IMG/VR virus record: IMGVR_UViG_3300042007_000062
Location: 1-41,057 of that record
Origin: a virus
Reading direction: 5' to 3' (one strand)
DNA: 41,057 bases
This document shows, piece by piece, positions 1 to 41,057 of the stretch; within the stretch, counting starts at the first letter, position 1, and the number at the start of each line of letters is the position of its first letter. The notes under the pieces were generated by a model. The model saw nothing but the letters and a program-made list of their open reading frames with translations, was not told the origin of the DNA and did not search any database. Made by a program: the position numbers and the translations under genes.

Positions 1-127
1 GCCGCCTGAAATCGTGACAGCGCCAGCCGCGCCATTGGTTGCAGTGGTTCCGCCTTTGATGGATACGTTGCCGCCCCCCGCTGAACTGGCGTCAGCAGGT
101 TGAATAAGGATATCACCGGGCACGGCG
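1..127. repeat. 127-bp terminal direct repeat, left copy
   Basis: These bases are identical to the last 127 bases of the window. The fibre gene stays in frame when the two ends are merged, so the repeat marks circular closure. A length of 127 equals a common assembler k-mer size, which suggests an assembly overlap and not a biological terminal repeat. It lies inside the glycine-rich fibre coding region. Confidence 0.95.
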
Positions 128-1452
128 CTAGAATTGCCGGGGTCGCCGCTCGAAATAACCGTATTGCCGCCAACGCCCGCCGTCGTGCCAGCACTTGACC
201 CCGTGCCGCCTTTGATAGTCAACGTGGCGCCTGCGCCAGTGCCAGAATTGGCACCGCCCTTGATGATTCCAGGCGTCGCGGTCGATCCGACGATGAGAAT
301 GTTATTCGTCTTATCCCACGTCAGATCGGCATCACCGCCAAAGGCGCCGCCGTCGTTAAATTGGATTTGCGTAGTTGAACCGCCCGGCGTGCCGCCACCG
401 CCACCGACCGCGCTTGCAACGTACGTCTTAACCGCCTTTTGCGTCGGCACCAGACCGTCACTATTGGCCGCAAACGTGCCGTCAGTCGAAAGGGTTACAG
501 CACTGTCCTTGATGATTTTCCCGCCCGTGCCGTCGTACAGCGCGAGCGCGTTATCGGTCGCGGAAGTCGGCCCGATTACGGCGCCGTCAATGTTCACTTG
601 CGTAATGTTCCAGTTTGCGCCGACCGTCGCGTGATTGCCTGCCGCCGTACCATCCGTGATGCAGTACAGCGTATCGCCCGCCTCGACGTTCGGCCCCGAC
701 GCGCCGCCGATTTTGCCCGCGACGCTGACTTTGTACAGGTGCCCGGCGTCGGCGGCGGGGTAATTGGGATTCCCCGAACAATCGATGATGCCCTTGAAAA
801 TCATGACATCGCTTGCGCCGCTCGTCGCGATGGAATCGATATACGCCTTGACCGCCTTTTGAGTCGGCGTGCGCAAATCGCTGTCTGCGCTCAACGTCGT
901 GTCTGTATCTGCGGCCAGCGTCGCGGCGCTGCCAAGGCCCAACGTCGTACGCGCTGCTGCGGCGTCCGCATCGTCAATCAGCGTACGCCCGAACGCACTA
1001 AGCACGCCGCTATCGATTGTCCACGTTGCGCCGCTGCCGCTTACGACAACATCGCCCTTATCCCCATCTGCCAGCGCCGCCGATCCCGCCAACGTCGTGC
1101 GCTTATCGCTATAGCTCGTGACGCTCGACGCGCCCGTAACGATTTCATACAGCGGCACCTTACCGCCCGTGAAACTCGACGTATTCACGGTAACGGCGCC
1201 GGTAGTCGCGTTCGCCTCAACGTAATTCGTCGCGGACGCGGTAAGCGTGACCGTGCCGTTTGCGACCGTGACCACCGCGCCCGATGCGATGATACAGCCG
1301 CCGTAATAACCCCATGTCAGGCCCGCAGTAGTAAGCGCGCGGCGCCCGTACAGCATTGCAGGGCTTGCGGCGTCAAACAGCGCGTTTGCCGTCGTTTCCT
1401 TTTGGGACTGTGACGCGGAAATCAGATCAAGAATGGTCGTGCTATCGCTCAT
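1..1452 (-). CDS. Tail fibre protein, N-terminal 484 codons (continues across the circular join)
   Basis: First part of a 697-residue tail fibre; the rest is at the other end of the window (40930 down to 40289), in the same frame and with no stop. The start ATG lies just after the tail-tip gene. Residues 1-50 (ISASQSQKETTANALFDAAS) resemble the start of DUF2793-type phage structural proteins and would attach to the tail tip. The middle has typical fibre-shaft signatures: an ADAAAARTTLGLGSAATLA segment and two copies of a PTQKAVKxY motif, each followed by a small residue-rich linker. From about residue 400 the chain becomes glycine-rich with repeated short beta strands. The likely role is host-receptor binding. 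No chaperone or lyase motif is visible. The overlapping long reading frames on the other strand are shadows. Confidence 0.9.
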   Translation of the reverse strand, partial: MSDSTTILDLISASQSQKETTANALFDAASPAMLYGRRALTTAGLTWGYYGGCIIASGAVVTVANGTVTLTASATNYVEANATTGAVTVNTSSFTGGKVPLYEIVTGASSVTSYSDKRTTLAGSAALADGDKGDVVVSGSGATWTIDSGVLSAFGRTLIDDADAAAARTTLGLGSAATLAADTDTTLSADSDLRTPTQKAVKAYIDSIATSGASDVMIFKGIIDCSGNPNYPAADAGHLYKVSVAGKIGGASGPNVEAGDTLYCITDGTAAGNHATVGANWNITQVNIDGAVIGPTSATDNALALYDGTGGKIIKDSAVTLSTDGTFAANSDGLVPTQKAVKTYVASAVGGGGGTPGGSTTQIQFNDGGAFGGDADLTWDKTNNILIVGSTATPGIIKGGANSGTGAGATLTIKGGTGSSAGTTAGVGGNTVISSGDPGNSSAVPGDILIQPADASSAGGGNVSIKGGTTATNGAAGAVTISGG

Positions 1453-1463
1453 TGCATCCCCTG

Positions 1464-2372
1464 TTAAATCGTCGCGCTCGCCGGATAGCCCCGACCGACA
1501 ACGCCACTTATTTGATAGATCCGCACGCAAATGGACGATTGCACCGTGCCGAAGTCTGCGACTTGCTGCGCTGCCGTGTACGTCACGGCGGGCGCGGTAA
1601 TGCCCGTAATGGTCCGCACCAGGGCGCCAAACCCCGCGCTATAAATCTCGACCTCGTACGCCTCCACGTCTTCCGACAGCGGCACATCGACGTAATCGCG
1701 CCATTCGCCCGACAGCCGCCCGCGCCGAATCCATGACAACAAAAGCGCGCCATCCGAAGCGCGCCCGCCGCCGACATGGGCGGGCGCGTATGGCTTCAAC
1801 GCCGCGCCGTCGTTTGTAAAGGAACGCGCTGGCGAATCCGCCAATGAAGCGCCAACCGTCACCACCTTGTAAAGCCGCGTTTTACCAATGTCGGCCGTTA
1901 CTTGCGCAATCCTTTTCAGCGTCATCGGGTGAAGTAAAACGAAACGATCCCCGATGCTATGCGCGCCGATCTGCGCTTCCGTCCCGCGCTGCCCGCGCAG
2001 GAATCCGCGCAGTCTGTAAATGCCATCCGAACCAAGCACGGCATCTCGGAAGCACAGCACTTCGTCACCGATCAACGCCGCTTGCGCGCCTTCAAGCATG
2101 CCCGCGTATGTGACCGATGAAAGCGCACCGACGTTAAGCGAAATGCTTACCGTATTCAGTTCATCGACCGTATTGCCGCCCGCGTAATCGCCCAGCACAT
2201 CAAGGGTATATCCCATCGTGGCGCGCGCCGTGAAATTCGCGATTGCCTGATAGGTTGCGCCGTCATCGTTCGATTGAAACAGGACCGCGCCGCCCCAACT
2301 ATCCGCCATGCTTGACGCCGCCGCGTAAAAACCGGGATCGTTATCAACGTCCCGCAATGCGTTGATATTCAT
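1464..2372 (-). CDS. Tail tip protein, C-terminal part (GTA host-specificity-type C-terminal domain)
   Basis: 302 residues. The segment GDEVLCFRDAVL...YRLRGFLRGQRGTE, followed by HSIGDRFVLL, is characteristic of the C-terminal domain of gene-transfer-agent-like tail tip proteins that carry host specificity. In most relatives known to me this domain is fused to the protein encoded just upstream. Here the two are separate frames that meet in a TGATG stop-start overlap, so this part is made by reinitiation, by a -1 slip, or the split is a one-base error. It probably forms the outer part of the tail tip between the NlpC/tip genes and the fibre. The N-terminus (MNINALRDVDNDPGFYAA) aligns with what is mid-protein sequence in fused homologues, which supports a split and not an independent gene. 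Confidence 0.85.
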   Translation of the reverse strand: MNINALRDVDNDPGFYAAASSMADSWGGAVLFQSNDDGATYQAIANFTARATMGYTLDVLGDYAGGNTVDELNTVSISLNVGALSSVTYAGMLEGAQAALIGDEVLCFRDAVLGSDGIYRLRGFLRGQRGTEAQIGAHSIGDRFVLLHPMTLKRIAQVTADIGKTRLYKVVTVGASLADSPARSFTNDGAALKPYAPAHVGGGRASDGALLLSWIRRGRLSGEWRDYVDVPLSEDVEAYEVEIYSAGFGALVRTITGITAPAVTYTAAQQVADFGTVQSSICVRIYQISGVVGRGYPASATI

Positions 2373-2386
2373 CAGAAAAGCTCCAA
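2364..2386 (-). other. TGATG junction splitting the tail tip gene
   Basis: In the minus-strand direction the upstream frame ends GAG CTT TTC TGA, and the downstream ATG shares the A of the stop. A -1 slip at TTC (to TTT), or one extra T in the TTTT run, would fuse the two proteins into LLELF-LMNINALRD without loss. This could be translational coupling, stop-assisted frameshifting or a homopolymer sequencing error. The heptamer here is not a classic X-XXY-YYZ slip site. Confidence 0.6.
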
Positions 2387-4759
2387 CAACGTTACGCCCG
2401 GCTGAGACACGGTTTTATCGCTTGCTTCGGGTTCGGTAACAACGACGTGCGGCGCGTAATACGCGGTTTCATCGGCCAGCGCTTCGCAGCGCAAAACGCC
2501 TTGCGGCGTTGCGTTGACCGCCGTAAGACGCATCAAATGGCCCTTGATAACAACAAGGTCAGTCGGTTCAAGGTACGAATATTTGCGGGGCAGGCTGAAT
2601 TGGTACGAAAGGCGCTCACCCCAAGAGGCGTGTAAATTGACCTCTGCGACCTCTTGGGCCTTGGTATCGGTCATAACCAACGGCACTTCAATTGTTTTCT
2701 CGTCCTGGCTGCCACCAATCAGCCGCCGCGCCTGCCGTGTCCCTTCGTCATAATCGGTTGCCGCCGACAGGTATTTAACCGAAACTGCGCGCGGCAGTTC
2801 CATTTCCATGCGGCGCACGGTTTGCAGCGGGTCGGGCGGGTCATTGCCCGGCTCATATGCCCCCAAATCGTTATCAGGAATAACGGTAACGTCAGTGCCG
2901 CCACGCTTTACAAATTTGATGATGCCTTGGCTTTCCACCGCGTCGAAATAATAGGCCGGGCGAATAGCGTCAATCGCGGCGCGCACTTCCGTTTGGCGCG
3001 AGATCACATATCCGTCAACGATGTCATCGGTCAATTGCGAAACATCATAACGGGATTCCCCGGCGCGTTCGGACAGGTCCGCAATTACTTCTGAAAGCGG
3101 GATGCCGTGCGCGGTATATCTAATTTGCGGCTCAACGATAAAAACATCGCCGTTCGGATAACTTGAAACGGCGATACGCCCACGCGGCAAAACCGCTAAA
3201 TGCGTGCCAAGTCCACCAAACGTTATCGGCGTTCCGTCCGCGTAATTTTGCGGGAATCGATTGTCGTAATAAATACATTCATCGCGTTGCCAATCTCCCG
3301 TCGCAATTTTGGAAGGCTTGAAACCGACCAGCCCCATGCCGATTTCCCATGCAAAAATCCGGTCATGGAACGGGTCGTAAACGGAATGCCACATTGAACC
3401 AAGCCCGGTCGAACCGACTTCGTGATAACCAGATGTTGGCGTTGCATATGCGGAATCCTGAAAGCTTACGAGCACGTTTGTTTTGCCGCTAGCGAACACG
3501 TCCCATTGCGTGGGCTCGGGCGAAAACGAAGACGGCTGCGCGGGGAATGATGATGCGACACCGTAACCGCCCAACGGCGTCAAATAGCCGCCGGATCGCA
3601 CCCCTGTTGATCCGCCCGTCAATGAACCGCGAACAGGATAAACACCGCAAGGCGGACCGCCACGAACGGGGCAAGTGTTAGCTTGGTTTTGCCAACTCAG
3701 ATAAGTGTAATTGTTGCCGTTGTACGCAATGCTGAATAACGGGACCGGAACAGCCGTTTCAAAACCGTCAAGCTCCCTGTATTTATCAAAGAAACTAGTA
3801 TCAATGCCAGTAACAATTACCCAATTTTCAAGCGAAATAATGTTGTAAAACGGCGTAAATTTGACAATGAATTGCGCTCCGCCGTTGTTGTCCCATGCAA
3901 TTTCAATATCATCAGAATCGGCGGCAAGAATCAGCGTATCAGGATCAACTACTTTGGTAACGGGGTCATAGCGCACCAATTCCCAATAGCCAGCAAGGCT
4001 GTTTTTATTCGTCCAATACAGTTTCGCCGTTTTGGCGTCGTAGAACATACGATGAATTTCGGCGCCATTGGTGACAAATTCGGGCGCCGGGTCGCTCATG
4101 TAGCGCCCGCCCGGCTGCAATACGGGGATAGGGCAAGTAGATACAACGGCGCCAACTTCAAAGGTCAGAAATGGGAAGCGGTTGCCGTCCTTCGCAAGCG
4201 GGAAATCCTCAAACACGACGTAAGCCGTACCGCGATACGCAGGCGCGAATCCCACGCCCTTATCAGCTTCAATCAGTGGGTCGGGCAATTGATCCTCATC
4301 GCCCAAATAAATGCGAACGGCGCCGCCTTCCAAAACGACGCCATCATAGACCAATCGTTTTTCAGGCCCGGCCCAAATGCGCGCCACACCATTAACCGGC
4401 CCCTCGCAAATCGCAACCGCGAAACTCCCGAAATACGTATAGTTCACGCTCGTTTGACTTGGCCCGCCCTTGCCGCCTTGTTCGGTTTCAGTCGCAACCT
4501 CTTTAATATCCATTGCCCAAATAACCGTGCCTTGGAGCGCGGCGGTTCCGTACACGATGGGAATAGGATTGCCATAGACAGAACTTTGCGCCCGCAGGTC
4601 TTCAAGGCGCGGGCCGTAGCTCGTGGGCAGTTTGTCCGGCAAGACAATAGCGCCAACCCCCGAACCAATCGCGTAACCATACATTGCCCCTTGCGGGCTT
4701 TGCGTGACGACACCGCCAATAATGGCGCCAATGATGCCGCCGATTTGACTACCGCTCAT
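2372..4759 (-). CDS. Tail tip protein, N-terminal part (Phage-tail_3 / GTA-like)
   Basis: 795 residues. The N-terminus (IGGIIGAIIGGVVTQSPQG) is a glycine-zipper-like hydrophobic segment typical of this family, followed by YGPRLEDLRAQSSVYGNPIPIVYG, a conserved tip-protein signature. Residues of roughly 540-770 fit the Phage-tail_3 (PF13550) domain, with PLSEVIADLSERAG and YYFDAVESQGIIKFV. The middle, about 220-500, is rich in aromatic and glycine residues and is less conserved; I cannot assign it a fold. The start ATG overlaps the stop of the NlpC/P60 gene (ATGA), as expected for an assembly order of DUF2460, DUF2163, peptidase, tip. It ends in LLELF, exactly where fused homologues continue into the next domain. 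Confidence 0.88.
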   Translation of the reverse strand: MSGSQIGGIIGAIIGGVVTQSPQGAMYGYAIGSGVGAIVLPDKLPTSYGPRLEDLRAQSSVYGNPIPIVYGTAALQGTVIWAMDIKEVATETEQGGKGGPSQTSVNYTYFGSFAVAICEGPVNGVARIWAGPEKRLVYDGVVLEGGAVRIYLGDEDQLPDPLIEADKGVGFAPAYRGTAYVVFEDFPLAKDGNRFPFLTFEVGAVVSTCPIPVLQPGGRYMSDPAPEFVTNGAEIHRMFYDAKTAKLYWTNKNSLAGYWELVRYDPVTKVVDPDTLILAADSDDIEIAWDNNGGAQFIVKFTPFYNIISLENWVIVTGIDTSFFDKYRELDGFETAVPVPLFSIAYNGNNYTYLSWQNQANTCPVRGGPPCGVYPVRGSLTGGSTGVRSGGYLTPLGGYGVASSFPAQPSSFSPEPTQWDVFASGKTNVLVSFQDSAYATPTSGYHEVGSTGLGSMWHSVYDPFHDRIFAWEIGMGLVGFKPSKIATGDWQRDECIYYDNRFPQNYADGTPITFGGLGTHLAVLPRGRIAVSSYPNGDVFIVEPQIRYTAHGIPLSEVIADLSERAGESRYDVSQLTDDIVDGYVISRQTEVRAAIDAIRPAYYFDAVESQGIIKFVKRGGTDVTVIPDNDLGAYEPGNDPPDPLQTVRRMEMELPRAVSVKYLSAATDYDEGTRQARRLIGGSQDEKTIEVPLVMTDTKAQEVAEVNLHASWGERLSYQFSLPRKYSYLEPTDLVVIKGHLMRLTAVNATPQGVLRCEALADETAYYAPHVVVTEPEASDKTVSQPGVTLLELF

Positions 4760-5208
4760 TCAACCCCCGGAAACGCATATGCTGCGACGATGCGCGCCCG
4801 CCAATCGTCCGACAGTACGTGTTCAATGACTTTGCGCACGCCCGCATAAGCGTGGATAAGCGACAGCCCGCCGCCGTGGTAATCACCCAAAATCGCCAGA
4901 TGGCACGGCTCACGCTCAAAAGCCATCAAGACGAAATCGCCCGCCGTGGCATCGTCAAGCGCAATCGGCATCGCGAACATTTCACAGCCTTTTTCAAGTT
5001 GCCCGTTTGACGGTCGCAAGCCGTATCCATGAAACTGTGCCACTTCCGGCAACGTCACGAAATCAGCGGGGTAAATGCCGCAGGCGATGCCGACGCCACG
5101 AATCAAACCGATACAGTCGCAACCGACATTTTTTTTGCTTCCCTGATGATGAAAGCGCGTCCCCAACCATGCCCGCGCCTCGGTTACTATTTCTGCTCTT
5201 GTCGCCAT
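4756..5208 (-). CDS. NlpC/P60-family tail peptidase
   Basis: 150 residues from the ATG; a TTG three codons further upstream is possible, but the GAGGA box sits about 9 nt before the ATG. The protein matches GTA/phage cell-wall peptidases of the NlpC/P60 family: EARAWLGTRFHHQG leads into GCDCIGLIRG, where the second cysteine (about residue 32) is the expected nucleophile. CHLAIL (about residue 104) and LIHAYAG give the histidines expected in the active site. It is thought to open peptidoglycan locally during DNA entry and to sit in the tail tip. It lies between the DUF2163-type gene and the tip gene, as in other phages with this tail type, and overlaps the tip gene by ATGA. Confidence 0.9.
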   Translation of the reverse strand: MATRAEIVTEARAWLGTRFHHQGSKKNVGCDCIGLIRGVGIACGIYPADFVTLPEVAQFHGYGLRPSNGQLEKGCEMFAMPIALDDATAGDFVLMAFEREPCHLAILGDYHGGGLSLIHAYAGVRKVIEHVLSDDWRARIVAAYAFPGVE

Positions 5209-5633
5209 ACTTCCCAATCCTCGGAAATCAAACCCGGCTCACCGTCCCAACGTTGGAACGACAGATAAACAGCGCCGTTTTCTTCGGGTTGCCCGTGATG
5301 CCAAACCCCCTTGCCAACACGCACAAGGTTTGCCGTAATCGGTCCGCGTTGAAAAGGTTTTACGCTCTTGCCACCGATGACGACATCGGAAGTTGTTCCG
5401 CCTAACATCAAATCACAGCTATCGACGCGGTTATGCCGATGCATCGGGACCACGGCGCCGGGCAACATCGTGATTAGTTCAACCTGCCAACAGGACTCAC
5501 GGAACAACACAACCTCGATTGCGTATTCCCCGAAAACCGTTATTAAATTCAGACGTGGACGAATCAACAGGCGGTCATCGCGCAGCATGTAGCGCGCGAA
5601 TGCCCGCGACCCGGCAAACGTGGTGGAATCCAT
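5187..5633 (-). CDS. Cupin-like protein in the tail operon
   Basis: 148 residues of unknown function. The core looks like a small cupin (double-stranded beta-helix): PGAVVPMHRHNRVDSCDLML carries two histidines in the position of cupin motif 1, and GKGVWHHGQPEENGAVYLSFQRW could be motif 2. These could bind a metal, or the fold could be purely structural. The gene sits between the DUF2163-type and NlpC genes and overlaps the latter by about 20 bases, so it is made with the tail tip genes. Possible roles are a tail-tip component or an enzyme acting on sugar or cell wall. The cupin call rests on motif spacing only. Confidence 0.6.
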   Translation of the reverse strand: MDSTTFAGSRAFARYMLRDDRLLIRPRLNLITVFGEYAIEVVLFRESCWQVELITMLPGAVVPMHRHNRVDSCDLMLGGTTSDVVIGGKSVKPFQRGPITANLVRVGKGVWHHGQPEENGAVYLSFQRWDGEPGLISEDWEVWRQEQK

Positions 5634-5641
5634 GTCCTACC

Positions 5642-6490
5642 TCAAAGACGATCCGTGCCACCCTGCTTATAAATCGCTTCCTGCGGCAAATCAGGAAAGC
5701 CGCGAAAGTTCAGGCCGTTTGCGTGTTTCGTGATGCAATCTTCGACATAGCGTTTCGTACAGCCCGCATAAACTTCGTACGTGTCGCCCTCTTCGATGAC
5801 CTCATACATTGCATGCGTCAATTCGATCACGCCCGGCGCGCTCCGTTTTACTTCCATGCTGTGGCCCGCGTTCGCGCCGGTCAGAAATGTCAGCTTTGCG
5901 CCCGTGAACCAATCCGCCTCTTCGGTACGCGTGGGGTCGTTGATAATGCGGTTTTCATCGACCGTATCAACCTCGCCATTTACCGTGATGGCTTCAAGAT
6001 CAACCTTGCATCGGGCGTCGCCCAGGTCCGCCGTACATTCTTTTGTAATCAAGCGAACAATCGTGCGCGTGTACGCCTGCAACAGCCCGCGCAATTCGAC
6101 ATTGAATGTCGAACGCCCGCCGCGCACTTCGCCCAGCGTGCCGACGCGCAGGACGTTGCGCCCTTGGGTCAGGTCCGCGTAATTAACCTCGAAAACCTCA
6201 ACGGCGGCATAGTCCCAAAGTCCAGAATGAATATCGTCATCCGTGATAGCGGGCGACGCTAGGAACCCTTCAACTTCCAGATTATCGGGATTCAATTCCG
6301 CACTGCTTGCGATGTCGGACGGCTTATATCCGTTCGCCGCAACGTAAGTGACACCATCAAAAACGATGTCACTATCATGTGTCGTTGCCGCAATCACTTC
6401 GCCATGCGTAAGGGTGACTTTCCAGCACGTCGCAATCGTTGTCGTGCCTTGCGCGTAATGCGCCTTCAATTCCGCGCTAAGGTTTTTCAT
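5642..6490 (-). CDS. DUF2163 / BR0599-family tail protein (GTA gp13-like)
   Basis: 282 residues from the ATG that overlaps the stop of the previous gene (ATGA); longer upstream readings lack support. MKNLSAELKAHYAQGTTTIATCWKVTLTHGEVIAATTHDSDIVFDGVTYVAANGYKPSD is the standard start of this family. Cysteines in ECTADLGDARCKVD and GCTKRYVEDCITKHANGLNFRGFPDLP match the conserved C-terminal pattern, a small zinc or disulfide site that ends near the NFxGFP motif. The family forms part of the baseplate hub between distal tail protein and tip. Its neighbours on both sides match the known gene order. Confidence 0.9.
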   Translation of the reverse strand: MKNLSAELKAHYAQGTTTIATCWKVTLTHGEVIAATTHDSDIVFDGVTYVAANGYKPSDIASSAELNPDNLEVEGFLASPAITDDDIHSGLWDYAAVEVFEVNYADLTQGRNVLRVGTLGEVRGGRSTFNVELRGLLQAYTRTIVRLITKECTADLGDARCKVDLEAITVNGEVDTVDENRIINDPTRTEEADWFTGAKLTFLTGANAGHSMEVKRSAPGVIELTHAMYEVIEEGDTYEVYAGCTKRYVEDCITKHANGLNFRGFPDLPQEAIYKQGGTDRL

Positions 6491-7116
6491 TCTCGGACCT
6501 CTTGCAATAGCACGGATGGACCCGCCAAAAAGCGCGAATCCGCCGCGCCGCCCGTCACCAGTTCCCAATCAATCGAATCATCGACAAAATGCACCGGCAC
6601 GTAAAATTTGCCAGTCCACGAAACGTCCTCGGGGTCGGGATCGCTAAGGATGGTCAAATGCCCCGTTTCGACGTTAAGCGTGTATCCACCCGAACCCACC
6701 GGGACATCTTCAACCAACAACACGAAGCCGAACGCACGCGGGCGCGTAATCTTGCGGTCCTTGGTCCGACCGGACCCGGCATGAGAATAACGCTTGTAAA
6801 GTTGATAGCCGCCGCCGCTTTCCAGAACAACGCCCGCGCCGTCCGCAACGCTGCTGTCCTTTGGGTCTTCGATCAGAAAACCATAAGCGCCGCCCTCCGT
6901 GATTTCGTGCAGCGCCTCGATGGCTTGCCATTGCGCGACGCCCATAGGAGCAATACCAAGTTCATATTGCCGCAGCGTTTGTGTCCAGGCGATATTGATT
7001 GACTCGTATCCGTTGTCGGTCGGAACACGCGAGTTAAAGCGCATGTTTTTCCCTCGGACGCCCGCCGCAATAACGTTATTCGGCATCACGACATCAGGCA
7101 GGACCGTAATAGGCAT
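6487..7116 (-). CDS. DUF2460-family distal tail protein (GTA gp12-like)
   Basis: 209 residues. Conserved family features include GKNMRFNSRVPTDNGYESINIAWTQTLRQYELG near the N-terminus and FLIEDPKDSSV in the middle; GYQLYKRYSHAGSGRTKDRKITRP is the typical central hairpin. The protein would form the distal tail ring joining the tail tube to the hub. Its ATG directly abuts the TAA of the tape measure gene, and its stop overlaps the next start (ATGA), so it is tightly coupled in the tail operon. Confidence 0.9.
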   Translation of the reverse strand: MPITVLPDVVMPNNVIAAGVRGKNMRFNSRVPTDNGYESINIAWTQTLRQYELGIAPMGVAQWQAIEALHEITEGGAYGFLIEDPKDSSVADGAGVVLESGGGYQLYKRYSHAGSGRTKDRKITRPRAFGFVLLVEDVPVGSGGYTLNVETGHLTILSDPDPEDVSWTGKFYVPVHFVDDSIDWELVTGGAADSRFLAGPSVLLQEVRE

Positions 7117-10100
7117 TTAGCCGTTCCTCCGCATTGCCAATTGCATTTGCCGCCCCGCCGTCGCGCCGAACTGCATCGCGGTCGCACGCGACGAGCCAGC
7201 GGGCGGCGCCACCGTCACATTGAGATAGGTATTCCCGCCGCCGCGCGCCGCCGTGGGCGTGGGCGACACGTCCCCGCCATGCTGCCCAAGCATCAAATAT
7301 TCTTTGCCCGCGACCGTCAGCAATTCCGGCCCGCGTTCGTTGACCCGGTACAGCCCACCGGACGAAACAGGCCCGCCAATCGCGCGACTACCAGCCGCCG
7401 CCGCGACCGCGAGAAAATCCGCTCCACTTTTGGCGCCACTGCTTGCGGCCACGCTCGCCAATGCGGCGGCGGCGGCTGTTGCGGCGGCACCTAGCCCGCC
7501 CAGCGCCGCAACGTTCGTTGCCGATGCCGTCGCAATGACGGATGCCGCCGCAGTTTCCGCAGCGGCCAATGCCGCCGCACTCGTTGCCGCCGCAGTGGTT
7601 GCGGCGGTTGCCGCCGTGATGGCGGCGGTTTGCGCGGCAAGTGCGGCGCTTGACGCGGCTTGCGCGGTCGCCTGCGCGGATTCGCTCGCGGCTGATGCCG
7701 CGCCGCCAACCGCCGTCGTCGCGCCAAGCGCGCCACCGGATGCCAGCCCCGCCGCGCCCGACGTGCCGACCGACGCCAGCGCCGCCGCCGCCGCGCCCGC
7801 CGCGCTCGCAAGGCTGGTGATTCCCGCCGTGGATGCCGACACGCTGGCCGTTTGTGCCGTCAGGGCCGTTGTAGAAGCCGTTAGCGCCGCCGTTTGCGCG
7901 GCTTGGCCTGATAGCTCACCCGCGCTGCCAAAAACGCTGGTAGCCCCGTTTAACACGCTTGCGGCCGATTTTGTGCCCCCGGCTGCATTCGCCGCGCTGC
8001 CGAACACGTTACCAAGGCTGGAACTAAGGCCGGAATTGTTCAACAGGGCATCAACGCCCTTGCCAATCAGGGACCGGAAGCCGATCCGCACAAGGTCCGC
8101 GTGAATCGACTGCACCAAATCCTTGAACGTCAGCTTGCCCGTAGTCGCCAGCGTTACAAACGCATCCTCGATACCGCTTAGGGCGTTCGTGAAGGCGTGT
8201 TCGGTCATTCCGGCGATGTCTTGGGTTTCGTCGGCGTAGTTGTGCAGCGCTTCCGTCATGCCGGTCAGGGCGTCCGCGTTCTTCTGTTCGATTGCGTTCG
8301 TGCGCTCGTCGTACAGGCGGATTTCTTCGCTATACGTGGCTTCGGCAACCTGCAAATATGCGGCGTACTGCTCGTTGGTGATGTCCTTGCGGCGCAGGTC
8401 AGAATCAAGCTCGTTTTTGCGGGTCAATAGCTTGTCTTCAATCGCGTTGATGCCTTCCTGCCGATCACGGAATTTTTGACCGCGCCCGGCACCCTCGACA
8501 ATGCGCGCGTTCTGCCGCTTAATGGTATCGATGTACTCTTGCGCCGCCGCTGCCGCATCAAGATATGCTTGCGTGATTTTGCCCACGCTGGCGGCTTGGT
8601 CGCTCGCGGTCAGGTCAAGCGCAATGGCTTCGTTTTCGCGGACCTTGGACAACTTGCCGCGCGCTTCCGCAATTTTCCTTTCGTTCGCCAGCCGCTCCTT
8701 GCCGGTCAACTTTTCCTGCTCCATGCGCGCAATCTCGGCGGTCAATGCGCGGGCTTGCTCGTCGGCGTCCAGGCGGATCAATGCCGCCTTGCTTTCGTAA
8801 TACTCGGTTTCGCTGACAAGGTTGCTTTGTCGGCGCGCTTGCAAAACGCGTTCGGCGTTCTGGTACGTGTTAAGCGTCTTTTCCGATGCCTGCCGGATGA
8901 TTTCAATATCAAGGTCCGTTTGCGCCTTGCGATCCGCCGTTGCCTTGGCGGCGTTGGCTTTTTCGCTGGCGGCAGGCGGCGTGTATTTGAGTGTCTTTTT
9001 CGGCGGCTCTTGCGGTTCCGGCTTCGGCTTTTCGTCAGGTTTCGGCTTCGGCTTGTCACTCGGCAGCGGCGGCTGTGCGGGCTTGTTCAACGCCATGACA
9101 CCACGCTGAAACTGGTCAAGGCGGGCGCGATCTGCGGCGGCGGCGTCCGCTACTTCCTTGCCAATGTCGCGAATCGCCTTGAAGTCAAGGCGTTGAAGCG
9201 CCGCCGCCTGCCGCTTCAAGCCGTCCATTTCCCGCGCGATGGTCCGCACCGTAAAGGCGACATCGGAACCGATCACGGCGAAAGTTTGGAAGACCATGAC
9301 GGCACCAGACAACGCGCCTTTCATGGTCGCGGTGACAGCGGCAACGGCGTCCTCGTTCTTCGCCAAGTCCGCAAGGTAGTTCGTGAACTTGGTGATTTCA
9401 GGGATCAGCTTCACCGCCAGCGCCGACGCCTGCAAACTCAGTTGCGCGCGTACCTTTGCCAACTTGTCGGCGTAGTCGTCGGCTTGCTCGATCTGCTCTT
9501 GCGTCAGGATTTTTTGCCGCCCGCCCTCGTTGCCAAGCTCTTTAAGGAAAGACAGCATTTCCTTACCGGACTTGCTAAACAGGGCGGTTGCAACGGTCGC
9601 CTTTGCGGACGAATCCTCAAACGAGTTGAACGCCTTGCCGATGGCTTCCAGTTGTTCCGCGCCCGACATCGCTTTAAGGTCTTTGATGTTCAGACCCAGC
9701 GCGGCCAGTGCGGCGCCTGCCGCCTTCGATTCATCATCGACGCCCGACAGGTTGTTGTTCAGTTTTACGATGGCGTCGGATACTGCGGTCATTTCCAACC
9801 CGCCGACCTTGGCGGACACGAACAGGGACGCGAGATTTTCCGCGCTTTCGCCCGTCTTTTCCGCCATGTCTTGGAAATCGGCGGCTTGCGTCACGAACTC
9901 GTTAAAGTAGTGGACGCCCGCCACAGTCATTGCAGCAGCGGCGGCGGCAATGGTCAGGAACGCCGTTTTCATGCGCTCCTTGTGACGCTCCGCGTTGTCC
10001 GCCGCTTTCTTCAATGCCTCTTGGTTTTTGTCCCACGCGTCACGCGCGGCAAGCGCCGTATTTGCGGCCTTCAACTGCGCATCACTAGCGCCCTTCAACG

Positions 10101-10323
10101 CCAGCCTGTAAAGCTCGATTTCGCGCTTGGACTTGCCCAGCGTGGCGTTTTGGGTTTCAAGGTTCCGGATGTAGCGATCAATGGACGCGGAAGCGTTTTT
10201 AGTGGAGTCCTTGCCAGCCTCGCCCAAGCCTTTAAGGCGCGTGCGCGCTTGGGCAATAGCCGCGTTCAGCTTGCTACTGTCCGCCGAAACTTCGATTACG
10301 CCACGCCCGATCACATCAGACAT
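7117..10323 (-). CDS. Tail tape measure protein
   Basis: 1068 residues, the longest gene, lying between the tail chaperones and the distal tail gene as expected. The ATG overlaps the stop of the DUF1799 gene (ATGA); a GTG one codon upstream is less likely. N-terminus: IEVSADSSKLNAAIAQARTRLKGLGE, a standard tape-measure start. A hydrophobic segment near residues 115-145 (AFLTIAAAAAAMTVAGVHYF) may insert into the membrane during DNA injection. Long coiled coils follow, a PKPKPDEKPKPEPQEPPKK linker at about 420, and TGKLTFKDLVQSIHADLVRIGFRSL of the lambda-type C-terminal family near residue 745. The last 300 residues are extremely alanine-rich. At roughly 1.5 angstrom per residue the tail would be about 160 nm long. 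Confidence 0.95.
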   Translation of the reverse strand: MSDVIGRGVIEVSADSSKLNAAIAQARTRLKGLGEAGKDSTKNASASIDRYIRNLETQNATLGKSKREIELYRLALKGASDAQLKAANTALAARDAWDKNQEALKKAADNAERHKERMKTAFLTIAAAAAAMTVAGVHYFNEFVTQAADFQDMAEKTGESAENLASLFVSAKVGGLEMTAVSDAIVKLNNNLSGVDDESKAAGAALAALGLNIKDLKAMSGAEQLEAIGKAFNSFEDSSAKATVATALFSKSGKEMLSFLKELGNEGGRQKILTQEQIEQADDYADKLAKVRAQLSLQASALAVKLIPEITKFTNYLADLAKNEDAVAAVTATMKGALSGAVMVFQTFAVIGSDVAFTVRTIAREMDGLKRQAAALQRLDFKAIRDIGKEVADAAAADRARLDQFQRGVMALNKPAQPPLPSDKPKPKPDEKPKPEPQEPPKKTLKYTPPAASEKANAAKATADRKAQTDLDIEIIRQASEKTLNTYQNAERVLQARRQSNLVSETEYYESKAALIRLDADEQARALTAEIARMEQEKLTGKERLANERKIAEARGKLSKVRENEAIALDLTASDQAASVGKITQAYLDAAAAAQEYIDTIKRQNARIVEGAGRGQKFRDRQEGINAIEDKLLTRKNELDSDLRRKDITNEQYAAYLQVAEATYSEEIRLYDERTNAIEQKNADALTGMTEALHNYADETQDIAGMTEHAFTNALSGIEDAFVTLATTGKLTFKDLVQSIHADLVRIGFRSLIGKGVDALLNNSGLSSSLGNVFGSAANAAGGTKSAASVLNGATSVFGSAGELSGQAAQTAALTASTTALTAQTASVSASTAGITSLASAAGAAAAALASVGTSGAAGLASGGALGATTAVGGAASAASESAQATAQAASSAALAAQTAAITAATAATTAAATSAAALAAAETAAASVIATASATNVAALGGLGAAATAAAAALASVAASSGAKSGADFLAVAAAAGSRAIGGPVSSGGLYRVNERGPELLTVAGKEYLMLGQHGGDVSPTPTAARGGGNTYLNVTVAPPAGSSRATAMQFGATAGRQMQLAMRRNG

Positions 10324-10595
10324 CACTTGCCCCTCTTGTCCATTGATTCGCGGATCACTTCTAGCGCCGCGTCTTCCATCACGCGCAAGGCGTCGAACAC
10401 GGCGCCGCGCTTCTTCCGCTTAATCCGCAGCATGTCCAGCACCGCAGGCAGTGCGGCGTAATCAAGGCCGATCACGCCGCCAAACGACGCGCGCCATTGC
10501 GTCGCCATGCAGACAAACGCATTCACGGCGTCCAGGTTTTCAGGCCAAACTTCGACGGGCGGCCCGCTCGCCTCTTCAACCGTCAGGCCGTACAT
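10323..10595 (-). CDS. DUF1799-family tail assembly protein (frameshift-extended part, GT-like)
   Basis: 90 residues if read from its own ATG. The signature VWPENLDAVNAFVCMATQWRASFGGVIGLDYAALPAVL identifies the DUF1799 family, the second component of the tail assembly chaperone pair. The frame is open upstream of the ATG for 19 more codons, back to a slippery A AAA AAC at the end of the previous gene. The main product is therefore probably a 212-residue fusion of both genes made by -1 frameshifting. The fusion would bind the tape measure protein and recruit tail tube subunits and would be absent from virions. Its stop overlaps the tape measure start. Confidence 0.85.
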   Translation of the reverse strand: MYGLTVEEASGPPVEVWPENLDAVNAFVCMATQWRASFGGVIGLDYAALPAVLDMLRIKRKKRGAVFDALRVMEDAALEVIRESMDKRGK

Positions 10596-10648
10596 TGCCG
10601 CTTCGGCTTCGGTCGGTCCCGACGTGTAAAGCGCGCGTGCCGCCGCTC

Positions 10649-10960
10649 TCAGTTTTTTCGTTTCGCCTGCAAAAGCTCGTCAACGTAGCCAACGTAAATC
10701 GCCAGCGCGGCGCCCGCGTAGTTTTCCAGCAGCGCCGCCATGCCGTCACGGTCGAACGGTTCTTCCAAGTCCCATCCATCAACCATTTCCATGATTGAAT
10801 CAAGGTCGGAAACACCCTCACGCGACGCCATGAATTTTTCAAGTTCGGTTTTGGTCCGATGCTTGAACGTGAATTCGACGGGCACGGGCGCACCGCCAGG
10901 AACGGGAACGCCGACTTTCGCGCGGAACGTCGGCGGCGCTTTCAGGGTCAGCTTTGCCAT
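10649..10960 (-). CDS. Tail assembly chaperone (G-like)
   Basis: 103 residues, immediately after the tail tube gene with a TAATG overlap. The composition and the pattern FTFKHRTKTELEKFMA...SIMEMVDGWDLEEPFDRDGMAALLENYAG are typical of siphovirus tail assembly chaperones of the Phage_TAC group. It coats the tape measure protein before tube polymerisation. The last codons (CGA AAA AAC TGA) hold a canonical -1 slip heptamer just before the stop, so a fraction of ribosomes should shift into the DUF1799 frame. Confidence 0.88.
   Translation of the reverse strand: MAKLTLKAPPTFRAKVGVPVPGGAPVPVEFTFKHRTKTELEKFMASREGVSDLDSIMEMVDGWDLEEPFDRDGMAALLENYAGAALAIYVGYVDELLQAKRKN
10652..10658 (-). other. Programmed -1 frameshift site A AAA AAC
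   Basis: On the minus strand the heptamer A AAA AAC is in the correct phase (CGA AAA AAC TGA) directly before the chaperone stop. After a -1 slip the frame reads CTG AGA GCG and so on, is open for 19 codons, and enters the DUF1799 gene at its ATG. The following RNA is very GC-rich (GAGCGGCGGCACGCGCGC) and may fold, but I see no strong stem. This matches the conserved G/GT frameshift of tailed phages. Confidence 0.9.
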
Positions 10961-11604
10961 TAGTAGCGCACCGGCTCATTGAGCAAGGACAGCGTGACCT
11001 CGCACGCCATGATTTCGTTGACCGTCAGGGACGGCGTTTTGTTCAGCGAAATGTACGCGTTGTAGACGATCACGGCGCCGTTAGGCAGGGTGATACGCAC
11101 GGCGCGCGGCATACGGTCATCGTTCGCTTCGGCGGCAAGGATGTAGCCCGCCAAGCTCGGATCGTCCGCAATCGAAAACTGCAGACCCGCCGCGCTCTTG
11201 AAAGTCGGGATGCGCTTTTGCGCGTCCGACTCCAAAAACTGATACTCCAAAAACTGCTGCTCCCCGCCGTTGCTCGTGCTTTGCAGGATTTGAGAAAGCT
11301 GGGTCCAGCCAGTGACGCGGCGGACAGTGCCGACACCACCGCCCGCAGCATAGATGCTCGTTGCGGTCGTATCGATGCCCAGCAGCGGAACATCATTGGT
11401 TGCCACGGTCCCGGCCTTCACGACTTTATCAGTCAGGCGGGACCAGCCCGAAGTGACCTCGATATAGTCGCCGGTTACGATGCCGTGCGACGCTTCAAGG
11501 GTCGCAACGGCGGGGTCCGCGTTGGTTACAGCGGACATGGCGCGCGCAGTGGCGTAGCCGCTGGCGATGGCGACGAGTGCGCCGTTAGGCAGAGTGACAG
11601 CCAT
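10960..11604 (-). CDS. Major tail tube protein
   Basis: 214 residues. Position (between the tail completion gene and the chaperone pair), size and sequence fit the Phage_tail_3-type tail tube family: an early section of short beta strands, then DDPSLAGYILAAEANDDRMPRAVRITLPNGAVIVYNAYISLNKTPSLTVNEIMACEVTLSLLNEP, a conserved C-terminal half. It polymerises into the tail tube. A GAAAGG box sits about 9 nt before the ATG, and a terminator-like hairpin lies only about 25 nt upstream of the start. Its own stop overlaps the chaperone start. Confidence 0.9.
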   Translation of the reverse strand: MAVTLPNGALVAIASGYATARAMSAVTNADPAVATLEASHGIVTGDYIEVTSGWSRLTDKVVKAGTVATNDVPLLGIDTTATSIYAAGGGVGTVRRVTGWTQLSQILQSTSNGGEQQFLEYQFLESDAQKRIPTFKSAAGLQFSIADDPSLAGYILAAEANDDRMPRAVRITLPNGAVIVYNAYISLNKTPSLTVNEIMACEVTLSLLNEPVRY

Positions 11605-11628
11605 GATTTTTGCCTTTCATTCAGACAT

Positions 11629-11652
11629 AAAAAAAGCCGCTCGAAAGCGGCT
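11629..11652 (-). terminator. Terminator-like hairpin just upstream of the tail tube gene
   Basis: On the minus strand AGCCGC, a 6-nt loop (TTTCGA) and GCGGCT are followed by seven T: a standard Rho-independent terminator after the DUF3168 gene. It lies about 25 nt before the tail tube ATG, leaving no space for a promoter after it. A second small hairpin (CGCCC-GAAC-GGGCG) lies just upstream at about 11661-11674. The same arrangement occurs before the capsid and HNH genes. Confidence 0.85.
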
Positions 11653-11676
11653 AAACGAAACGCCCGAACGGGCGGA

Positions 11677-12030
11677 CTAAGCGAACCAAAAACTAAAGTC
11701 CTGCGACATGCCGCGCAGGCGCGTATCAGGATCGGCCAGCGCAACCGGGCCGCTTGAAACTGTCGTGCGCAGCGTCGGCGCGGCGCGCAACGCCGTTTCG
11801 ACAAGTGCGTTCAGCGCTGCCGCCTCGGCGCGGCGGTCGGTCCAAACGTTGATGCGAAAGCGCGAATTCCTCATGCTCGGCGCCGCGCCATCAATGAAGT
11901 TGACCGCCTGCCCGCCAATCTGCTGATACGTGATGTACGGGCGCGCGACGTTATCGGGCGCCACATCGGGATACACACGGTCCACGACAAGCACGCGCAG
12001 CGCGTCAAAAATCGCCGCTTCAACGGTCAT
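11677..12030 (-). CDS. DUF3168-family tail completion protein
   Basis: 117 residues. VEAAIFDALRVLVVDRVYPDVAPDNVARPYITYQQIGG is the family's standard start, and SRFRINVWTDRRAEAAALNALVETALR the conserved middle. The family closes the tail at the head end (tail terminator or completion). Its ATG overlaps the stop of the gp10-like gene. It is the last gene before a terminator-like hairpin. Confidence 0.9.
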   Translation of the reverse strand: MTVEAAIFDALRVLVVDRVYPDVAPDNVARPYITYQQIGGQAVNFIDGAAPSMRNSRFRINVWTDRRAEAAALNALVETALRAAPTLRTTVSSGPVALADPDTRLRGMSQDFSFWFA

Positions 12031-12437
12031 GTTCCGCCCTCCGGTTCAGTCTCTTTGCGCAGGCGCTGCCCCATTTGTTTTTTGCCCGCCTCGATGGCTT
12101 CGTTGATGTGGTCAAACGCGGGCGCGATGAACGGATACGCGGGCGCGCGGGACGTGCCGTATTCCAGAAAATGACCGTGCGGCGCAACTCTTGGATTCCA
12201 CGTTACCCAATACGTCTTACGCGTGTCGTTTGAACGCTGCTCGACGTAGCGCCGACGAATAGCGGATTCCAACTTGCCGGTCTTGCGATGAATCGCGGCG
12301 TTCTGCTCGGCGTGCGCGTACAGCACGCGCGCCATTGCGGCGGCGCCCGACATGCAAACCTTGTCGCTCACATCGGCTTCAAGGCGTTTGAGTGCGCCAT
12401 CAAGATTGCCTTTCAGGCGGCTAGACACTTTCAGCAT
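12027..12437 (-). CDS. HK97 gp10-like neck / tail completion protein
   Basis: 136 residues from the ATG; an in-frame GTG four codons upstream is an alternative. The family pattern is clear: LEADVSDKVCMSGAAAMARVLYAHAEQNAAIHRKTGKLESAIRRR, then HGHFLEYGTSRAPAYPFIAPAFD, the conserved FxExGT and PAxPFxxPA motifs of HK97 gp10. It acts in joining head and tail. The stop overlaps the DUF3168 start and the start lies inside the end of the head-closure gene. Confidence 0.9.
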   Translation of the reverse strand: MLKVSSRLKGNLDGALKRLEADVSDKVCMSGAAAMARVLYAHAEQNAAIHRKTGKLESAIRRRYVEQRSNDTRKTYWVTWNPRVAPHGHFLEYGTSRAPAYPFIAPAFDHINEAIEAGKKQMGQRLRKETEPEGGT

Positions 12438-12759
12438 TTGCCACCCCACGCACGCACATGAGTTGCAACCAATCCCGCTTGCCGCTTGGGTTCAGTACGT
12501 CATGAATTAGGAAGACATCGGCGCCGCGCGTCACGCGCATTGACGGCACGATGTCATCGCGGAAGCGGATCGTGATTACCGTTGTGACTTGGCTTTGTGC
12601 CGCGTGCGCCGCAATAATTTCGCGGCCCGTCAGGTCGCGCACATTCGCGCGCAGCGTGACGTACGCGCCCCAGGACGGCACGATGTCCCCGATGTCGTCC
12701 CGATCCGCGCCAGAAACTTGGATCGTCACCACATCGCGCAAATCGCCAATAGTCGTCAT
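12421..12759 (-). CDS. Head-tail joining protein (head closure, HK97 gp9 / SPP1 gp16 type)
   Basis: 112 residues. The ATG overlaps the stop of the connector gene (ATGA), so the longer upstream reading is not used. LRDVVTIQVSGADRDDIGDIVPSWGAYVTLRANVRDLTGREIIAAHAAQSQVTTVITIRFR is the standard form of the head-closure family, and ADVFLIHDVLNPSGKRDWLQLMC its conserved end. The protein caps the connector after packaging and gives the tail a docking surface. Confidence 0.9.
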   Translation of the reverse strand: MTTIGDLRDVVTIQVSGADRDDIGDIVPSWGAYVTLRANVRDLTGREIIAAHAAQSQVTTVITIRFRDDIVPSMRVTRGADVFLIHDVLNPSGKRDWLQLMCVRGVANAESV

Positions 12760-13289
12760 CGGTAGACCTTCGATACGTCCAGCAGACGTAGAACGCACGG
12801 CGGCACAATGCCCGCGTTCTCGCGGCTCTCGTAAAAGTGGGCGACAAGTTCAAGCATCGCCGTGCGCGCCGCCGCCGACACCGCGCCCGCACTCACCGAA
12901 TAGCGGATACGTACCGCGTTCGGTATGGTCTTCGCCACCGGCCAGGACGACACCGGATAGACGAATGCGACCATGCCGTAATCGGACAGGGCGTATGCGC
13001 TTGAACCTAGCGTTTGCTCGACGCCCGCCTCGTCCGTGTATTTGATGCTCGTAACCGTGACGATGTGACCGTTCGGCAGGTCGATACAGCCCACCGGGAA
13101 GGCGTCTAGCGCAAGCTCGTACACGACATCGGCAAACGTCGCTTGCGTGTAGTGTTCCGCGTACTCACGCGCCGCCGAAATCAGCGCCGTAATCAGCGTG
13201 TCATCGGCATCCGTATCGACACGCAAAAACAGCTTTGCCTCTTCCAGCGTTATCGGCTCGACAGTCGCGGCGGTTACGATTTTAAGCAC
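12756..13289 (-). CDS. Head-tail connector protein (HK97 gp6 / phiE125 gp8 type)
   Basis: 177 residues. EPITLEEAKLFLRVDTDADDTLITALISAAREYAEHYTQ is the classic helical start of the gp6-like head-tail adaptor family, and HIVTVTSIKYTDEAGVEQTL the beta part. The C-terminal half (ARTAMLELVAHFYESRENAG) matches the phiE125 gp8 subgroup found in Burkholderia phages. It forms a ring under the portal. It lies between a small conserved gene and the head-closure gene. Confidence 0.92.
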   Translation of the reverse strand: MLKIVTAATVEPITLEEAKLFLRVDTDADDTLITALISAAREYAEHYTQATFADVVYELALDAFPVGCIDLPNGHIVTVTSIKYTDEAGVEQTLGSSAYALSDYGMVAFVYPVSSWPVAKTIPNAVRIRYSVSAGAVSAAARTAMLELVAHFYESRENAGIVPPCVLRLLDVSKVYR

Positions 13290-13292
13290 GGG

Positions 13293-13514
13293 TCATCCCT
13301 TGGATTTGCGCGGGCGCCCTTGTGCCGCCGCTTGCGGCGCGGCCTTGGGTTCGTCCTCTTGGCTATGCTTTGCGGCGGCGTAGTCGGCTGCTTTGCAATC
13401 CTCGACCAGATGGCGCGCATACTCGGCGTCCGTTCTCAGTACATCGCCCGACGACAGCACGCCGTAACGCGACGTAATGACCGTCCCGCGAATCGTTATC
13501 GACACGAGGCTCAT
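13293..13514 (-). CDS. Small conserved head-region protein
   Basis: 73 residues from the ATG that has GGAGGG five bases upstream, which decides against a start four codons earlier. SLVSITIRGTVITSRYGVLSSGDVLRTDAEYARHLVEDCKAADY resembles short proteins found between capsid and connector genes in many HK97-like phages; the function is not known to me. The last 25 residues are lysine/alanine/proline-rich and probably disordered. It may be a minor head component or assembly factor. Confidence 0.8.
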   Translation of the reverse strand: MSLVSITIRGTVITSRYGVLSSGDVLRTDAEYARHLVEDCKAADYAAAKHSQEDEPKAAPQAAAQGRPRKSKG

Positions 13515-13562
13515 GATTCCCTCCACTGAAAACGGGGCGACGCGAACGCCGCCCCTATCCCG

Positions 13563-14714
13563 TTACGCCGGGGACAAATCACCGGCACGGATCATTGCCG
13601 GGCGCTCGTTGGCGAGTGCAAGACGACGTTCCGCACGGATGGTGATAAGGTTTTTGGTGAAGTTGTCGCCGTCGCTATCCGACATTTCCACAACAACGCC
13701 CTCACGGTCGTACTTGGTCAGGGCTTGGCTGAACGCACCGACCGCCACCGTATCGGCGGTCATGCCGATACTCTGGATGACCGGCAGACCGAACAGGCGC
13801 GGCTGTCCCGACTCCGAAACGCTGTACAGCGTTTGACCCGCATTGGTCGTAATCAGGTCGATTTCAATATTGGCCCAATCAACCGGATTCATCACGATGC
13901 CGTCAGCAGGGGCGCCCGCGATCCAGCAATCCGCGATCATTTTGCGAATCAGGACAAGGCGTTTCAGGGTTGAACCAAGGTCGCTATCTTCAAAGCCGTG
14001 CGCCGTGAAGTTCCCCGAATTCATGAATCCGTTGATGTTCGGGGCAGTGCCGTTGCCGTTGACAAGCTGCTGTTCAACGCGGAGATTCACGCCGTAGGTC
14101 AAGCGCGAATCGACGTACGCGGCCAGGGCGGCGTTATCTGCGGCCAGTTGGCGCGAGATTTTCAGCCAGTGCGCGACGGTCGAAACGGGCTGGTTCACCA
14201 GCGTGAAGGTGATGCTCGATTCGGGCTTGGCCGCACCTTCCGCAACCTCTGCGGCATTGTTCGTGAAGACGTTCTCACGGACGAACTCAATCGCATTGCT
14301 CGACGTGGGCAGGGACGGCAAAAACGCTTCCAGCGTCAGCGGTTGCGCCAGTCCCGGCACAATGCCCGGCTTGCGATCCGGCGCCACGGTCGTTGCGCTG
14401 CCGGTCAGCGTGTTCTTGACCTCGACGCGCGCCTTTTGCGTTTGACCGCCCGCGAACGCCTTGAACGCGTCGGCGGCAACGAACTGTTTGCCCCACGAAG
14501 TCAGGCCCGCGTTGTCGTCAGGTTGCGCCGTGCCTTTCTGTTCCAGTTTAAGCAGGCGGTCGGCAAGCGTACGCTGTTCGATGCCCAGGTTGTCGATTGC
14601 GGCTTTCGTGTCCTCGGACACTTTGCCCATCGCTGCAAACTCGGCTTCGGCCTTTTTCGACATCTCGGCAAGCTTCGCCTCGACGCCTTCAATCGCTTTC
14701 AGAACGATATCCAT
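13563..14714 (-). CDS. Major capsid protein (HK97 gp5 family)
   Basis: 383 residues. The first about 65 residues form a charged coiled coil (VEAKLAEMSKKAEAEFAAMG...LADRLLKLEQ), the delta domain that scaffolds assembly and is removed by the protease encoded upstream. The HK97 fold follows: AFLPSLPTSSNAIEFVREN (E-loop region), EGAAKPESSITFTLVNQPVSTVAHWLKISRQLAADN, and a C-terminal domain with QPRLFGLPVIQSIGM and ITIRAERRLALANERPAMI. An AGAGGAA box lies about 5 nt before the ATG. A terminator-like hairpin stands only about 20 nt upstream of the start. Confidence 0.96.
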   Translation of the reverse strand: MDIVLKAIEGVEAKLAEMSKKAEAEFAAMGKVSEDTKAAIDNLGIEQRTLADRLLKLEQKGTAQPDDNAGLTSWGKQFVAADAFKAFAGGQTQKARVEVKNTLTGSATTVAPDRKPGIVPGLAQPLTLEAFLPSLPTSSNAIEFVRENVFTNNAAEVAEGAAKPESSITFTLVNQPVSTVAHWLKISRQLAADNAALAAYVDSRLTYGVNLRVEQQLVNGNGTAPNINGFMNSGNFTAHGFEDSDLGSTLKRLVLIRKMIADCWIAGAPADGIVMNPVDWANIEIDLITTNAGQTLYSVSESGQPRLFGLPVIQSIGMTADTVAVGAFSQALTKYDREGVVVEMSDSDGDNFTKNLITIRAERRLALANERPAMIRAGDLSPA

Positions 14715-14732
14715 TGGGTTCCTCTTGGGTAT

Positions 14733-14757
14733 AAAAAAAGCCGCCTAGATGGCGGCT
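14733..14757 (-). terminator. Terminator-like hairpin just upstream of the major capsid gene
   Basis: On the minus strand AGCCGCC, a 5-nt loop (ATCTA) and GGCGGCT are followed by seven T. It lies after the protease gene and about 20 nt before the capsid ATG, with only the ribosome binding site in between. The most highly expressed late gene must be reached by read-through, or the hairpin serves as a processed 5' end. Confidence 0.85.
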
Positions 14758-14778
14758 TGCTGTTTGCGGAATGCGCGC

Positions 14779-15468
14779 TTACCGGCAGAAGTCCCCGATG
14801 CGCGAGATACGCGCGGCAAGGGCTTGTGCGGCTTTCGCTTCGGCGTCCTTGTCCCCCGCATCCCGCAAGGTCAAGACGGCTTTTGCGCGGGCGGTCAGCG
14901 CTTGCGCCGCCCCTTTACTCAGGCCCACTGCATCCCGCAGGAACCCCTCAAACTCACGCAGCGTTTCGATTGCTGCGATTTCCTCAATCAGTTCGGCGCT
15001 CTTGACGCTGGACAGGTCGATACGCGCGGCACTGTCGGCAGGGAAGACAACCGGCGACACTTCCATGAGGCTTGACCATTTGCGGATAATTCGCCCGCCC
15101 TCGGTTTCCTCGTAGTCGCCCTTTTTCAGAAAGCCGCCAATGGACAGGCCGTCCAGCGTCCCATGCCGCAGCGCGGCGCCAACGTCCGACGACAGCGCAA
15201 GACCCGGCGTAAGCTCGCCCTCAACAAACAAGCCGTGGTCATCCTCTTTCGCCGTCACCCATTTACCAATGGGCATAGACCACTCATGGTTAAAAAACAT
15301 CTTGGGCTTGCCGTTGTTGCGCAGCGTGCTTTCAAAGGCGCCTTTAATGATCGTGTCGCCGTACGAATCGACGCCGCCGAACACGGACGCATAGCCCGCG
15401 AAGCGGCCCGTTTTTTCGTCCAGTTTCAAATCAACGCCTTCAAGCGCGAGTGTCTTTTGCACCAGCAT
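14779..15468 (-). CDS. Prohead protease (HK97 gp4 / peptidase U35-S78 family)
   Basis: 229 residues. GRFAGYASVFGGVDSYGDTIIKGAFEST is the conserved N-terminal motif. Candidate catalytic residues are His61 (MFFNHEW), Ser109 (LDGLSIGG) and an acidic residue at 137 (SLMEVSPVVFPAD), all in conserved positions. It cleaves the capsid delta domain and itself during maturation. The C-terminal about 70 residues are a charged, alanine-rich tail that is probably cut off. It lies between portal and capsid in the usual order. Confidence 0.95.
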   Translation of the reverse strand: MLVQKTLALEGVDLKLDEKTGRFAGYASVFGGVDSYGDTIIKGAFESTLRNNGKPKMFFNHEWSMPIGKWVTAKEDDHGLFVEGELTPGLALSSDVGAALRHGTLDGLSIGGFLKKGDYEETEGGRIIRKWSSLMEVSPVVFPADSAARIDLSSVKSAELIEEIAAIETLREFEGFLRDAVGLSKGAAQALTARAKAVLTLRDAGDKDAEAKAAQALAARISRIGDFCR

Positions 15469-15478
15469 GGTTGCCCCT

Positions 15479-16720
15479 TTACTGTTCGACAGGCGGGGCG
15501 ACTTCCGCGCCGCCGCCGTTGTTCATCTTGCCCAGCATCGACAGCGGGGCAAGGTTGCTTTGCGCAGTCAATTCGTCCGCGCCTGCAATGGGCGGATCGT
15601 TCTCCAACTGGCGGCACTCGTTGCGCGTTTTGAGGCCGTTCTGGACGGCTCGCGCGTACACGTCCATGCGGTCTTTCAAGCTGCCGCGCAAAAGGGCTTC
15701 CATCGCAAATTCAGCGGTCATCGTGGCGCGCTGACGCGGCGTCATAACGCGCTTACGAATCGCCTGCTCAACCGATACGAGCATTGGACGAATGGTCAGC
15801 TTGTAGAAGCCATCGACAATCTGCTCGATGCCGCTGCCCCAGGTCGTTGTATTGGAGTGATGCACCAGCACGGGCGGCACGTCGAACCACCGGCAAATCT
15901 CCTCGACCGTGAAGCGGCGCGTGTCCAAGAGTTCCATGTCTTCGGGCAGCATGGAAAGCTGCTGATATTTCATGTTCGCTTCAAGCACGTACAGCCGGGA
16001 TACCGGCCCGCTCGCCATTTCCGCAAACCGTTTTTGGATTTGGTCGCGCTGTTCCTGCTTCAACACGTTATCGACCATCAGGACGCCCGTGGGCTTGCCG
16101 CCGTTCCCAAACAGTTTGCTTGCCGACGTTTGCGCCTTGGCCGCTTCGTCGGTCGTCGCGCGCATGAAATCCAGTTTCGACAAACCGACCGTGCCGTTGC
16201 CAAGGTTTTTCAGATGCAGTACGTTTTCCTCCGCGAGAATCGCGATGCTCCCGTCTAGCCGATACTCGTACAACATCGTGCCGTCATCCATCACGAACGG
16301 GCGCACTTGGTCCGCAGGCATCGGCCACAACGCCAGCGCTTCGCCCGTGTCGTCACGCTCGATGCGCGCATACGCGTTGCCGCGCAGGTCGTGATTCATA
16401 ATCATCGCGCGCCAGAACTCGTAAGGCGTCATGCGATTGTTAGGCGAGTCATGAAGCAGGGCATACAGGCGCGACATGCGCGCAAGTTCCTTTTGCCCTT
16501 TCACCGTCTGATAGACGAAAAACGGAAGGCTTGCGATAACAGCGGCGCGTCGCTCGACACATGCCCATACCGCCGCGATCTGCAACGCGCCATCGGTCCC
16601 GATGTTCGCCACATCAGACACCAGCGCGACAGACGGCAATCCGTCCTGCGCGCCCGAATGCTCGCCAATGGCGCCGCCGCTGCCCCACCAACGCCGGAAC
16701 GTGTTTAAAAGGTTCGCCAT
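15479..16720 (-). CDS. Portal protein (HK97 gp3 family)
   Basis: 413 residues, the usual length. AAVWACVERRAAVIASLPFFVYQ, LLHDSPNNRMTPYEFWRAMIMNHDLRGNAYARIERD and RRFTVEEICRWFDVPPVLVHHSNTTTWGSGIEQ are the family's conserved blocks. It forms the dodecameric ring for DNA entry and exit and binds terminase and connector. The C-terminal 20 residues are short of order (glycine and proline-rich). Four bases separate it from the terminase gene. Confidence 0.96.
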   Translation of the reverse strand: MANLLNTFRRWWGSGGAIGEHSGAQDGLPSVALVSDVANIGTDGALQIAAVWACVERRAAVIASLPFFVYQTVKGQKELARMSRLYALLHDSPNNRMTPYEFWRAMIMNHDLRGNAYARIERDDTGEALALWPMPADQVRPFVMDDGTMLYEYRLDGSIAILAEENVLHLKNLGNGTVGLSKLDFMRATTDEAAKAQTSASKLFGNGGKPTGVLMVDNVLKQEQRDQIQKRFAEMASGPVSRLYVLEANMKYQQLSMLPEDMELLDTRRFTVEEICRWFDVPPVLVHHSNTTTWGSGIEQIVDGFYKLTIRPMLVSVEQAIRKRVMTPRQRATMTAEFAMEALLRGSLKDRMDVYARAVQNGLKTRNECRQLENDPPIAGADELTAQSNLAPLSMLGKMNNGGGAEVAPPVEQ

Positions 16721-16724
16721 CGGA

Positions 16725-18440
16725 TCATGTAGAAATCGGGTTGTTGAGGAAGTCTGTCAAGTCAAGCGGCGTATCGATTTCGGCGGACTGGATACCAACC
16801 GCCATGATCGCGGCCACGATTGCATCAATGCGCCCGGTCGCCTTTTCTTTCGACGGCTTGCGATTGCCCGCGTCATCCGAATTCGTAACAGCGTTGTTCG
16901 CGCACCAGTTCAGCACGGGGTGATTCGGATGCACCAGCCGCCCGTTTAACAGGGCTTCCTCAAATGCTTCGACGGCGGGGGACATATCCTTGTACCCCTG
17001 CCCAAATTCGACCATAGGCGGCAAAGACATGCCGTCATCGGTCGCCATCGCGATAAGGTCCGCCATGCGCCAGCGGTCGTAAGCAACCGCGATGACCTCG
17101 AAAAATTCGCACAGTGCGGCAAGCCGCTGTAACACGCTGCGCTTGCTGACGGCGCGGCCCGGCGTCGTTTCTAGGTAGCCCATTGCATGCCACTGGACAT
17201 ACGGCACGCGGTCATGTTCGGCTTTGCGCGCAAGCCCTTCCTCGGGCAACCACACGAACGGAACCAGCATCCACGGTTCACCGTCCAAATCAGGCTCGAC
17301 CAAGAACACAAGCGCGGTCAGGTCCGTTGTACTGGACAGGTCAAGGCCCGCGTACGCGCGGCGCCCGCGCAAATTGCGCCAGTCGTAATCACGCCCCGCA
17401 CTTTTCCAAACGTCCGCCGACAACCACGGCGATTCCGCGCCGGTCCACTGGCAAAAATTCAGGCGCCTTACCATCGCTTCCTTCGACGGCATGCCGCGCG
17501 CTTCCGTCACTTGCTCGCGCAGGTATTTGATGCCCGGTAGGTCCGCGTCTTGTAGGCTCGGATTCGACTTGTACCAGCAGGACTCGTCCTGTATCGGGTC
17601 GTCCCCCTCGTCCAAGGAACAGATGAAAGCGAAAAAACCATCGTCCAAAATTTCGCCAGCGGACACGCGGCAACCATATTCGTGATACGTCCAACATGGT
17701 CCGGTCTTGTCGCCGCCGCTGTTCGTAATCATGAAGATCAACGCTTGCTTGCGGCTCTTGGTCCCGGCCCGCATCATTTCAACAACGTGATTCGTTTTGT
17801 GTTCGTGTACCTCGTCAATCAGCGCCATGTGCGGACGCGGGCCGCTCTGCCCATCGTCCGAACTGATGGGACGGAAGAACGAACCCGTTTGCAGGTACGC
17901 CAGATTCCAAACGTTTTGACCAACTCCGCTAGACTTCAAGCGCTTTGCCAGTTCGGGCGATTGCTGCACCATCGCGACGGCATCGCGGAACAGGATCATG
18001 GCTTGATCCTTTTTGGTCGCGGCGGCATAGACCTCTGCGCGCGCTTCGCCGTCAGCGGTCAAGCCCTTCAAGCCGATGCCCGCCGCAAGCGGGGACTTGC
18101 CGGACCCCTTGCCGGTTTCAACGTACGCATTGCGGAAGCGCCGCGTGCCGTCCTGCGCCTTCCAGCCAAACAGCGAACCAACAATGAACGCCTGCCACGG
18201 CAACAGCACAAAGGGTTTGCCCTCGTAATCGCCGCCGTTCAGCTTCAATACATTGCGGTAAAAGCGCTGCGCCTTGTTCGCTTCCTCAACGTCCCACACA
18301 AGCCCGCGCGCCGGGCCTTCCACTAGGTCGCGCAAATGACGCGCGCACGCGTTGCGTATGTCCGGTCCTGCTATGCGCTTGCCGCTGCAAACCTCTTGCG
18401 CGTACAGCGTCGCCGGATCGTCAACCGCTTTGCGCGCCAT
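16725..18440 (-). CDS. Terminase large subunit (Terminase_1, HK97-like)
   Basis: 571 residues. The ATPase domain has Walker A at 110-116 (GKGSGKS, after AYVETG), and Walker B plus catalytic glutamate in HMALIDEVHEHK. The coupling motif is probably in FMITNSGGD. The nuclease domain begins near residue 365 with YAGLDLSSTTDLTAL (first acidic metal ligand), and ATGRIDAIVAAIMA near the C-terminus carries another. It cuts and pumps DNA into the prohead. With a P27-type small subunit and HNH protein nearby, cos-type packaging is expected. Confidence 0.96.
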   Translation of the reverse strand: MARKAVDDPATLYAQEVCSGKRIAGPDIRNACARHLRDLVEGPARGLVWDVEEANKAQRFYRNVLKLNGGDYEGKPFVLLPWQAFIVGSLFGWKAQDGTRRFRNAYVETGKGSGKSPLAAGIGLKGLTADGEARAEVYAAATKKDQAMILFRDAVAMVQQSPELAKRLKSSGVGQNVWNLAYLQTGSFFRPISSDDGQSGPRPHMALIDEVHEHKTNHVVEMMRAGTKSRKQALIFMITNSGGDKTGPCWTYHEYGCRVSAGEILDDGFFAFICSLDEGDDPIQDESCWYKSNPSLQDADLPGIKYLREQVTEARGMPSKEAMVRRLNFCQWTGAESPWLSADVWKSAGRDYDWRNLRGRRAYAGLDLSSTTDLTALVFLVEPDLDGEPWMLVPFVWLPEEGLARKAEHDRVPYVQWHAMGYLETTPGRAVSKRSVLQRLAALCEFFEVIAVAYDRWRMADLIAMATDDGMSLPPMVEFGQGYKDMSPAVEAFEEALLNGRLVHPNHPVLNWCANNAVTNSDDAGNRKPSKEKATGRIDAIVAAIMAVGIQSAEIDTPLDLTDFLNNPIST

Positions 18441-18443
18441 GCC

Positions 18444-18920
18444 TCAACCGAAGAATTCCGCCGATGGGTCGGGCAGGGCGTCAGGGTCGCCCGCAATGAC
18501 CTTGGACCGCGCGGAAGGCGTCATCCCGAATTCGCACGCGAAACGAACCATATCGTTTGCCGCTTTGTTCGCGATGCCGACAAGCGTGTTTTGAATCACG
18601 TTGCCGGTTGCGGTACGCGTCACCAGCCCGCCGTTTTCGTCCTGCTCCGCTTGGCGTAACGCGCGCTCGGCTTGCGCCCAGCGGCCATAGGCGGCGCAAT
18701 AAGCGGCCAGTGCGGCGGCGTCCAATGCGGTCAGCAGACCCGCCGTATAAAGCGTGTCAACGATTCGATCCCATTCCGCCTTTGCGTCATCGCATAAGAA
18801 CGGCGGCATTGCCGGGCGCGATAACTTAACTTTCGCCTCGCGCGAATTCAAAGGGCGCTTGCCGGGATTCCCCTTGACGAGTTTTAGCGCCGTCGGCGTC
18901 GGTTTTCTTCCTGATGGCAT
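18444..18920 (-). CDS. Terminase small subunit (P27 family)
   Basis: 158 residues. GRKPTPTALKLVKGNPGKRPLNSREAKVK is the hallmark basic start of the P27/Terminase_4 family, followed by MPPFLCDDAKAEWDRIVDTLYTAGLLTALDAAALAAYCAAYGRW and RFACEFGMTPSARSKV at the C-terminus. It recognises the packaging site and directs the large subunit. An AGGTTGA box lies before the ATG. The C-terminus ends in PSAEFFG, typical of the family. Confidence 0.95.
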   Translation of the reverse strand: MPSGRKPTPTALKLVKGNPGKRPLNSREAKVKLSRPAMPPFLCDDAKAEWDRIVDTLYTAGLLTALDAAALAAYCAAYGRWAQAERALRQAEQDENGGLVTRTATGNVIQNTLVGIANKAANDMVRFACEFGMTPSARSKVIAGDPDALPDPSAEFFG

Positions 18921-19119
18921 GATTTTTCAACCTGGCTAGAGCGTTTCGCGGAGGAAACGTTACGGTACAGAAACCCCACTTGCTTTTTCGCGATTTTGTA
19001 CGCGGAGAAACGCGGGCCGGTTTCCGAAAAAATTGCTTTTTGACTTTTTACCCACCCTACCGGGGTAAGAAATTGCCGCACGGACACGCCGCGGGGCGCA
19101 ATCCGTTCCATTGAGGCAA
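18921..19119. other. Non-coding gap before terS, possible cos region
   Basis: About 200 bp without a convincing gene. A minus-strand reading frame spans it but overlaps the good genes on both sides and has a low-complexity basic tail. In HK97-like genomes cos lies between the HNH gene and terS, so this is one plausible place for it. I cannot identify the cut site from the sequence. GC-rich inverted pieces (CCGCGGGG around 19088) are present. Confidence 0.35.
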
Positions 19120-19356
19120 TCACTTGCTCACAGGCGTAAAATCCACGTAGAAACATTGCCCAATCTCAAACTGTTTGCCCGCCGCCTCGGACACCAAGCC
19201 CAACTCAATCATTCCGGTAGGCGTCGATGCGTAGAACGCGTCGTTCTCTTCCGATCCACTGCTAACAGGCGACATACGCACCGTGTAAATGCGTGGGTTT
19301 TTTCCCCATCCCGCAGTTTGGGTAATGGAATTCACAATGAACTTTGCGCGGATCAT
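19120..19356 (-). CDS. Small conserved phage protein of unknown function
   Basis: 78 residues: MIRAKFIVNSITQTAG...RIYTVRMSPVSSGSEENDAFYASTPTGMIELGLV...FEIGQCFYVDFTPVSK. I recognise this pattern from many siphoviruses and podoviruses, where it lies near terminase or recombination genes, without an assigned function. It looks like a compact beta-barrel. It overlaps the previous gene's stop by ATGA and is likely co-translated with it. Confidence 0.8.
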   Translation of the reverse strand: MIRAKFIVNSITQTAGWGKNPRIYTVRMSPVSSGSEENDAFYASTPTGMIELGLVSEAAGKQFEIGQCFYVDFTPVSK

Positions 19357-19592
19357 TTCAACGGCCTTTCAATCTTGATTGGAGTAGTCAATACGTGATG
19401 CCCGCGCAGGAAATAGGACGCCAGTTCAAACAGCGCATCACACAGCAGGCAATACAGTTGCAGGATGGGGACTTTCGGAACCGCTGTCACAGCATTGCCG
19501 TAATCCGTACCGAAATAGGCGGGCACGCCAAAGAGTTTGCCCTCGTGCGTCAGGCCAGAATCAATCGCTTGCGCTTTCGTGATGTAAAACAT
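19353..19592 (-). CDS. Hypothetical protein, packaging region
   Basis: 79 residues from an ATG with a GGGGGAG box just upstream; a GTG four codons earlier is less likely. MFYITKAQAIDSGLTHEGKLFGVPAYFG suggests a soluble small domain; a hydrophobic helix (ILQLYCLLCDALFELASYFL) follows around residues 42-61 and could be a membrane segment or buried helix. I do not recognise a family. It is translationally coupled (ATGA) to the next gene and lies between HNH and terS genes. Confidence 0.75.
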   Translation of the reverse strand: MFYITKAQAIDSGLTHEGKLFGVPAYFGTDYGNAVTAVPKVPILQLYCLLCDALFELASYFLRGHHVLTTPIKIERPLK

Positions 19593-19606
19593 TGGCTCCC
19601 CCACGA

Positions 19607-19867
19607 CTAGACAATCGGATACCCATCAAGCCCGATTTCGGGCCTTTGGTTCATGTCACGCTTGGTCTTTTCGGTGTGGCACTGCTCACACAATGCTTGT
19701 CTGTTCCCGTCGTCATACGGGTCATCGTCACCGCCTTTGTAAAGCGGCTTAATGTGGTCAACCTCGATTGCAGCACGCTTACCGCAGACCTCGCACAGTG
19801 GGTTTTCACGCAACACGCGATTGCGTATCGCCTGCAATTTGCGGCCCCTGATGCGTTGAATAGGCAT
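19607..19867 (-). CDS. HNH endonuclease (packaging-associated)
   Basis: 86 residues. MPIQRIRGRKLQAIRNRVLRENPLCEVCGKRAAIEVDHIKPLYKGG...NRQALCEQCHTEKTKRD holds the complete HNH fold: CxxC and CxxC zinc ligands, the DHI motif with the catalytic histidine, and a final HxxKT. Small HNH proteins beside terminase genes are needed for DNA packaging in HK97-type phages with P27 small subunits. The ATG lies immediately after the T-run of a terminator-like hairpin, so there is no room for a standard ribosome binding site other than the GGGG of the hairpin itself. A TTG nine codons upstream is in frame but would place the hairpin in the coding region. Confidence 0.9.
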   Translation of the reverse strand: MPIQRIRGRKLQAIRNRVLRENPLCEVCGKRAAIEVDHIKPLYKGGDDDPYDDGNRQALCEQCHTEKTKRDMNQRPEIGLDGYPIV

Positions 19868-19892
19868 AAAAAAAGCCCCGCGATTGCGGGGC
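19868..19892 (-). terminator. Terminator-like hairpin abutting the HNH start codon
   Basis: On the minus strand GCCCCGC, loop AATC and GCGGGGC are followed by seven T and then the ATG of the HNH gene. It is a strong intrinsic terminator by shape and lies downstream of the small membrane protein gene. The third hairpin of the same type in the late region. Confidence 0.85.
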
Positions 19893-20008
19893 AAATCCGG
19901 TCTTGGAGACAGTTCGCGAGACTACAAAAACCACTATAAATGGTGCATGACAGCCAAAGCAAACCCTATTTTGTCATGACAGCATAAAAAATGATTAGCG
20001 CTTTCTCA

Positions 20009-20146
20009 TCAACCGCCCGCCAATAGCACGCCAAGCGCACGCGGAAGCGCTGCCGCCAGCGGGGAAAGCTGGACATATACCGCGCAAAGGGTCGCACCAC
20101 CAACGGCGATTAGGGCGGCTGAGGCGAGCAATTGAGAGTTACGCAT
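20009..20146 (-). CDS. 45-residue hydrophobic membrane protein at the head of the late region
   Basis: A short gene: MRNSQLLASAALIAVGGATL, then CAVYVQLSPLAAALPRAL and GVLLAGG. Two hydrophobic stretches (about 6-25 and 30-43) with a single basic N-terminal residue suggest one or two membrane segments or a secreted/anchored peptide. A GAAAGGAAA box lies 6-9 nt before the ATG and an extended -10 box lies about 40 nt upstream. It would be the first gene of the late transcript. A pinholin, an early lysis modulator or a superinfection-exclusion peptide are all possible; I do not recognise a homologue. Confidence 0.65.
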   Translation of the reverse strand: MRNSQLLASAALIAVGGATLCAVYVQLSPLAAALPRALGVLLAGG

Positions 20147-20186
20147 AATGCATTTCCTTTCAGGACTTAGGTGTTATTGAGTGTTC

Positions 20187-20195
20187 AAGATAGCA
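20187..20195 (-). promoter_or_regulatory. Possible late promoter (extended -10)
   Basis: Minus strand TGC TATCTT, an extended -10 box, about 40 nt before the small membrane protein start. There is no good -35. A promoter here, just downstream of a Q-like gene in the minus direction and followed by a terminator-like hairpin before the HNH gene, would fit a Q-dependent late promoter. Weak evidence from sequence alone. Confidence 0.4.
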
Positions 20196-20251
20196 TAAAT
20201 TCCTTGTTCCGCCGCATGATGTGACAGTTAACAACACAAATCATATTCACC

Positions 20252-20280
20252 TTGTAAAGCTCAAAAATTGAGCCTATAGT
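20252..20280 (+). promoter_or_regulatory. Promoter P1 of the plus-strand cassette with a palindromic operator
   Basis: TTGTAA, exactly 17 bases, then TATAGT. The spacer is filled by a perfect palindrome GCTCAA-AAA-TTGAGC (20259-20273), so a dimeric repressor bound there would block polymerase. About 44 bases from the -35 region through the first transcribed bases (to GCGCAC) are repeated almost exactly at 21159-21202. An ATG lies 7 bases after the -10 and could be a leaderless start. Confidence 0.85.
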
Positions 20281-20330
20281 TAAGTCATGGCAGCGCACGG
20301 AGCGCGGCCCAGGTCGAACGGGAGAACATC

Positions 20331-20720
20331 ATGGAATACGCCGCAAACCATTGGGATCAAATCGGGCACTTCTACGCGCCAATCGCATCTTTCAACGGCG
20401 CCATCTTGAAATATCAAGGGATTGCCACGGAAGGCAACCGCGCCTTCCTCTTTGAAACCCATCCGAACGGCGTCATCCTTGACACCTACAAGGGCGACCG
20501 CATTCGCGCCGCCGACCATAGCGAATATGAACCGCTAGGCTTCAACAGCAAGGCGCACCAGCTTGCCCGCAAACCGTGGGAACAGATCGAAGCCGCCGCC
20601 AAGCGCATTACCAACAACGGCGAGCGCGCCACGTTTGACGACGGCTCGTTTATCGAATGGAACCGTTTTGGACATCATCAAGCGTTTCTGTCGAACGGCT
20701 GGAACGTAACGCCGCGATAA
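20331..20720 (+). CDS. Unknown protein, first gene of the plus-strand cassette
   Basis: 129 residues, no family recognised. The sequence is soluble, rich in aromatics and acidic residues (NHWDQIGHFYAPIASFNGAILKYQGIA, then FDDGSFIEWNRFGHH), pI probably near neutral. It has no signal peptide or membrane segment. A GGGAGAA box precedes the ATG. It is transcribed from P1, against the flanking phage genes. A GCGCCC-TACG-GGGCGC hairpin without a T-run follows at 20728. Role inferred from context only: an accessory (moron) gene, possibly a counter-defence protein. Confidence 0.8.
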   Translation: MEYAANHWDQIGHFYAPIASFNGAILKYQGIATEGNRAFLFETHPNGVILDTYKGDRIRAADHSEYEPLGFNSKAHQLARKPWEQIEAAAKRITNNGERATFDDGSFIEWNRFGHHQAFLSNGWNVTPR

Positions 20721-20763
20721 CCAACCCGCGCCCTACGGGGCGCCACTCTTGAAAGGGCAGACC

Positions 20764-21072
20764 ATGAAAACGATGAGCAAAACCGAAGCGCTGAAAACCG
20801 CATCGCGCGCTGTCGGCTCCCCAATGGGGAGCGGTACTAGCTGGACGTTTTACGGCCCGTATTACTCGGACAAACTCGACGGCCCATCAGCCGAACATCG
20901 GGCGTCCAGCTATCCGGCCATCGTGCGCCGCCGCTCGCAATGCGTGGTTGAAATCGCCGTCGCGCTGATGGGCATTAAGGGATATGTTGACGTTGATTCC
21001 CTAAGCGGCGGTGCGCGGGAAATGCTCGCGCAAGTGCTATCCGATCCAAAACGCTATGTCATAACGCACTAA
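20764..21072 (+). CDS. Unknown protein, second gene of the plus-strand cassette
   Basis: 102 residues from the ATG with GAAAGGG about 7 nt upstream; a TTG five codons earlier is not needed. MKTMSKTEALKTASRAVG begins a helix, followed by GTSWTFYGPYYSDKLDGPS and a region of arginine and small residues ending in an AREMLAQVLSDP helix. I have a faint memory of similar proteins on betaproteobacterial mobile elements but cannot name a function. A strong terminator follows within 30 bases, so P1 drives only this gene and the one before. Confidence 0.78.
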   Translation: MKTMSKTEALKTASRAVGSPMGSGTSWTFYGPYYSDKLDGPSAEHRASSYPAIVRRRSQCVVEIAVALMGIKGYVDVDSLSGGAREMLAQVLSDPKRYVITH

Positions 21073-21097
21073 TCCCGCTCCAATCCGAAAGCATCCG

Positions 21098-21117
21098 GCG
21101 CCCTTCGGGGCGCTTTT
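21098..21117 (+). terminator. Intrinsic terminator between the two halves of the cassette
   Basis: GCGCCC-TTCG-GGGCGC with a UUCG tetraloop, followed by TTTT. It ends the P1 transcript before promoter P2. Confidence 0.85.
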
Positions 21118-21159
21118 GGCCGTTTATGCGACAGCACGCAACACACAATACGTTTTGAC

Positions 21160-21188
21160 TTGTAAAGCTCAAAAATTGAGCCTATAGT
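21160..21188 (+). promoter_or_regulatory. Promoter P2 of the plus-strand cassette with the same operator
   Basis: A near-perfect second copy of P1: TTGTAA, 17 bases, TATAGT, with palindrome GCTCAA-AAA-TTGAGC (21167-21181) in the spacer. A TTGACT lies just upstream as well. The ATG 7 bases after the -10 opens a 19-codon frame (MEAHRAQPKT...), possibly a leaderless leader peptide. Co-regulation of both halves by one repressor is implied. Confidence 0.85.
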
Positions 21189-21265
21189 TAAGTCATGGAA
21201 GCGCACCGGGCGCAACCAAAAACTGAAAGGGCACCCGTTAGGGCGTCTTATTGAAAGGGATTGAC

Positions 21266-21499
21266 ATGATTACTCGCCGTGAAATTATTTCCCGCCTGAC
21301 GCATTGCAGCGACGCAGAGCATGACCGCCTTTGCGACCGCTTCCAACAATGCAACGTTCGCATTGTCAGGGTAGATGGCACCTTTGAACTCAGTTTTGAA
21401 GTTCGCGGCCCGACAACCGCAGCGGCGGCGATGGAAAACGATCCTACGATCGCTCGTTTTGAGTATAACTTCAATAACGAGTGGGTTCCTGCCTACTAG
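21266..21499 (+). CDS. Unknown protein, third gene of the plus-strand cassette
   Basis: 77 residues from the ATG with GAAAGGGA eight bases upstream. MITRREIISRLTHCSDAEHDRLCDRF is helical, followed by a beta-rich half (VRIVRVDGTFELSFEVRG) and an aromatic end (FEYNFNNEWVPAY). No family recognised. It is the first gene after P2, and a GCGCC hairpin with TTTCC follows. Confidence 0.75.
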   Translation: MITRREIISRLTHCSDAEHDRLCDRFQQCNVRIVRVDGTFELSFEVRGPTTAAAAMENDPTIARFEYNFNNEWVPAY

Positions 21500-21518
21500 T
21501 TCGAGGAACCGGACAAAC

Positions 21519-21536
21519 AGCGCCTTTCGGGGCGCT
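21519..21536 (+). terminator. Weak hairpin after the third cassette gene
   Basis: AGCGCC-TTTCG-GGGCGCT followed by only TTTCC. It resembles the terminator at 21098 but has a poor T-run; probably attenuating or a stability element before the next GAAAGGG box. Confidence 0.5.
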
Positions 21537-21556
21537 TTCCGCTGAAAGGGCAGAAA

Positions 21557-21808
21557 ATGAAAATCAGTCACGACATGGACCTCAACCAGCTTGCCGCGCT
21601 GATGGGCAATTTCATCAACACTGAATGCGCCCAGCAAATGCGAGATTTACTCTTGGAAGTCACGGCCAGCCGCCCCGGTCATTGGACCGATACCGACGAT
21701 ATGCCCGTTTCGGTTTGGGATGATGCTGTGCTGGCCGTCACTGAATACCGCGTGCAGGTCATGCATTGCAAATTGATTCTCAATGAAAAATTGGAGGCTC
21801 GCGCATGA
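21557..21808 (+). CDS. Unknown acidic protein, fourth gene of the plus-strand cassette
   Basis: 83 residues. MKISHDMDLNQLAALMGNFINTECAQQMRDLLLEVTASRPGHWTDTDDMPVSVWDDAVLAV is strongly acidic and mostly helical; small acidic proteins of this kind are common among DNA mimics and anti-defence proteins, but that is only a composition argument. GAAAGGG precedes the ATG. Its stop overlaps the start of the HTH gene (GCATGAAC), so the two are translated together. Confidence 0.75.
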   Translation: MKISHDMDLNQLAALMGNFINTECAQQMRDLLLEVTASRPGHWTDTDDMPVSVWDDAVLAVTEYRVQVMHCKLILNEKLEARA

Positions 21809-21996
21809 ACACGAAACGCCCACCCGCCGCCACACCCGCGCAAGTCGTGGCCGCACGCGGTACGCGCACGCAAACCGAAATTGCGGAACTGCTCGGCGTG
21901 TCGCGCACCACCGTTCAGAATTGGGAAAACGGGCGCTCGCCAATCTCGCGTGTCGCGTGGCAAGCGCTGCAAAAGACTTTCGCAACTTTCCCATAA
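21805..21996 (+). CDS. Small XRE-type HTH protein, last gene of the cassette (Aca-like position)
   Basis: 63 residues. The sequence RTQTEIAELLGVSRTTVQNWENGRSPISRVAWQALQ is a complete helix-turn-helix of the XRE/Cro type, with a short N-terminal arm (MNTKRPPAATPAQVVAARG) and almost nothing after it. A protein of this size binds DNA as a dimer; the obvious target is the palindrome in P1 and P2, which would make it an autorepressor. Small HTH genes closing an operon of unknown small genes are the hallmark of anti-CRISPR-associated (Aca) regulators; that parallel is inference. A strong terminator follows. Confidence 0.85.
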   Translation: MNTKRPPAATPAQVVAARGTRTQTEIAELLGVSRTTVQNWENGRSPISRVAWQALQKTFATFP

Positions 21997-22013
21997 CCGG
22001 GAACACTCAAACG

Positions 22014-22038
22014 AAAGGGCGCATCAGGCGCCCTTTTT
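22014..22038 (+). terminator. Intrinsic terminator at the end of the plus-strand cassette
   Basis: AAAGGGCGC-ATCAG-GCGCCCTTT, a perfect 9-bp stem followed by TT. It touches the stop codon of the convergent Q-like gene. On the minus strand the T-run is only TTT, so termination there is weaker. Confidence 0.85.
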
Positions 22039-22424
22039 CATCTGCCATCCCTCGCAATGTGCCGCAATGGATGCTGCTCGTACATCAGGTAATTAAGCTG
22101 CTCATGCGTCCAGCGCAATTGCGCCGAATAGATTTGCCGTGAAATCCCCAGCATTTCGGCTTTCGCCTTTTGCGGGCGGCGGTCCAGATACTCAACCGCA
22201 ATAATGCGTTTATGACCCGGCGCAAGACGTTCGATGTACCCATCAAGAACGTGCAAATCCGGGGGCATATGGGAATCGTAGTATGTGTCCGTACTGCGGT
22301 TCAGGTTTTGCACGCGCTCCGTTGCGAACGCTGATTGACGAGGATAGCCGCCCGGCCCGCCGCCGCTCTCACGATGCAAATGCCAACTGGCCCAATCTCG
22401 TAACGCGGCTTTAATCCGGTCCAT
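22038..22424 (-). CDS. Antitermination protein Q-like (Phage_antitermQ type)
   Basis: 128 residues. An N-terminal MDRIKAALRDWASWHLHRESGGGPGGYP is followed by a helical domain LHVLDGYIERLAPGHKRIIAVEYLDRRPQKAKAEMLGISRQIYSAQLRWTHEQLN, an HTH of the sigma region 4 type. Both the domain order and the location (last leftward early gene, before the late genes) fit Q-type late antiterminators of the PF06530 group. It would load onto RNA polymerase at the late promoter. The terminator-like hairpins within the late operon support a need for such a protein. A sigma-like or autonomous regulator is the alternative. Confidence 0.7.
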   Translation of the reverse strand: MDRIKAALRDWASWHLHRESGGGPGGYPRQSAFATERVQNLNRSTDTYYDSHMPPDLHVLDGYIERLAPGHKRIIAVEYLDRRPQKAKAEMLGISRQIYSAQLRWTHEQLNYLMYEQHPLRHIARDGR

Positions 22425-22438
22425 GCGCTCCCCTTGTT

Positions 22439-22780
22439 TTAGTCCGCTTTGGTTTTAACGATCAATTCGCGGACCAGTGCGGCAACCTCACTGGCCGCAC
22501 GACCCGTCAGCACGGCGCGGCCATCAAACCGCAACAGCCGCCACCCCATCGCGGAAAGCTCGTTGTATTTCTCCATGTCCCCCAGCACGCCAGCGCCGCG
22601 CGTATGGCGTCCGCCTGTCCAGATGGCGCCCTCCAATTCAACGGCGAGCATCAGCCCAGGCCACGCAAAATCAATGCGCCATTTCCGTGTCGGATGAAAC
22701 TTGTATTCCGGTATAGGCATCGGCAAATCCAGATTTGCCAGATGCAACCAGAACACAGTTTCAAGTTTGGAGCGCGCCAT
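22439..22780 (-). CDS. Vsr/DUF559-like endonuclease
   Basis: 113 residues. The pattern E (7), WRIDFAWP, VELEGAIWTGGRHTRGAGVLGDMEKYNELSAMGWRLLRF is the PD-(D/E)xK core of the Vsr/DUF559 group: D in RIDFAWP and E in VELEG as metal ligands. Proteins of this type are frequent among phage early genes and may nick DNA in repair, recombination or host-DNA breakdown. No partner methyltransferase is present, so a restriction-linked Vsr role is unlikely. The start overlaps the stop of the XRE gene (TAATG). Confidence 0.82.
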   Translation of the reverse strand: MARSKLETVFWLHLANLDLPMPIPEYKFHPTRKWRIDFAWPGLMLAVELEGAIWTGGRHTRGAGVLGDMEKYNELSAMGWRLLRFDGRAVLTGRAASEVAALVRELIVKTKAD

Positions 22781-23019
22781 TACTCGACGCTTTCAAGCGA
22801 TTGATTTTTGCTCTTGGCGACGAGTTCGCGGATTTCTTGCGTGGTCAGGCCGAATGCTTCATGAATACGCAGAATCAGACTGTCAGTGCATCCATTAACC
22901 TGTGCGCGAACTTTGCTGATTTGCGGCGCGGTCAGGTCCAGCTTGCGCGCCAGTTCAGCATCGTTCTTGATGTCGAATTCACGTTTGATTGCGTCAAAAA
23001 GTTCAAAAGGTTTCAGCAT
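22780..23019 (-). CDS. Small XRE-type HTH protein of the leftward operon
   Basis: 79 residues from the ATG that follows a GGGGAG box; longer upstream readings overlap a real gene. NDAELARKLDLTAPQISKVRAQVNGCTDSLILRIHEAFGLTTQEIREL is a Cro-like HTH. It is expressed with replication genes and could act as Cro or as a late-early regulator. It has no dimer or protease domain. Confidence 0.8.
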   Translation of the reverse strand: MLKPFELFDAIKREFDIKNDAELARKLDLTAPQISKVRAQVNGCTDSLILRIHEAFGLTTQEIRELVAKSKNQSLESVE

Positions 23020-23239
23020 TTTTTTTCTCCCCATGTTTAGCTTCAAAATGCGCGATATGCGCTGCCAACTTCGCGCGTGTTTGCCAAAGTTTGCGCGCCA
23101 CCATGTCGCGGGCGTCTTCCCGTTCCCGCTTCGTGACCAACAGACCAAGCGCGTAACAACGCCCGTTGCGGCATCGTTCCATGCGATACATAACGTAGTG
23201 AATCCCCCACGGTTCCAACGCGTTTCGTATGCGCTTCAT
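23003..23239 (-). CDS. Hypothetical protein, replication region
   Basis: 78 residues: MKRIRNALEPWGIHYVMYRMERCRNGRCYALGLLVTKREREDARDMVARKLWQ. Basic and helical; the two cysteines are only 6 apart, with no clear zinc site. The start overlaps the stop of the P-like gene (ATGA), and the end overlaps the XRE gene by 17 bases. I do not recognise a family. Confidence 0.7.
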   Translation of the reverse strand: MKRIRNALEPWGIHYVMYRMERCRNGRCYALGLLVTKREREDARDMVARKLWQTRAKLAAHIAHFEAKHGEKKNAETF

Positions 23240-23937
23240 TCGTCGCCCCTGTTTTGGTCTACACGTTCAGCCGCATCAGCGGCGCGAATCGCGGCAACTG
23301 GCAAAGTTTCATCCCCTGCGCGCTGCCGCTCCCGTATCCGTTCAATCCACCCACGCGGGTCCGGTTTTTTCTGCAAAATGCCGCTTGCGGCCAATTCCGC
23401 CATGCGCCTTGCCTCCGTTTCCCGGTCTAGGACCGCTTTGCCGGGCCTAGGAAGCGATAACGCAGGCTCGGGAATAGGTGGACACGTACCGGCTTCAAAA
23501 AACGCCTGTAAAGCCGTTTCCCAGCGTTTTGCGATTTGCGCGTAACCGCAGTTTTTCAGGTCATACGCGCCGATCTTGACCGCCGCCCAATAAATCGCCG
23601 GATGCGACCAGTTGCCACGCTCCCCACGTTCGCGCGCCTGCACCCCATCGACCGCTTCGTGATACGCCGTTTGCGGGTCCAGCGGCGGACGGCATAACCG
23701 CTTGAATTCCGGCAGAGTCGGCGGCCAATCCCGCGTGCCCAGCGCTTCCACGCCGCGCCCGATTTCGTCCGCCGTGTAGCCCGCAAGCTGTTCGCACCAG
23801 TACGTAACCCAGGCATCCGGTTTGGTCGTGCCCCAAAGGTCCGTAAACCGCTTGCCGTAGGTCAGCAGCATGTGCGATGAAATCCGTTCAACCCAAGCGC
23901 GGGGCAATGGGCGTGATGTCGATAACTCGTCGTTCAT
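23236..23937 (-). CDS. Replication protein P-like helicase loader
   Basis: 233 residues. PRAWVERISSHMLLTYGKRFTDLWGTTKPDAWVTYWCEQLAGYTADEIGRGVEAL, followed by DWPPTLPEFKRLCRP, matches lambda P-type proteins (W-rich helices and the LPxPxxFxxxCR-like segment). These recruit the host DnaB helicase to the phage origin. The gene overlaps the 3' end of the O-like gene by 50 bases in a different frame, as commonly seen for O/P pairs. The C-terminal 60 residues are basic and variable. Confidence 0.85.
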   Translation of the reverse strand: MNDELSTSRPLPRAWVERISSHMLLTYGKRFTDLWGTTKPDAWVTYWCEQLAGYTADEIGRGVEALGTRDWPPTLPEFKRLCRPPLDPQTAYHEAVDGVQARERGERGNWSHPAIYWAAVKIGAYDLKNCGYAQIAKRWETALQAFFEAGTCPPIPEPALSLPRPGKAVLDRETEARRMAELAASGILQKKPDPRGWIERIRERQRAGDETLPVAAIRAADAAERVDQNRGDE

Positions 23938-24772
23938 CGCTCGTTTCTCCCGTGGTTACGCTTGCCCAATCGCGAGCGCGGTCCTGCGCGGTTTGGAAGG
24001 GCAATTGCGGCGTGTGGCTCGTCGCCATCGCGTTCGCGATCCATTCCGCTTTCAAGCCCTGCCAGCCCCGCGAAACCTCCAACGCCAACCCAGCGGCCAG
24101 CGAAACCCCAGCTTGCGCGCAAGCCCGCTTGCGGTCCTCGATCACGGTTGCGGTTGTCGTCGCCCGCTTGGTCCGTCGATGCGCGATCCAGTCGGCGGCG
24201 GTTTGCTCGTCCACGCCTTCCGCCAACAGGACTTGTCGCGCATCGGTCGTGGCGGGCGCGCGGAGCGCGCCTACGCTTTTGACTTTGGTTTTGGTTTTGT
24301 TTTTAAGTTCTTTATCTTTATCTTTATCTTTATCTAGCGTGACATTGCGTGACTCATCGTGACTTTGCGTGACATCGCCCGTTTCGGCGGCTTGTTCTTC
24401 CGCCTGTTTTTCGCGCTCGCGCTGCTCCGCTTTCCTCTGTGCGGCGGACTTCGCGCCCGTTTTTTCGTCGCCTGAATCCTCGCGTTTCGGCTGGCGTGCT
24501 TCCCATCCAAGTAAATACATTCCGTCCAAAACGCGGCCTTGCATCGCGTCCAAAATCGGCCCGATTTCGGCTTCCGTCACATCAAGCGCGCTCGCCAAAT
24601 CTTCCGGCGTGACACTCGCGTGACCGCGCGTGACATTGCGTGACGCGTCAACGAGCAAGTGAATGTAAGCCGCCAAAACAAGGCTAATCGGCTGTTTGGC
24701 AATGCGGGCAATCGTTCGCCATTTCGGATCGTTCGGCATGTCATGCCAAAGGCGCAACCATTCATTCGCCAT
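23888..24772 (-). CDS. Replication initiator O-like / DnaT-like protein
   Basis: 294 residues from an ATG with GGGGCC 8 bases upstream; a GTG two codons earlier overlaps the previous stop. The N-terminal domain (LWHDMPNDPKWRTIARIAKQPISLVLAAYIHLL...SVTPEDLASALD) is a winged helix of the replisome-organiser type. A highly charged linker follows (DKDKDKDKELKNKTKTK) and then a DnaT-like helical domain (GVDEQTAADWIAHRRTKRATTTATVIEDRKRACAQAGVSLAAGLALEVSRGWQGLKAEW). Two sets of CGTGAC repeats lie inside the coding region, so the gene very probably carries the origin it binds, as in lambda. Confidence 0.88.
   Translation of the reverse strand: MANEWLRLWHDMPNDPKWRTIARIAKQPISLVLAAYIHLLVDASRNVTRGHASVTPEDLASALDVTEAEIGPILDAMQGRVLDGMYLLGWEARQPKREDSGDEKTGAKSAAQRKAEQREREKQAEEQAAETGDVTQSHDESRNVTLDKDKDKDKELKNKTKTKVKSVGALRAPATTDARQVLLAEGVDEQTAADWIAHRRTKRATTTATVIEDRKRACAQAGVSLAAGLALEVSRGWQGLKAEWIANAMATSHTPQLPFQTAQDRARDWASVTTGETSDERRVIDITPIAPRLG
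24275..24336. other. AT-rich tract beside the iterons, probable DNA unwinding element
   Basis: About 60 bases dominated by T on the plus strand, including four tandem TCTTTA units (24311-24334). It directly borders iteron cluster A. In lambda the AT-rich region lies beside the iterons inside gene O; this arrangement is the same. It codes for the KDKDKDKE linker on the minus strand. Confidence 0.7.
24338..24373. repeat. Iteron cluster A in the O-like gene
   Basis: Four copies of CGTGAC start at 24338, 24348, 24358 and 24368, exactly 10 bases apart, so they sit on one face of the helix. The AT-rich tract adjoins directly. On the coding strand they read GTCACG and are partly determined by VT codons, but the exact periodicity of a coding repeat this long is not forced. 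Confidence 0.8.
24608..24644. repeat. Iteron cluster B in the O-like gene
   Basis: Four copies of CGTGAC start at 24608, 24619, 24629 and 24639 (spacing 11, 10, 10). It lies 235 bp from cluster A in the same gene. An inverted copy (CGTCAC) is at 24575. Together the clusters look like binding sites for the replication initiator. Confidence 0.78.
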
Positions 24773-24774
24773 AT

Positions 24775-25008
24775 TCACGGCCCCAACAAATCAAGCTGTT
24801 TCGGATAATCCTTGTCGCGCTTCGGATGCCGCAGCGGTCCCGGTTCAATGATTCCCTCGTACGTCCAGCCTTGCGACCGCTCCAAACGGATCACGAACGG
24901 GTGGCGACGGCGCGCGGCAATCATGCAATTCGCCACATCGTTAAACTTGAACAAGCCCAAGTCCAAGCGCCGCCCGCCGTGTTTCTCGACCAGATAAAGC
25001 CGCATCAT
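24775..25008 (-). CDS. Hypothetical protein upstream of the O-like gene
   Basis: 77 residues from tandem ATG codons that overlap the stop of the previous gene; a longer upstream start would run into that gene. MMRLYLVEKHGGRRLDLGLFKFNDVANCMIAARRRHPFVIRLERSQGW is basic and compact. No family recognised. It is tightly coupled with neighbours and may help replication. Confidence 0.72.
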   Translation of the reverse strand: MMRLYLVEKHGGRRLDLGLFKFNDVANCMIAARRRHPFVIRLERSQGWTYEGIIEPGPLRHPKRDKDYPKQLDLLGP

Positions 25009-25340
25009 TTCGCCACCCCGCAGAAAATCAGGGACTCGTAAAGCGTCGCGTAAGACCCGTGAACTTTGCGACTTTTCGCCTTGGTTACGCCGACAGAACG
25101 GCACATGCCTTGGCGAATGGCGATACGCGGAATTGCGCCCCATGCCCGTTGATCCGGCGCGGCTGGCACGGCGTCCGCATGGGCAAGGCGCACATCTTCC
25201 GCCGTGAAATGCTGATGCGTGCGGGCGTGTTCATGCCACGCGGCCAAAGCCTTTTCCGACCAATCGGCATGGACACGATTTGCCTTTGCCGCCGCCAATT
25301 CGGCGCCCTCGATGGCGAGTTGCAATGAAAGCTGCATCAT
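25005..25340 (-). CDS. Conserved phage protein of unknown function near replication genes
   Basis: 111 residues. A helical N-terminus (LAIEGAELAAAKANRVHADWSEKALAAW) and the segment HFTAEDVRLAHADAVPAAPDQRAWGAIPRIAIRQG...KSRKVHGSYATLYESL form a family I recognise from many phages and prophages beside replication genes. Its function is not known to me. The start overlaps the previous stop by ATGA. Confidence 0.8.
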   Translation of the reverse strand: MMQLSLQLAIEGAELAAAKANRVHADWSEKALAAWHEHARTHQHFTAEDVRLAHADAVPAAPDQRAWGAIPRIAIRQGMCRSVGVTKAKSRKVHGSYATLYESLIFCGVAK

Positions 25341-25516
25341 TTCAACCCCGCTTTTCGCTTGGCGCGATCCGCTTGCATACGGTCATGCGCCGCCATCACG
25401 TCATTAACTGACATGCGTTCATGAGGGATTCGTGCGCACCACAAATCAAGCCATGCGTGGAAAAGCGTGCTTGCGGTAAAAGGCTGTACGGGAAAAAACG
25501 GACTCGGGTTAAGCAT
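25337..25516 (-). CDS. 59-residue conserved small protein downstream of NinB
   Basis: MLNPSPFFPVQPFTASTLFH, then AWLDLWCARIPHERMSVNDV and MAAHDRMQADRAKRKAGLK. The ATG overlaps the end of the NinB gene by 8 bases and the stop overlaps the next gene's ATG, which makes a real, coupled gene very likely. The first half is hydrophobic/aromatic and the last 20 residues basic. No known function. Confidence 0.78.
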   Translation of the reverse strand: MLNPSPFFPVQPFTASTLFHAWLDLWCARIPHERMSVNDVMAAHDRMQADRAKRKAGLK

Positions 25517-25925
25517 CGAAAATTACCCCCCATTCGGTCATTGCGTCGAACATCACCTTGTCCAGAAAATCGGCCATCATGCGAACCGAAAAGCCCTTAT
25601 CCGCAGTTGACCAATACGTATTCATGATTTCGCCATCAGGCGTCACATATTCGTCACGCAAAAGAAACTTGCGCCGGTAATACTCTTTCCAAAACTCTTT
25701 CGGGAAGCGCTTGCCGTCCCATCGGGCTTGATTTGCGATGGCGTCCAGAACGGGACCGTTCCAAAACTTTTTCTGCTTGGGCGTGTTGGGCTGCTCTTGC
25801 GATGACACGGACAGCCGCAGCGGTTGCCCCCGGCCCCAAAAGACCGGCGCGGCCCTCTGCAACATCGAAGTTGCCCGCGACAGGGCGTCAGGACCGTCAA
25901 GCAGGATTTCGACCGTATCGCCCAT
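25509..25925 (-). CDS. ninB: NinB-family recombination protein
   Basis: 138 residues, first gene of the leftward operon. VSSQEQPNTPKQKKFWNGPVLDAIANQARWDGKRFPKEFWKEYYRRKFLL...VTPDGEIMNTYWSTADKGFSVRMMADFLDKVMFDAMTEWGV is the NinB (lambda Orf) pattern, with the K-x-FW motif and the YWSTADKxFS segment. The protein binds single-stranded DNA, helps recombination, and can replace RecFOR in lambda. The operon promoter lies about 35 bp upstream. Confidence 0.92.
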   Translation of the reverse strand: MGDTVEILLDGPDALSRATSMLQRAAPVFWGRGQPLRLSVSSQEQPNTPKQKKFWNGPVLDAIANQARWDGKRFPKEFWKEYYRRKFLLRDEYVTPDGEIMNTYWSTADKGFSVRMMADFLDKVMFDAMTEWGVIFDA

Positions 25926-25941
25926 GAGTTCACAATGATTC

Positions 25942-25957
25942 GTTAAGTCAACTTAAC
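25942..25957. promoter_or_regulatory. Operator palindrome downstream of the leftward promoter
   Basis: GTTAAGTCAACTTAAC: 7-base arms around CA. It lies between the -10 of the leftward promoter and the NinB start, where a bound repressor would block transcription. GTTAA half-sites recur in the rightward promoter region. Confidence 0.75.
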
Positions 25958-25960
25958 TCC

Positions 25961-25989
25961 ATCGTAGGTGCAAGAATGCCAACTGTCAA
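25961..25989 (-). promoter_or_regulatory. Leftward early promoter (PL-like)
   Basis: On the minus strand TTGACA, 17 bases, TACGAT: a close match to the sigma-70 consensus. It points into NinB and the replication genes. The neighbouring palindromes suggest control by the repressor. Confidence 0.85.
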
Positions 25990-26003
25990 GCGTGATAAAC
26001 GAA

Positions 26004-26019
26004 AAGTTTTACCAAACTT
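26004..26019. promoter_or_regulatory. Second palindrome in the repressor-leftward promoter interval
   Basis: AAGTTT-TACC-AAACTT, a perfect 6-base inverted repeat with 4-base centre, located upstream of the PL -35 and before the plus-strand TTGACA/TTGACC boxes. It may be an operator that governs both directions. A plausible repressor promoter is TTGACC (26035) with TATAGA (26060), but the 19-base spacer is long. Confidence 0.5.
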
Positions 26020-26167
26020 GACAATGTGCGCGTATTGACCAAAAGTTATCCAAAATGGGTATAGAGTCTGAGAGGCGTCACACTCCGTAGAGTTGTTTAC
26101 TCCACAATGTTTAAAACTTGTGTGATAGCATCTTTGCTGTCAGAGACAGACTAGGAGCATAGAGGCG

Positions 26168-26581
26168 ATGAAACAAAAGAAACTTGCTGCTCTTTCCGAG
26201 CGTCTAGACTACGGAATGCGTCTACGCGCGGAGAGGACAGGGGAGACAGTCACCGCCGCAGACTGCGCGCGGGCGGCGGGGTGTTCGCCCGCCGCTGTCT
26301 CCCTCTGGCGCAAGAATGAAAACGCAATTTCAAGTACGTACGCGCGCCCCCTGGCGGACTTTTTAGGCGTCGATCCCCTCTGGCTTGAAACAGGGCTTGG
26401 CTACCCTGAACGGGAGAAAAACATTAGTGCCTCCATAGAGGCCGAACGGGCGACCGCCGACCAGCTTATTACGCTGATAAAGCACTTTTACAATGCAACG
26501 CCCTATGCGCGGGATCAACTCTTAGCATTTGCCAACGATCTTGAAAAGCTCGACCCCACCAACGTTGCGGGCGACCATTAA
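26168..26581 (+). CDS. Phage repressor (XRE family) lacking a self-cleavage domain
   Basis: 137 residues. The N-terminal HTH lies at about 15-75 (AADCARAAGCSPAAVSLWRKNENAISSTYARPLADFLGVDPLWLETGLG), where the LxVxPxWLxTG ending is typical of CI-type repressors. The remaining about 60 residues (EKNISASIEAERATADQLITLIKHFYNATPYARDQLLAFANDLEKL) are helical and would mediate dimerisation. The S24 LexA-like peptidase domain (AxG cleavage site, catalytic Ser/Lys) is absent, so RecA-driven self-cleavage cannot operate. The gene lies between divergent early promoters, so a role in maintaining lysogeny is likely. Its 3' end overlaps the convergent LexA-box gene by 60 bases. Confidence 0.85.
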   Translation: MKQKKLAALSERLDYGMRLRAERTGETVTAADCARAAGCSPAAVSLWRKNENAISSTYARPLADFLGVDPLWLETGLGYPEREKNISASIEAERATADQLITLIKHFYNATPYARDQLLAFANDLEKLDPTNVAGDH

Positions 26582-26752
26582 TGTTCCGATTGGAAACGTA
26601 AACAGGTGCTCAGCGTCATCCTCAGTGCTGCTGTACTTCGCAACGCGACCCCGCGCGTAACGTAACAAAATTTCCCGGTCGGCCCGTACCAGCTTCGGGA
26701 AAAGCCCCAGCATTTCGGCGGTTTGTGCCGCCGTGTCGTCGTAGTGCGTCAC
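26522..26752 (-). CDS. SOS-controlled 76-residue protein, candidate antirepressor
   Basis: 76 residues from a GTG preceded by a strong AGGAGGGG box. MTHYDDTAAQTAEMLGLFPKLVRADREILLRYARGRVAKYSSTEDDAEHLFTFPIG is an acidic-basic helical domain, and a short strand-rich end follows (TLMVARNVGGVELFKIVGKC). No family recognised. A consensus-like LexA box lies directly upstream, so DNA damage should turn it on. It is convergent with, and overlaps, a repressor that cannot self-cleave. Antirepressors under LexA control (186 Tum, Gifsy Ant proteins) fill exactly this place in other phages. Function here is inference. Confidence 0.75.
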   Translation of the reverse strand: MTHYDDTAAQTAEMLGLFPKLVRADREILLRYARGRVAKYSSTEDDAEHLFTFPIGTLMVARNVGGVELFKIVGKC

Positions 26753-26774
26753 GTTGTCCCCTCCTATACAAATA

Positions 26775-26790
26775 CTGTATATCCGTACAG
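26775..26790 (-). promoter_or_regulatory. LexA (SOS) box
   Basis: CTGTATATCCGTACAG: both CTGT and ACAG half-sites with 8 bases between, in the context TACTGTATATCCGTACAGTG, nearly the gammaproteobacterial/betaproteobacterial consensus. It lies about 25 bases upstream of the GTG of the 76-residue gene and overlaps its likely promoter (TATAG just before the ribosome binding site). Confidence 0.88.
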
Positions 26791-26871
26791 TGTACCGTAA
26801 CCTTTTCTTTTTATCATATTCCTTTCGGTTGCTTTTTGTGTAAAAAAGTCACGTTCGCGCGTTGACGGACA

Positions 26872-26956
26872 ATTAACCCATGTCACATACCCATGACGGG
26901 TACTTCCTGCTCAATGGTTAATTTCACTTGTCGCAAAGGTTAATTTGAGTTAACTT
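26872..26956 (+). promoter_or_regulatory. Rightward early promoter with GGTTAAT repeats (PR-like)
   Basis: TTGTCG (26928), 17 bases, TAACTT (26951). GGTTAATTT occurs at 26916 and 26938, and the inverted ATTAACC at 26872. The second repeat continues as GAGTTAACTT, giving a near-palindrome over the spacer and -10. The GTTAA core also appears in the PL operator (25942), so the same repressor may bind both. Confidence 0.6.
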
Positions 26957-27005
26957 ATCCTTGCCAGTTCGCAATCGGGCGACGGCAGGACAGCAAGGGG
27001 ACAGC

Positions 27006-27260
27006 ATGACCAAACACGAACAGAACGCGACCGACTACAAGGGCGACACCAAGGAAGCCGCCCGTGAAATTTCGATGCTCTCGCCGTATGTCTTCGGGCG
27101 CACATTGCGCCGCTGGTATCTGCGGCGCCTGCATGACCATCACCTTAAATGCGCGCACGCGGAAATTGCCTTGGCTCACCAGCACAACGAAACCGCGCAA
27201 TACCTCCTAGGGCTGGCAACCGCCGCCCGCGCGATGCTGGAAGAGTTGGAAGGGGCGTAA
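27006..27260 (+). CDS. Hypothetical protein, first gene of the rightward early operon
   Basis: 84 residues from an ATG about 50 nt downstream of the PR-like promoter, with AGGGGACAGC upstream. TLRRWYLRRLHDHHLKCAHAEIALAHQHNETAQYLLGLATAARAMLEELEGA is histidine-rich and helical. No family recognised. Stop and the next ATG abut directly. Confidence 0.75.
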   Translation: MTKHEQNATDYKGDTKEAAREISMLSPYVFGRTLRRWYLRRLHDHHLKCAHAEIALAHQHNETAQYLLGLATAARAMLEELEGA

Positions 27261-27905
27261 ATGTCCATTGCCACCATGATCTTAGGCGAAAGCGGAACCG
27301 GCAAAACAACCAGCCTGCGCAATCTGGACCCGGCAAACGTCCTGCTTATCCAGGCCGTGAGAAAGCCGCTTCCTTTCCGCAATCGATGGGAACCGATCAA
27401 TCAGGCGAATCCGTCAGGGTCAATTTATGTGACCGACGACAGCCGGAAGATCGTGACCGCGATGCAGCGCACGCCGCGAAAAGTCGTAATCCTTGATGAC
27501 TTTCAGTACGTTTTGGCAAATGAATTCATGCGCCGGAATCAGGAAAAAGGGTACGACAAATTCAACGACATCGGGCGCAACGCTTGGGACATTCTCAATG
27601 CTGCGTCCAACCTGCCCGGCGATGTCCGTGTGTATATCCTCGGGCATACATCGACCGACGAAACCGGCAAGGTGCGCGCCAAAACGATTGGGCGAATGCT
27701 TGACGACAAAATCACGGTTGAAGGGCTTTTTACCATCGTCCTGAGAACTGCTGTAATCAATGGTCAATATCTGTTCTCGACCATGAATAGCGGTTACGAC
27801 ACCGTGAAATCCCCGCTTGGGCTGTTCAACGCGGAACACATCGATAACGATTTGCAAAGCGTGGACGCCGCGATTTGCGAGTATTTCAACCTCACTCCGG
27901 CTTAA
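27261..27905 (+). CDS. AAA ATPase, Sak4 / AAA_24 type recombination protein
   Basis: 214 residues. Walker A GESGTGKT at 9-16, Walker B VVILDDFQ at about 74-81, and a RecA-like arrangement of strands. The size and start (SIATMILGESGTGKTTSLRNL) match the phage AAA_24/Sak4 group, remote RecA homologues with single-strand annealing activity. The gene is followed directly by an SSB-like gene, as for Sak4 in HK620-type phages where SSB stimulates annealing. A general nucleotide-binding protein of unknown use is the alternative. Confidence 0.85.
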   Translation: MSIATMILGESGTGKTTSLRNLDPANVLLIQAVRKPLPFRNRWEPINQANPSGSIYVTDDSRKIVTAMQRTPRKVVILDDFQYVLANEFMRRNQEKGYDKFNDIGRNAWDILNAASNLPGDVRVYILGHTSTDETGKVRAKTIGRMLDDKITVEGLFTIVLRTAVINGQYLFSTMNSGYDTVKSPLGLFNAEHIDNDLQSVDAAICEYFNLTPA

Positions 27906-27919
27906 CAGAAAGGCGACCT

Positions 27920-28564
27920 ATGTACATTCTGAATCCCGAAATGGCGCGTGCTGGCGATGCGGTCAGCGGTTTTATCACCGATACCGGCAAGTACGTTGGA
28001 AAGTTCCTGCGCGCTGAAAAGCTCGTGTCCAAGGAAAAGCAGACGGACGGCATCGGCTTTACGTTCAAGTCCGACGATGGGCGGGAATGCCGCTTTGATG
28101 TCTGGACCCAAAAGGCAGACGGAACCGCGCTGCCGGGAATGAACCTTGTTCACGCCATGATGACGTGCTTGCAGGTCCGCGAATTGCGCGCGACCTCGCA
28201 AAAGGTCAAGCGCTGGGATTATGACCAGCAGCGCGACACGGAACAGGTTTTGCCGTGCTTTGATGCGCTGATGAGTCGGGATATTGGCGTGCTGTTGCGT
28301 GCGGAGGAATACGAAAAAATGTTCGATGGGCACCCGACCGGCGAAACCGGCTGGAAGATGGGCATTTTTGCCGTGTTCCAGGCGGGGACCGAACTTATGG
28401 CGACCGAAATTCTTGGACGCCGCACGGCGCCGGAAATGCTCGGCAATGTCATCCTCAACCTGAAAGACAAACCGCTGCGCAAAAAGGCGCCGAACGCTTC
28501 GGCCAGCGGCCCGGCATCGGCCCCTGCCAACGGCCCGGCATGGGATGACGATGTGCCTTTCTGA
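27920..28564 (+). CDS. Single-stranded-DNA-binding-like protein with an SSB-type acidic tip
   Basis: 214 residues from an ATG with GAAAGG upstream. The C-terminus is PASAPANGPAWDDDVPF, an acidic tip nearly the same as the bacterial SSB ending (DDDIPF), following a disordered proline/alanine linker. This tip binds host recombination and replication proteins. The rest (VSGFITDTGKYVGKFLRAEKLVSKEKQTDGIGFTFKSDDGRECRFDVW) looks like an OB-type beta domain, although unlike classical SSB in length and sequence. It pairs with the preceding ATPase. Confidence 0.8.
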   Translation: MYILNPEMARAGDAVSGFITDTGKYVGKFLRAEKLVSKEKQTDGIGFTFKSDDGRECRFDVWTQKADGTALPGMNLVHAMMTCLQVRELRATSQKVKRWDYDQQRDTEQVLPCFDALMSRDIGVLLRAEEYEKMFDGHPTGETGWKMGIFAVFQAGTELMATEILGRRTAPEMLGNVILNLKDKPLRKKAPNASASGPASAPANGPAWDDDVPF

Positions 28565-28605
28565 TTAACTCAACCAAGGGCGCGCGGTTCGCCGCACGTA
28601 AAGCC

Positions 28606-28830
28606 ATGACCAAAAACGAAAGTATCCGCACTGCGACCGCGCTTATGGAAGCGGCGGGCGACATCCTTCTTTCCGCAGAAAAAACGGTTGAAAATTGGGA
28701 GACTTGTTTTTCGTTGGTTACTTCGGCCTACAACGTTCTTTTGCATGTCCAGCACGAAGTACCGATCATGCCTCATTGTGCGGAAGTCATCCGGTCTATG
28801 TCTGACATGAAAGATAGGGCGATGCAATGA
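28606..28830 (+). CDS. Hypothetical small helical protein
   Basis: 74 residues: TATALMEAAGDILLSAEKTVENWETCFSLVTSAYNVLLHVQHEVP. Mostly helical and acidic, no family recognised. It lies between the SSB-like gene and another short gene in the rightward operon. Confidence 0.7.
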   Translation: MTKNESIRTATALMEAAGDILLSAEKTVENWETCFSLVTSAYNVLLHVQHEVPIMPHCAEVIRSMSDMKDRAMQ

Positions 28831-28855
28831 CCTCAATTCGTTGAAAGGATAAACC

Positions 28856-29095
28856 ATGCTGCTTATTGATCCTTCTGAAATCCCGGCATTTGAAAACGTC
28901 GACCTTTCGGCAAATTGCTTTGGAATCGAAGCGAAAACGAAGGACGGGAAACCCGCCCGATTCGCAATTGTGGACGAATCCGGCACGGTATTAGAAGCGG
29001 GCGAGAACGTGAATAAGGCGGCATGGCTTTTGATGCGCCTTGCATTGCGCAACTTCCTTGAAGGCAACGGACACTTGCGTGTGTATCAACCGTAA
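28856..29095 (+). CDS. Hypothetical small protein, last gene of the rightward early operon
   Basis: 79 residues, preceded by a GAAAGGA box. IPAFENVDLSANCFGIEAKTKDGKPARFAIVDESGTVLEAGENVNKAAWLLMRLAL suggests a beta-strand domain followed by a helix. No family recognised. A strong terminator follows after about 20 bases, so this ends the operon. Confidence 0.7.
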   Translation: MLLIDPSEIPAFENVDLSANCFGIEAKTKDGKPARFAIVDESGTVLEAGENVNKAAWLLMRLALRNFLEGNGHLRVYQP

Positions 29096-29117
29096 CGCGG
29101 GCGGCGCAGCGACAGAC

Positions 29118-29142
29118 AAGCGGGCTTCGGCCCGCTTTTTTT
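29118..29142 (+). terminator. Intrinsic terminator at the end of the rightward early operon
   Basis: AAGCGGGC-TTCG-GCCCGCTT with a UUCG tetraloop, followed by a run of seven T. Very strong. Confidence 0.92.
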
Positions 29143-29173
29143 ACGTCCCGTCATAGGAGAACATCAAGGGCGC

Positions 29174-29201
29174 TTGACGGTTTCCGCTAGTGCGCTACAA
29201 T
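29174..29201 (+). promoter_or_regulatory. Promoter of the serine recombinase gene
   Basis: TTGACG, 16 bases, TACAAT: strong sigma-70-type promoter. The transcript would start near 29208, only a few bases before a 48-nt inverted repeat, so the 5' leader can fold into a large stem. Confidence 0.85.
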
Positions 29202-29211
29202 CAAGACTGTT

Positions 29212-29259
29212 GTTAGGGAAATGCAGGCTCCGGCAAGTCGGAGCCCTCATTTCCCTAAC
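29212..29259 (+). other. 48-bp nested inverted repeat before the recombinase: candidate attP or structured leader
   Basis: Outer arms GTTAGGGAAATG and CATTTCCCTAAC (12 bp, perfect) enclose inner arms GGCTCCG and CGGAGCC (7 bp) around GCAAGT. The length, symmetry and place directly before a large serine recombinase gene fit an attP site; its centre would be the crossover. As RNA it would form a strong hairpin at the 5' end of the recombinase mRNA. A second hairpin (GGCGCA-AACT-TGCGCC) follows at 29271-29286. Confidence 0.55.
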
Positions 29260-29322
29260 AAGAGCAACCCGGCGCAAACTTGCGCCAATACAACACAGAA
29301 CCACCAGATAAAGGGGGATTAA

Positions 29323-31479
29323 ATGTATAATCAATTCGACTTAATCGACAGCAACCTCATTTCTGCCATGTCCAAAGTTTACTCACTGTTGCGGCTGTCA
29401 CCAGGGGCGAACGTTACCACGCCCGTATCCGACAGCCAACGTACCTACGCGTCAGCATGGGCAGAGCATAACAATATGCCCTTGGATGACGAATTGATAC
29501 TTGCTGAAAATGGCAGCGCTTTTGCGGCATTCATGCAAGCCACAGCGGCGGGAAATGTCGCGCCTGATTCTGTCCTTGTCGTTGATGGTATGGATGAATA
29601 CGCCCGCAGAGAACCAGTCACCGCGCAGGCCGAATTATGGAGAATCATTCAAGCGGGCATTACGGTCGTGACTGCCGCAAACGGCAAAATCTATTCGCTT
29701 GAAGCCGTCCACGCCGACCCAACTGACTTAATTCATTCCGTCATGTACATGATTAAGGCAACCGAAGCCAACCGGCAAACGACCCAAAAGGCAGGGGCGC
29801 GGGAAACAACCCCGACAAAAACGCTTCGTGCCAATATGGGTAAGGTCTATTCGTATATGCGCTTTTCGGCAATGTCGCAAAAGGACGGAACATCCATTGT
29901 GCGCCAATCCAATTACGCCGAAGTTTACGCCAAAGAACATGGGATGGAACTAGACGACACGCTTACAATGGTTGATCGCGGTCTTAGCGCCTACCATCAA
30001 CGGCACGTTAAAAGCGGCGCACTCGGCGTATTTTTGGAAAACGTCAAGAACGGTAAGATTGCCCCCGGCTCGATCTTAATCGTTGAAGGGCTGGATAGGC
30101 TTTCCCGTGCCGAACCACTGGAAGCACAAGCGCAACTTGCCTTGATTATTAATGCGGGCGTTACGGTCGTGACTGCGGCAGACAAGAAAACTTATTCGCG
30201 TGAATCGCTCAAAGCGAATCCTACCGATTTGATTTTTTCACTTATCGTCATGATTCGGGCGCACGAAGAATCAGAATGGAAATCGAAGCGCGCCAAGGGG
30301 GCAATTGAAACGTTTTGCAAAAACTGGATGGCAGGAACGCGTAAAGGGCGACTTGTTGTCGGGGGCGATCCCGAATGGGTCAAATGGAATGGTTCGGCCT
30401 TTGAATTGGTAGAGCCTAATGCATCACGCGTCCGTCGCATCATCGAACTTTATTTACAGGGATATGGTTCAAGTAGAATCCGGCAAATCTTGACTAAAGA
30501 ATATGGGGAAGGAACTTATGTCCGCGATGGTCTACGATCAAGGAATTATTGCATTATCAACAGTTTACTTAGGGAACGCCCGCATCTTTTTATTGGCACC
30601 CGCCTTATTGAAACGAGCGGCACTCAATATTTTTTGGAAGGTTATTATCCGCCGCTTTTGGACCAGCACAAATATAATGAGTTAATTGCAAGTTATCGAC
30701 GCCCGAAGCGCACCGGGCGCGAAGCGTCGAAACCGTCGATTTTTACCGGCTGCAATGGTTTATTTCGTTGCGGATACTGCGACGCGGCAATGTGCGCTGA
30801 TACAGTTGGGAAAAACAGAACCGATCAAAGGGGAGTTGTCAGATATGACCCGTTACGCCGCACGCGCTGCGATAGGCCGAAATGCCGCACCGGCTCGGCA
30901 ATGATTCAGCCTTTGGAAAAGGCAGTGATCGAATTTTGTTCAAACCAAATGAACCTAAATAGTCTTGTCGGGCGCAATATGTCCGATGAAATCCGGTCCC
31001 GCCTTGCCGCATCGCGCGCCGCATTGCCTGAACAAGAAAAACGCTTACAGCGCATCATGGATGCGATGTTTTCGACCGATGACCCGCCCGCATCGTTTGC
31101 CCAACAGGCGCGCGTGATCGAAAAGGAAATCGCGCGACTTAACCATGCAATCAAGACCGACGAAGCGGCGTTGCTGGCCGAAGCAAACACGCCAACGCAG
31201 GAAGCCGCCAGTATTTGGGCAACGCTCGCAAAAGGGGTTGAAGATGACGACATAGACGCCCGTATTGCGGTTCGTAAACTCGTTGTTGATACGTTTGAAA
31301 AGATCGTTTTTTATCGGCACGGCATCAACCCGCCCCCGGTTGAGCAAATCAAACATCAGAAAGATAAAGAATGGGAATTGCTCTTGGTTAGTAAATCCGG
31401 CGTGTCGCGCTTCCTGCGGATAAGCCGGGACGGTCGATTGCTCGGCCTTTTCGATCTGCCCCGCGAAGCCGTCGCGTAA
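29323..31479 (+). CDS. Large serine recombinase (integrase) with a duplicated, degenerate catalytic domain
   Basis: 718 residues, longer than usual large serine integrases. Residues 173-318 are a normal resolvase catalytic domain: Arg180, nucleophile Ser182 (MRFS), RQ at 194-195 and DRLSR at 258-262. Residues 17-150 are a second, divergent copy (SKVYSLLRLS...): Ser26 and Arg24 remain, but the RQ arginine is Ser38, DRLSR is DEYAR (Arg259 replaced by Glu92) and a segment carrying the R45-type arginine is deleted, so it should be inactive. A recombinase domain (RVRRIIELYLQGYGSSRI), a zinc ribbon (CGYC...CDRPKC) and a coiled coil (about 560-640) follow. It should integrate and excise the phage. 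The ATG has GGGGG upstream. Confidence 0.9.
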   Translation: MYNQFDLIDSNLISAMSKVYSLLRLSPGANVTTPVSDSQRTYASAWAEHNNMPLDDELILAENGSAFAAFMQATAAGNVAPDSVLVVDGMDEYARREPVTAQAELWRIIQAGITVVTAANGKIYSLEAVHADPTDLIHSVMYMIKATEANRQTTQKAGARETTPTKTLRANMGKVYSYMRFSAMSQKDGTSIVRQSNYAEVYAKEHGMELDDTLTMVDRGLSAYHQRHVKSGALGVFLENVKNGKIAPGSILIVEGLDRLSRAEPLEAQAQLALIINAGVTVVTAADKKTYSRESLKANPTDLIFSLIVMIRAHEESEWKSKRAKGAIETFCKNWMAGTRKGRLVVGGDPEWVKWNGSAFELVEPNASRVRRIIELYLQGYGSSRIRQILTKEYGEGTYVRDGLRSRNYCIINSLLRERPHLFIGTRLIETSGTQYFLEGYYPPLLDQHKYNELIASYRRPKRTGREASKPSIFTGCNGLFRCGYCDAAMCADTVGKNRTDQRGVVRYDPLRRTRCDRPKCRTGSAMIQPLEKAVIEFCSNQMNLNSLVGRNMSDEIRSRLAASRAALPEQEKRLQRIMDAMFSTDDPPASFAQQARVIEKEIARLNHAIKTDEAALLAEANTPTQEAASIWATLAKGVEDDDIDARIAVRKLVVDTFEKIVFYRHGINPPPVEQIKHQKDKEWELLLVSKSGVSRFLRISRDGRLLGLFDLPREAVA

Positions 31480-31949
31480 ACCCGCCACCCGCCGCGCCTA
31501 CTCAGGCGCGGCCCCCCTCTTTCATGCCCTCGCGGCAACATCACAAAAATCCACATTGTCACGTAAAACTTGTCAAAATTTCACATAGAAAGTGAGTTTT
31601 CAAGAGTTTTACAATTGTTAAATTTTACGTTACATCCTTGTAAGATCACTCTTACAATTCTTTTGTGTCAAATTCCGAAACTTTCTTCTCACTTTCTGGT
31701 TTGCATGTGTTAGTTTACCGCACTTAACAAGCCTACCGCGTTACCGGCTAGGCAAAAGCCGCAAAATTGTAGTCAGTCGGCATTGTTTGGGGGCAAGTAG
31801 CGCTGTTTTCACTGCCTTTTGCCTAGAATTTGCATTTGTTCAAATGTAAAGTTGCGTCTGAATTGCTAAGCATCCTTACTACGCCTCAACGCGTCGTCTA
31901 TCCGTATTGCATACAACATAGTTGCTAACCGCTATCTAGACTGTTACTT
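31480..31949. promoter_or_regulatory. 470-bp AT-rich regulatory region with several inverted repeats
   Basis: No gene is evident. It holds a perfect hairpin TTGTAAGA-TCAC-TCTTACAA (31638-31657), an inverted pair AGAAAGTGAG / CTCACTTTCT (about 31587 and 31690), and an inverted pair CTAGGCAAAAG (31748) / CTTTTGCCTAG (31816). The base composition is clearly more AT-rich than the neighbours. A TATCTA box at about 31934 is followed by the ATG of the next gene 11 bases later, so that mRNA may be nearly leaderless. Promoter with complex operators, a partition-type site or a second att-like region are possible. Confidence 0.55.
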
Positions 31950-33335
31950 ATGAACATAGCCGAAGCGTTCCAAGTCGCCAATGTGCGAGTTTCAACCAAC
32001 CAGCAAGGACGCCCGGCTCCGTCCTCGCCATCCCCGGACATGAACGAATCAACACCCACCACGCACCAGGGCTGCACGCCGATACATTGGACGGATATTG
32101 AGTGGCTCGCCGTCGCCCGCGAATTGATACGGCTGTATCCAGACCTCGGCCTACCGAACCCCGATAACGTCGGCGGCGTTCGCCTGCGGCATATGCACGC
32201 CGCCATGCAGACTTTGCCGGTTGAACGACGGCGGCACCTAGTCGCGCTGACGCACATACGCCCGCGCCTGATTCATTTCTTTAAACAAATCATTAACGGG
32301 ACCGACGCACAGAAAGCACGAACGGCATTTGGACCGCTGCCGCAGTCCGTTATTTACCGCCAACCCGACGGCGCGCAGAATGGCGCCCCGCCAGCAGGAA
32401 AGCGTATTTTTTGGCGTGAGCCGGAATGGTATGCCGTGGCGGTCGAACTGGCGTTTACGGACCCGTCATTGCTCGACACACTCAACCATTTGACGCCATC
32501 GAACGTATACAAGGCGCAAAGGGTTTTGCCGACAAACCGCCGCCGTCCGCAAACCTCTTTCAATCACGCAAAGATTCGGGCAGAACTCGCCCCCGCATTT
32601 CGCCGGGTCCGCGCCGCCATTGAAGCCAAGCGCACCGAAGAGGCAGAACAACGGGCGGCGGCGGAAGCGGAGGAAGCGCGACGCGCGGAAGATGCCCGCC
32701 ACGCCGCCGAAATGGCCGCACAAGCCGCTTTGCGCGAAGAGATGGCCCAATCCCCCGAATTCGTGGCAAAAGCGCTTGGCGCGGCTCCATTCGGGCCACT
32801 ACTGGAAGCGCTGTTTGCGCGCGGCGCGGCCAGCTTGCAAACCGTCCTTGAAACTGCATTGGTCAACGCGTTTTCGTCGGACGCCGTGAAACGTGCAATG
32901 GTAATCAACCTGCATATGGACAAGGCGGAATCGTCGGCGCAATCCTTCGCGGCCAATGCGCCAACCATATCGGGCAACGTCGCCGCCAACGCTGTTTGCA
33001 AGCCCAAAATCGGAATTCTCGGCGCCCTTGCCCAACAGGGCGAAACCTTGGCGGCGTCGTACCCTCAGTTGCGCATCAAGGTCATCGATAAAAACCTTAC
33101 CAGCGGGGCGCTACGCGACGCAATCGCCAACTGTGACCGCGTAATTGCGATGACCAGTTTCGTTCCACATTCGGTGGACGGCATAGGCGCTAAAACGCTT
33201 GGGGGCCGTTACACGCGCGTTGATGGCGGCGTGTCATCGGTACGCCGTCAGATTGATGTATGGCTGGCATCCGGCGCGTTGAGCAACGCCGTCATCCAGG
33301 CAGTCGAACAACCGACCGAATCGAAAGGAACGTGA
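31950..33335 (+). CDS. Unknown 461-residue protein with tandem W-rich repeats and a Rossmann-like end
   Basis: Two similar N-terminal units begin IHWTDIEWLAVARELIRLYPDL (about 45) and IFWREPEWYAVAVELAFTDPSLL (about 150); each continues into a helix with LPVERRR or LPTNRRR, like Myb/SANT-type DNA-binding repeats. An alanine/glutamate coiled coil follows (about 225-275). The last about 110 residues (KPKIGILGALAQQGETLAASYPQLRIKVIDKN...CDRVIAMTSFVPHSVDGIGAKTLGGRYTRVDGGVSSVRRQIDVWL) resemble the DUF2325 type of small Rossmann domain. No ribosome binding site is seen before the ATG. It is the first gene after a long regulatory region and is followed by coupled genes. A sequence-specific DNA-binding regulator is likely but unproven. 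Confidence 0.75.
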   Translation: MNIAEAFQVANVRVSTNQQGRPAPSSPSPDMNESTPTTHQGCTPIHWTDIEWLAVARELIRLYPDLGLPNPDNVGGVRLRHMHAAMQTLPVERRRHLVALTHIRPRLIHFFKQIINGTDAQKARTAFGPLPQSVIYRQPDGAQNGAPPAGKRIFWREPEWYAVAVELAFTDPSLLDTLNHLTPSNVYKAQRVLPTNRRRPQTSFNHAKIRAELAPAFRRVRAAIEAKRTEEAEQRAAAEAEEARRAEDARHAAEMAAQAALREEMAQSPEFVAKALGAAPFGPLLEALFARGAASLQTVLETALVNAFSSDAVKRAMVINLHMDKAESSAQSFAANAPTISGNVAANAVCKPKIGILGALAQQGETLAASYPQLRIKVIDKNLTSGALRDAIANCDRVIAMTSFVPHSVDGIGAKTLGGRYTRVDGGVSSVRRQIDVWLASGALSNAVIQAVEQPTESKGT

Positions 33336-33664
33336 TGGGCAAGTTATACAAACTCGATGCCGATCACAATCCGGTTTGTGTAAGCGAAGACATTAACGAT
33401 ATCAATGCATGGGTGAAATGGCATTCTGATATGCGAAATCGTCTTGTGGCAGAAACCATGATTGATGATGATGGCAACTTCGTGTCTACCGTATTTTTTG
33501 GTCATACCTCGTCGGACGCTACCGTGCCATATATGTTCCAAACGCTCGTTTTCGGCGGGCCGCTTAATGGCGAAATGTGGCGCTATCGAACTTGGGCGGA
33601 AGCCGAAGCGGGACACGCTGCCGCCGTAAAGCGCTGCAAAGCCGCCAAAGACCAAGCCAAATGA
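33335..33664 (+). CDS. Hypothetical protein
   Basis: 109 residues; the ATG overlaps the previous stop (TGATG) with GAAAGGA upstream. MGKLYKLDADHNPVCVSEDINDINAWVKWHSDMRNRLVAETMIDDDGNFVSTVFFGH is a small mixed domain. The end (AEAEAGHAAAVKRCKAAKDQ) is a helix. I do not recognise a named family. Confidence 0.75.
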   Translation: MGKLYKLDADHNPVCVSEDINDINAWVKWHSDMRNRLVAETMIDDDGNFVSTVFFGHTSSDATVPYMFQTLVFGGPLNGEMWRYRTWAEAEAGHAAAVKRCKAAKDQAK

Positions 33665-34287
33665 AACCAGTTATTCCCATCGCGGAAATCAAGGCCCGAC
33701 AAGCGGACCCGGTAGCGTTGCAGGGCGCGCAAGCCCGCGTTGATCGCTTCAACGAGCGCTTGCGCCCGTACGTCGAGCGCGTGAAAGCGCTTGGCGCGCA
33801 GGCGGTCAGGGCAAACAATCCCGCCGCCAAGGTCAAATTATTACGTGAAATGCTTGACCCCGTGACTGCTGCGGCCAATGGCCTTGCTGCCTGCGGCAAG
33901 GGTTGTTCAAGATGCTGCCATATCAACGTGACCCTATCCGCCGAAGAAGCCGAAATCATCGGCAAAGAAATTGGGGTCAAGCCGGTCATGCCCGCACGGT
34001 TCATAAAATTGGACGAGCGGGAAGAAACGATGGCGGACCATTACGGCACGCCTTGCCCGTTCCTAGTCAACGAGCAATGCAGCATTTACGAATCGCGTCC
34101 GCTCGCGTGTCGAACGCTTTTCAATATGGACTCTGACGCGTTGTTGTGTACGGTCGTGCCCGGCGATCCACCGAAAGTGCCGTACTTGGATCACAGGAAT
34201 TTTACTAACGTTATCGTGCGCGCGTTTATGGATTCCCCGCTTCGTTATGCGGACCTCCGTGATTTCTTCCCGAAGGGAAAACGATGA
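33661..34287 (+). CDS. YkgJ-like CxxCxxCC metal-cluster protein
   Basis: 208 residues. CGKGCSRCCHINVTLSAEEAEIIG and CPFLVNEQCSIYESRPLACRTLF are the two halves of the YkgJ family signature (CxxxCxxCC ... C...C...RPxxCR), a zinc/iron-binding cysteine cluster of unknown biochemical role that is frequent in bacteria and seen in phage accessory regions. The first about 75 residues are an extra helical domain. It overlaps both neighbours by ATGA. Confidence 0.88.
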   Translation: MKPVIPIAEIKARQADPVALQGAQARVDRFNERLRPYVERVKALGAQAVRANNPAAKVKLLREMLDPVTAAANGLAACGKGCSRCCHINVTLSAEEAEIIGKEIGVKPVMPARFIKLDEREETMADHYGTPCPFLVNEQCSIYESRPLACRTLFNMDSDALLCTVVPGDPPKVPYLDHRNFTNVIVRAFMDSPLRYADLRDFFPKGKR

Positions 34288-34478
34288 TTGAAACTTACAC
34301 ATGCAAGGGCAAAGGCGGCATGTATGAAATTATCGGCACGGCCAAGGGCGCCGGTACAAGCCGCGATGGTGTCATTATCGTCTACCGCGATACCGCGACC
34401 GGCGAACTGTATTACCGCACGCTTGATGATTTCGCCGCACGCTTGGAACGCATAGCAAAGGGGAAAGGCAGGCCATGA
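34284..34478 (+). CDS. DUF1653-like small protein
   Basis: 64 residues. YTCKGKGGMYEIIGTAKGAGTSRDGVIIVYRDTATGELYYRTLDDFAARL follows the DUF1653 pattern (K/GxYEVIGxA, VVYRxxxxGxxYxRPxxxF), a small beta-barrel common in phages. Function unknown. Coupled by ATGA on both sides. Confidence 0.75.
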   Translation: MIETYTCKGKGGMYEIIGTAKGAGTSRDGVIIVYRDTATGELYYRTLDDFAARLERIAKGKGRP

Positions 34479-34690
34479 CCACGGCGCCCGGAAAACCAAA
34501 ATGGCTTGGCCCGCGCCGATGTTGGTATTGCGGAAGGCAATTGCAAGGAAAGCTCGGCGGCGGCTATCACTTCGCCACCATCAAAGACCCGCTAGGAAAC
34601 GAATTACGCGTACACAAGGATTGCGTAAGCCATGCGGTCGGCAACGGTTATATAGAAATTAAAAATGAAGAAATCAAAACCCCTGATTGA
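34475..34690 (+). CDS. Small zinc-ribbon-like protein
   Basis: 71 residues. CWYCGRQL and VHKDCVSHA form a CxxC...HxxC zinc-ribbon-like pair. It may bind nucleic acid or a protein. Overlaps the preceding gene by ATGA, and its end overlaps the following gene by 26 bases. Confidence 0.72.
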   Translation: MTTAPGKPKWLGPRRCWYCGRQLQGKLGGGYHFATIKDPLGNELRVHKDCVSHAVGNGYIEIKNEEIKTPD

Positions 34691-35153
34691 ATCGCGCTTG
34701 ATTCTCGGCGCGCAACCGCCCGACGACATCGCACAAGCGATCCGTGAATCGGAAAATCTTGCCCCTGATGCGGTCATCAGTCCGTGCGTGTTTGAAGTGC
34801 AGGTATGCGGGCAAACGCGCTATTGCTGTTGGTCAGGCGGTCGTATGATGCCGGGCGAAGACGGGAACCCCGAACCGGAATTTACGCCAATGGGGCACGT
34901 CGCATTTGCGGCTTTATTGTCGCTGCCGTTCCTATCAAAGAAAAAAATCATCATTCAGCAAATCGTAAAAGGGCGAACGCCAATACGTGACAAGGTAATC
35001 AACGCGTTTTTGGCGTCACGGGGCACGAAGGCGCCAATCTGTTTTGTTGGTGACTTGGCTGGCGAACTGGACGGGGAAATGTTCAAGTCTGTGAACATGG
35101 CTGGCTTTGTCGAACTGTCCGAATGTATCGAACGAAACAAGGGAAACGCATGA
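34665..35153 (+). CDS. Hypothetical protein
   Basis: 162 residues: IESRLILGAQPPDDIAQAIRESENLAPDAVISPCVFEVQVCGQTRYCCWSGGRMMP. Four cysteines, a hydrophobic middle (HVAFAALLSLPFL) and a C-terminal region ending in ELSECIERNKGN. No family recognised. It starts inside the end of the zinc-ribbon gene. Confidence 0.7.
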   Translation: MKKSKPLIESRLILGAQPPDDIAQAIRESENLAPDAVISPCVFEVQVCGQTRYCCWSGGRMMPGEDGNPEPEFTPMGHVAFAALLSLPFLSKKKIIIQQIVKGRTPIRDKVINAFLASRGTKAPICFVGDLAGELDGEMFKSVNMAGFVELSECIERNKGNA

Positions 35154-35407
35154 CCGACCTACTAGACGAAATCGGCGCAAAACTCCGAAGCGGGCAAGAC
35201 ATCACCTATAACGATGCCGCAGATTTGTTTGAGCAAACATTGACCGGAAAATACGCAATGGTATGCAACGGGCTGTCGCGTGCCGATATACTAGCGCGCT
35301 TGCACGCAAAGTTTCCTGATGCCGCCGCCCTTAGTGCGTATATGCGTCAAATGCTAGCCGCGCTTGATGACTTGCAACGAACGGGAAACGCAACTCATGG
35401 ACATTGA
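35150..35407 (+). CDS. Hypothetical helical protein
   Basis: 85 residues from an ATG overlapping the previous stop. MTDLLDEIGAKLRSGQDITYNDAADLFEQTLTGKYAMVCNGLSRADILARLHAKFPDAAALSAYMRQML is entirely helical. Unknown function. Confidence 0.7.
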   Translation: MTDLLDEIGAKLRSGQDITYNDAADLFEQTLTGKYAMVCNGLSRADILARLHAKFPDAAALSAYMRQMLAALDDLQRTGNATHGH

Positions 35408-35600
35408 CCATGTGCGCGCACTGCTACGCGATCACATTAAGCACCGCTACGAATCGCAAGCCGAAGCCGGGCGTGTGTGGAGCGTATCAACCGCATTTGT
35501 TAACATGGTCTTGAACGGCAAGAAACTTCCAACTAAACCGATGTTAGAGGAATTGGGTTTAGAACGCGTCATCACATACCGCAGGAAAAACAAATCATGA
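35397..35600 (+). CDS. Small HTH protein (XRE-like)
   Basis: 67 residues from the ATG overlapping the previous gene's end. MDIDHVRALLRDHIKHRYESQAEAGRVWSVSTAFVNMVLNGKKLPTKPMLEELGL is a Cro-like HTH of the type seen in phages (YESQAEAGRxWxVSxAFVNxVLNGKK). Probable DNA-binding regulator; its targets are unknown. Confidence 0.78.
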   Translation: MDIDHVRALLRDHIKHRYESQAEAGRVWSVSTAFVNMVLNGKKLPTKPMLEELGLERVITYRRKNKS

Positions 35601-35845
35601 CCAACGAACATGCGCAAGACATAAATTACCATGCCCCTTTTATCCTCTGGACCGTGTACGACAAAACCACAAAGGATTTTCCTGGCGTTTATGTCGCGCG
35701 CAAGTTCACACTGAATGGACCGACGCACCATCACATGACGAGTGAAGACCTCGACGCACTGCGCGAAGCGCTTACCAGAATGGGTTTTTGCAAAATGGCG
35801 CGAAGCCCCGAAGATGATCCGGTTATTATTGAATCGTGGATTTGA
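35597..35845 (+). CDS. Hypothetical protein
   Basis: 82 residues. HAPFILWTVYDKTTKDFPGVYVARKFTLNGPTHHHMTSEDLDALREALTRMGF, coupled to the previous gene by ATGA and to the next by TGATG. It has a short strand-rich first half and a helical end. The segment FPGVYVARKF resembles small phage proteins of unknown function. Confidence 0.72.
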   Translation: MTNEHAQDINYHAPFILWTVYDKTTKDFPGVYVARKFTLNGPTHHHMTSEDLDALREALTRMGFCKMARSPEDDPVIIESWI

Positions 35846-36228
35846 TGATTACTCAACTACTTCATGAAATTGAATTGATATTGCCGCCGCCGAATGTTGG
35901 CGGCATCGGCGGGTTTCGCCATTGGTTCTACGGGGATAACATTCAAGTTTATATTCGGGTCAATCAGCGCAACATATACGGTCGCTTTGTCCGCACGCTT
36001 GAAGTATCGAACATAACTATTGACGAAGACGCACGCGGGAAGGGTTATTTCTCGCGCCTGCTTGATGGATTGATAGCACTCGCAGACACGCGCGGGGAAA
36101 CGCTCTTTGCCGAAAACGTCATCAGTGACATTGTGCGCGGCGCCATTATCCGGCGCGGCTTCGTAGACTACCAGGGCGACGGGGCGAATTACATAAAACT
36201 TCACACAACCGAAAAGGTGAACCAATGA
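35845..36228 (+). CDS. GNAT-type acetyltransferase-like protein
   Basis: 127 residues from the TGATG overlap. NITIDEDARGKGYFSRLLDGLIALADTRGETLFAENVISDIVRGAIIRRGF follows the GNAT motif A/B layout: a beta strand, the R/Q-x-x-G-x-G/A loop (ARGKGY) binding acetyl-CoA, and the ...IxRxGF ending. The N-terminal motifs are short, so it may be minimal. Phage GNAT proteins sometimes modify host targets; the substrate is unknown. Confidence 0.75.
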   Translation: MITQLLHEIELILPPPNVGGIGGFRHWFYGDNIQVYIRVNQRNIYGRFVRTLEVSNITIDEDARGKGYFSRLLDGLIALADTRGETLFAENVISDIVRGAIIRRGFVDYQGDGANYIKLHTTEKVNQ

Positions 36229-36596
36229 AAAAACAAAACACCGCGCAAGAATCGGCAGTGGCCGACGCAATGACGATGATTAACGGATTAGAACTGCCTT
36301 ATCTCGTTGAACTGGCAAAGTGTCTTGAACAGCATATCGAACAGCGCCGCAAGGCTGACATTTTCGATGCGCGCCGGAAAATCGAAGCAATCGCACGCAA
36401 CGTCGGCTTGACGATGGATGACTTGCTGAACACACCAATCAGCGGAACAAAAGGCCACTTACCGCCGAACTATGCGGACCCGAACAACCCCGACCGCACA
36501 TGGTCGGGCCTTGGACGGAAGCCGAATTGGATTCGCGAATATGAAAACCAAGGAATTACGCTGGATCAGTTACGCATCGCGAACACTGAAAGGTAA
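36225..36596 (+). CDS. H-NS family nucleoid protein
   Basis: 123 residues. An N-terminal oligomerisation helix region (LPYLVELAKCLEQHIEQRRKADIFDARRKIEAIARNVGL) is followed by a linker and the H-NS DNA-binding domain NYADPNNPDRTWSGLGRKPNWIREY. This carries the YxxPxNPxxTWSGxGRKPxW pattern and the GRKP minor-groove loop. Betaproteobacterial H-NS proteins of this form silence AT-rich foreign DNA. A phage copy could silence host or competing genes or antagonise host H-NS. Coupled by ATGA to the preceding gene. Confidence 0.92.
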   Translation: MKKQNTAQESAVADAMTMINGLELPYLVELAKCLEQHIEQRRKADIFDARRKIEAIARNVGLTMDDLLNTPISGTKGHLPPNYADPNNPDRTWSGLGRKPNWIREYENQGITLDQLRIANTER

Positions 36597-36598
36597 AC

Positions 36599-36826
36599 AT
36601 GGCTCCATGCGATCTAGTGCCCGGCGATGTTGTCCAGCTTTCGCCCGAAGCTCGTAACCCTATGTTTGCTTGCTGCATGATGACTGTCAGCGAACCTAAA
36701 GAATGTGGGGCGCAAGGTTATGTCCAGATGACGGGCGAAAACGGCATGATCGGCGGTCGGGCTTTTTACCGTGCGCAATGGGAAGAAATGGAATATGTGG
36801 GGCATGCTCAATGGATTATCAAATGA
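36599..36826 (+). CDS. Conserved small phage protein of unknown function
   Basis: 75 residues. DLVPGDVVQLSPEARNPMFACCMMTVSEPKECGAQGYVQMTGENGMIGGRAFYRAQWEEMEYVGHAQWI resembles a widespread phage protein with a VxLSPE..NPMFAGCMMTV signature, without a known role. It lies 2 bases after the H-NS stop. Confidence 0.8.
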   Translation: MAPCDLVPGDVVQLSPEARNPMFACCMMTVSEPKECGAQGYVQMTGENGMIGGRAFYRAQWEEMEYVGHAQWIIK

Positions 36827-37062
36827 ACGCCTATACCGTCACCAATACGCACGGCTGCAAAGTCATCAGTGACCCGATTCCGATTTGTGATTTTGCCGCG
36901 CTGATGATGGTATGGGCGGACCATCAAGACCCCTCAGACAGATGGGTTTGCGATTCGATGCTGTCCCATGCTTTGGGTGTGTCATTCGTTTGTGGCCCAC
37001 AGTCCGCCACTCGGGCATGGCGTAAGGAACTCGGATTAAGTGAAAACACGAAAGGGGAATGA
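36823..37062 (+). CDS. Hypothetical protein
   Basis: 79 residues from an ATG that overlaps the previous stop (ATGA), so the longer reading is not used. MNAYTVTNTHGCKVISDPIPICDFAALMMVWADHQDPSDRWVCDSMLSHALG; helical with three cysteines. No family recognised. Confidence 0.68.
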   Translation: MNAYTVTNTHGCKVISDPIPICDFAALMMVWADHQDPSDRWVCDSMLSHALGVSFVCGPQSATRAWRKELGLSENTKGE

Positions 37063-37064
37063 GA

Positions 37065-37349
37065 ATGGAAAACGAAAAAAAGATTGACCCCGAAACGATG
37101 ACGGAAAATATGGAAGCCGCACGAAGATTCATCTCAGACATTGCCAAATCTGGTCAAAAGAACGGAATTCCGCCCGCCGTTGCTGTTACGGTTTTGGGAC
37201 TGTTCTCGCGTGCCGTTGTCCAAATGTATATGGCCGACGGCATGTCGAAAGAAGAGGCAACAAGGGAAGTCGTTACCGATTTCACGGACGGACTCGGAAT
37301 AAAGGCAATCTTTCGCCTGTCTGCAAAAGATGGCGGAAAGCCGCACTAG
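37065..37349 (+). CDS. Hypothetical helical protein, paralogue of the 86-residue protein at 38103
   Basis: 94 residues from the ATG about 6 bases after GGGGA; an ATG two codons earlier overlaps the previous stop and is possible. FISDIAKSGQKNGIPPAVAVTVLGLFSRAVVQMYMADGMSKEEATREVVTDFTDGLGIKAIFRL aligns along its length with the protein at 38103 (F..D...S..KN...P....V.GL ... VV..F..GLG.K). Helical with a possible membrane-like stretch. Function unknown. Confidence 0.72.
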   Translation: MENEKKIDPETMTENMEAARRFISDIAKSGQKNGIPPAVAVTVLGLFSRAVVQMYMADGMSKEEATREVVTDFTDGLGIKAIFRLSAKDGGKPH

Positions 37350-37357
37350 GGGGTCAA

Positions 37358-37897
37358 ATGAACCGCCCTTGGACCGCTGATGACGACGCCGTGTTAAGCG
37401 CGTCCTATGACCGGGAACGAACGACGGACATAGCCGCGCGCCTTGGTCGCGCAGTATCCGCCATTTACAAGCGCGCCGAAAACCTTGGACTAAGTAAGCC
37501 GCGCATCAAGCCGCGCGCCCCCAACGCGGCGCCAATCGGCACGATACGCCGCAGCGGGCGACAAGGCTACCAATTCATCAAGATCAAACAGGGCGGATGG
37601 CCCGAAGCATGGCGCCGCCTGCATCATGTCGAATGGGAAAAGGTAAACGGACCGATACCGGACGGTTATGTTATTGCGTTCAAGGATGGCAATGCCGAAA
37701 ACATCGACATCGATAACCTAGAACTGGTCCACAAAGATGAATGGATCAAGCGATTTATACCGGAACACACATTGCCGCCAGAAATAGCCGAAGTAATCCG
37801 TTTAAAGGCGTCGCTTACGCGCACGCTAAACCAGCAGAAAGACAAAGAGAATGAAGAAAACGAACACCATTCAAGAATTGCGGGAAATCCTGTTTGA
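37358..37897 (+). CDS. HNH homing-type endonuclease with a Myb/SANT-like N-terminus
   Basis: 179 residues. Residues 1-48 (MNRPWTADDDAVLSASYDRERTTDIAARLGRAVSAIYKRAENLGLSKPR) are a W-rich HTH repeat that recognises DNA, then a GxQGYQFIKI strand, and HHVEWEKVNGPIPDGYVIAFKDGNAENIDIDNLELVHKDEW contains the HNH_3 core (HH, N, and N-x3-NLEL). This is the usual layout of phage free-standing HNH endonucleases. The C-terminus is lysine/glutamate-rich and overlaps the next gene by 47 bases. Confidence 0.88.
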   Translation: MNRPWTADDDAVLSASYDRERTTDIAARLGRAVSAIYKRAENLGLSKPRIKPRAPNAAPIGTIRRSGRQGYQFIKIKQGGWPEAWRRLHHVEWEKVNGPIPDGYVIAFKDGNAENIDIDNLELVHKDEWIKRFIPEHTLPPEIAEVIRLKASLTRTLNQQKDKENEENEHHSRIAGNPV

Positions 37898-38090
37898 AAC
37901 ACTGCGCGGCGTAAAGGACGGCACCGTTTCAATTGAACGGGGCAAGGCCGTAGGAGAACTAACACAGACAATCGTGAACACAGCAAAAGTTGAAGTTGAA
38001 TTTATTAAGGCGACGAAAGGCCGGGTCAAGGGTTCAGGATTCATCCCCGAACAGGACGCGCCAGCACTTCCCGATTCCGCCAGCGAATAA
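37851..38090 (+). CDS. Conserved small phage protein of unknown function
   Basis: 79 residues. TIQELREILFETLRGVKDGTVSIERGKAVGELTQTIVNTAKVEVEFIKAT follows a pattern seen in many enterobacterial and betaproteobacterial phages. The function is unknown to me; it is helical and probably multimeric. Confidence 0.8.
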   Translation: MKKTNTIQELREILFETLRGVKDGTVSIERGKAVGELTQTIVNTAKVEVEFIKATKGRVKGSGFIPEQDAPALPDSASE

Positions 38091-38102
38091 AGGAAAAGAA
38101 TA

Positions 38103-38363
38103 ATGAGCAACGACAAAGACGAAAACAAAAGATGCAGTTCATTTTTAGACGATACTCTTAACTCTGCACGGAAAAACGAAGTGCATCCGAATTCGATATT
38201 TTTTGTGTTCGGACTAATCGGGAAAATGGCTGTTGAAGCCCAGGAAGAAAAAGGCATTGAACACGGGCAAGCAATGCTTTCCGTCGTCAGCAACTTCATG
38301 GAAGGATTGGGAATGAAAACAGTCAGTGTTTCTGATGATGGCGAAAACACGAGCGTGCATTAA
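38103..38363 (+). CDS. Hypothetical helical protein, paralogue of the protein at 37065
   Basis: 86 residues. FLDDTLNSARKNEVHPNSIFFVFGLIGKMAVEAQEEKGIEHGQAMLSVVSNFMEGLGMKTVSV matches the protein at 37065 in spacing and key residues, so one is likely a duplicate of the other with the HNH gene and a small gene between them. A GGAAAAG box precedes the ATG. Confidence 0.72.
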   Translation: MSNDKDENKRCSSFLDDTLNSARKNEVHPNSIFFVFGLIGKMAVEAQEEKGIEHGQAMLSVVSNFMEGLGMKTVSVSDDGENTSVH

Positions 38364-38372
38364 GGCGGAAAA

Positions 38373-38780
38373 ATGGACGACAAACACCGGCAAATAGTAA
38401 CGTTGCTCAACCAAGTTCAAACGTTATTGGAAGAGTCGAACCGCATCGCCGGGCCGCATTTGCCGTATTGGCGCCGGATGCTCGGCGCTTTCCGCTCGTC
38501 GCGATTGCTGCATCGCGTGGGCGATTTGCTGGATAAGGTGGACGAGTTGCAAGGGCGTCCGCGTGCCGCCGAAAAACTCTTTGGGGTCGGGCGCGACGGC
38601 TGGCGGGTTTTTCAGTTTGTGATGGGCGTACTCAATGCGTGGGCCGCGATTGATTCGGCGTATAAAGCGCAGTGGTTCAGTATGACAGCATCCGTTATTT
38701 GCGTCGCCTTTACCGCGTGTTGGCGGTTGCCGTACAAGCCGCCGCGCCATCGACAATCAACCAACGAAGGGAAGTTATGA
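38373..38780 (+). CDS. Membrane protein with an amphipathic N-terminus
   Basis: 135 residues. An N-terminal coiled part (QIVTLLNQVQTLLEESNRIAG, RLLHRVGDLLDKVDELQG) is followed by two hydrophobic segments (FQFVMGVLNAWAAIDSAY and FSMTASVICVAFTACW), then a basic tail (RLPYKPPRHRQ). Probably an inner membrane protein. Membrane proteins in accessory regions can act in superinfection exclusion; no family recognised. Confidence 0.72.
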   Translation: MDDKHRQIVTLLNQVQTLLEESNRIAGPHLPYWRRMLGAFRSSRLLHRVGDLLDKVDELQGRPRAAEKLFGVGRDGWRVFQFVMGVLNAWAAIDSAYKAQWFSMTASVICVAFTACWRLPYKPPRHRQSTNEGKL

Positions 38781-39109
38781 CGAAACACCATTACGACTAT
38801 CAACGAAAAACAGATGACGAGATTGCAGAACTAGCGAAACGCGTATATCGCAATGAAGTGTTTGTTAGTTGGATGATCGACAGACCGGGCGATTTGCCGT
38901 TTGTGTTCATACCACTTTCATTAATTGACGAATCAACCCGGCAAGGCATGATAGAAAATGAAATTCAATTCGTGTACGAAGATTATTTGCGCGCTGGCCC
39001 GATTGCATTTAACGGCCATCCAATCTTTTATTCATTCAGTTGCTTGAATAAGGAAGACGGGCACCGATTGCAAGTTAAGATAAAAGAAATTGCGGACCTT
39101 ATCGGCTAG
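38777..39109 (+). CDS. Hypothetical protein, last gene of the accessory operon
   Basis: 110 residues from an ATG overlapping the previous stop. MTKHHYDYQRKTDDEIAELAKRVYRNEVFVSWMIDRPGDLPFVFIPLSLIDESTRQGMIENEIQFVYEDYL; acidic, soluble. Its stop lies 4 bases from the stop of the convergent lysozyme gene. No terminator is seen between. Confidence 0.72.
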   Translation: MTKHHYDYQRKTDDEIAELAKRVYRNEVFVSWMIDRPGDLPFVFIPLSLIDESTRQGMIENEIQFVYEDYLRAGPIAFNGHPIFYSFSCLNKEDGHRLQVKIKEIADLIG

Positions 39110-39113
39110 GCGC

Positions 39114-39575
39114 TCACATCAACGCGCGTTCAGCTTCACGGCGCCGCACCAGCCCGCGCAGCACGCGCCCGCCGCCCATCACCCATTTCATGATTTGAAC
39201 CTTGGCGCCGTCCCAATCTCCCGCGTTGACCTTGCGCCGCAAGGTTGATGCGCGCAGGTTTCCGGCGCCCAGGTTGAACGTGAAATCGATCAGCGTGGCC
39301 AAGCGTTCCGGCGTGTCCACGTCAGGGCATAGGCGCAGGACCGCAGGCAGATAAATCGTACGGACACCCCAAAGTAAAAGCGCTTCGCCCCGCTCGCGCG
39401 TAATTGGCGGGTCCGTCAATTTGACCGCGCGCCCGTCCTCGTAAAACGTCGCACCGAAACCAATGGTAGGTATGCCAGCGGGGCATAGATACGGATGCGG
39501 TATAAAGCCCTCAAAGCGACGTGCGAGCGCCGCCGCGACTTCAACGGCCAGCGCTAGAAATTCGGCGCGCGTCAT
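39114..39575 (-). CDS. Endolysin, GH24 lysozyme with Glu-Cys-Thr active site
   Basis: 153 residues from the ATG overlapping the previous stop (ATGA). The active site is FEGFIPHPYLCPAGIPTIGFG: Glu22, Cys31 and Thr37 in the E-x8-D/C-x5-T spacing of T4-type lysozymes. Cys takes the place of the usual Asp, as in some P22/N4-like enzymes. No clear signal or anchor, so release should need the holin. Conserved C-terminal segments (FNLGAGNLRASTLRRKVNAGDWDGA) complete the domain. Confidence 0.92.
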   Translation of the reverse strand: MTRAEFLALAVEVAAALARRFEGFIPHPYLCPAGIPTIGFGATFYEDGRAVKLTDPPITRERGEALLLWGVRTIYLPAVLRLCPDVDTPERLATLIDFTFNLGAGNLRASTLRRKVNAGDWDGAKVQIMKWVMGGGRVLRGLVRRREAERALM

Positions 39576-40039
39576 TTGCCACGCTTGAATAACATACGGT
39601 CGGCCACGTACACGCCAAGCGCTGCGCCGACAAGGGACCAGCCTTGTTCGTCCAGCGTCCAATCGTGTCGATAAAAGTTCAGGACAACCAAGGCAATGCA
39701 GACAGTCGCCAGCGCCGGACGAATCACGCCGTTCCAAATATCGACAAGGGCAAAGCCGGTCAATTGCCCCGTCATCGTAACCGCACGCCCGAAAATTTCG
39801 GCGTCGATCTTCCCTAGGTCCGCATCTGATTGGACGCGGATTAGCTCAACGCCCATGTCATGCTGCGCCCGCATGGATTCAAGCTGCCGAACGTGCGCGG
39901 CGGCGTCAAGCTCGCCTTGCAGGCGCAGGCGGTCAAGCTCGTGTTGATGCTCTTGGCGCGCGGTCAGGAATGCGGATATTTCGCCCCAAATCATGCGAAA
40001 TACGGACCCGCCCAGGAAGGAAATAACGGCGCTGAACAT
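39572..40039 (-). CDS. Holin-like membrane protein
   Basis: 155 residues. An N-terminal hydrophobic segment (MFSAVISFLGGSVFRMIWG), a long coiled coil (RQEHQHELDRLRLQGELDAAAHVRQLESMRAQ), then two membrane segments (VIRPALATVCIALVVLNFY and GWSLVGAALGVYVADRMLF) and a basic tail. This resembles the three-segment holin-like proteins next to endolysins in many betaproteobacterial phages. Its stop overlaps the endolysin ATG, giving tight coupling. Holin is the favoured role, not proved. Confidence 0.72.
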   Translation of the reverse strand: MFSAVISFLGGSVFRMIWGEISAFLTARQEHQHELDRLRLQGELDAAAHVRQLESMRAQHDMGVELIRVQSDADLGKIDAEIFGRAVTMTGQLTGFALVDIWNGVIRPALATVCIALVVLNFYRHDWTLDEQGWSLVGAALGVYVADRMLFKRGK

Positions 40040-40260
40040 TATTCTTTAATCACTTTCTGGATGGCGTCCAGCTTCTCAAAAATGCGGACAAACGTAACGT
40101 GCAATTCCGTGCGCGGCGCGTACTGTTCAACCAGTTTGACGTGCAACATGCTCACTTGCTCTTGCAAGCTTTTAACCATCGACCAAAGAATGTTCAACCA
40201 CCACCCAAACCCGGCCAGCAGGATTGCACCAGCTATGTTTAAAAGGTCTTGCGGACTCAT
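40039..40260 (-). CDS. Small membrane protein with coiled coil, lysis region
   Basis: 73 residues. MSPQDLLNIAGAILLAGFGWWLNILWSMVKSLQEQVSMLHVKLVEQYAPRTELHVTFVRIFEKLDAIQKVIKE: one N-terminal membrane segment, then a heptad coiled coil. Similar small proteins occur before holin or endolysin genes in many phages, perhaps as antiholin or membrane adaptor. It lies 28 bases downstream of the fibre stop; its end touches the holin-like start. Confidence 0.75.
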   Translation of the reverse strand: MSPQDLLNIAGAILLAGFGWWLNILWSMVKSLQEQVSMLHVKLVEQYAPRTELHVTFVRIFEKLDAIQKVIKE

Positions 40261-40288
40261 TTAGCGTACCTCCGTTCTCGTCAAAAAA

Positions 40289-41057
40289 TCATGCGAGCGT
40301 CACGCTTTTCCAGGCGCCGCCGATGTAAAGATAAAGCTTGCTGTTAGTCGTATCGATCACTGCCGCAACGCATCCGGTCGGGACGCTCGCAGGCGTCCCG
40401 GTCGGCGTCCCGGCGCACGTCGGCAGGCAGGTAAAACCGCCCGTTGCACTCGTCGCCAATGCCGCGCCGCTGCCGTTCAGTACGACATTCCCACGCGCCC
40501 CCGTGCCCGAACTAGCGCCGCCAGTGAGGGTTACATTGCCGCCGTTTGCGTTGCCCGTGCCGCTCGTTCCAGCGGCGCCGCCGGTTAGCTTTACATCGCC
40601 ACCGGCACCGGGCGCACCGGCTCCGTTGCCGTTGCCGCCAGCGCCCGCCGTAAATTGGACAACCCCGCCAACAGCGCCCGCAAAACTGGAAGTAGGATTT
40701 CCGCCCTTGCCGCCAGTGAGGGTAAAGCTTGCTGCGGCTGGCCCATTACCAAAGCCAGCCGCCGACGCATCCCCGACTGTAATAGCGATGTTCCCGGCCA
40801 CGCCGCCAGAGTTAGGCGGCGTTTGCGTCTTGATCGTCACCGCCCCACTAGCGTTCCCGTTCGTAGCCGATGCCGCGCCACCCTGCAACGTAACCGCCCC
40901 GCCAGCGCCCGCACCGTTCGCACCGCCAGTGCCGCCTGAAATCGTGACAGCGCCAGCCGCGCCATTGGTTGCAGTGGTTCCGCCTTTGATGGATACGTTG
41001 CCGCCCCCCGCTGAACTGGCGTCAGCAGGTTGAATAAGGATATCACCGGGCACGGCG
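40289..41057 (-). CDS. Tail fibre protein, C-terminal part (5' portion continues at the other end)
   Basis: This is the end of the 697-residue fibre. The glycine-rich region has a repeat of about 20-25 residues, V/I-x-L/I-x-GG-x-x-G/A (for example GGAVTLQGGA, GGDVKLTGGAAG, GGNVTLTGGASS), which probably stacks as a triple beta-helix or polyglycine bundle. The end (CVAAVIDTTNSKLYLYIGGAWKSVTLA) is a typical distal cap of fibres and would carry receptor binding. Bases 40931-41057 repeat positions 1-127. The codon phase agrees with the left part exactly. Confidence 0.9.
   Translation of the reverse strand, partial: AVPGDILIQPADASSAGGGNVSIKGGTTATNGAAGAVTISGGTGGANGAGAGGAVTLQGGAASATNGNASGAVTIKTQTPPNSGGVAGNIAITVGDASAAGFGNGPAAASFTLTGGKGGNPTSSFAGAVGGVVQFTAGAGGNGNGAGAPGAGGDVKLTGGAAGTSGTGNANGGNVTLTGGASSGTGARGNVVLNGSGAALATSATGGFTCLPTCAGTPTGTPASVPTGCVAAVIDTTNSKLYLYIGGAWKSVTLA
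40931..41057. repeat. 127-bp terminal direct repeat, right copy
   Basis: Identical to positions 1-127. Removing one copy gives a circular sequence of 40,930 bp in which the fibre gene is complete. Confidence 0.95.

Follow-up and report, generated by a model that had tools for sequence, protein, structure and literature searches.

What is a short run of small genes doing in a temperate phage, under two copies of one promoter, when the genes on both sides are read the other way? The DNA analysed here, referred to below as the window, is an IMG/VR virus record of 41,057 bases that carries the genes of a tailed phage. Terminase, portal, capsid and tail genes occupy its left part, and it also encodes a large serine integrase, a CI-like repressor, replication genes and an endolysin. 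We call the phage temperate because of the integrase and the CI-like repressor. Between the last early leftward gene (22038–22424, minus strand) and the late genes, which run leftward from 20146 to terminase, lies a plus-strand cassette (20252–22037) made up of two promoters, four small ORFs, an HTH gene and a terminator. An earlier note, made from the sequence alone, had read this arrangement as an anti-CRISPR/Aca-like layout. The features of the locus are as follows.

20009–20146, minus strand: 45-aa hydrophobic protein, the first small gene of the leftward late operon, followed by HNH and terminase genes
20252–20280, plus strand: P1 promoter, with −35 TTGTAA (20252–20257), a 17-nt spacer and −10 TATAGT (20275–20280); kept in related phages L005 (at 6820) and L006 (at 4563)
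20259–20273, no strand: P1 operator-like palindrome GCTCAA-AAA-TTGAGC, inside the P1 spacer
20331–20720, plus strand: gene 1, 129 aa, 97% identical in L006; dN/dS 0.08
20728–20759, plus strand: intergenic unit 1, hairpin GCGCCCTACGGGGCGC and then RBS TGAAAGGGCA
20764–21072, plus strand: gene 2, 102 aa, 93% identical in L005; dN/dS 0.10
21097–21118, plus strand: hairpin GGCGCCCTTCGGGGCGC followed by TTTT, a possible weak terminator (hairpin plus short T run)
21160–21188, plus strand: P2 promoter, the second operator-promoter copy, with the same hexamers, 17-nt spacer and palindrome as P1
21167–21181, no strand: P2 operator-like palindrome, inside the P2 spacer
21266–21499, plus strand: gene 3, 77 aa, an ORF seen in the window phage only
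21520–21552, plus strand: intergenic unit 3, hairpin GCGCCTTTCGGGGCGC and then RBS TGAAAGGGCA
21557–21808, plus strand: gene 4, 83 aa, acidic (pI 4.7); its stop codon overlaps the HTH start codon (ATGA)
21805–21996, plus strand: gene 5, 63-aa HTH_3 protein (HTH_3 E 7e-9), basic (pI 11.7), kept in all three phages
22013–22037, no strand: bidirectional intrinsic terminator (−16.8 kcal/mol on the plus strand and −15.0 kcal/mol on the other), kept in L005 and L006
22038–22424, minus strand: flanking gene, a proposed late regulator ("Q-like") by position

The ORF list agrees with the earlier gene count: five plus-strand ORFs of 129, 102, 77 (ATG at 21266), 83 and 63 aa, opposite in strand to their neighbors. 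The note had also spoken of terminators in the plural. A strong one is indeed present at 22013–22037, and it closes both the cassette and the early gene that faces it; the internal hairpins are strong too, but a short T run follows only the one near 21097. The name "Q-like" for the gene at 22038–22424 stands mainly on its position; in addition, the C-terminus of its product weakly resembles sigma region 4, and there is a weak match to the PA0613 family. The product has no detectable similarity to the antitermination protein that Halomonas phage H4907 encodes at the corresponding position. Next to this gene, a 113-aa protein (22439–22780, minus strand) matches phrog_503 (E 9e-34) and has weak similarity to MTES_1575/DUF559 endonuclease-like domains. 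Elsewhere in the window, an inverted repeat (TTGTAAGATCACTCTTACAA, 31629–31666) lies just downstream of the serine integrase gene and could mark an attachment site or be a terminator.

The twin promoters at 20252 and 21160 are as the note had described them, with hexamers, 17-nt spacer and palindrome identical in both, and they sit in a 55-nt repeat whose copies are 95% identical. Judged on composition alone, a promoter with a palindrome in its spacer is no more than mildly unusual: the window has two, whereas 20 Markov resamplings gave 0.4 on average and one of them also had two. The strong evidence against chance comes from the long repeat, from its conservation in two other phages, and from a center that has changed between intact arms. 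The palindrome is kept in the promoter spacer in five copies from three phages, and in P2 of L005 it reads GCTCAA-ATT-TTGAGC, i.e., the center is altered from AAA and both arms are kept, as would be expected for an operator bound by a dimer. Palindrome matches in L007, L008, L009 and L018 stand in unrelated contexts, and we took them as chance.

Within the 41-kb record there are exactly two sites, both in the cassette, with no further site at up to 3 mismatches. Since the palindrome is confined, within the phage, to the two core promoters, the regulator of P1 and P2 is likely to be local. Many morons are controlled by other regulators, and the palindrome could instead be an operator of the phage master repressor or of a host factor. 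We consider this improbable: there is no copy upstream of the CI-like gene, the 21-nt core of the palindrome promoter occurs in none of 84,980 bacterial and archaeal genomes, and the palindrome and the HTH gene are retained together while everything between them changes. We propose the 63-aa HTH protein as an Aca-like repressor of both promoters.

The exchange of the intervening genes is seen in two related metagenomic IMG/VR contigs, UViG_3300042008_000005 (L004/L005) and UViG_3300042157_000052 (L003/L006), in which the flanks of the cassette have ~92% DNA identity to the window. The order is P1-129-102-P2-77-83-HTH in the window, P1-69-102-P2-109-HTH in L005, and, in L006, P1-129-66 and then a 69-like domain joined in frame to the HTH. 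Promoter, HTH gene and terminator are thus constant across the three phages, and the genes between differ. Gene-HTH fusions of the L006 kind have parallels in AcrIIA1, AcrIIA13-15 and AcrIF24 (PMC9410881, PMC7648647). The edges of homology fall in the promoter leaders, at the intergenic hairpins and at or near the HTH start. Between the window and L005, a first block ends at 20306, in the promoter leader; a second runs from 20721, just past the stop codon of gene 1, to 21234 in the P2 leader; and homology restarts at the start codon of the HTH gene (21805). In the comparison with L006, it stops at 20746, just past the first hairpin, and restarts at 21829, inside the HTH gene.

Conservation of the coding sequences bears on whether the ORFs are genes at all. 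The dN/dS values given above for genes 1 and 2, together with 0.03–0.11 for the HTH gene, indicate that all three are real genes under purifying selection. It is very hard to credit that the four ORFs are not genes, or that the repeat arose by chance or in assembly, even though genes 3 and 4 are without any relative: the RBS unit described below stands at the starts of genes 2, 3 and 4, and a contig assembled independently has the repeat as well. For genes 1, 2 and 5 the artefact reading is largely refuted.

No related phage devoid of the whole cassette was found, and bacterial genome scans with the promoter core and with a Q-like alignment gave no match to prophages in named hosts. A contig with a 67%-identical Q-like protein (L011) was set aside as a cassette comparison, since it stops right after that gene. 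The contigs also differ from the window outside the cassette. Between the cassette terminator and the Q-like gene, L005 (8250–8420) and L006 (5812–5975) have ~165–180 extra bases, absent from the window at 22050–22057, with a 10-bp inverted repeat (GTCCGGTCGC/GCGACCGGAC) and short minus-strand ORFs. This stretch has no Rfam match; it may be a small element or a leader region that the window phage has lost. In addition, ~210 bases between the portal and terminase genes of L006 (812–1021) are missing from the window (16711–16720); they may represent a small extra gene.

How Aca-like is the HTH protein itself? Aca proteins are described as 60–65 aa long with an inverted repeat always in the core promoter, and published sizes span 60–79 aa (PMC9410906); the window protein, a single-domain HTH protein of 63 aa, falls within that range. 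It is encoded last, overlapping gene 4 upstream and followed by the terminator, and holds the same place in L005 and L006. In every architectural respect open to comparison the protein agrees with the Aca pattern, and it lies outside the named families. In a single-sequence search of solved structures, the best Aca was Aca7 (E 0.28), Aca10 (7xi5) was absent among the matches at E ≤ 10, and the protein could not be assigned to any of Aca1–10. Profile comparison with hhalign showed a distant similarity to Aca10 homologues (77%, E 2e-5), and the CI-like protein of the window phage, used as a control, scored 8%; pairwise identity to Aca10 homologues is 28–35%.

The closest general relatives among solved structures, at weak E-values, include the antitoxins HipB, HigA and PezA. 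Together with the overlap between gene 4 and the HTH gene, this would suit a toxin-antitoxin operon in which the HTH protein is the autoregulating antitoxin and gene 4 the toxin. Toxin-antitoxin partners are conserved pairs, whereas the gene adjoining the HTH differs in all three phages (encoding 83 aa in the window and 109 aa in L005, and a fused domain in L006). No toxin family was matched, and two promoters with up to four upstream genes would be atypical. The probability that we assign to a toxin-antitoxin operon is accordingly small, a little below that of control by another regulator.

The most telling comparison came from the spaces between the genes. Between cassette genes, a hairpin (GCGCCYNNCGGGGCGC) is followed by TGAAAGGGCA and then by the start codon. 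The exact hairpin has three copies in the window, all in the cassette, and both exact RBS matches in the window are there as well. A scan of IMG/VR for the hairpin+RBS unit returned nine stretches. Two are the known relatives; matches in L019–L022, L024 and L025 are partial and were taken as chance. The remaining one, L023 (UViG_3300044693_000046), comes from an otherwise unrelated phage and matches the unit at 84% over 49 nt, directly upstream of a 78-aa gene whose stop codon overlaps a 63-aa HTH gene. The HTH protein of L023 is a clear Aca10 homologue (PDB 7xi5, E 5e-22), 35% identical to that of the window over 46 residues. The operon has a promoter at 9215 (TTGCGA-N16-TATAGT) with a palindrome, CACGGAATCCGTG, that fills the spacer. 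The signature of the window cassette, with no HTH sequence in the query, thus reached an Aca10-type operon, and this is the strongest independent support for the Aca-like idea. Two proteins of 81 and 78 aa precede the Aca10 homologue (L023, 9277–9800) and are further anti-defence candidates.

As a control, an HTH protein of the Aca10 group from a Klebsiella plasmid (7xi5, E 4e-21) was found to have AATACGCTCATTGAGCGTATT upstream of its operon, which is the published Aca10 site, letter for letter (PMC9410881). The plasmid, an IncFIA plasmid of Klebsiella pneumoniae (L026, 2437–2457 and 2491–3189), encodes a 148-aa protein and the Aca10 homologue behind a promoter with this exact operator, and the operon is itself an anti-CRISPR or anti-defence candidate; the HTH search matched 62 Klebsiella plasmid records. 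Aca10 was described from acrIC7-acrIC6-aca10 of Pseudomonas citronellolis (PDB 7XI5), and its operator and the window palindrome both have half-sites GCTCA/TGAGC. With 5 bp between the half-sites in the window and 1 bp in the published site, the geometry of binding must differ, and we set the common half-site aside as evidence of family membership.

The reading as an Aca-like layout is well supported at the level of sequence: HTH gene, promoter and terminator are fixed, the genes between are shuffled, the palindrome arms are kept, a gene-HTH fusion occurs, and the intergenic units are common to an Aca10-type operon. The kind of locus is already known, namely, shuffled acr-aca-like operons. Those with Aca1, Aca5, Aca6, Aca7 and Aca9 likewise have a small HTH protein of 60–79 aa, often HTH_3 and usually encoded last, and an inverted repeat in the core promoter; their small neighbor genes shuffle while the HTH gene stays, and gene-HTH fusions occur. 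The aca gene keeps its position as candidates shuffle in clusters of 2–4 genes (PMC7648647). Unlike these operons, the window cassette is without a proven Acr, has two complete operator-promoters under one HTH protein, and encodes an HTH protein outside the named families by single-sequence search. New here are a distinct HTH lineage with a candidate operator, duplicated operator-promoters and orphan candidate effectors, and the presence of hairpin+RBS units at the joints of both the window cassette and an Aca10 operon.

The effectors themselves say little about their role. Searches of Pfam, NCBIfam, PADLOC, PDB, and phage and plasmid records related none of the four proteins to one of known function, and the same is true of the replacement genes of L005 and L006. 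No clear homologue in lysis or metabolism came up, the kind of result that the note had named as contrary to its reading. Gene 1 alone among the four has distant relatives. Small proteins encoded in gene-dense stretches of two 65-kb phages share 47% identity with its N-terminal half, and phrog_7236, a family without assigned function, matches the C-terminal half. Gene 2 has no homologue beyond its L005 copy, and none was found for gene 3. Weak profile matches were seen for gene 3 (pYEATS, E 0.018, below the cut-off) and for the 109-aa protein of L005 (PDC-M01B, E 0.0017). Predicted structures of gene 1 (mean pLDDT 37.6) and gene 2 (53.5) were too poor for use. Acrs often have no recognizable homologues. 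The cassette genes matched no known Acr in Pfam, PHROGs, NCBIfam or PDB, and neither the cassette nor its two relatives has a recognized Acr or anti-restriction gene. A counter-defence role, which the layout suggests, is plausible; a specifically anti-CRISPR one is unproven.

The cassette could instead be an autoregulated moron that benefits the lysogen, through superinfection exclusion or lysogenic conversion, with no anti-defence role on entry. As in lambdoid phage morons, it has its own promoter and terminator, is inserted against the phage genes in an orientation of its own, and varies in gene content among relatives; this classic signature, in a temperate phage and with no predicted defence protein, fits such a role. 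The repeated operator-promoters, with several genes under one dedicated regulator, set it apart from lambdoid morons. A strong promoter that its own product turns off is better suited to a burst on entry than to constant expression in a lysogen, the layout and the shared intergenic units match Aca operons, and the four proteins, all with negative gravy values, include no membrane or secreted ones. We regard a lysogen benefit as the most serious of the competing readings, yet still unlikely.

The locus is thus probably a self-regulated accessory cassette, with the HTH protein as autorepressor at the palindromes and with exchangeable effectors that most likely serve counter-defence. P1 and P2, two copies of one strong promoter in a cassette that separates the late operon from the last early gene, would fire early, on entry of the DNA, and the small effectors would act at once. 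An HTH dimer would then accumulate, bind the palindrome between the −35 and −10 elements of both promoters and block RNA polymerase, shutting off the whole cassette after the initial burst, as with Aca proteins. We infer this binding, repression and timing, as well as the function of the effectors, from the arrangement and conservation of the locus. Two operator-promoters under one repressor would allow extra genes to be added without loss of control. Unrestrained acr transcription disturbs downstream phage genes (PMC9410906), and self-limitation would also lessen transcriptional interference here, because the flanking late genes and early gene read the opposite way. More tentatively, and with the balance of probability somewhat against it, the cassette may work as a cartridge system in which Aca-like repressor and operator-promoter form fixed ends and the hairpin+RBS units serve as joints for single-gene swaps, even between operons of different Aca families.

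There is at present no better place to look for new inhibitors of bacterial immunity than operons of this layout. The cassette yields a short list of orphan candidate proteins and a regulator with a defined 15-bp candidate target, and its searchable intergenic signature, taken from one phage, has pointed the way to an Aca10-type operon in a second one. If the hairpin+RBS units are true recombination joints, they would explain how such operons are reshuffled so quickly; and if the cartridge reading is true, the proteins of 129, 102, 77, 83, 69, 109 and 66 aa, together with the fused domain, would represent several new families of defence inhibitors.
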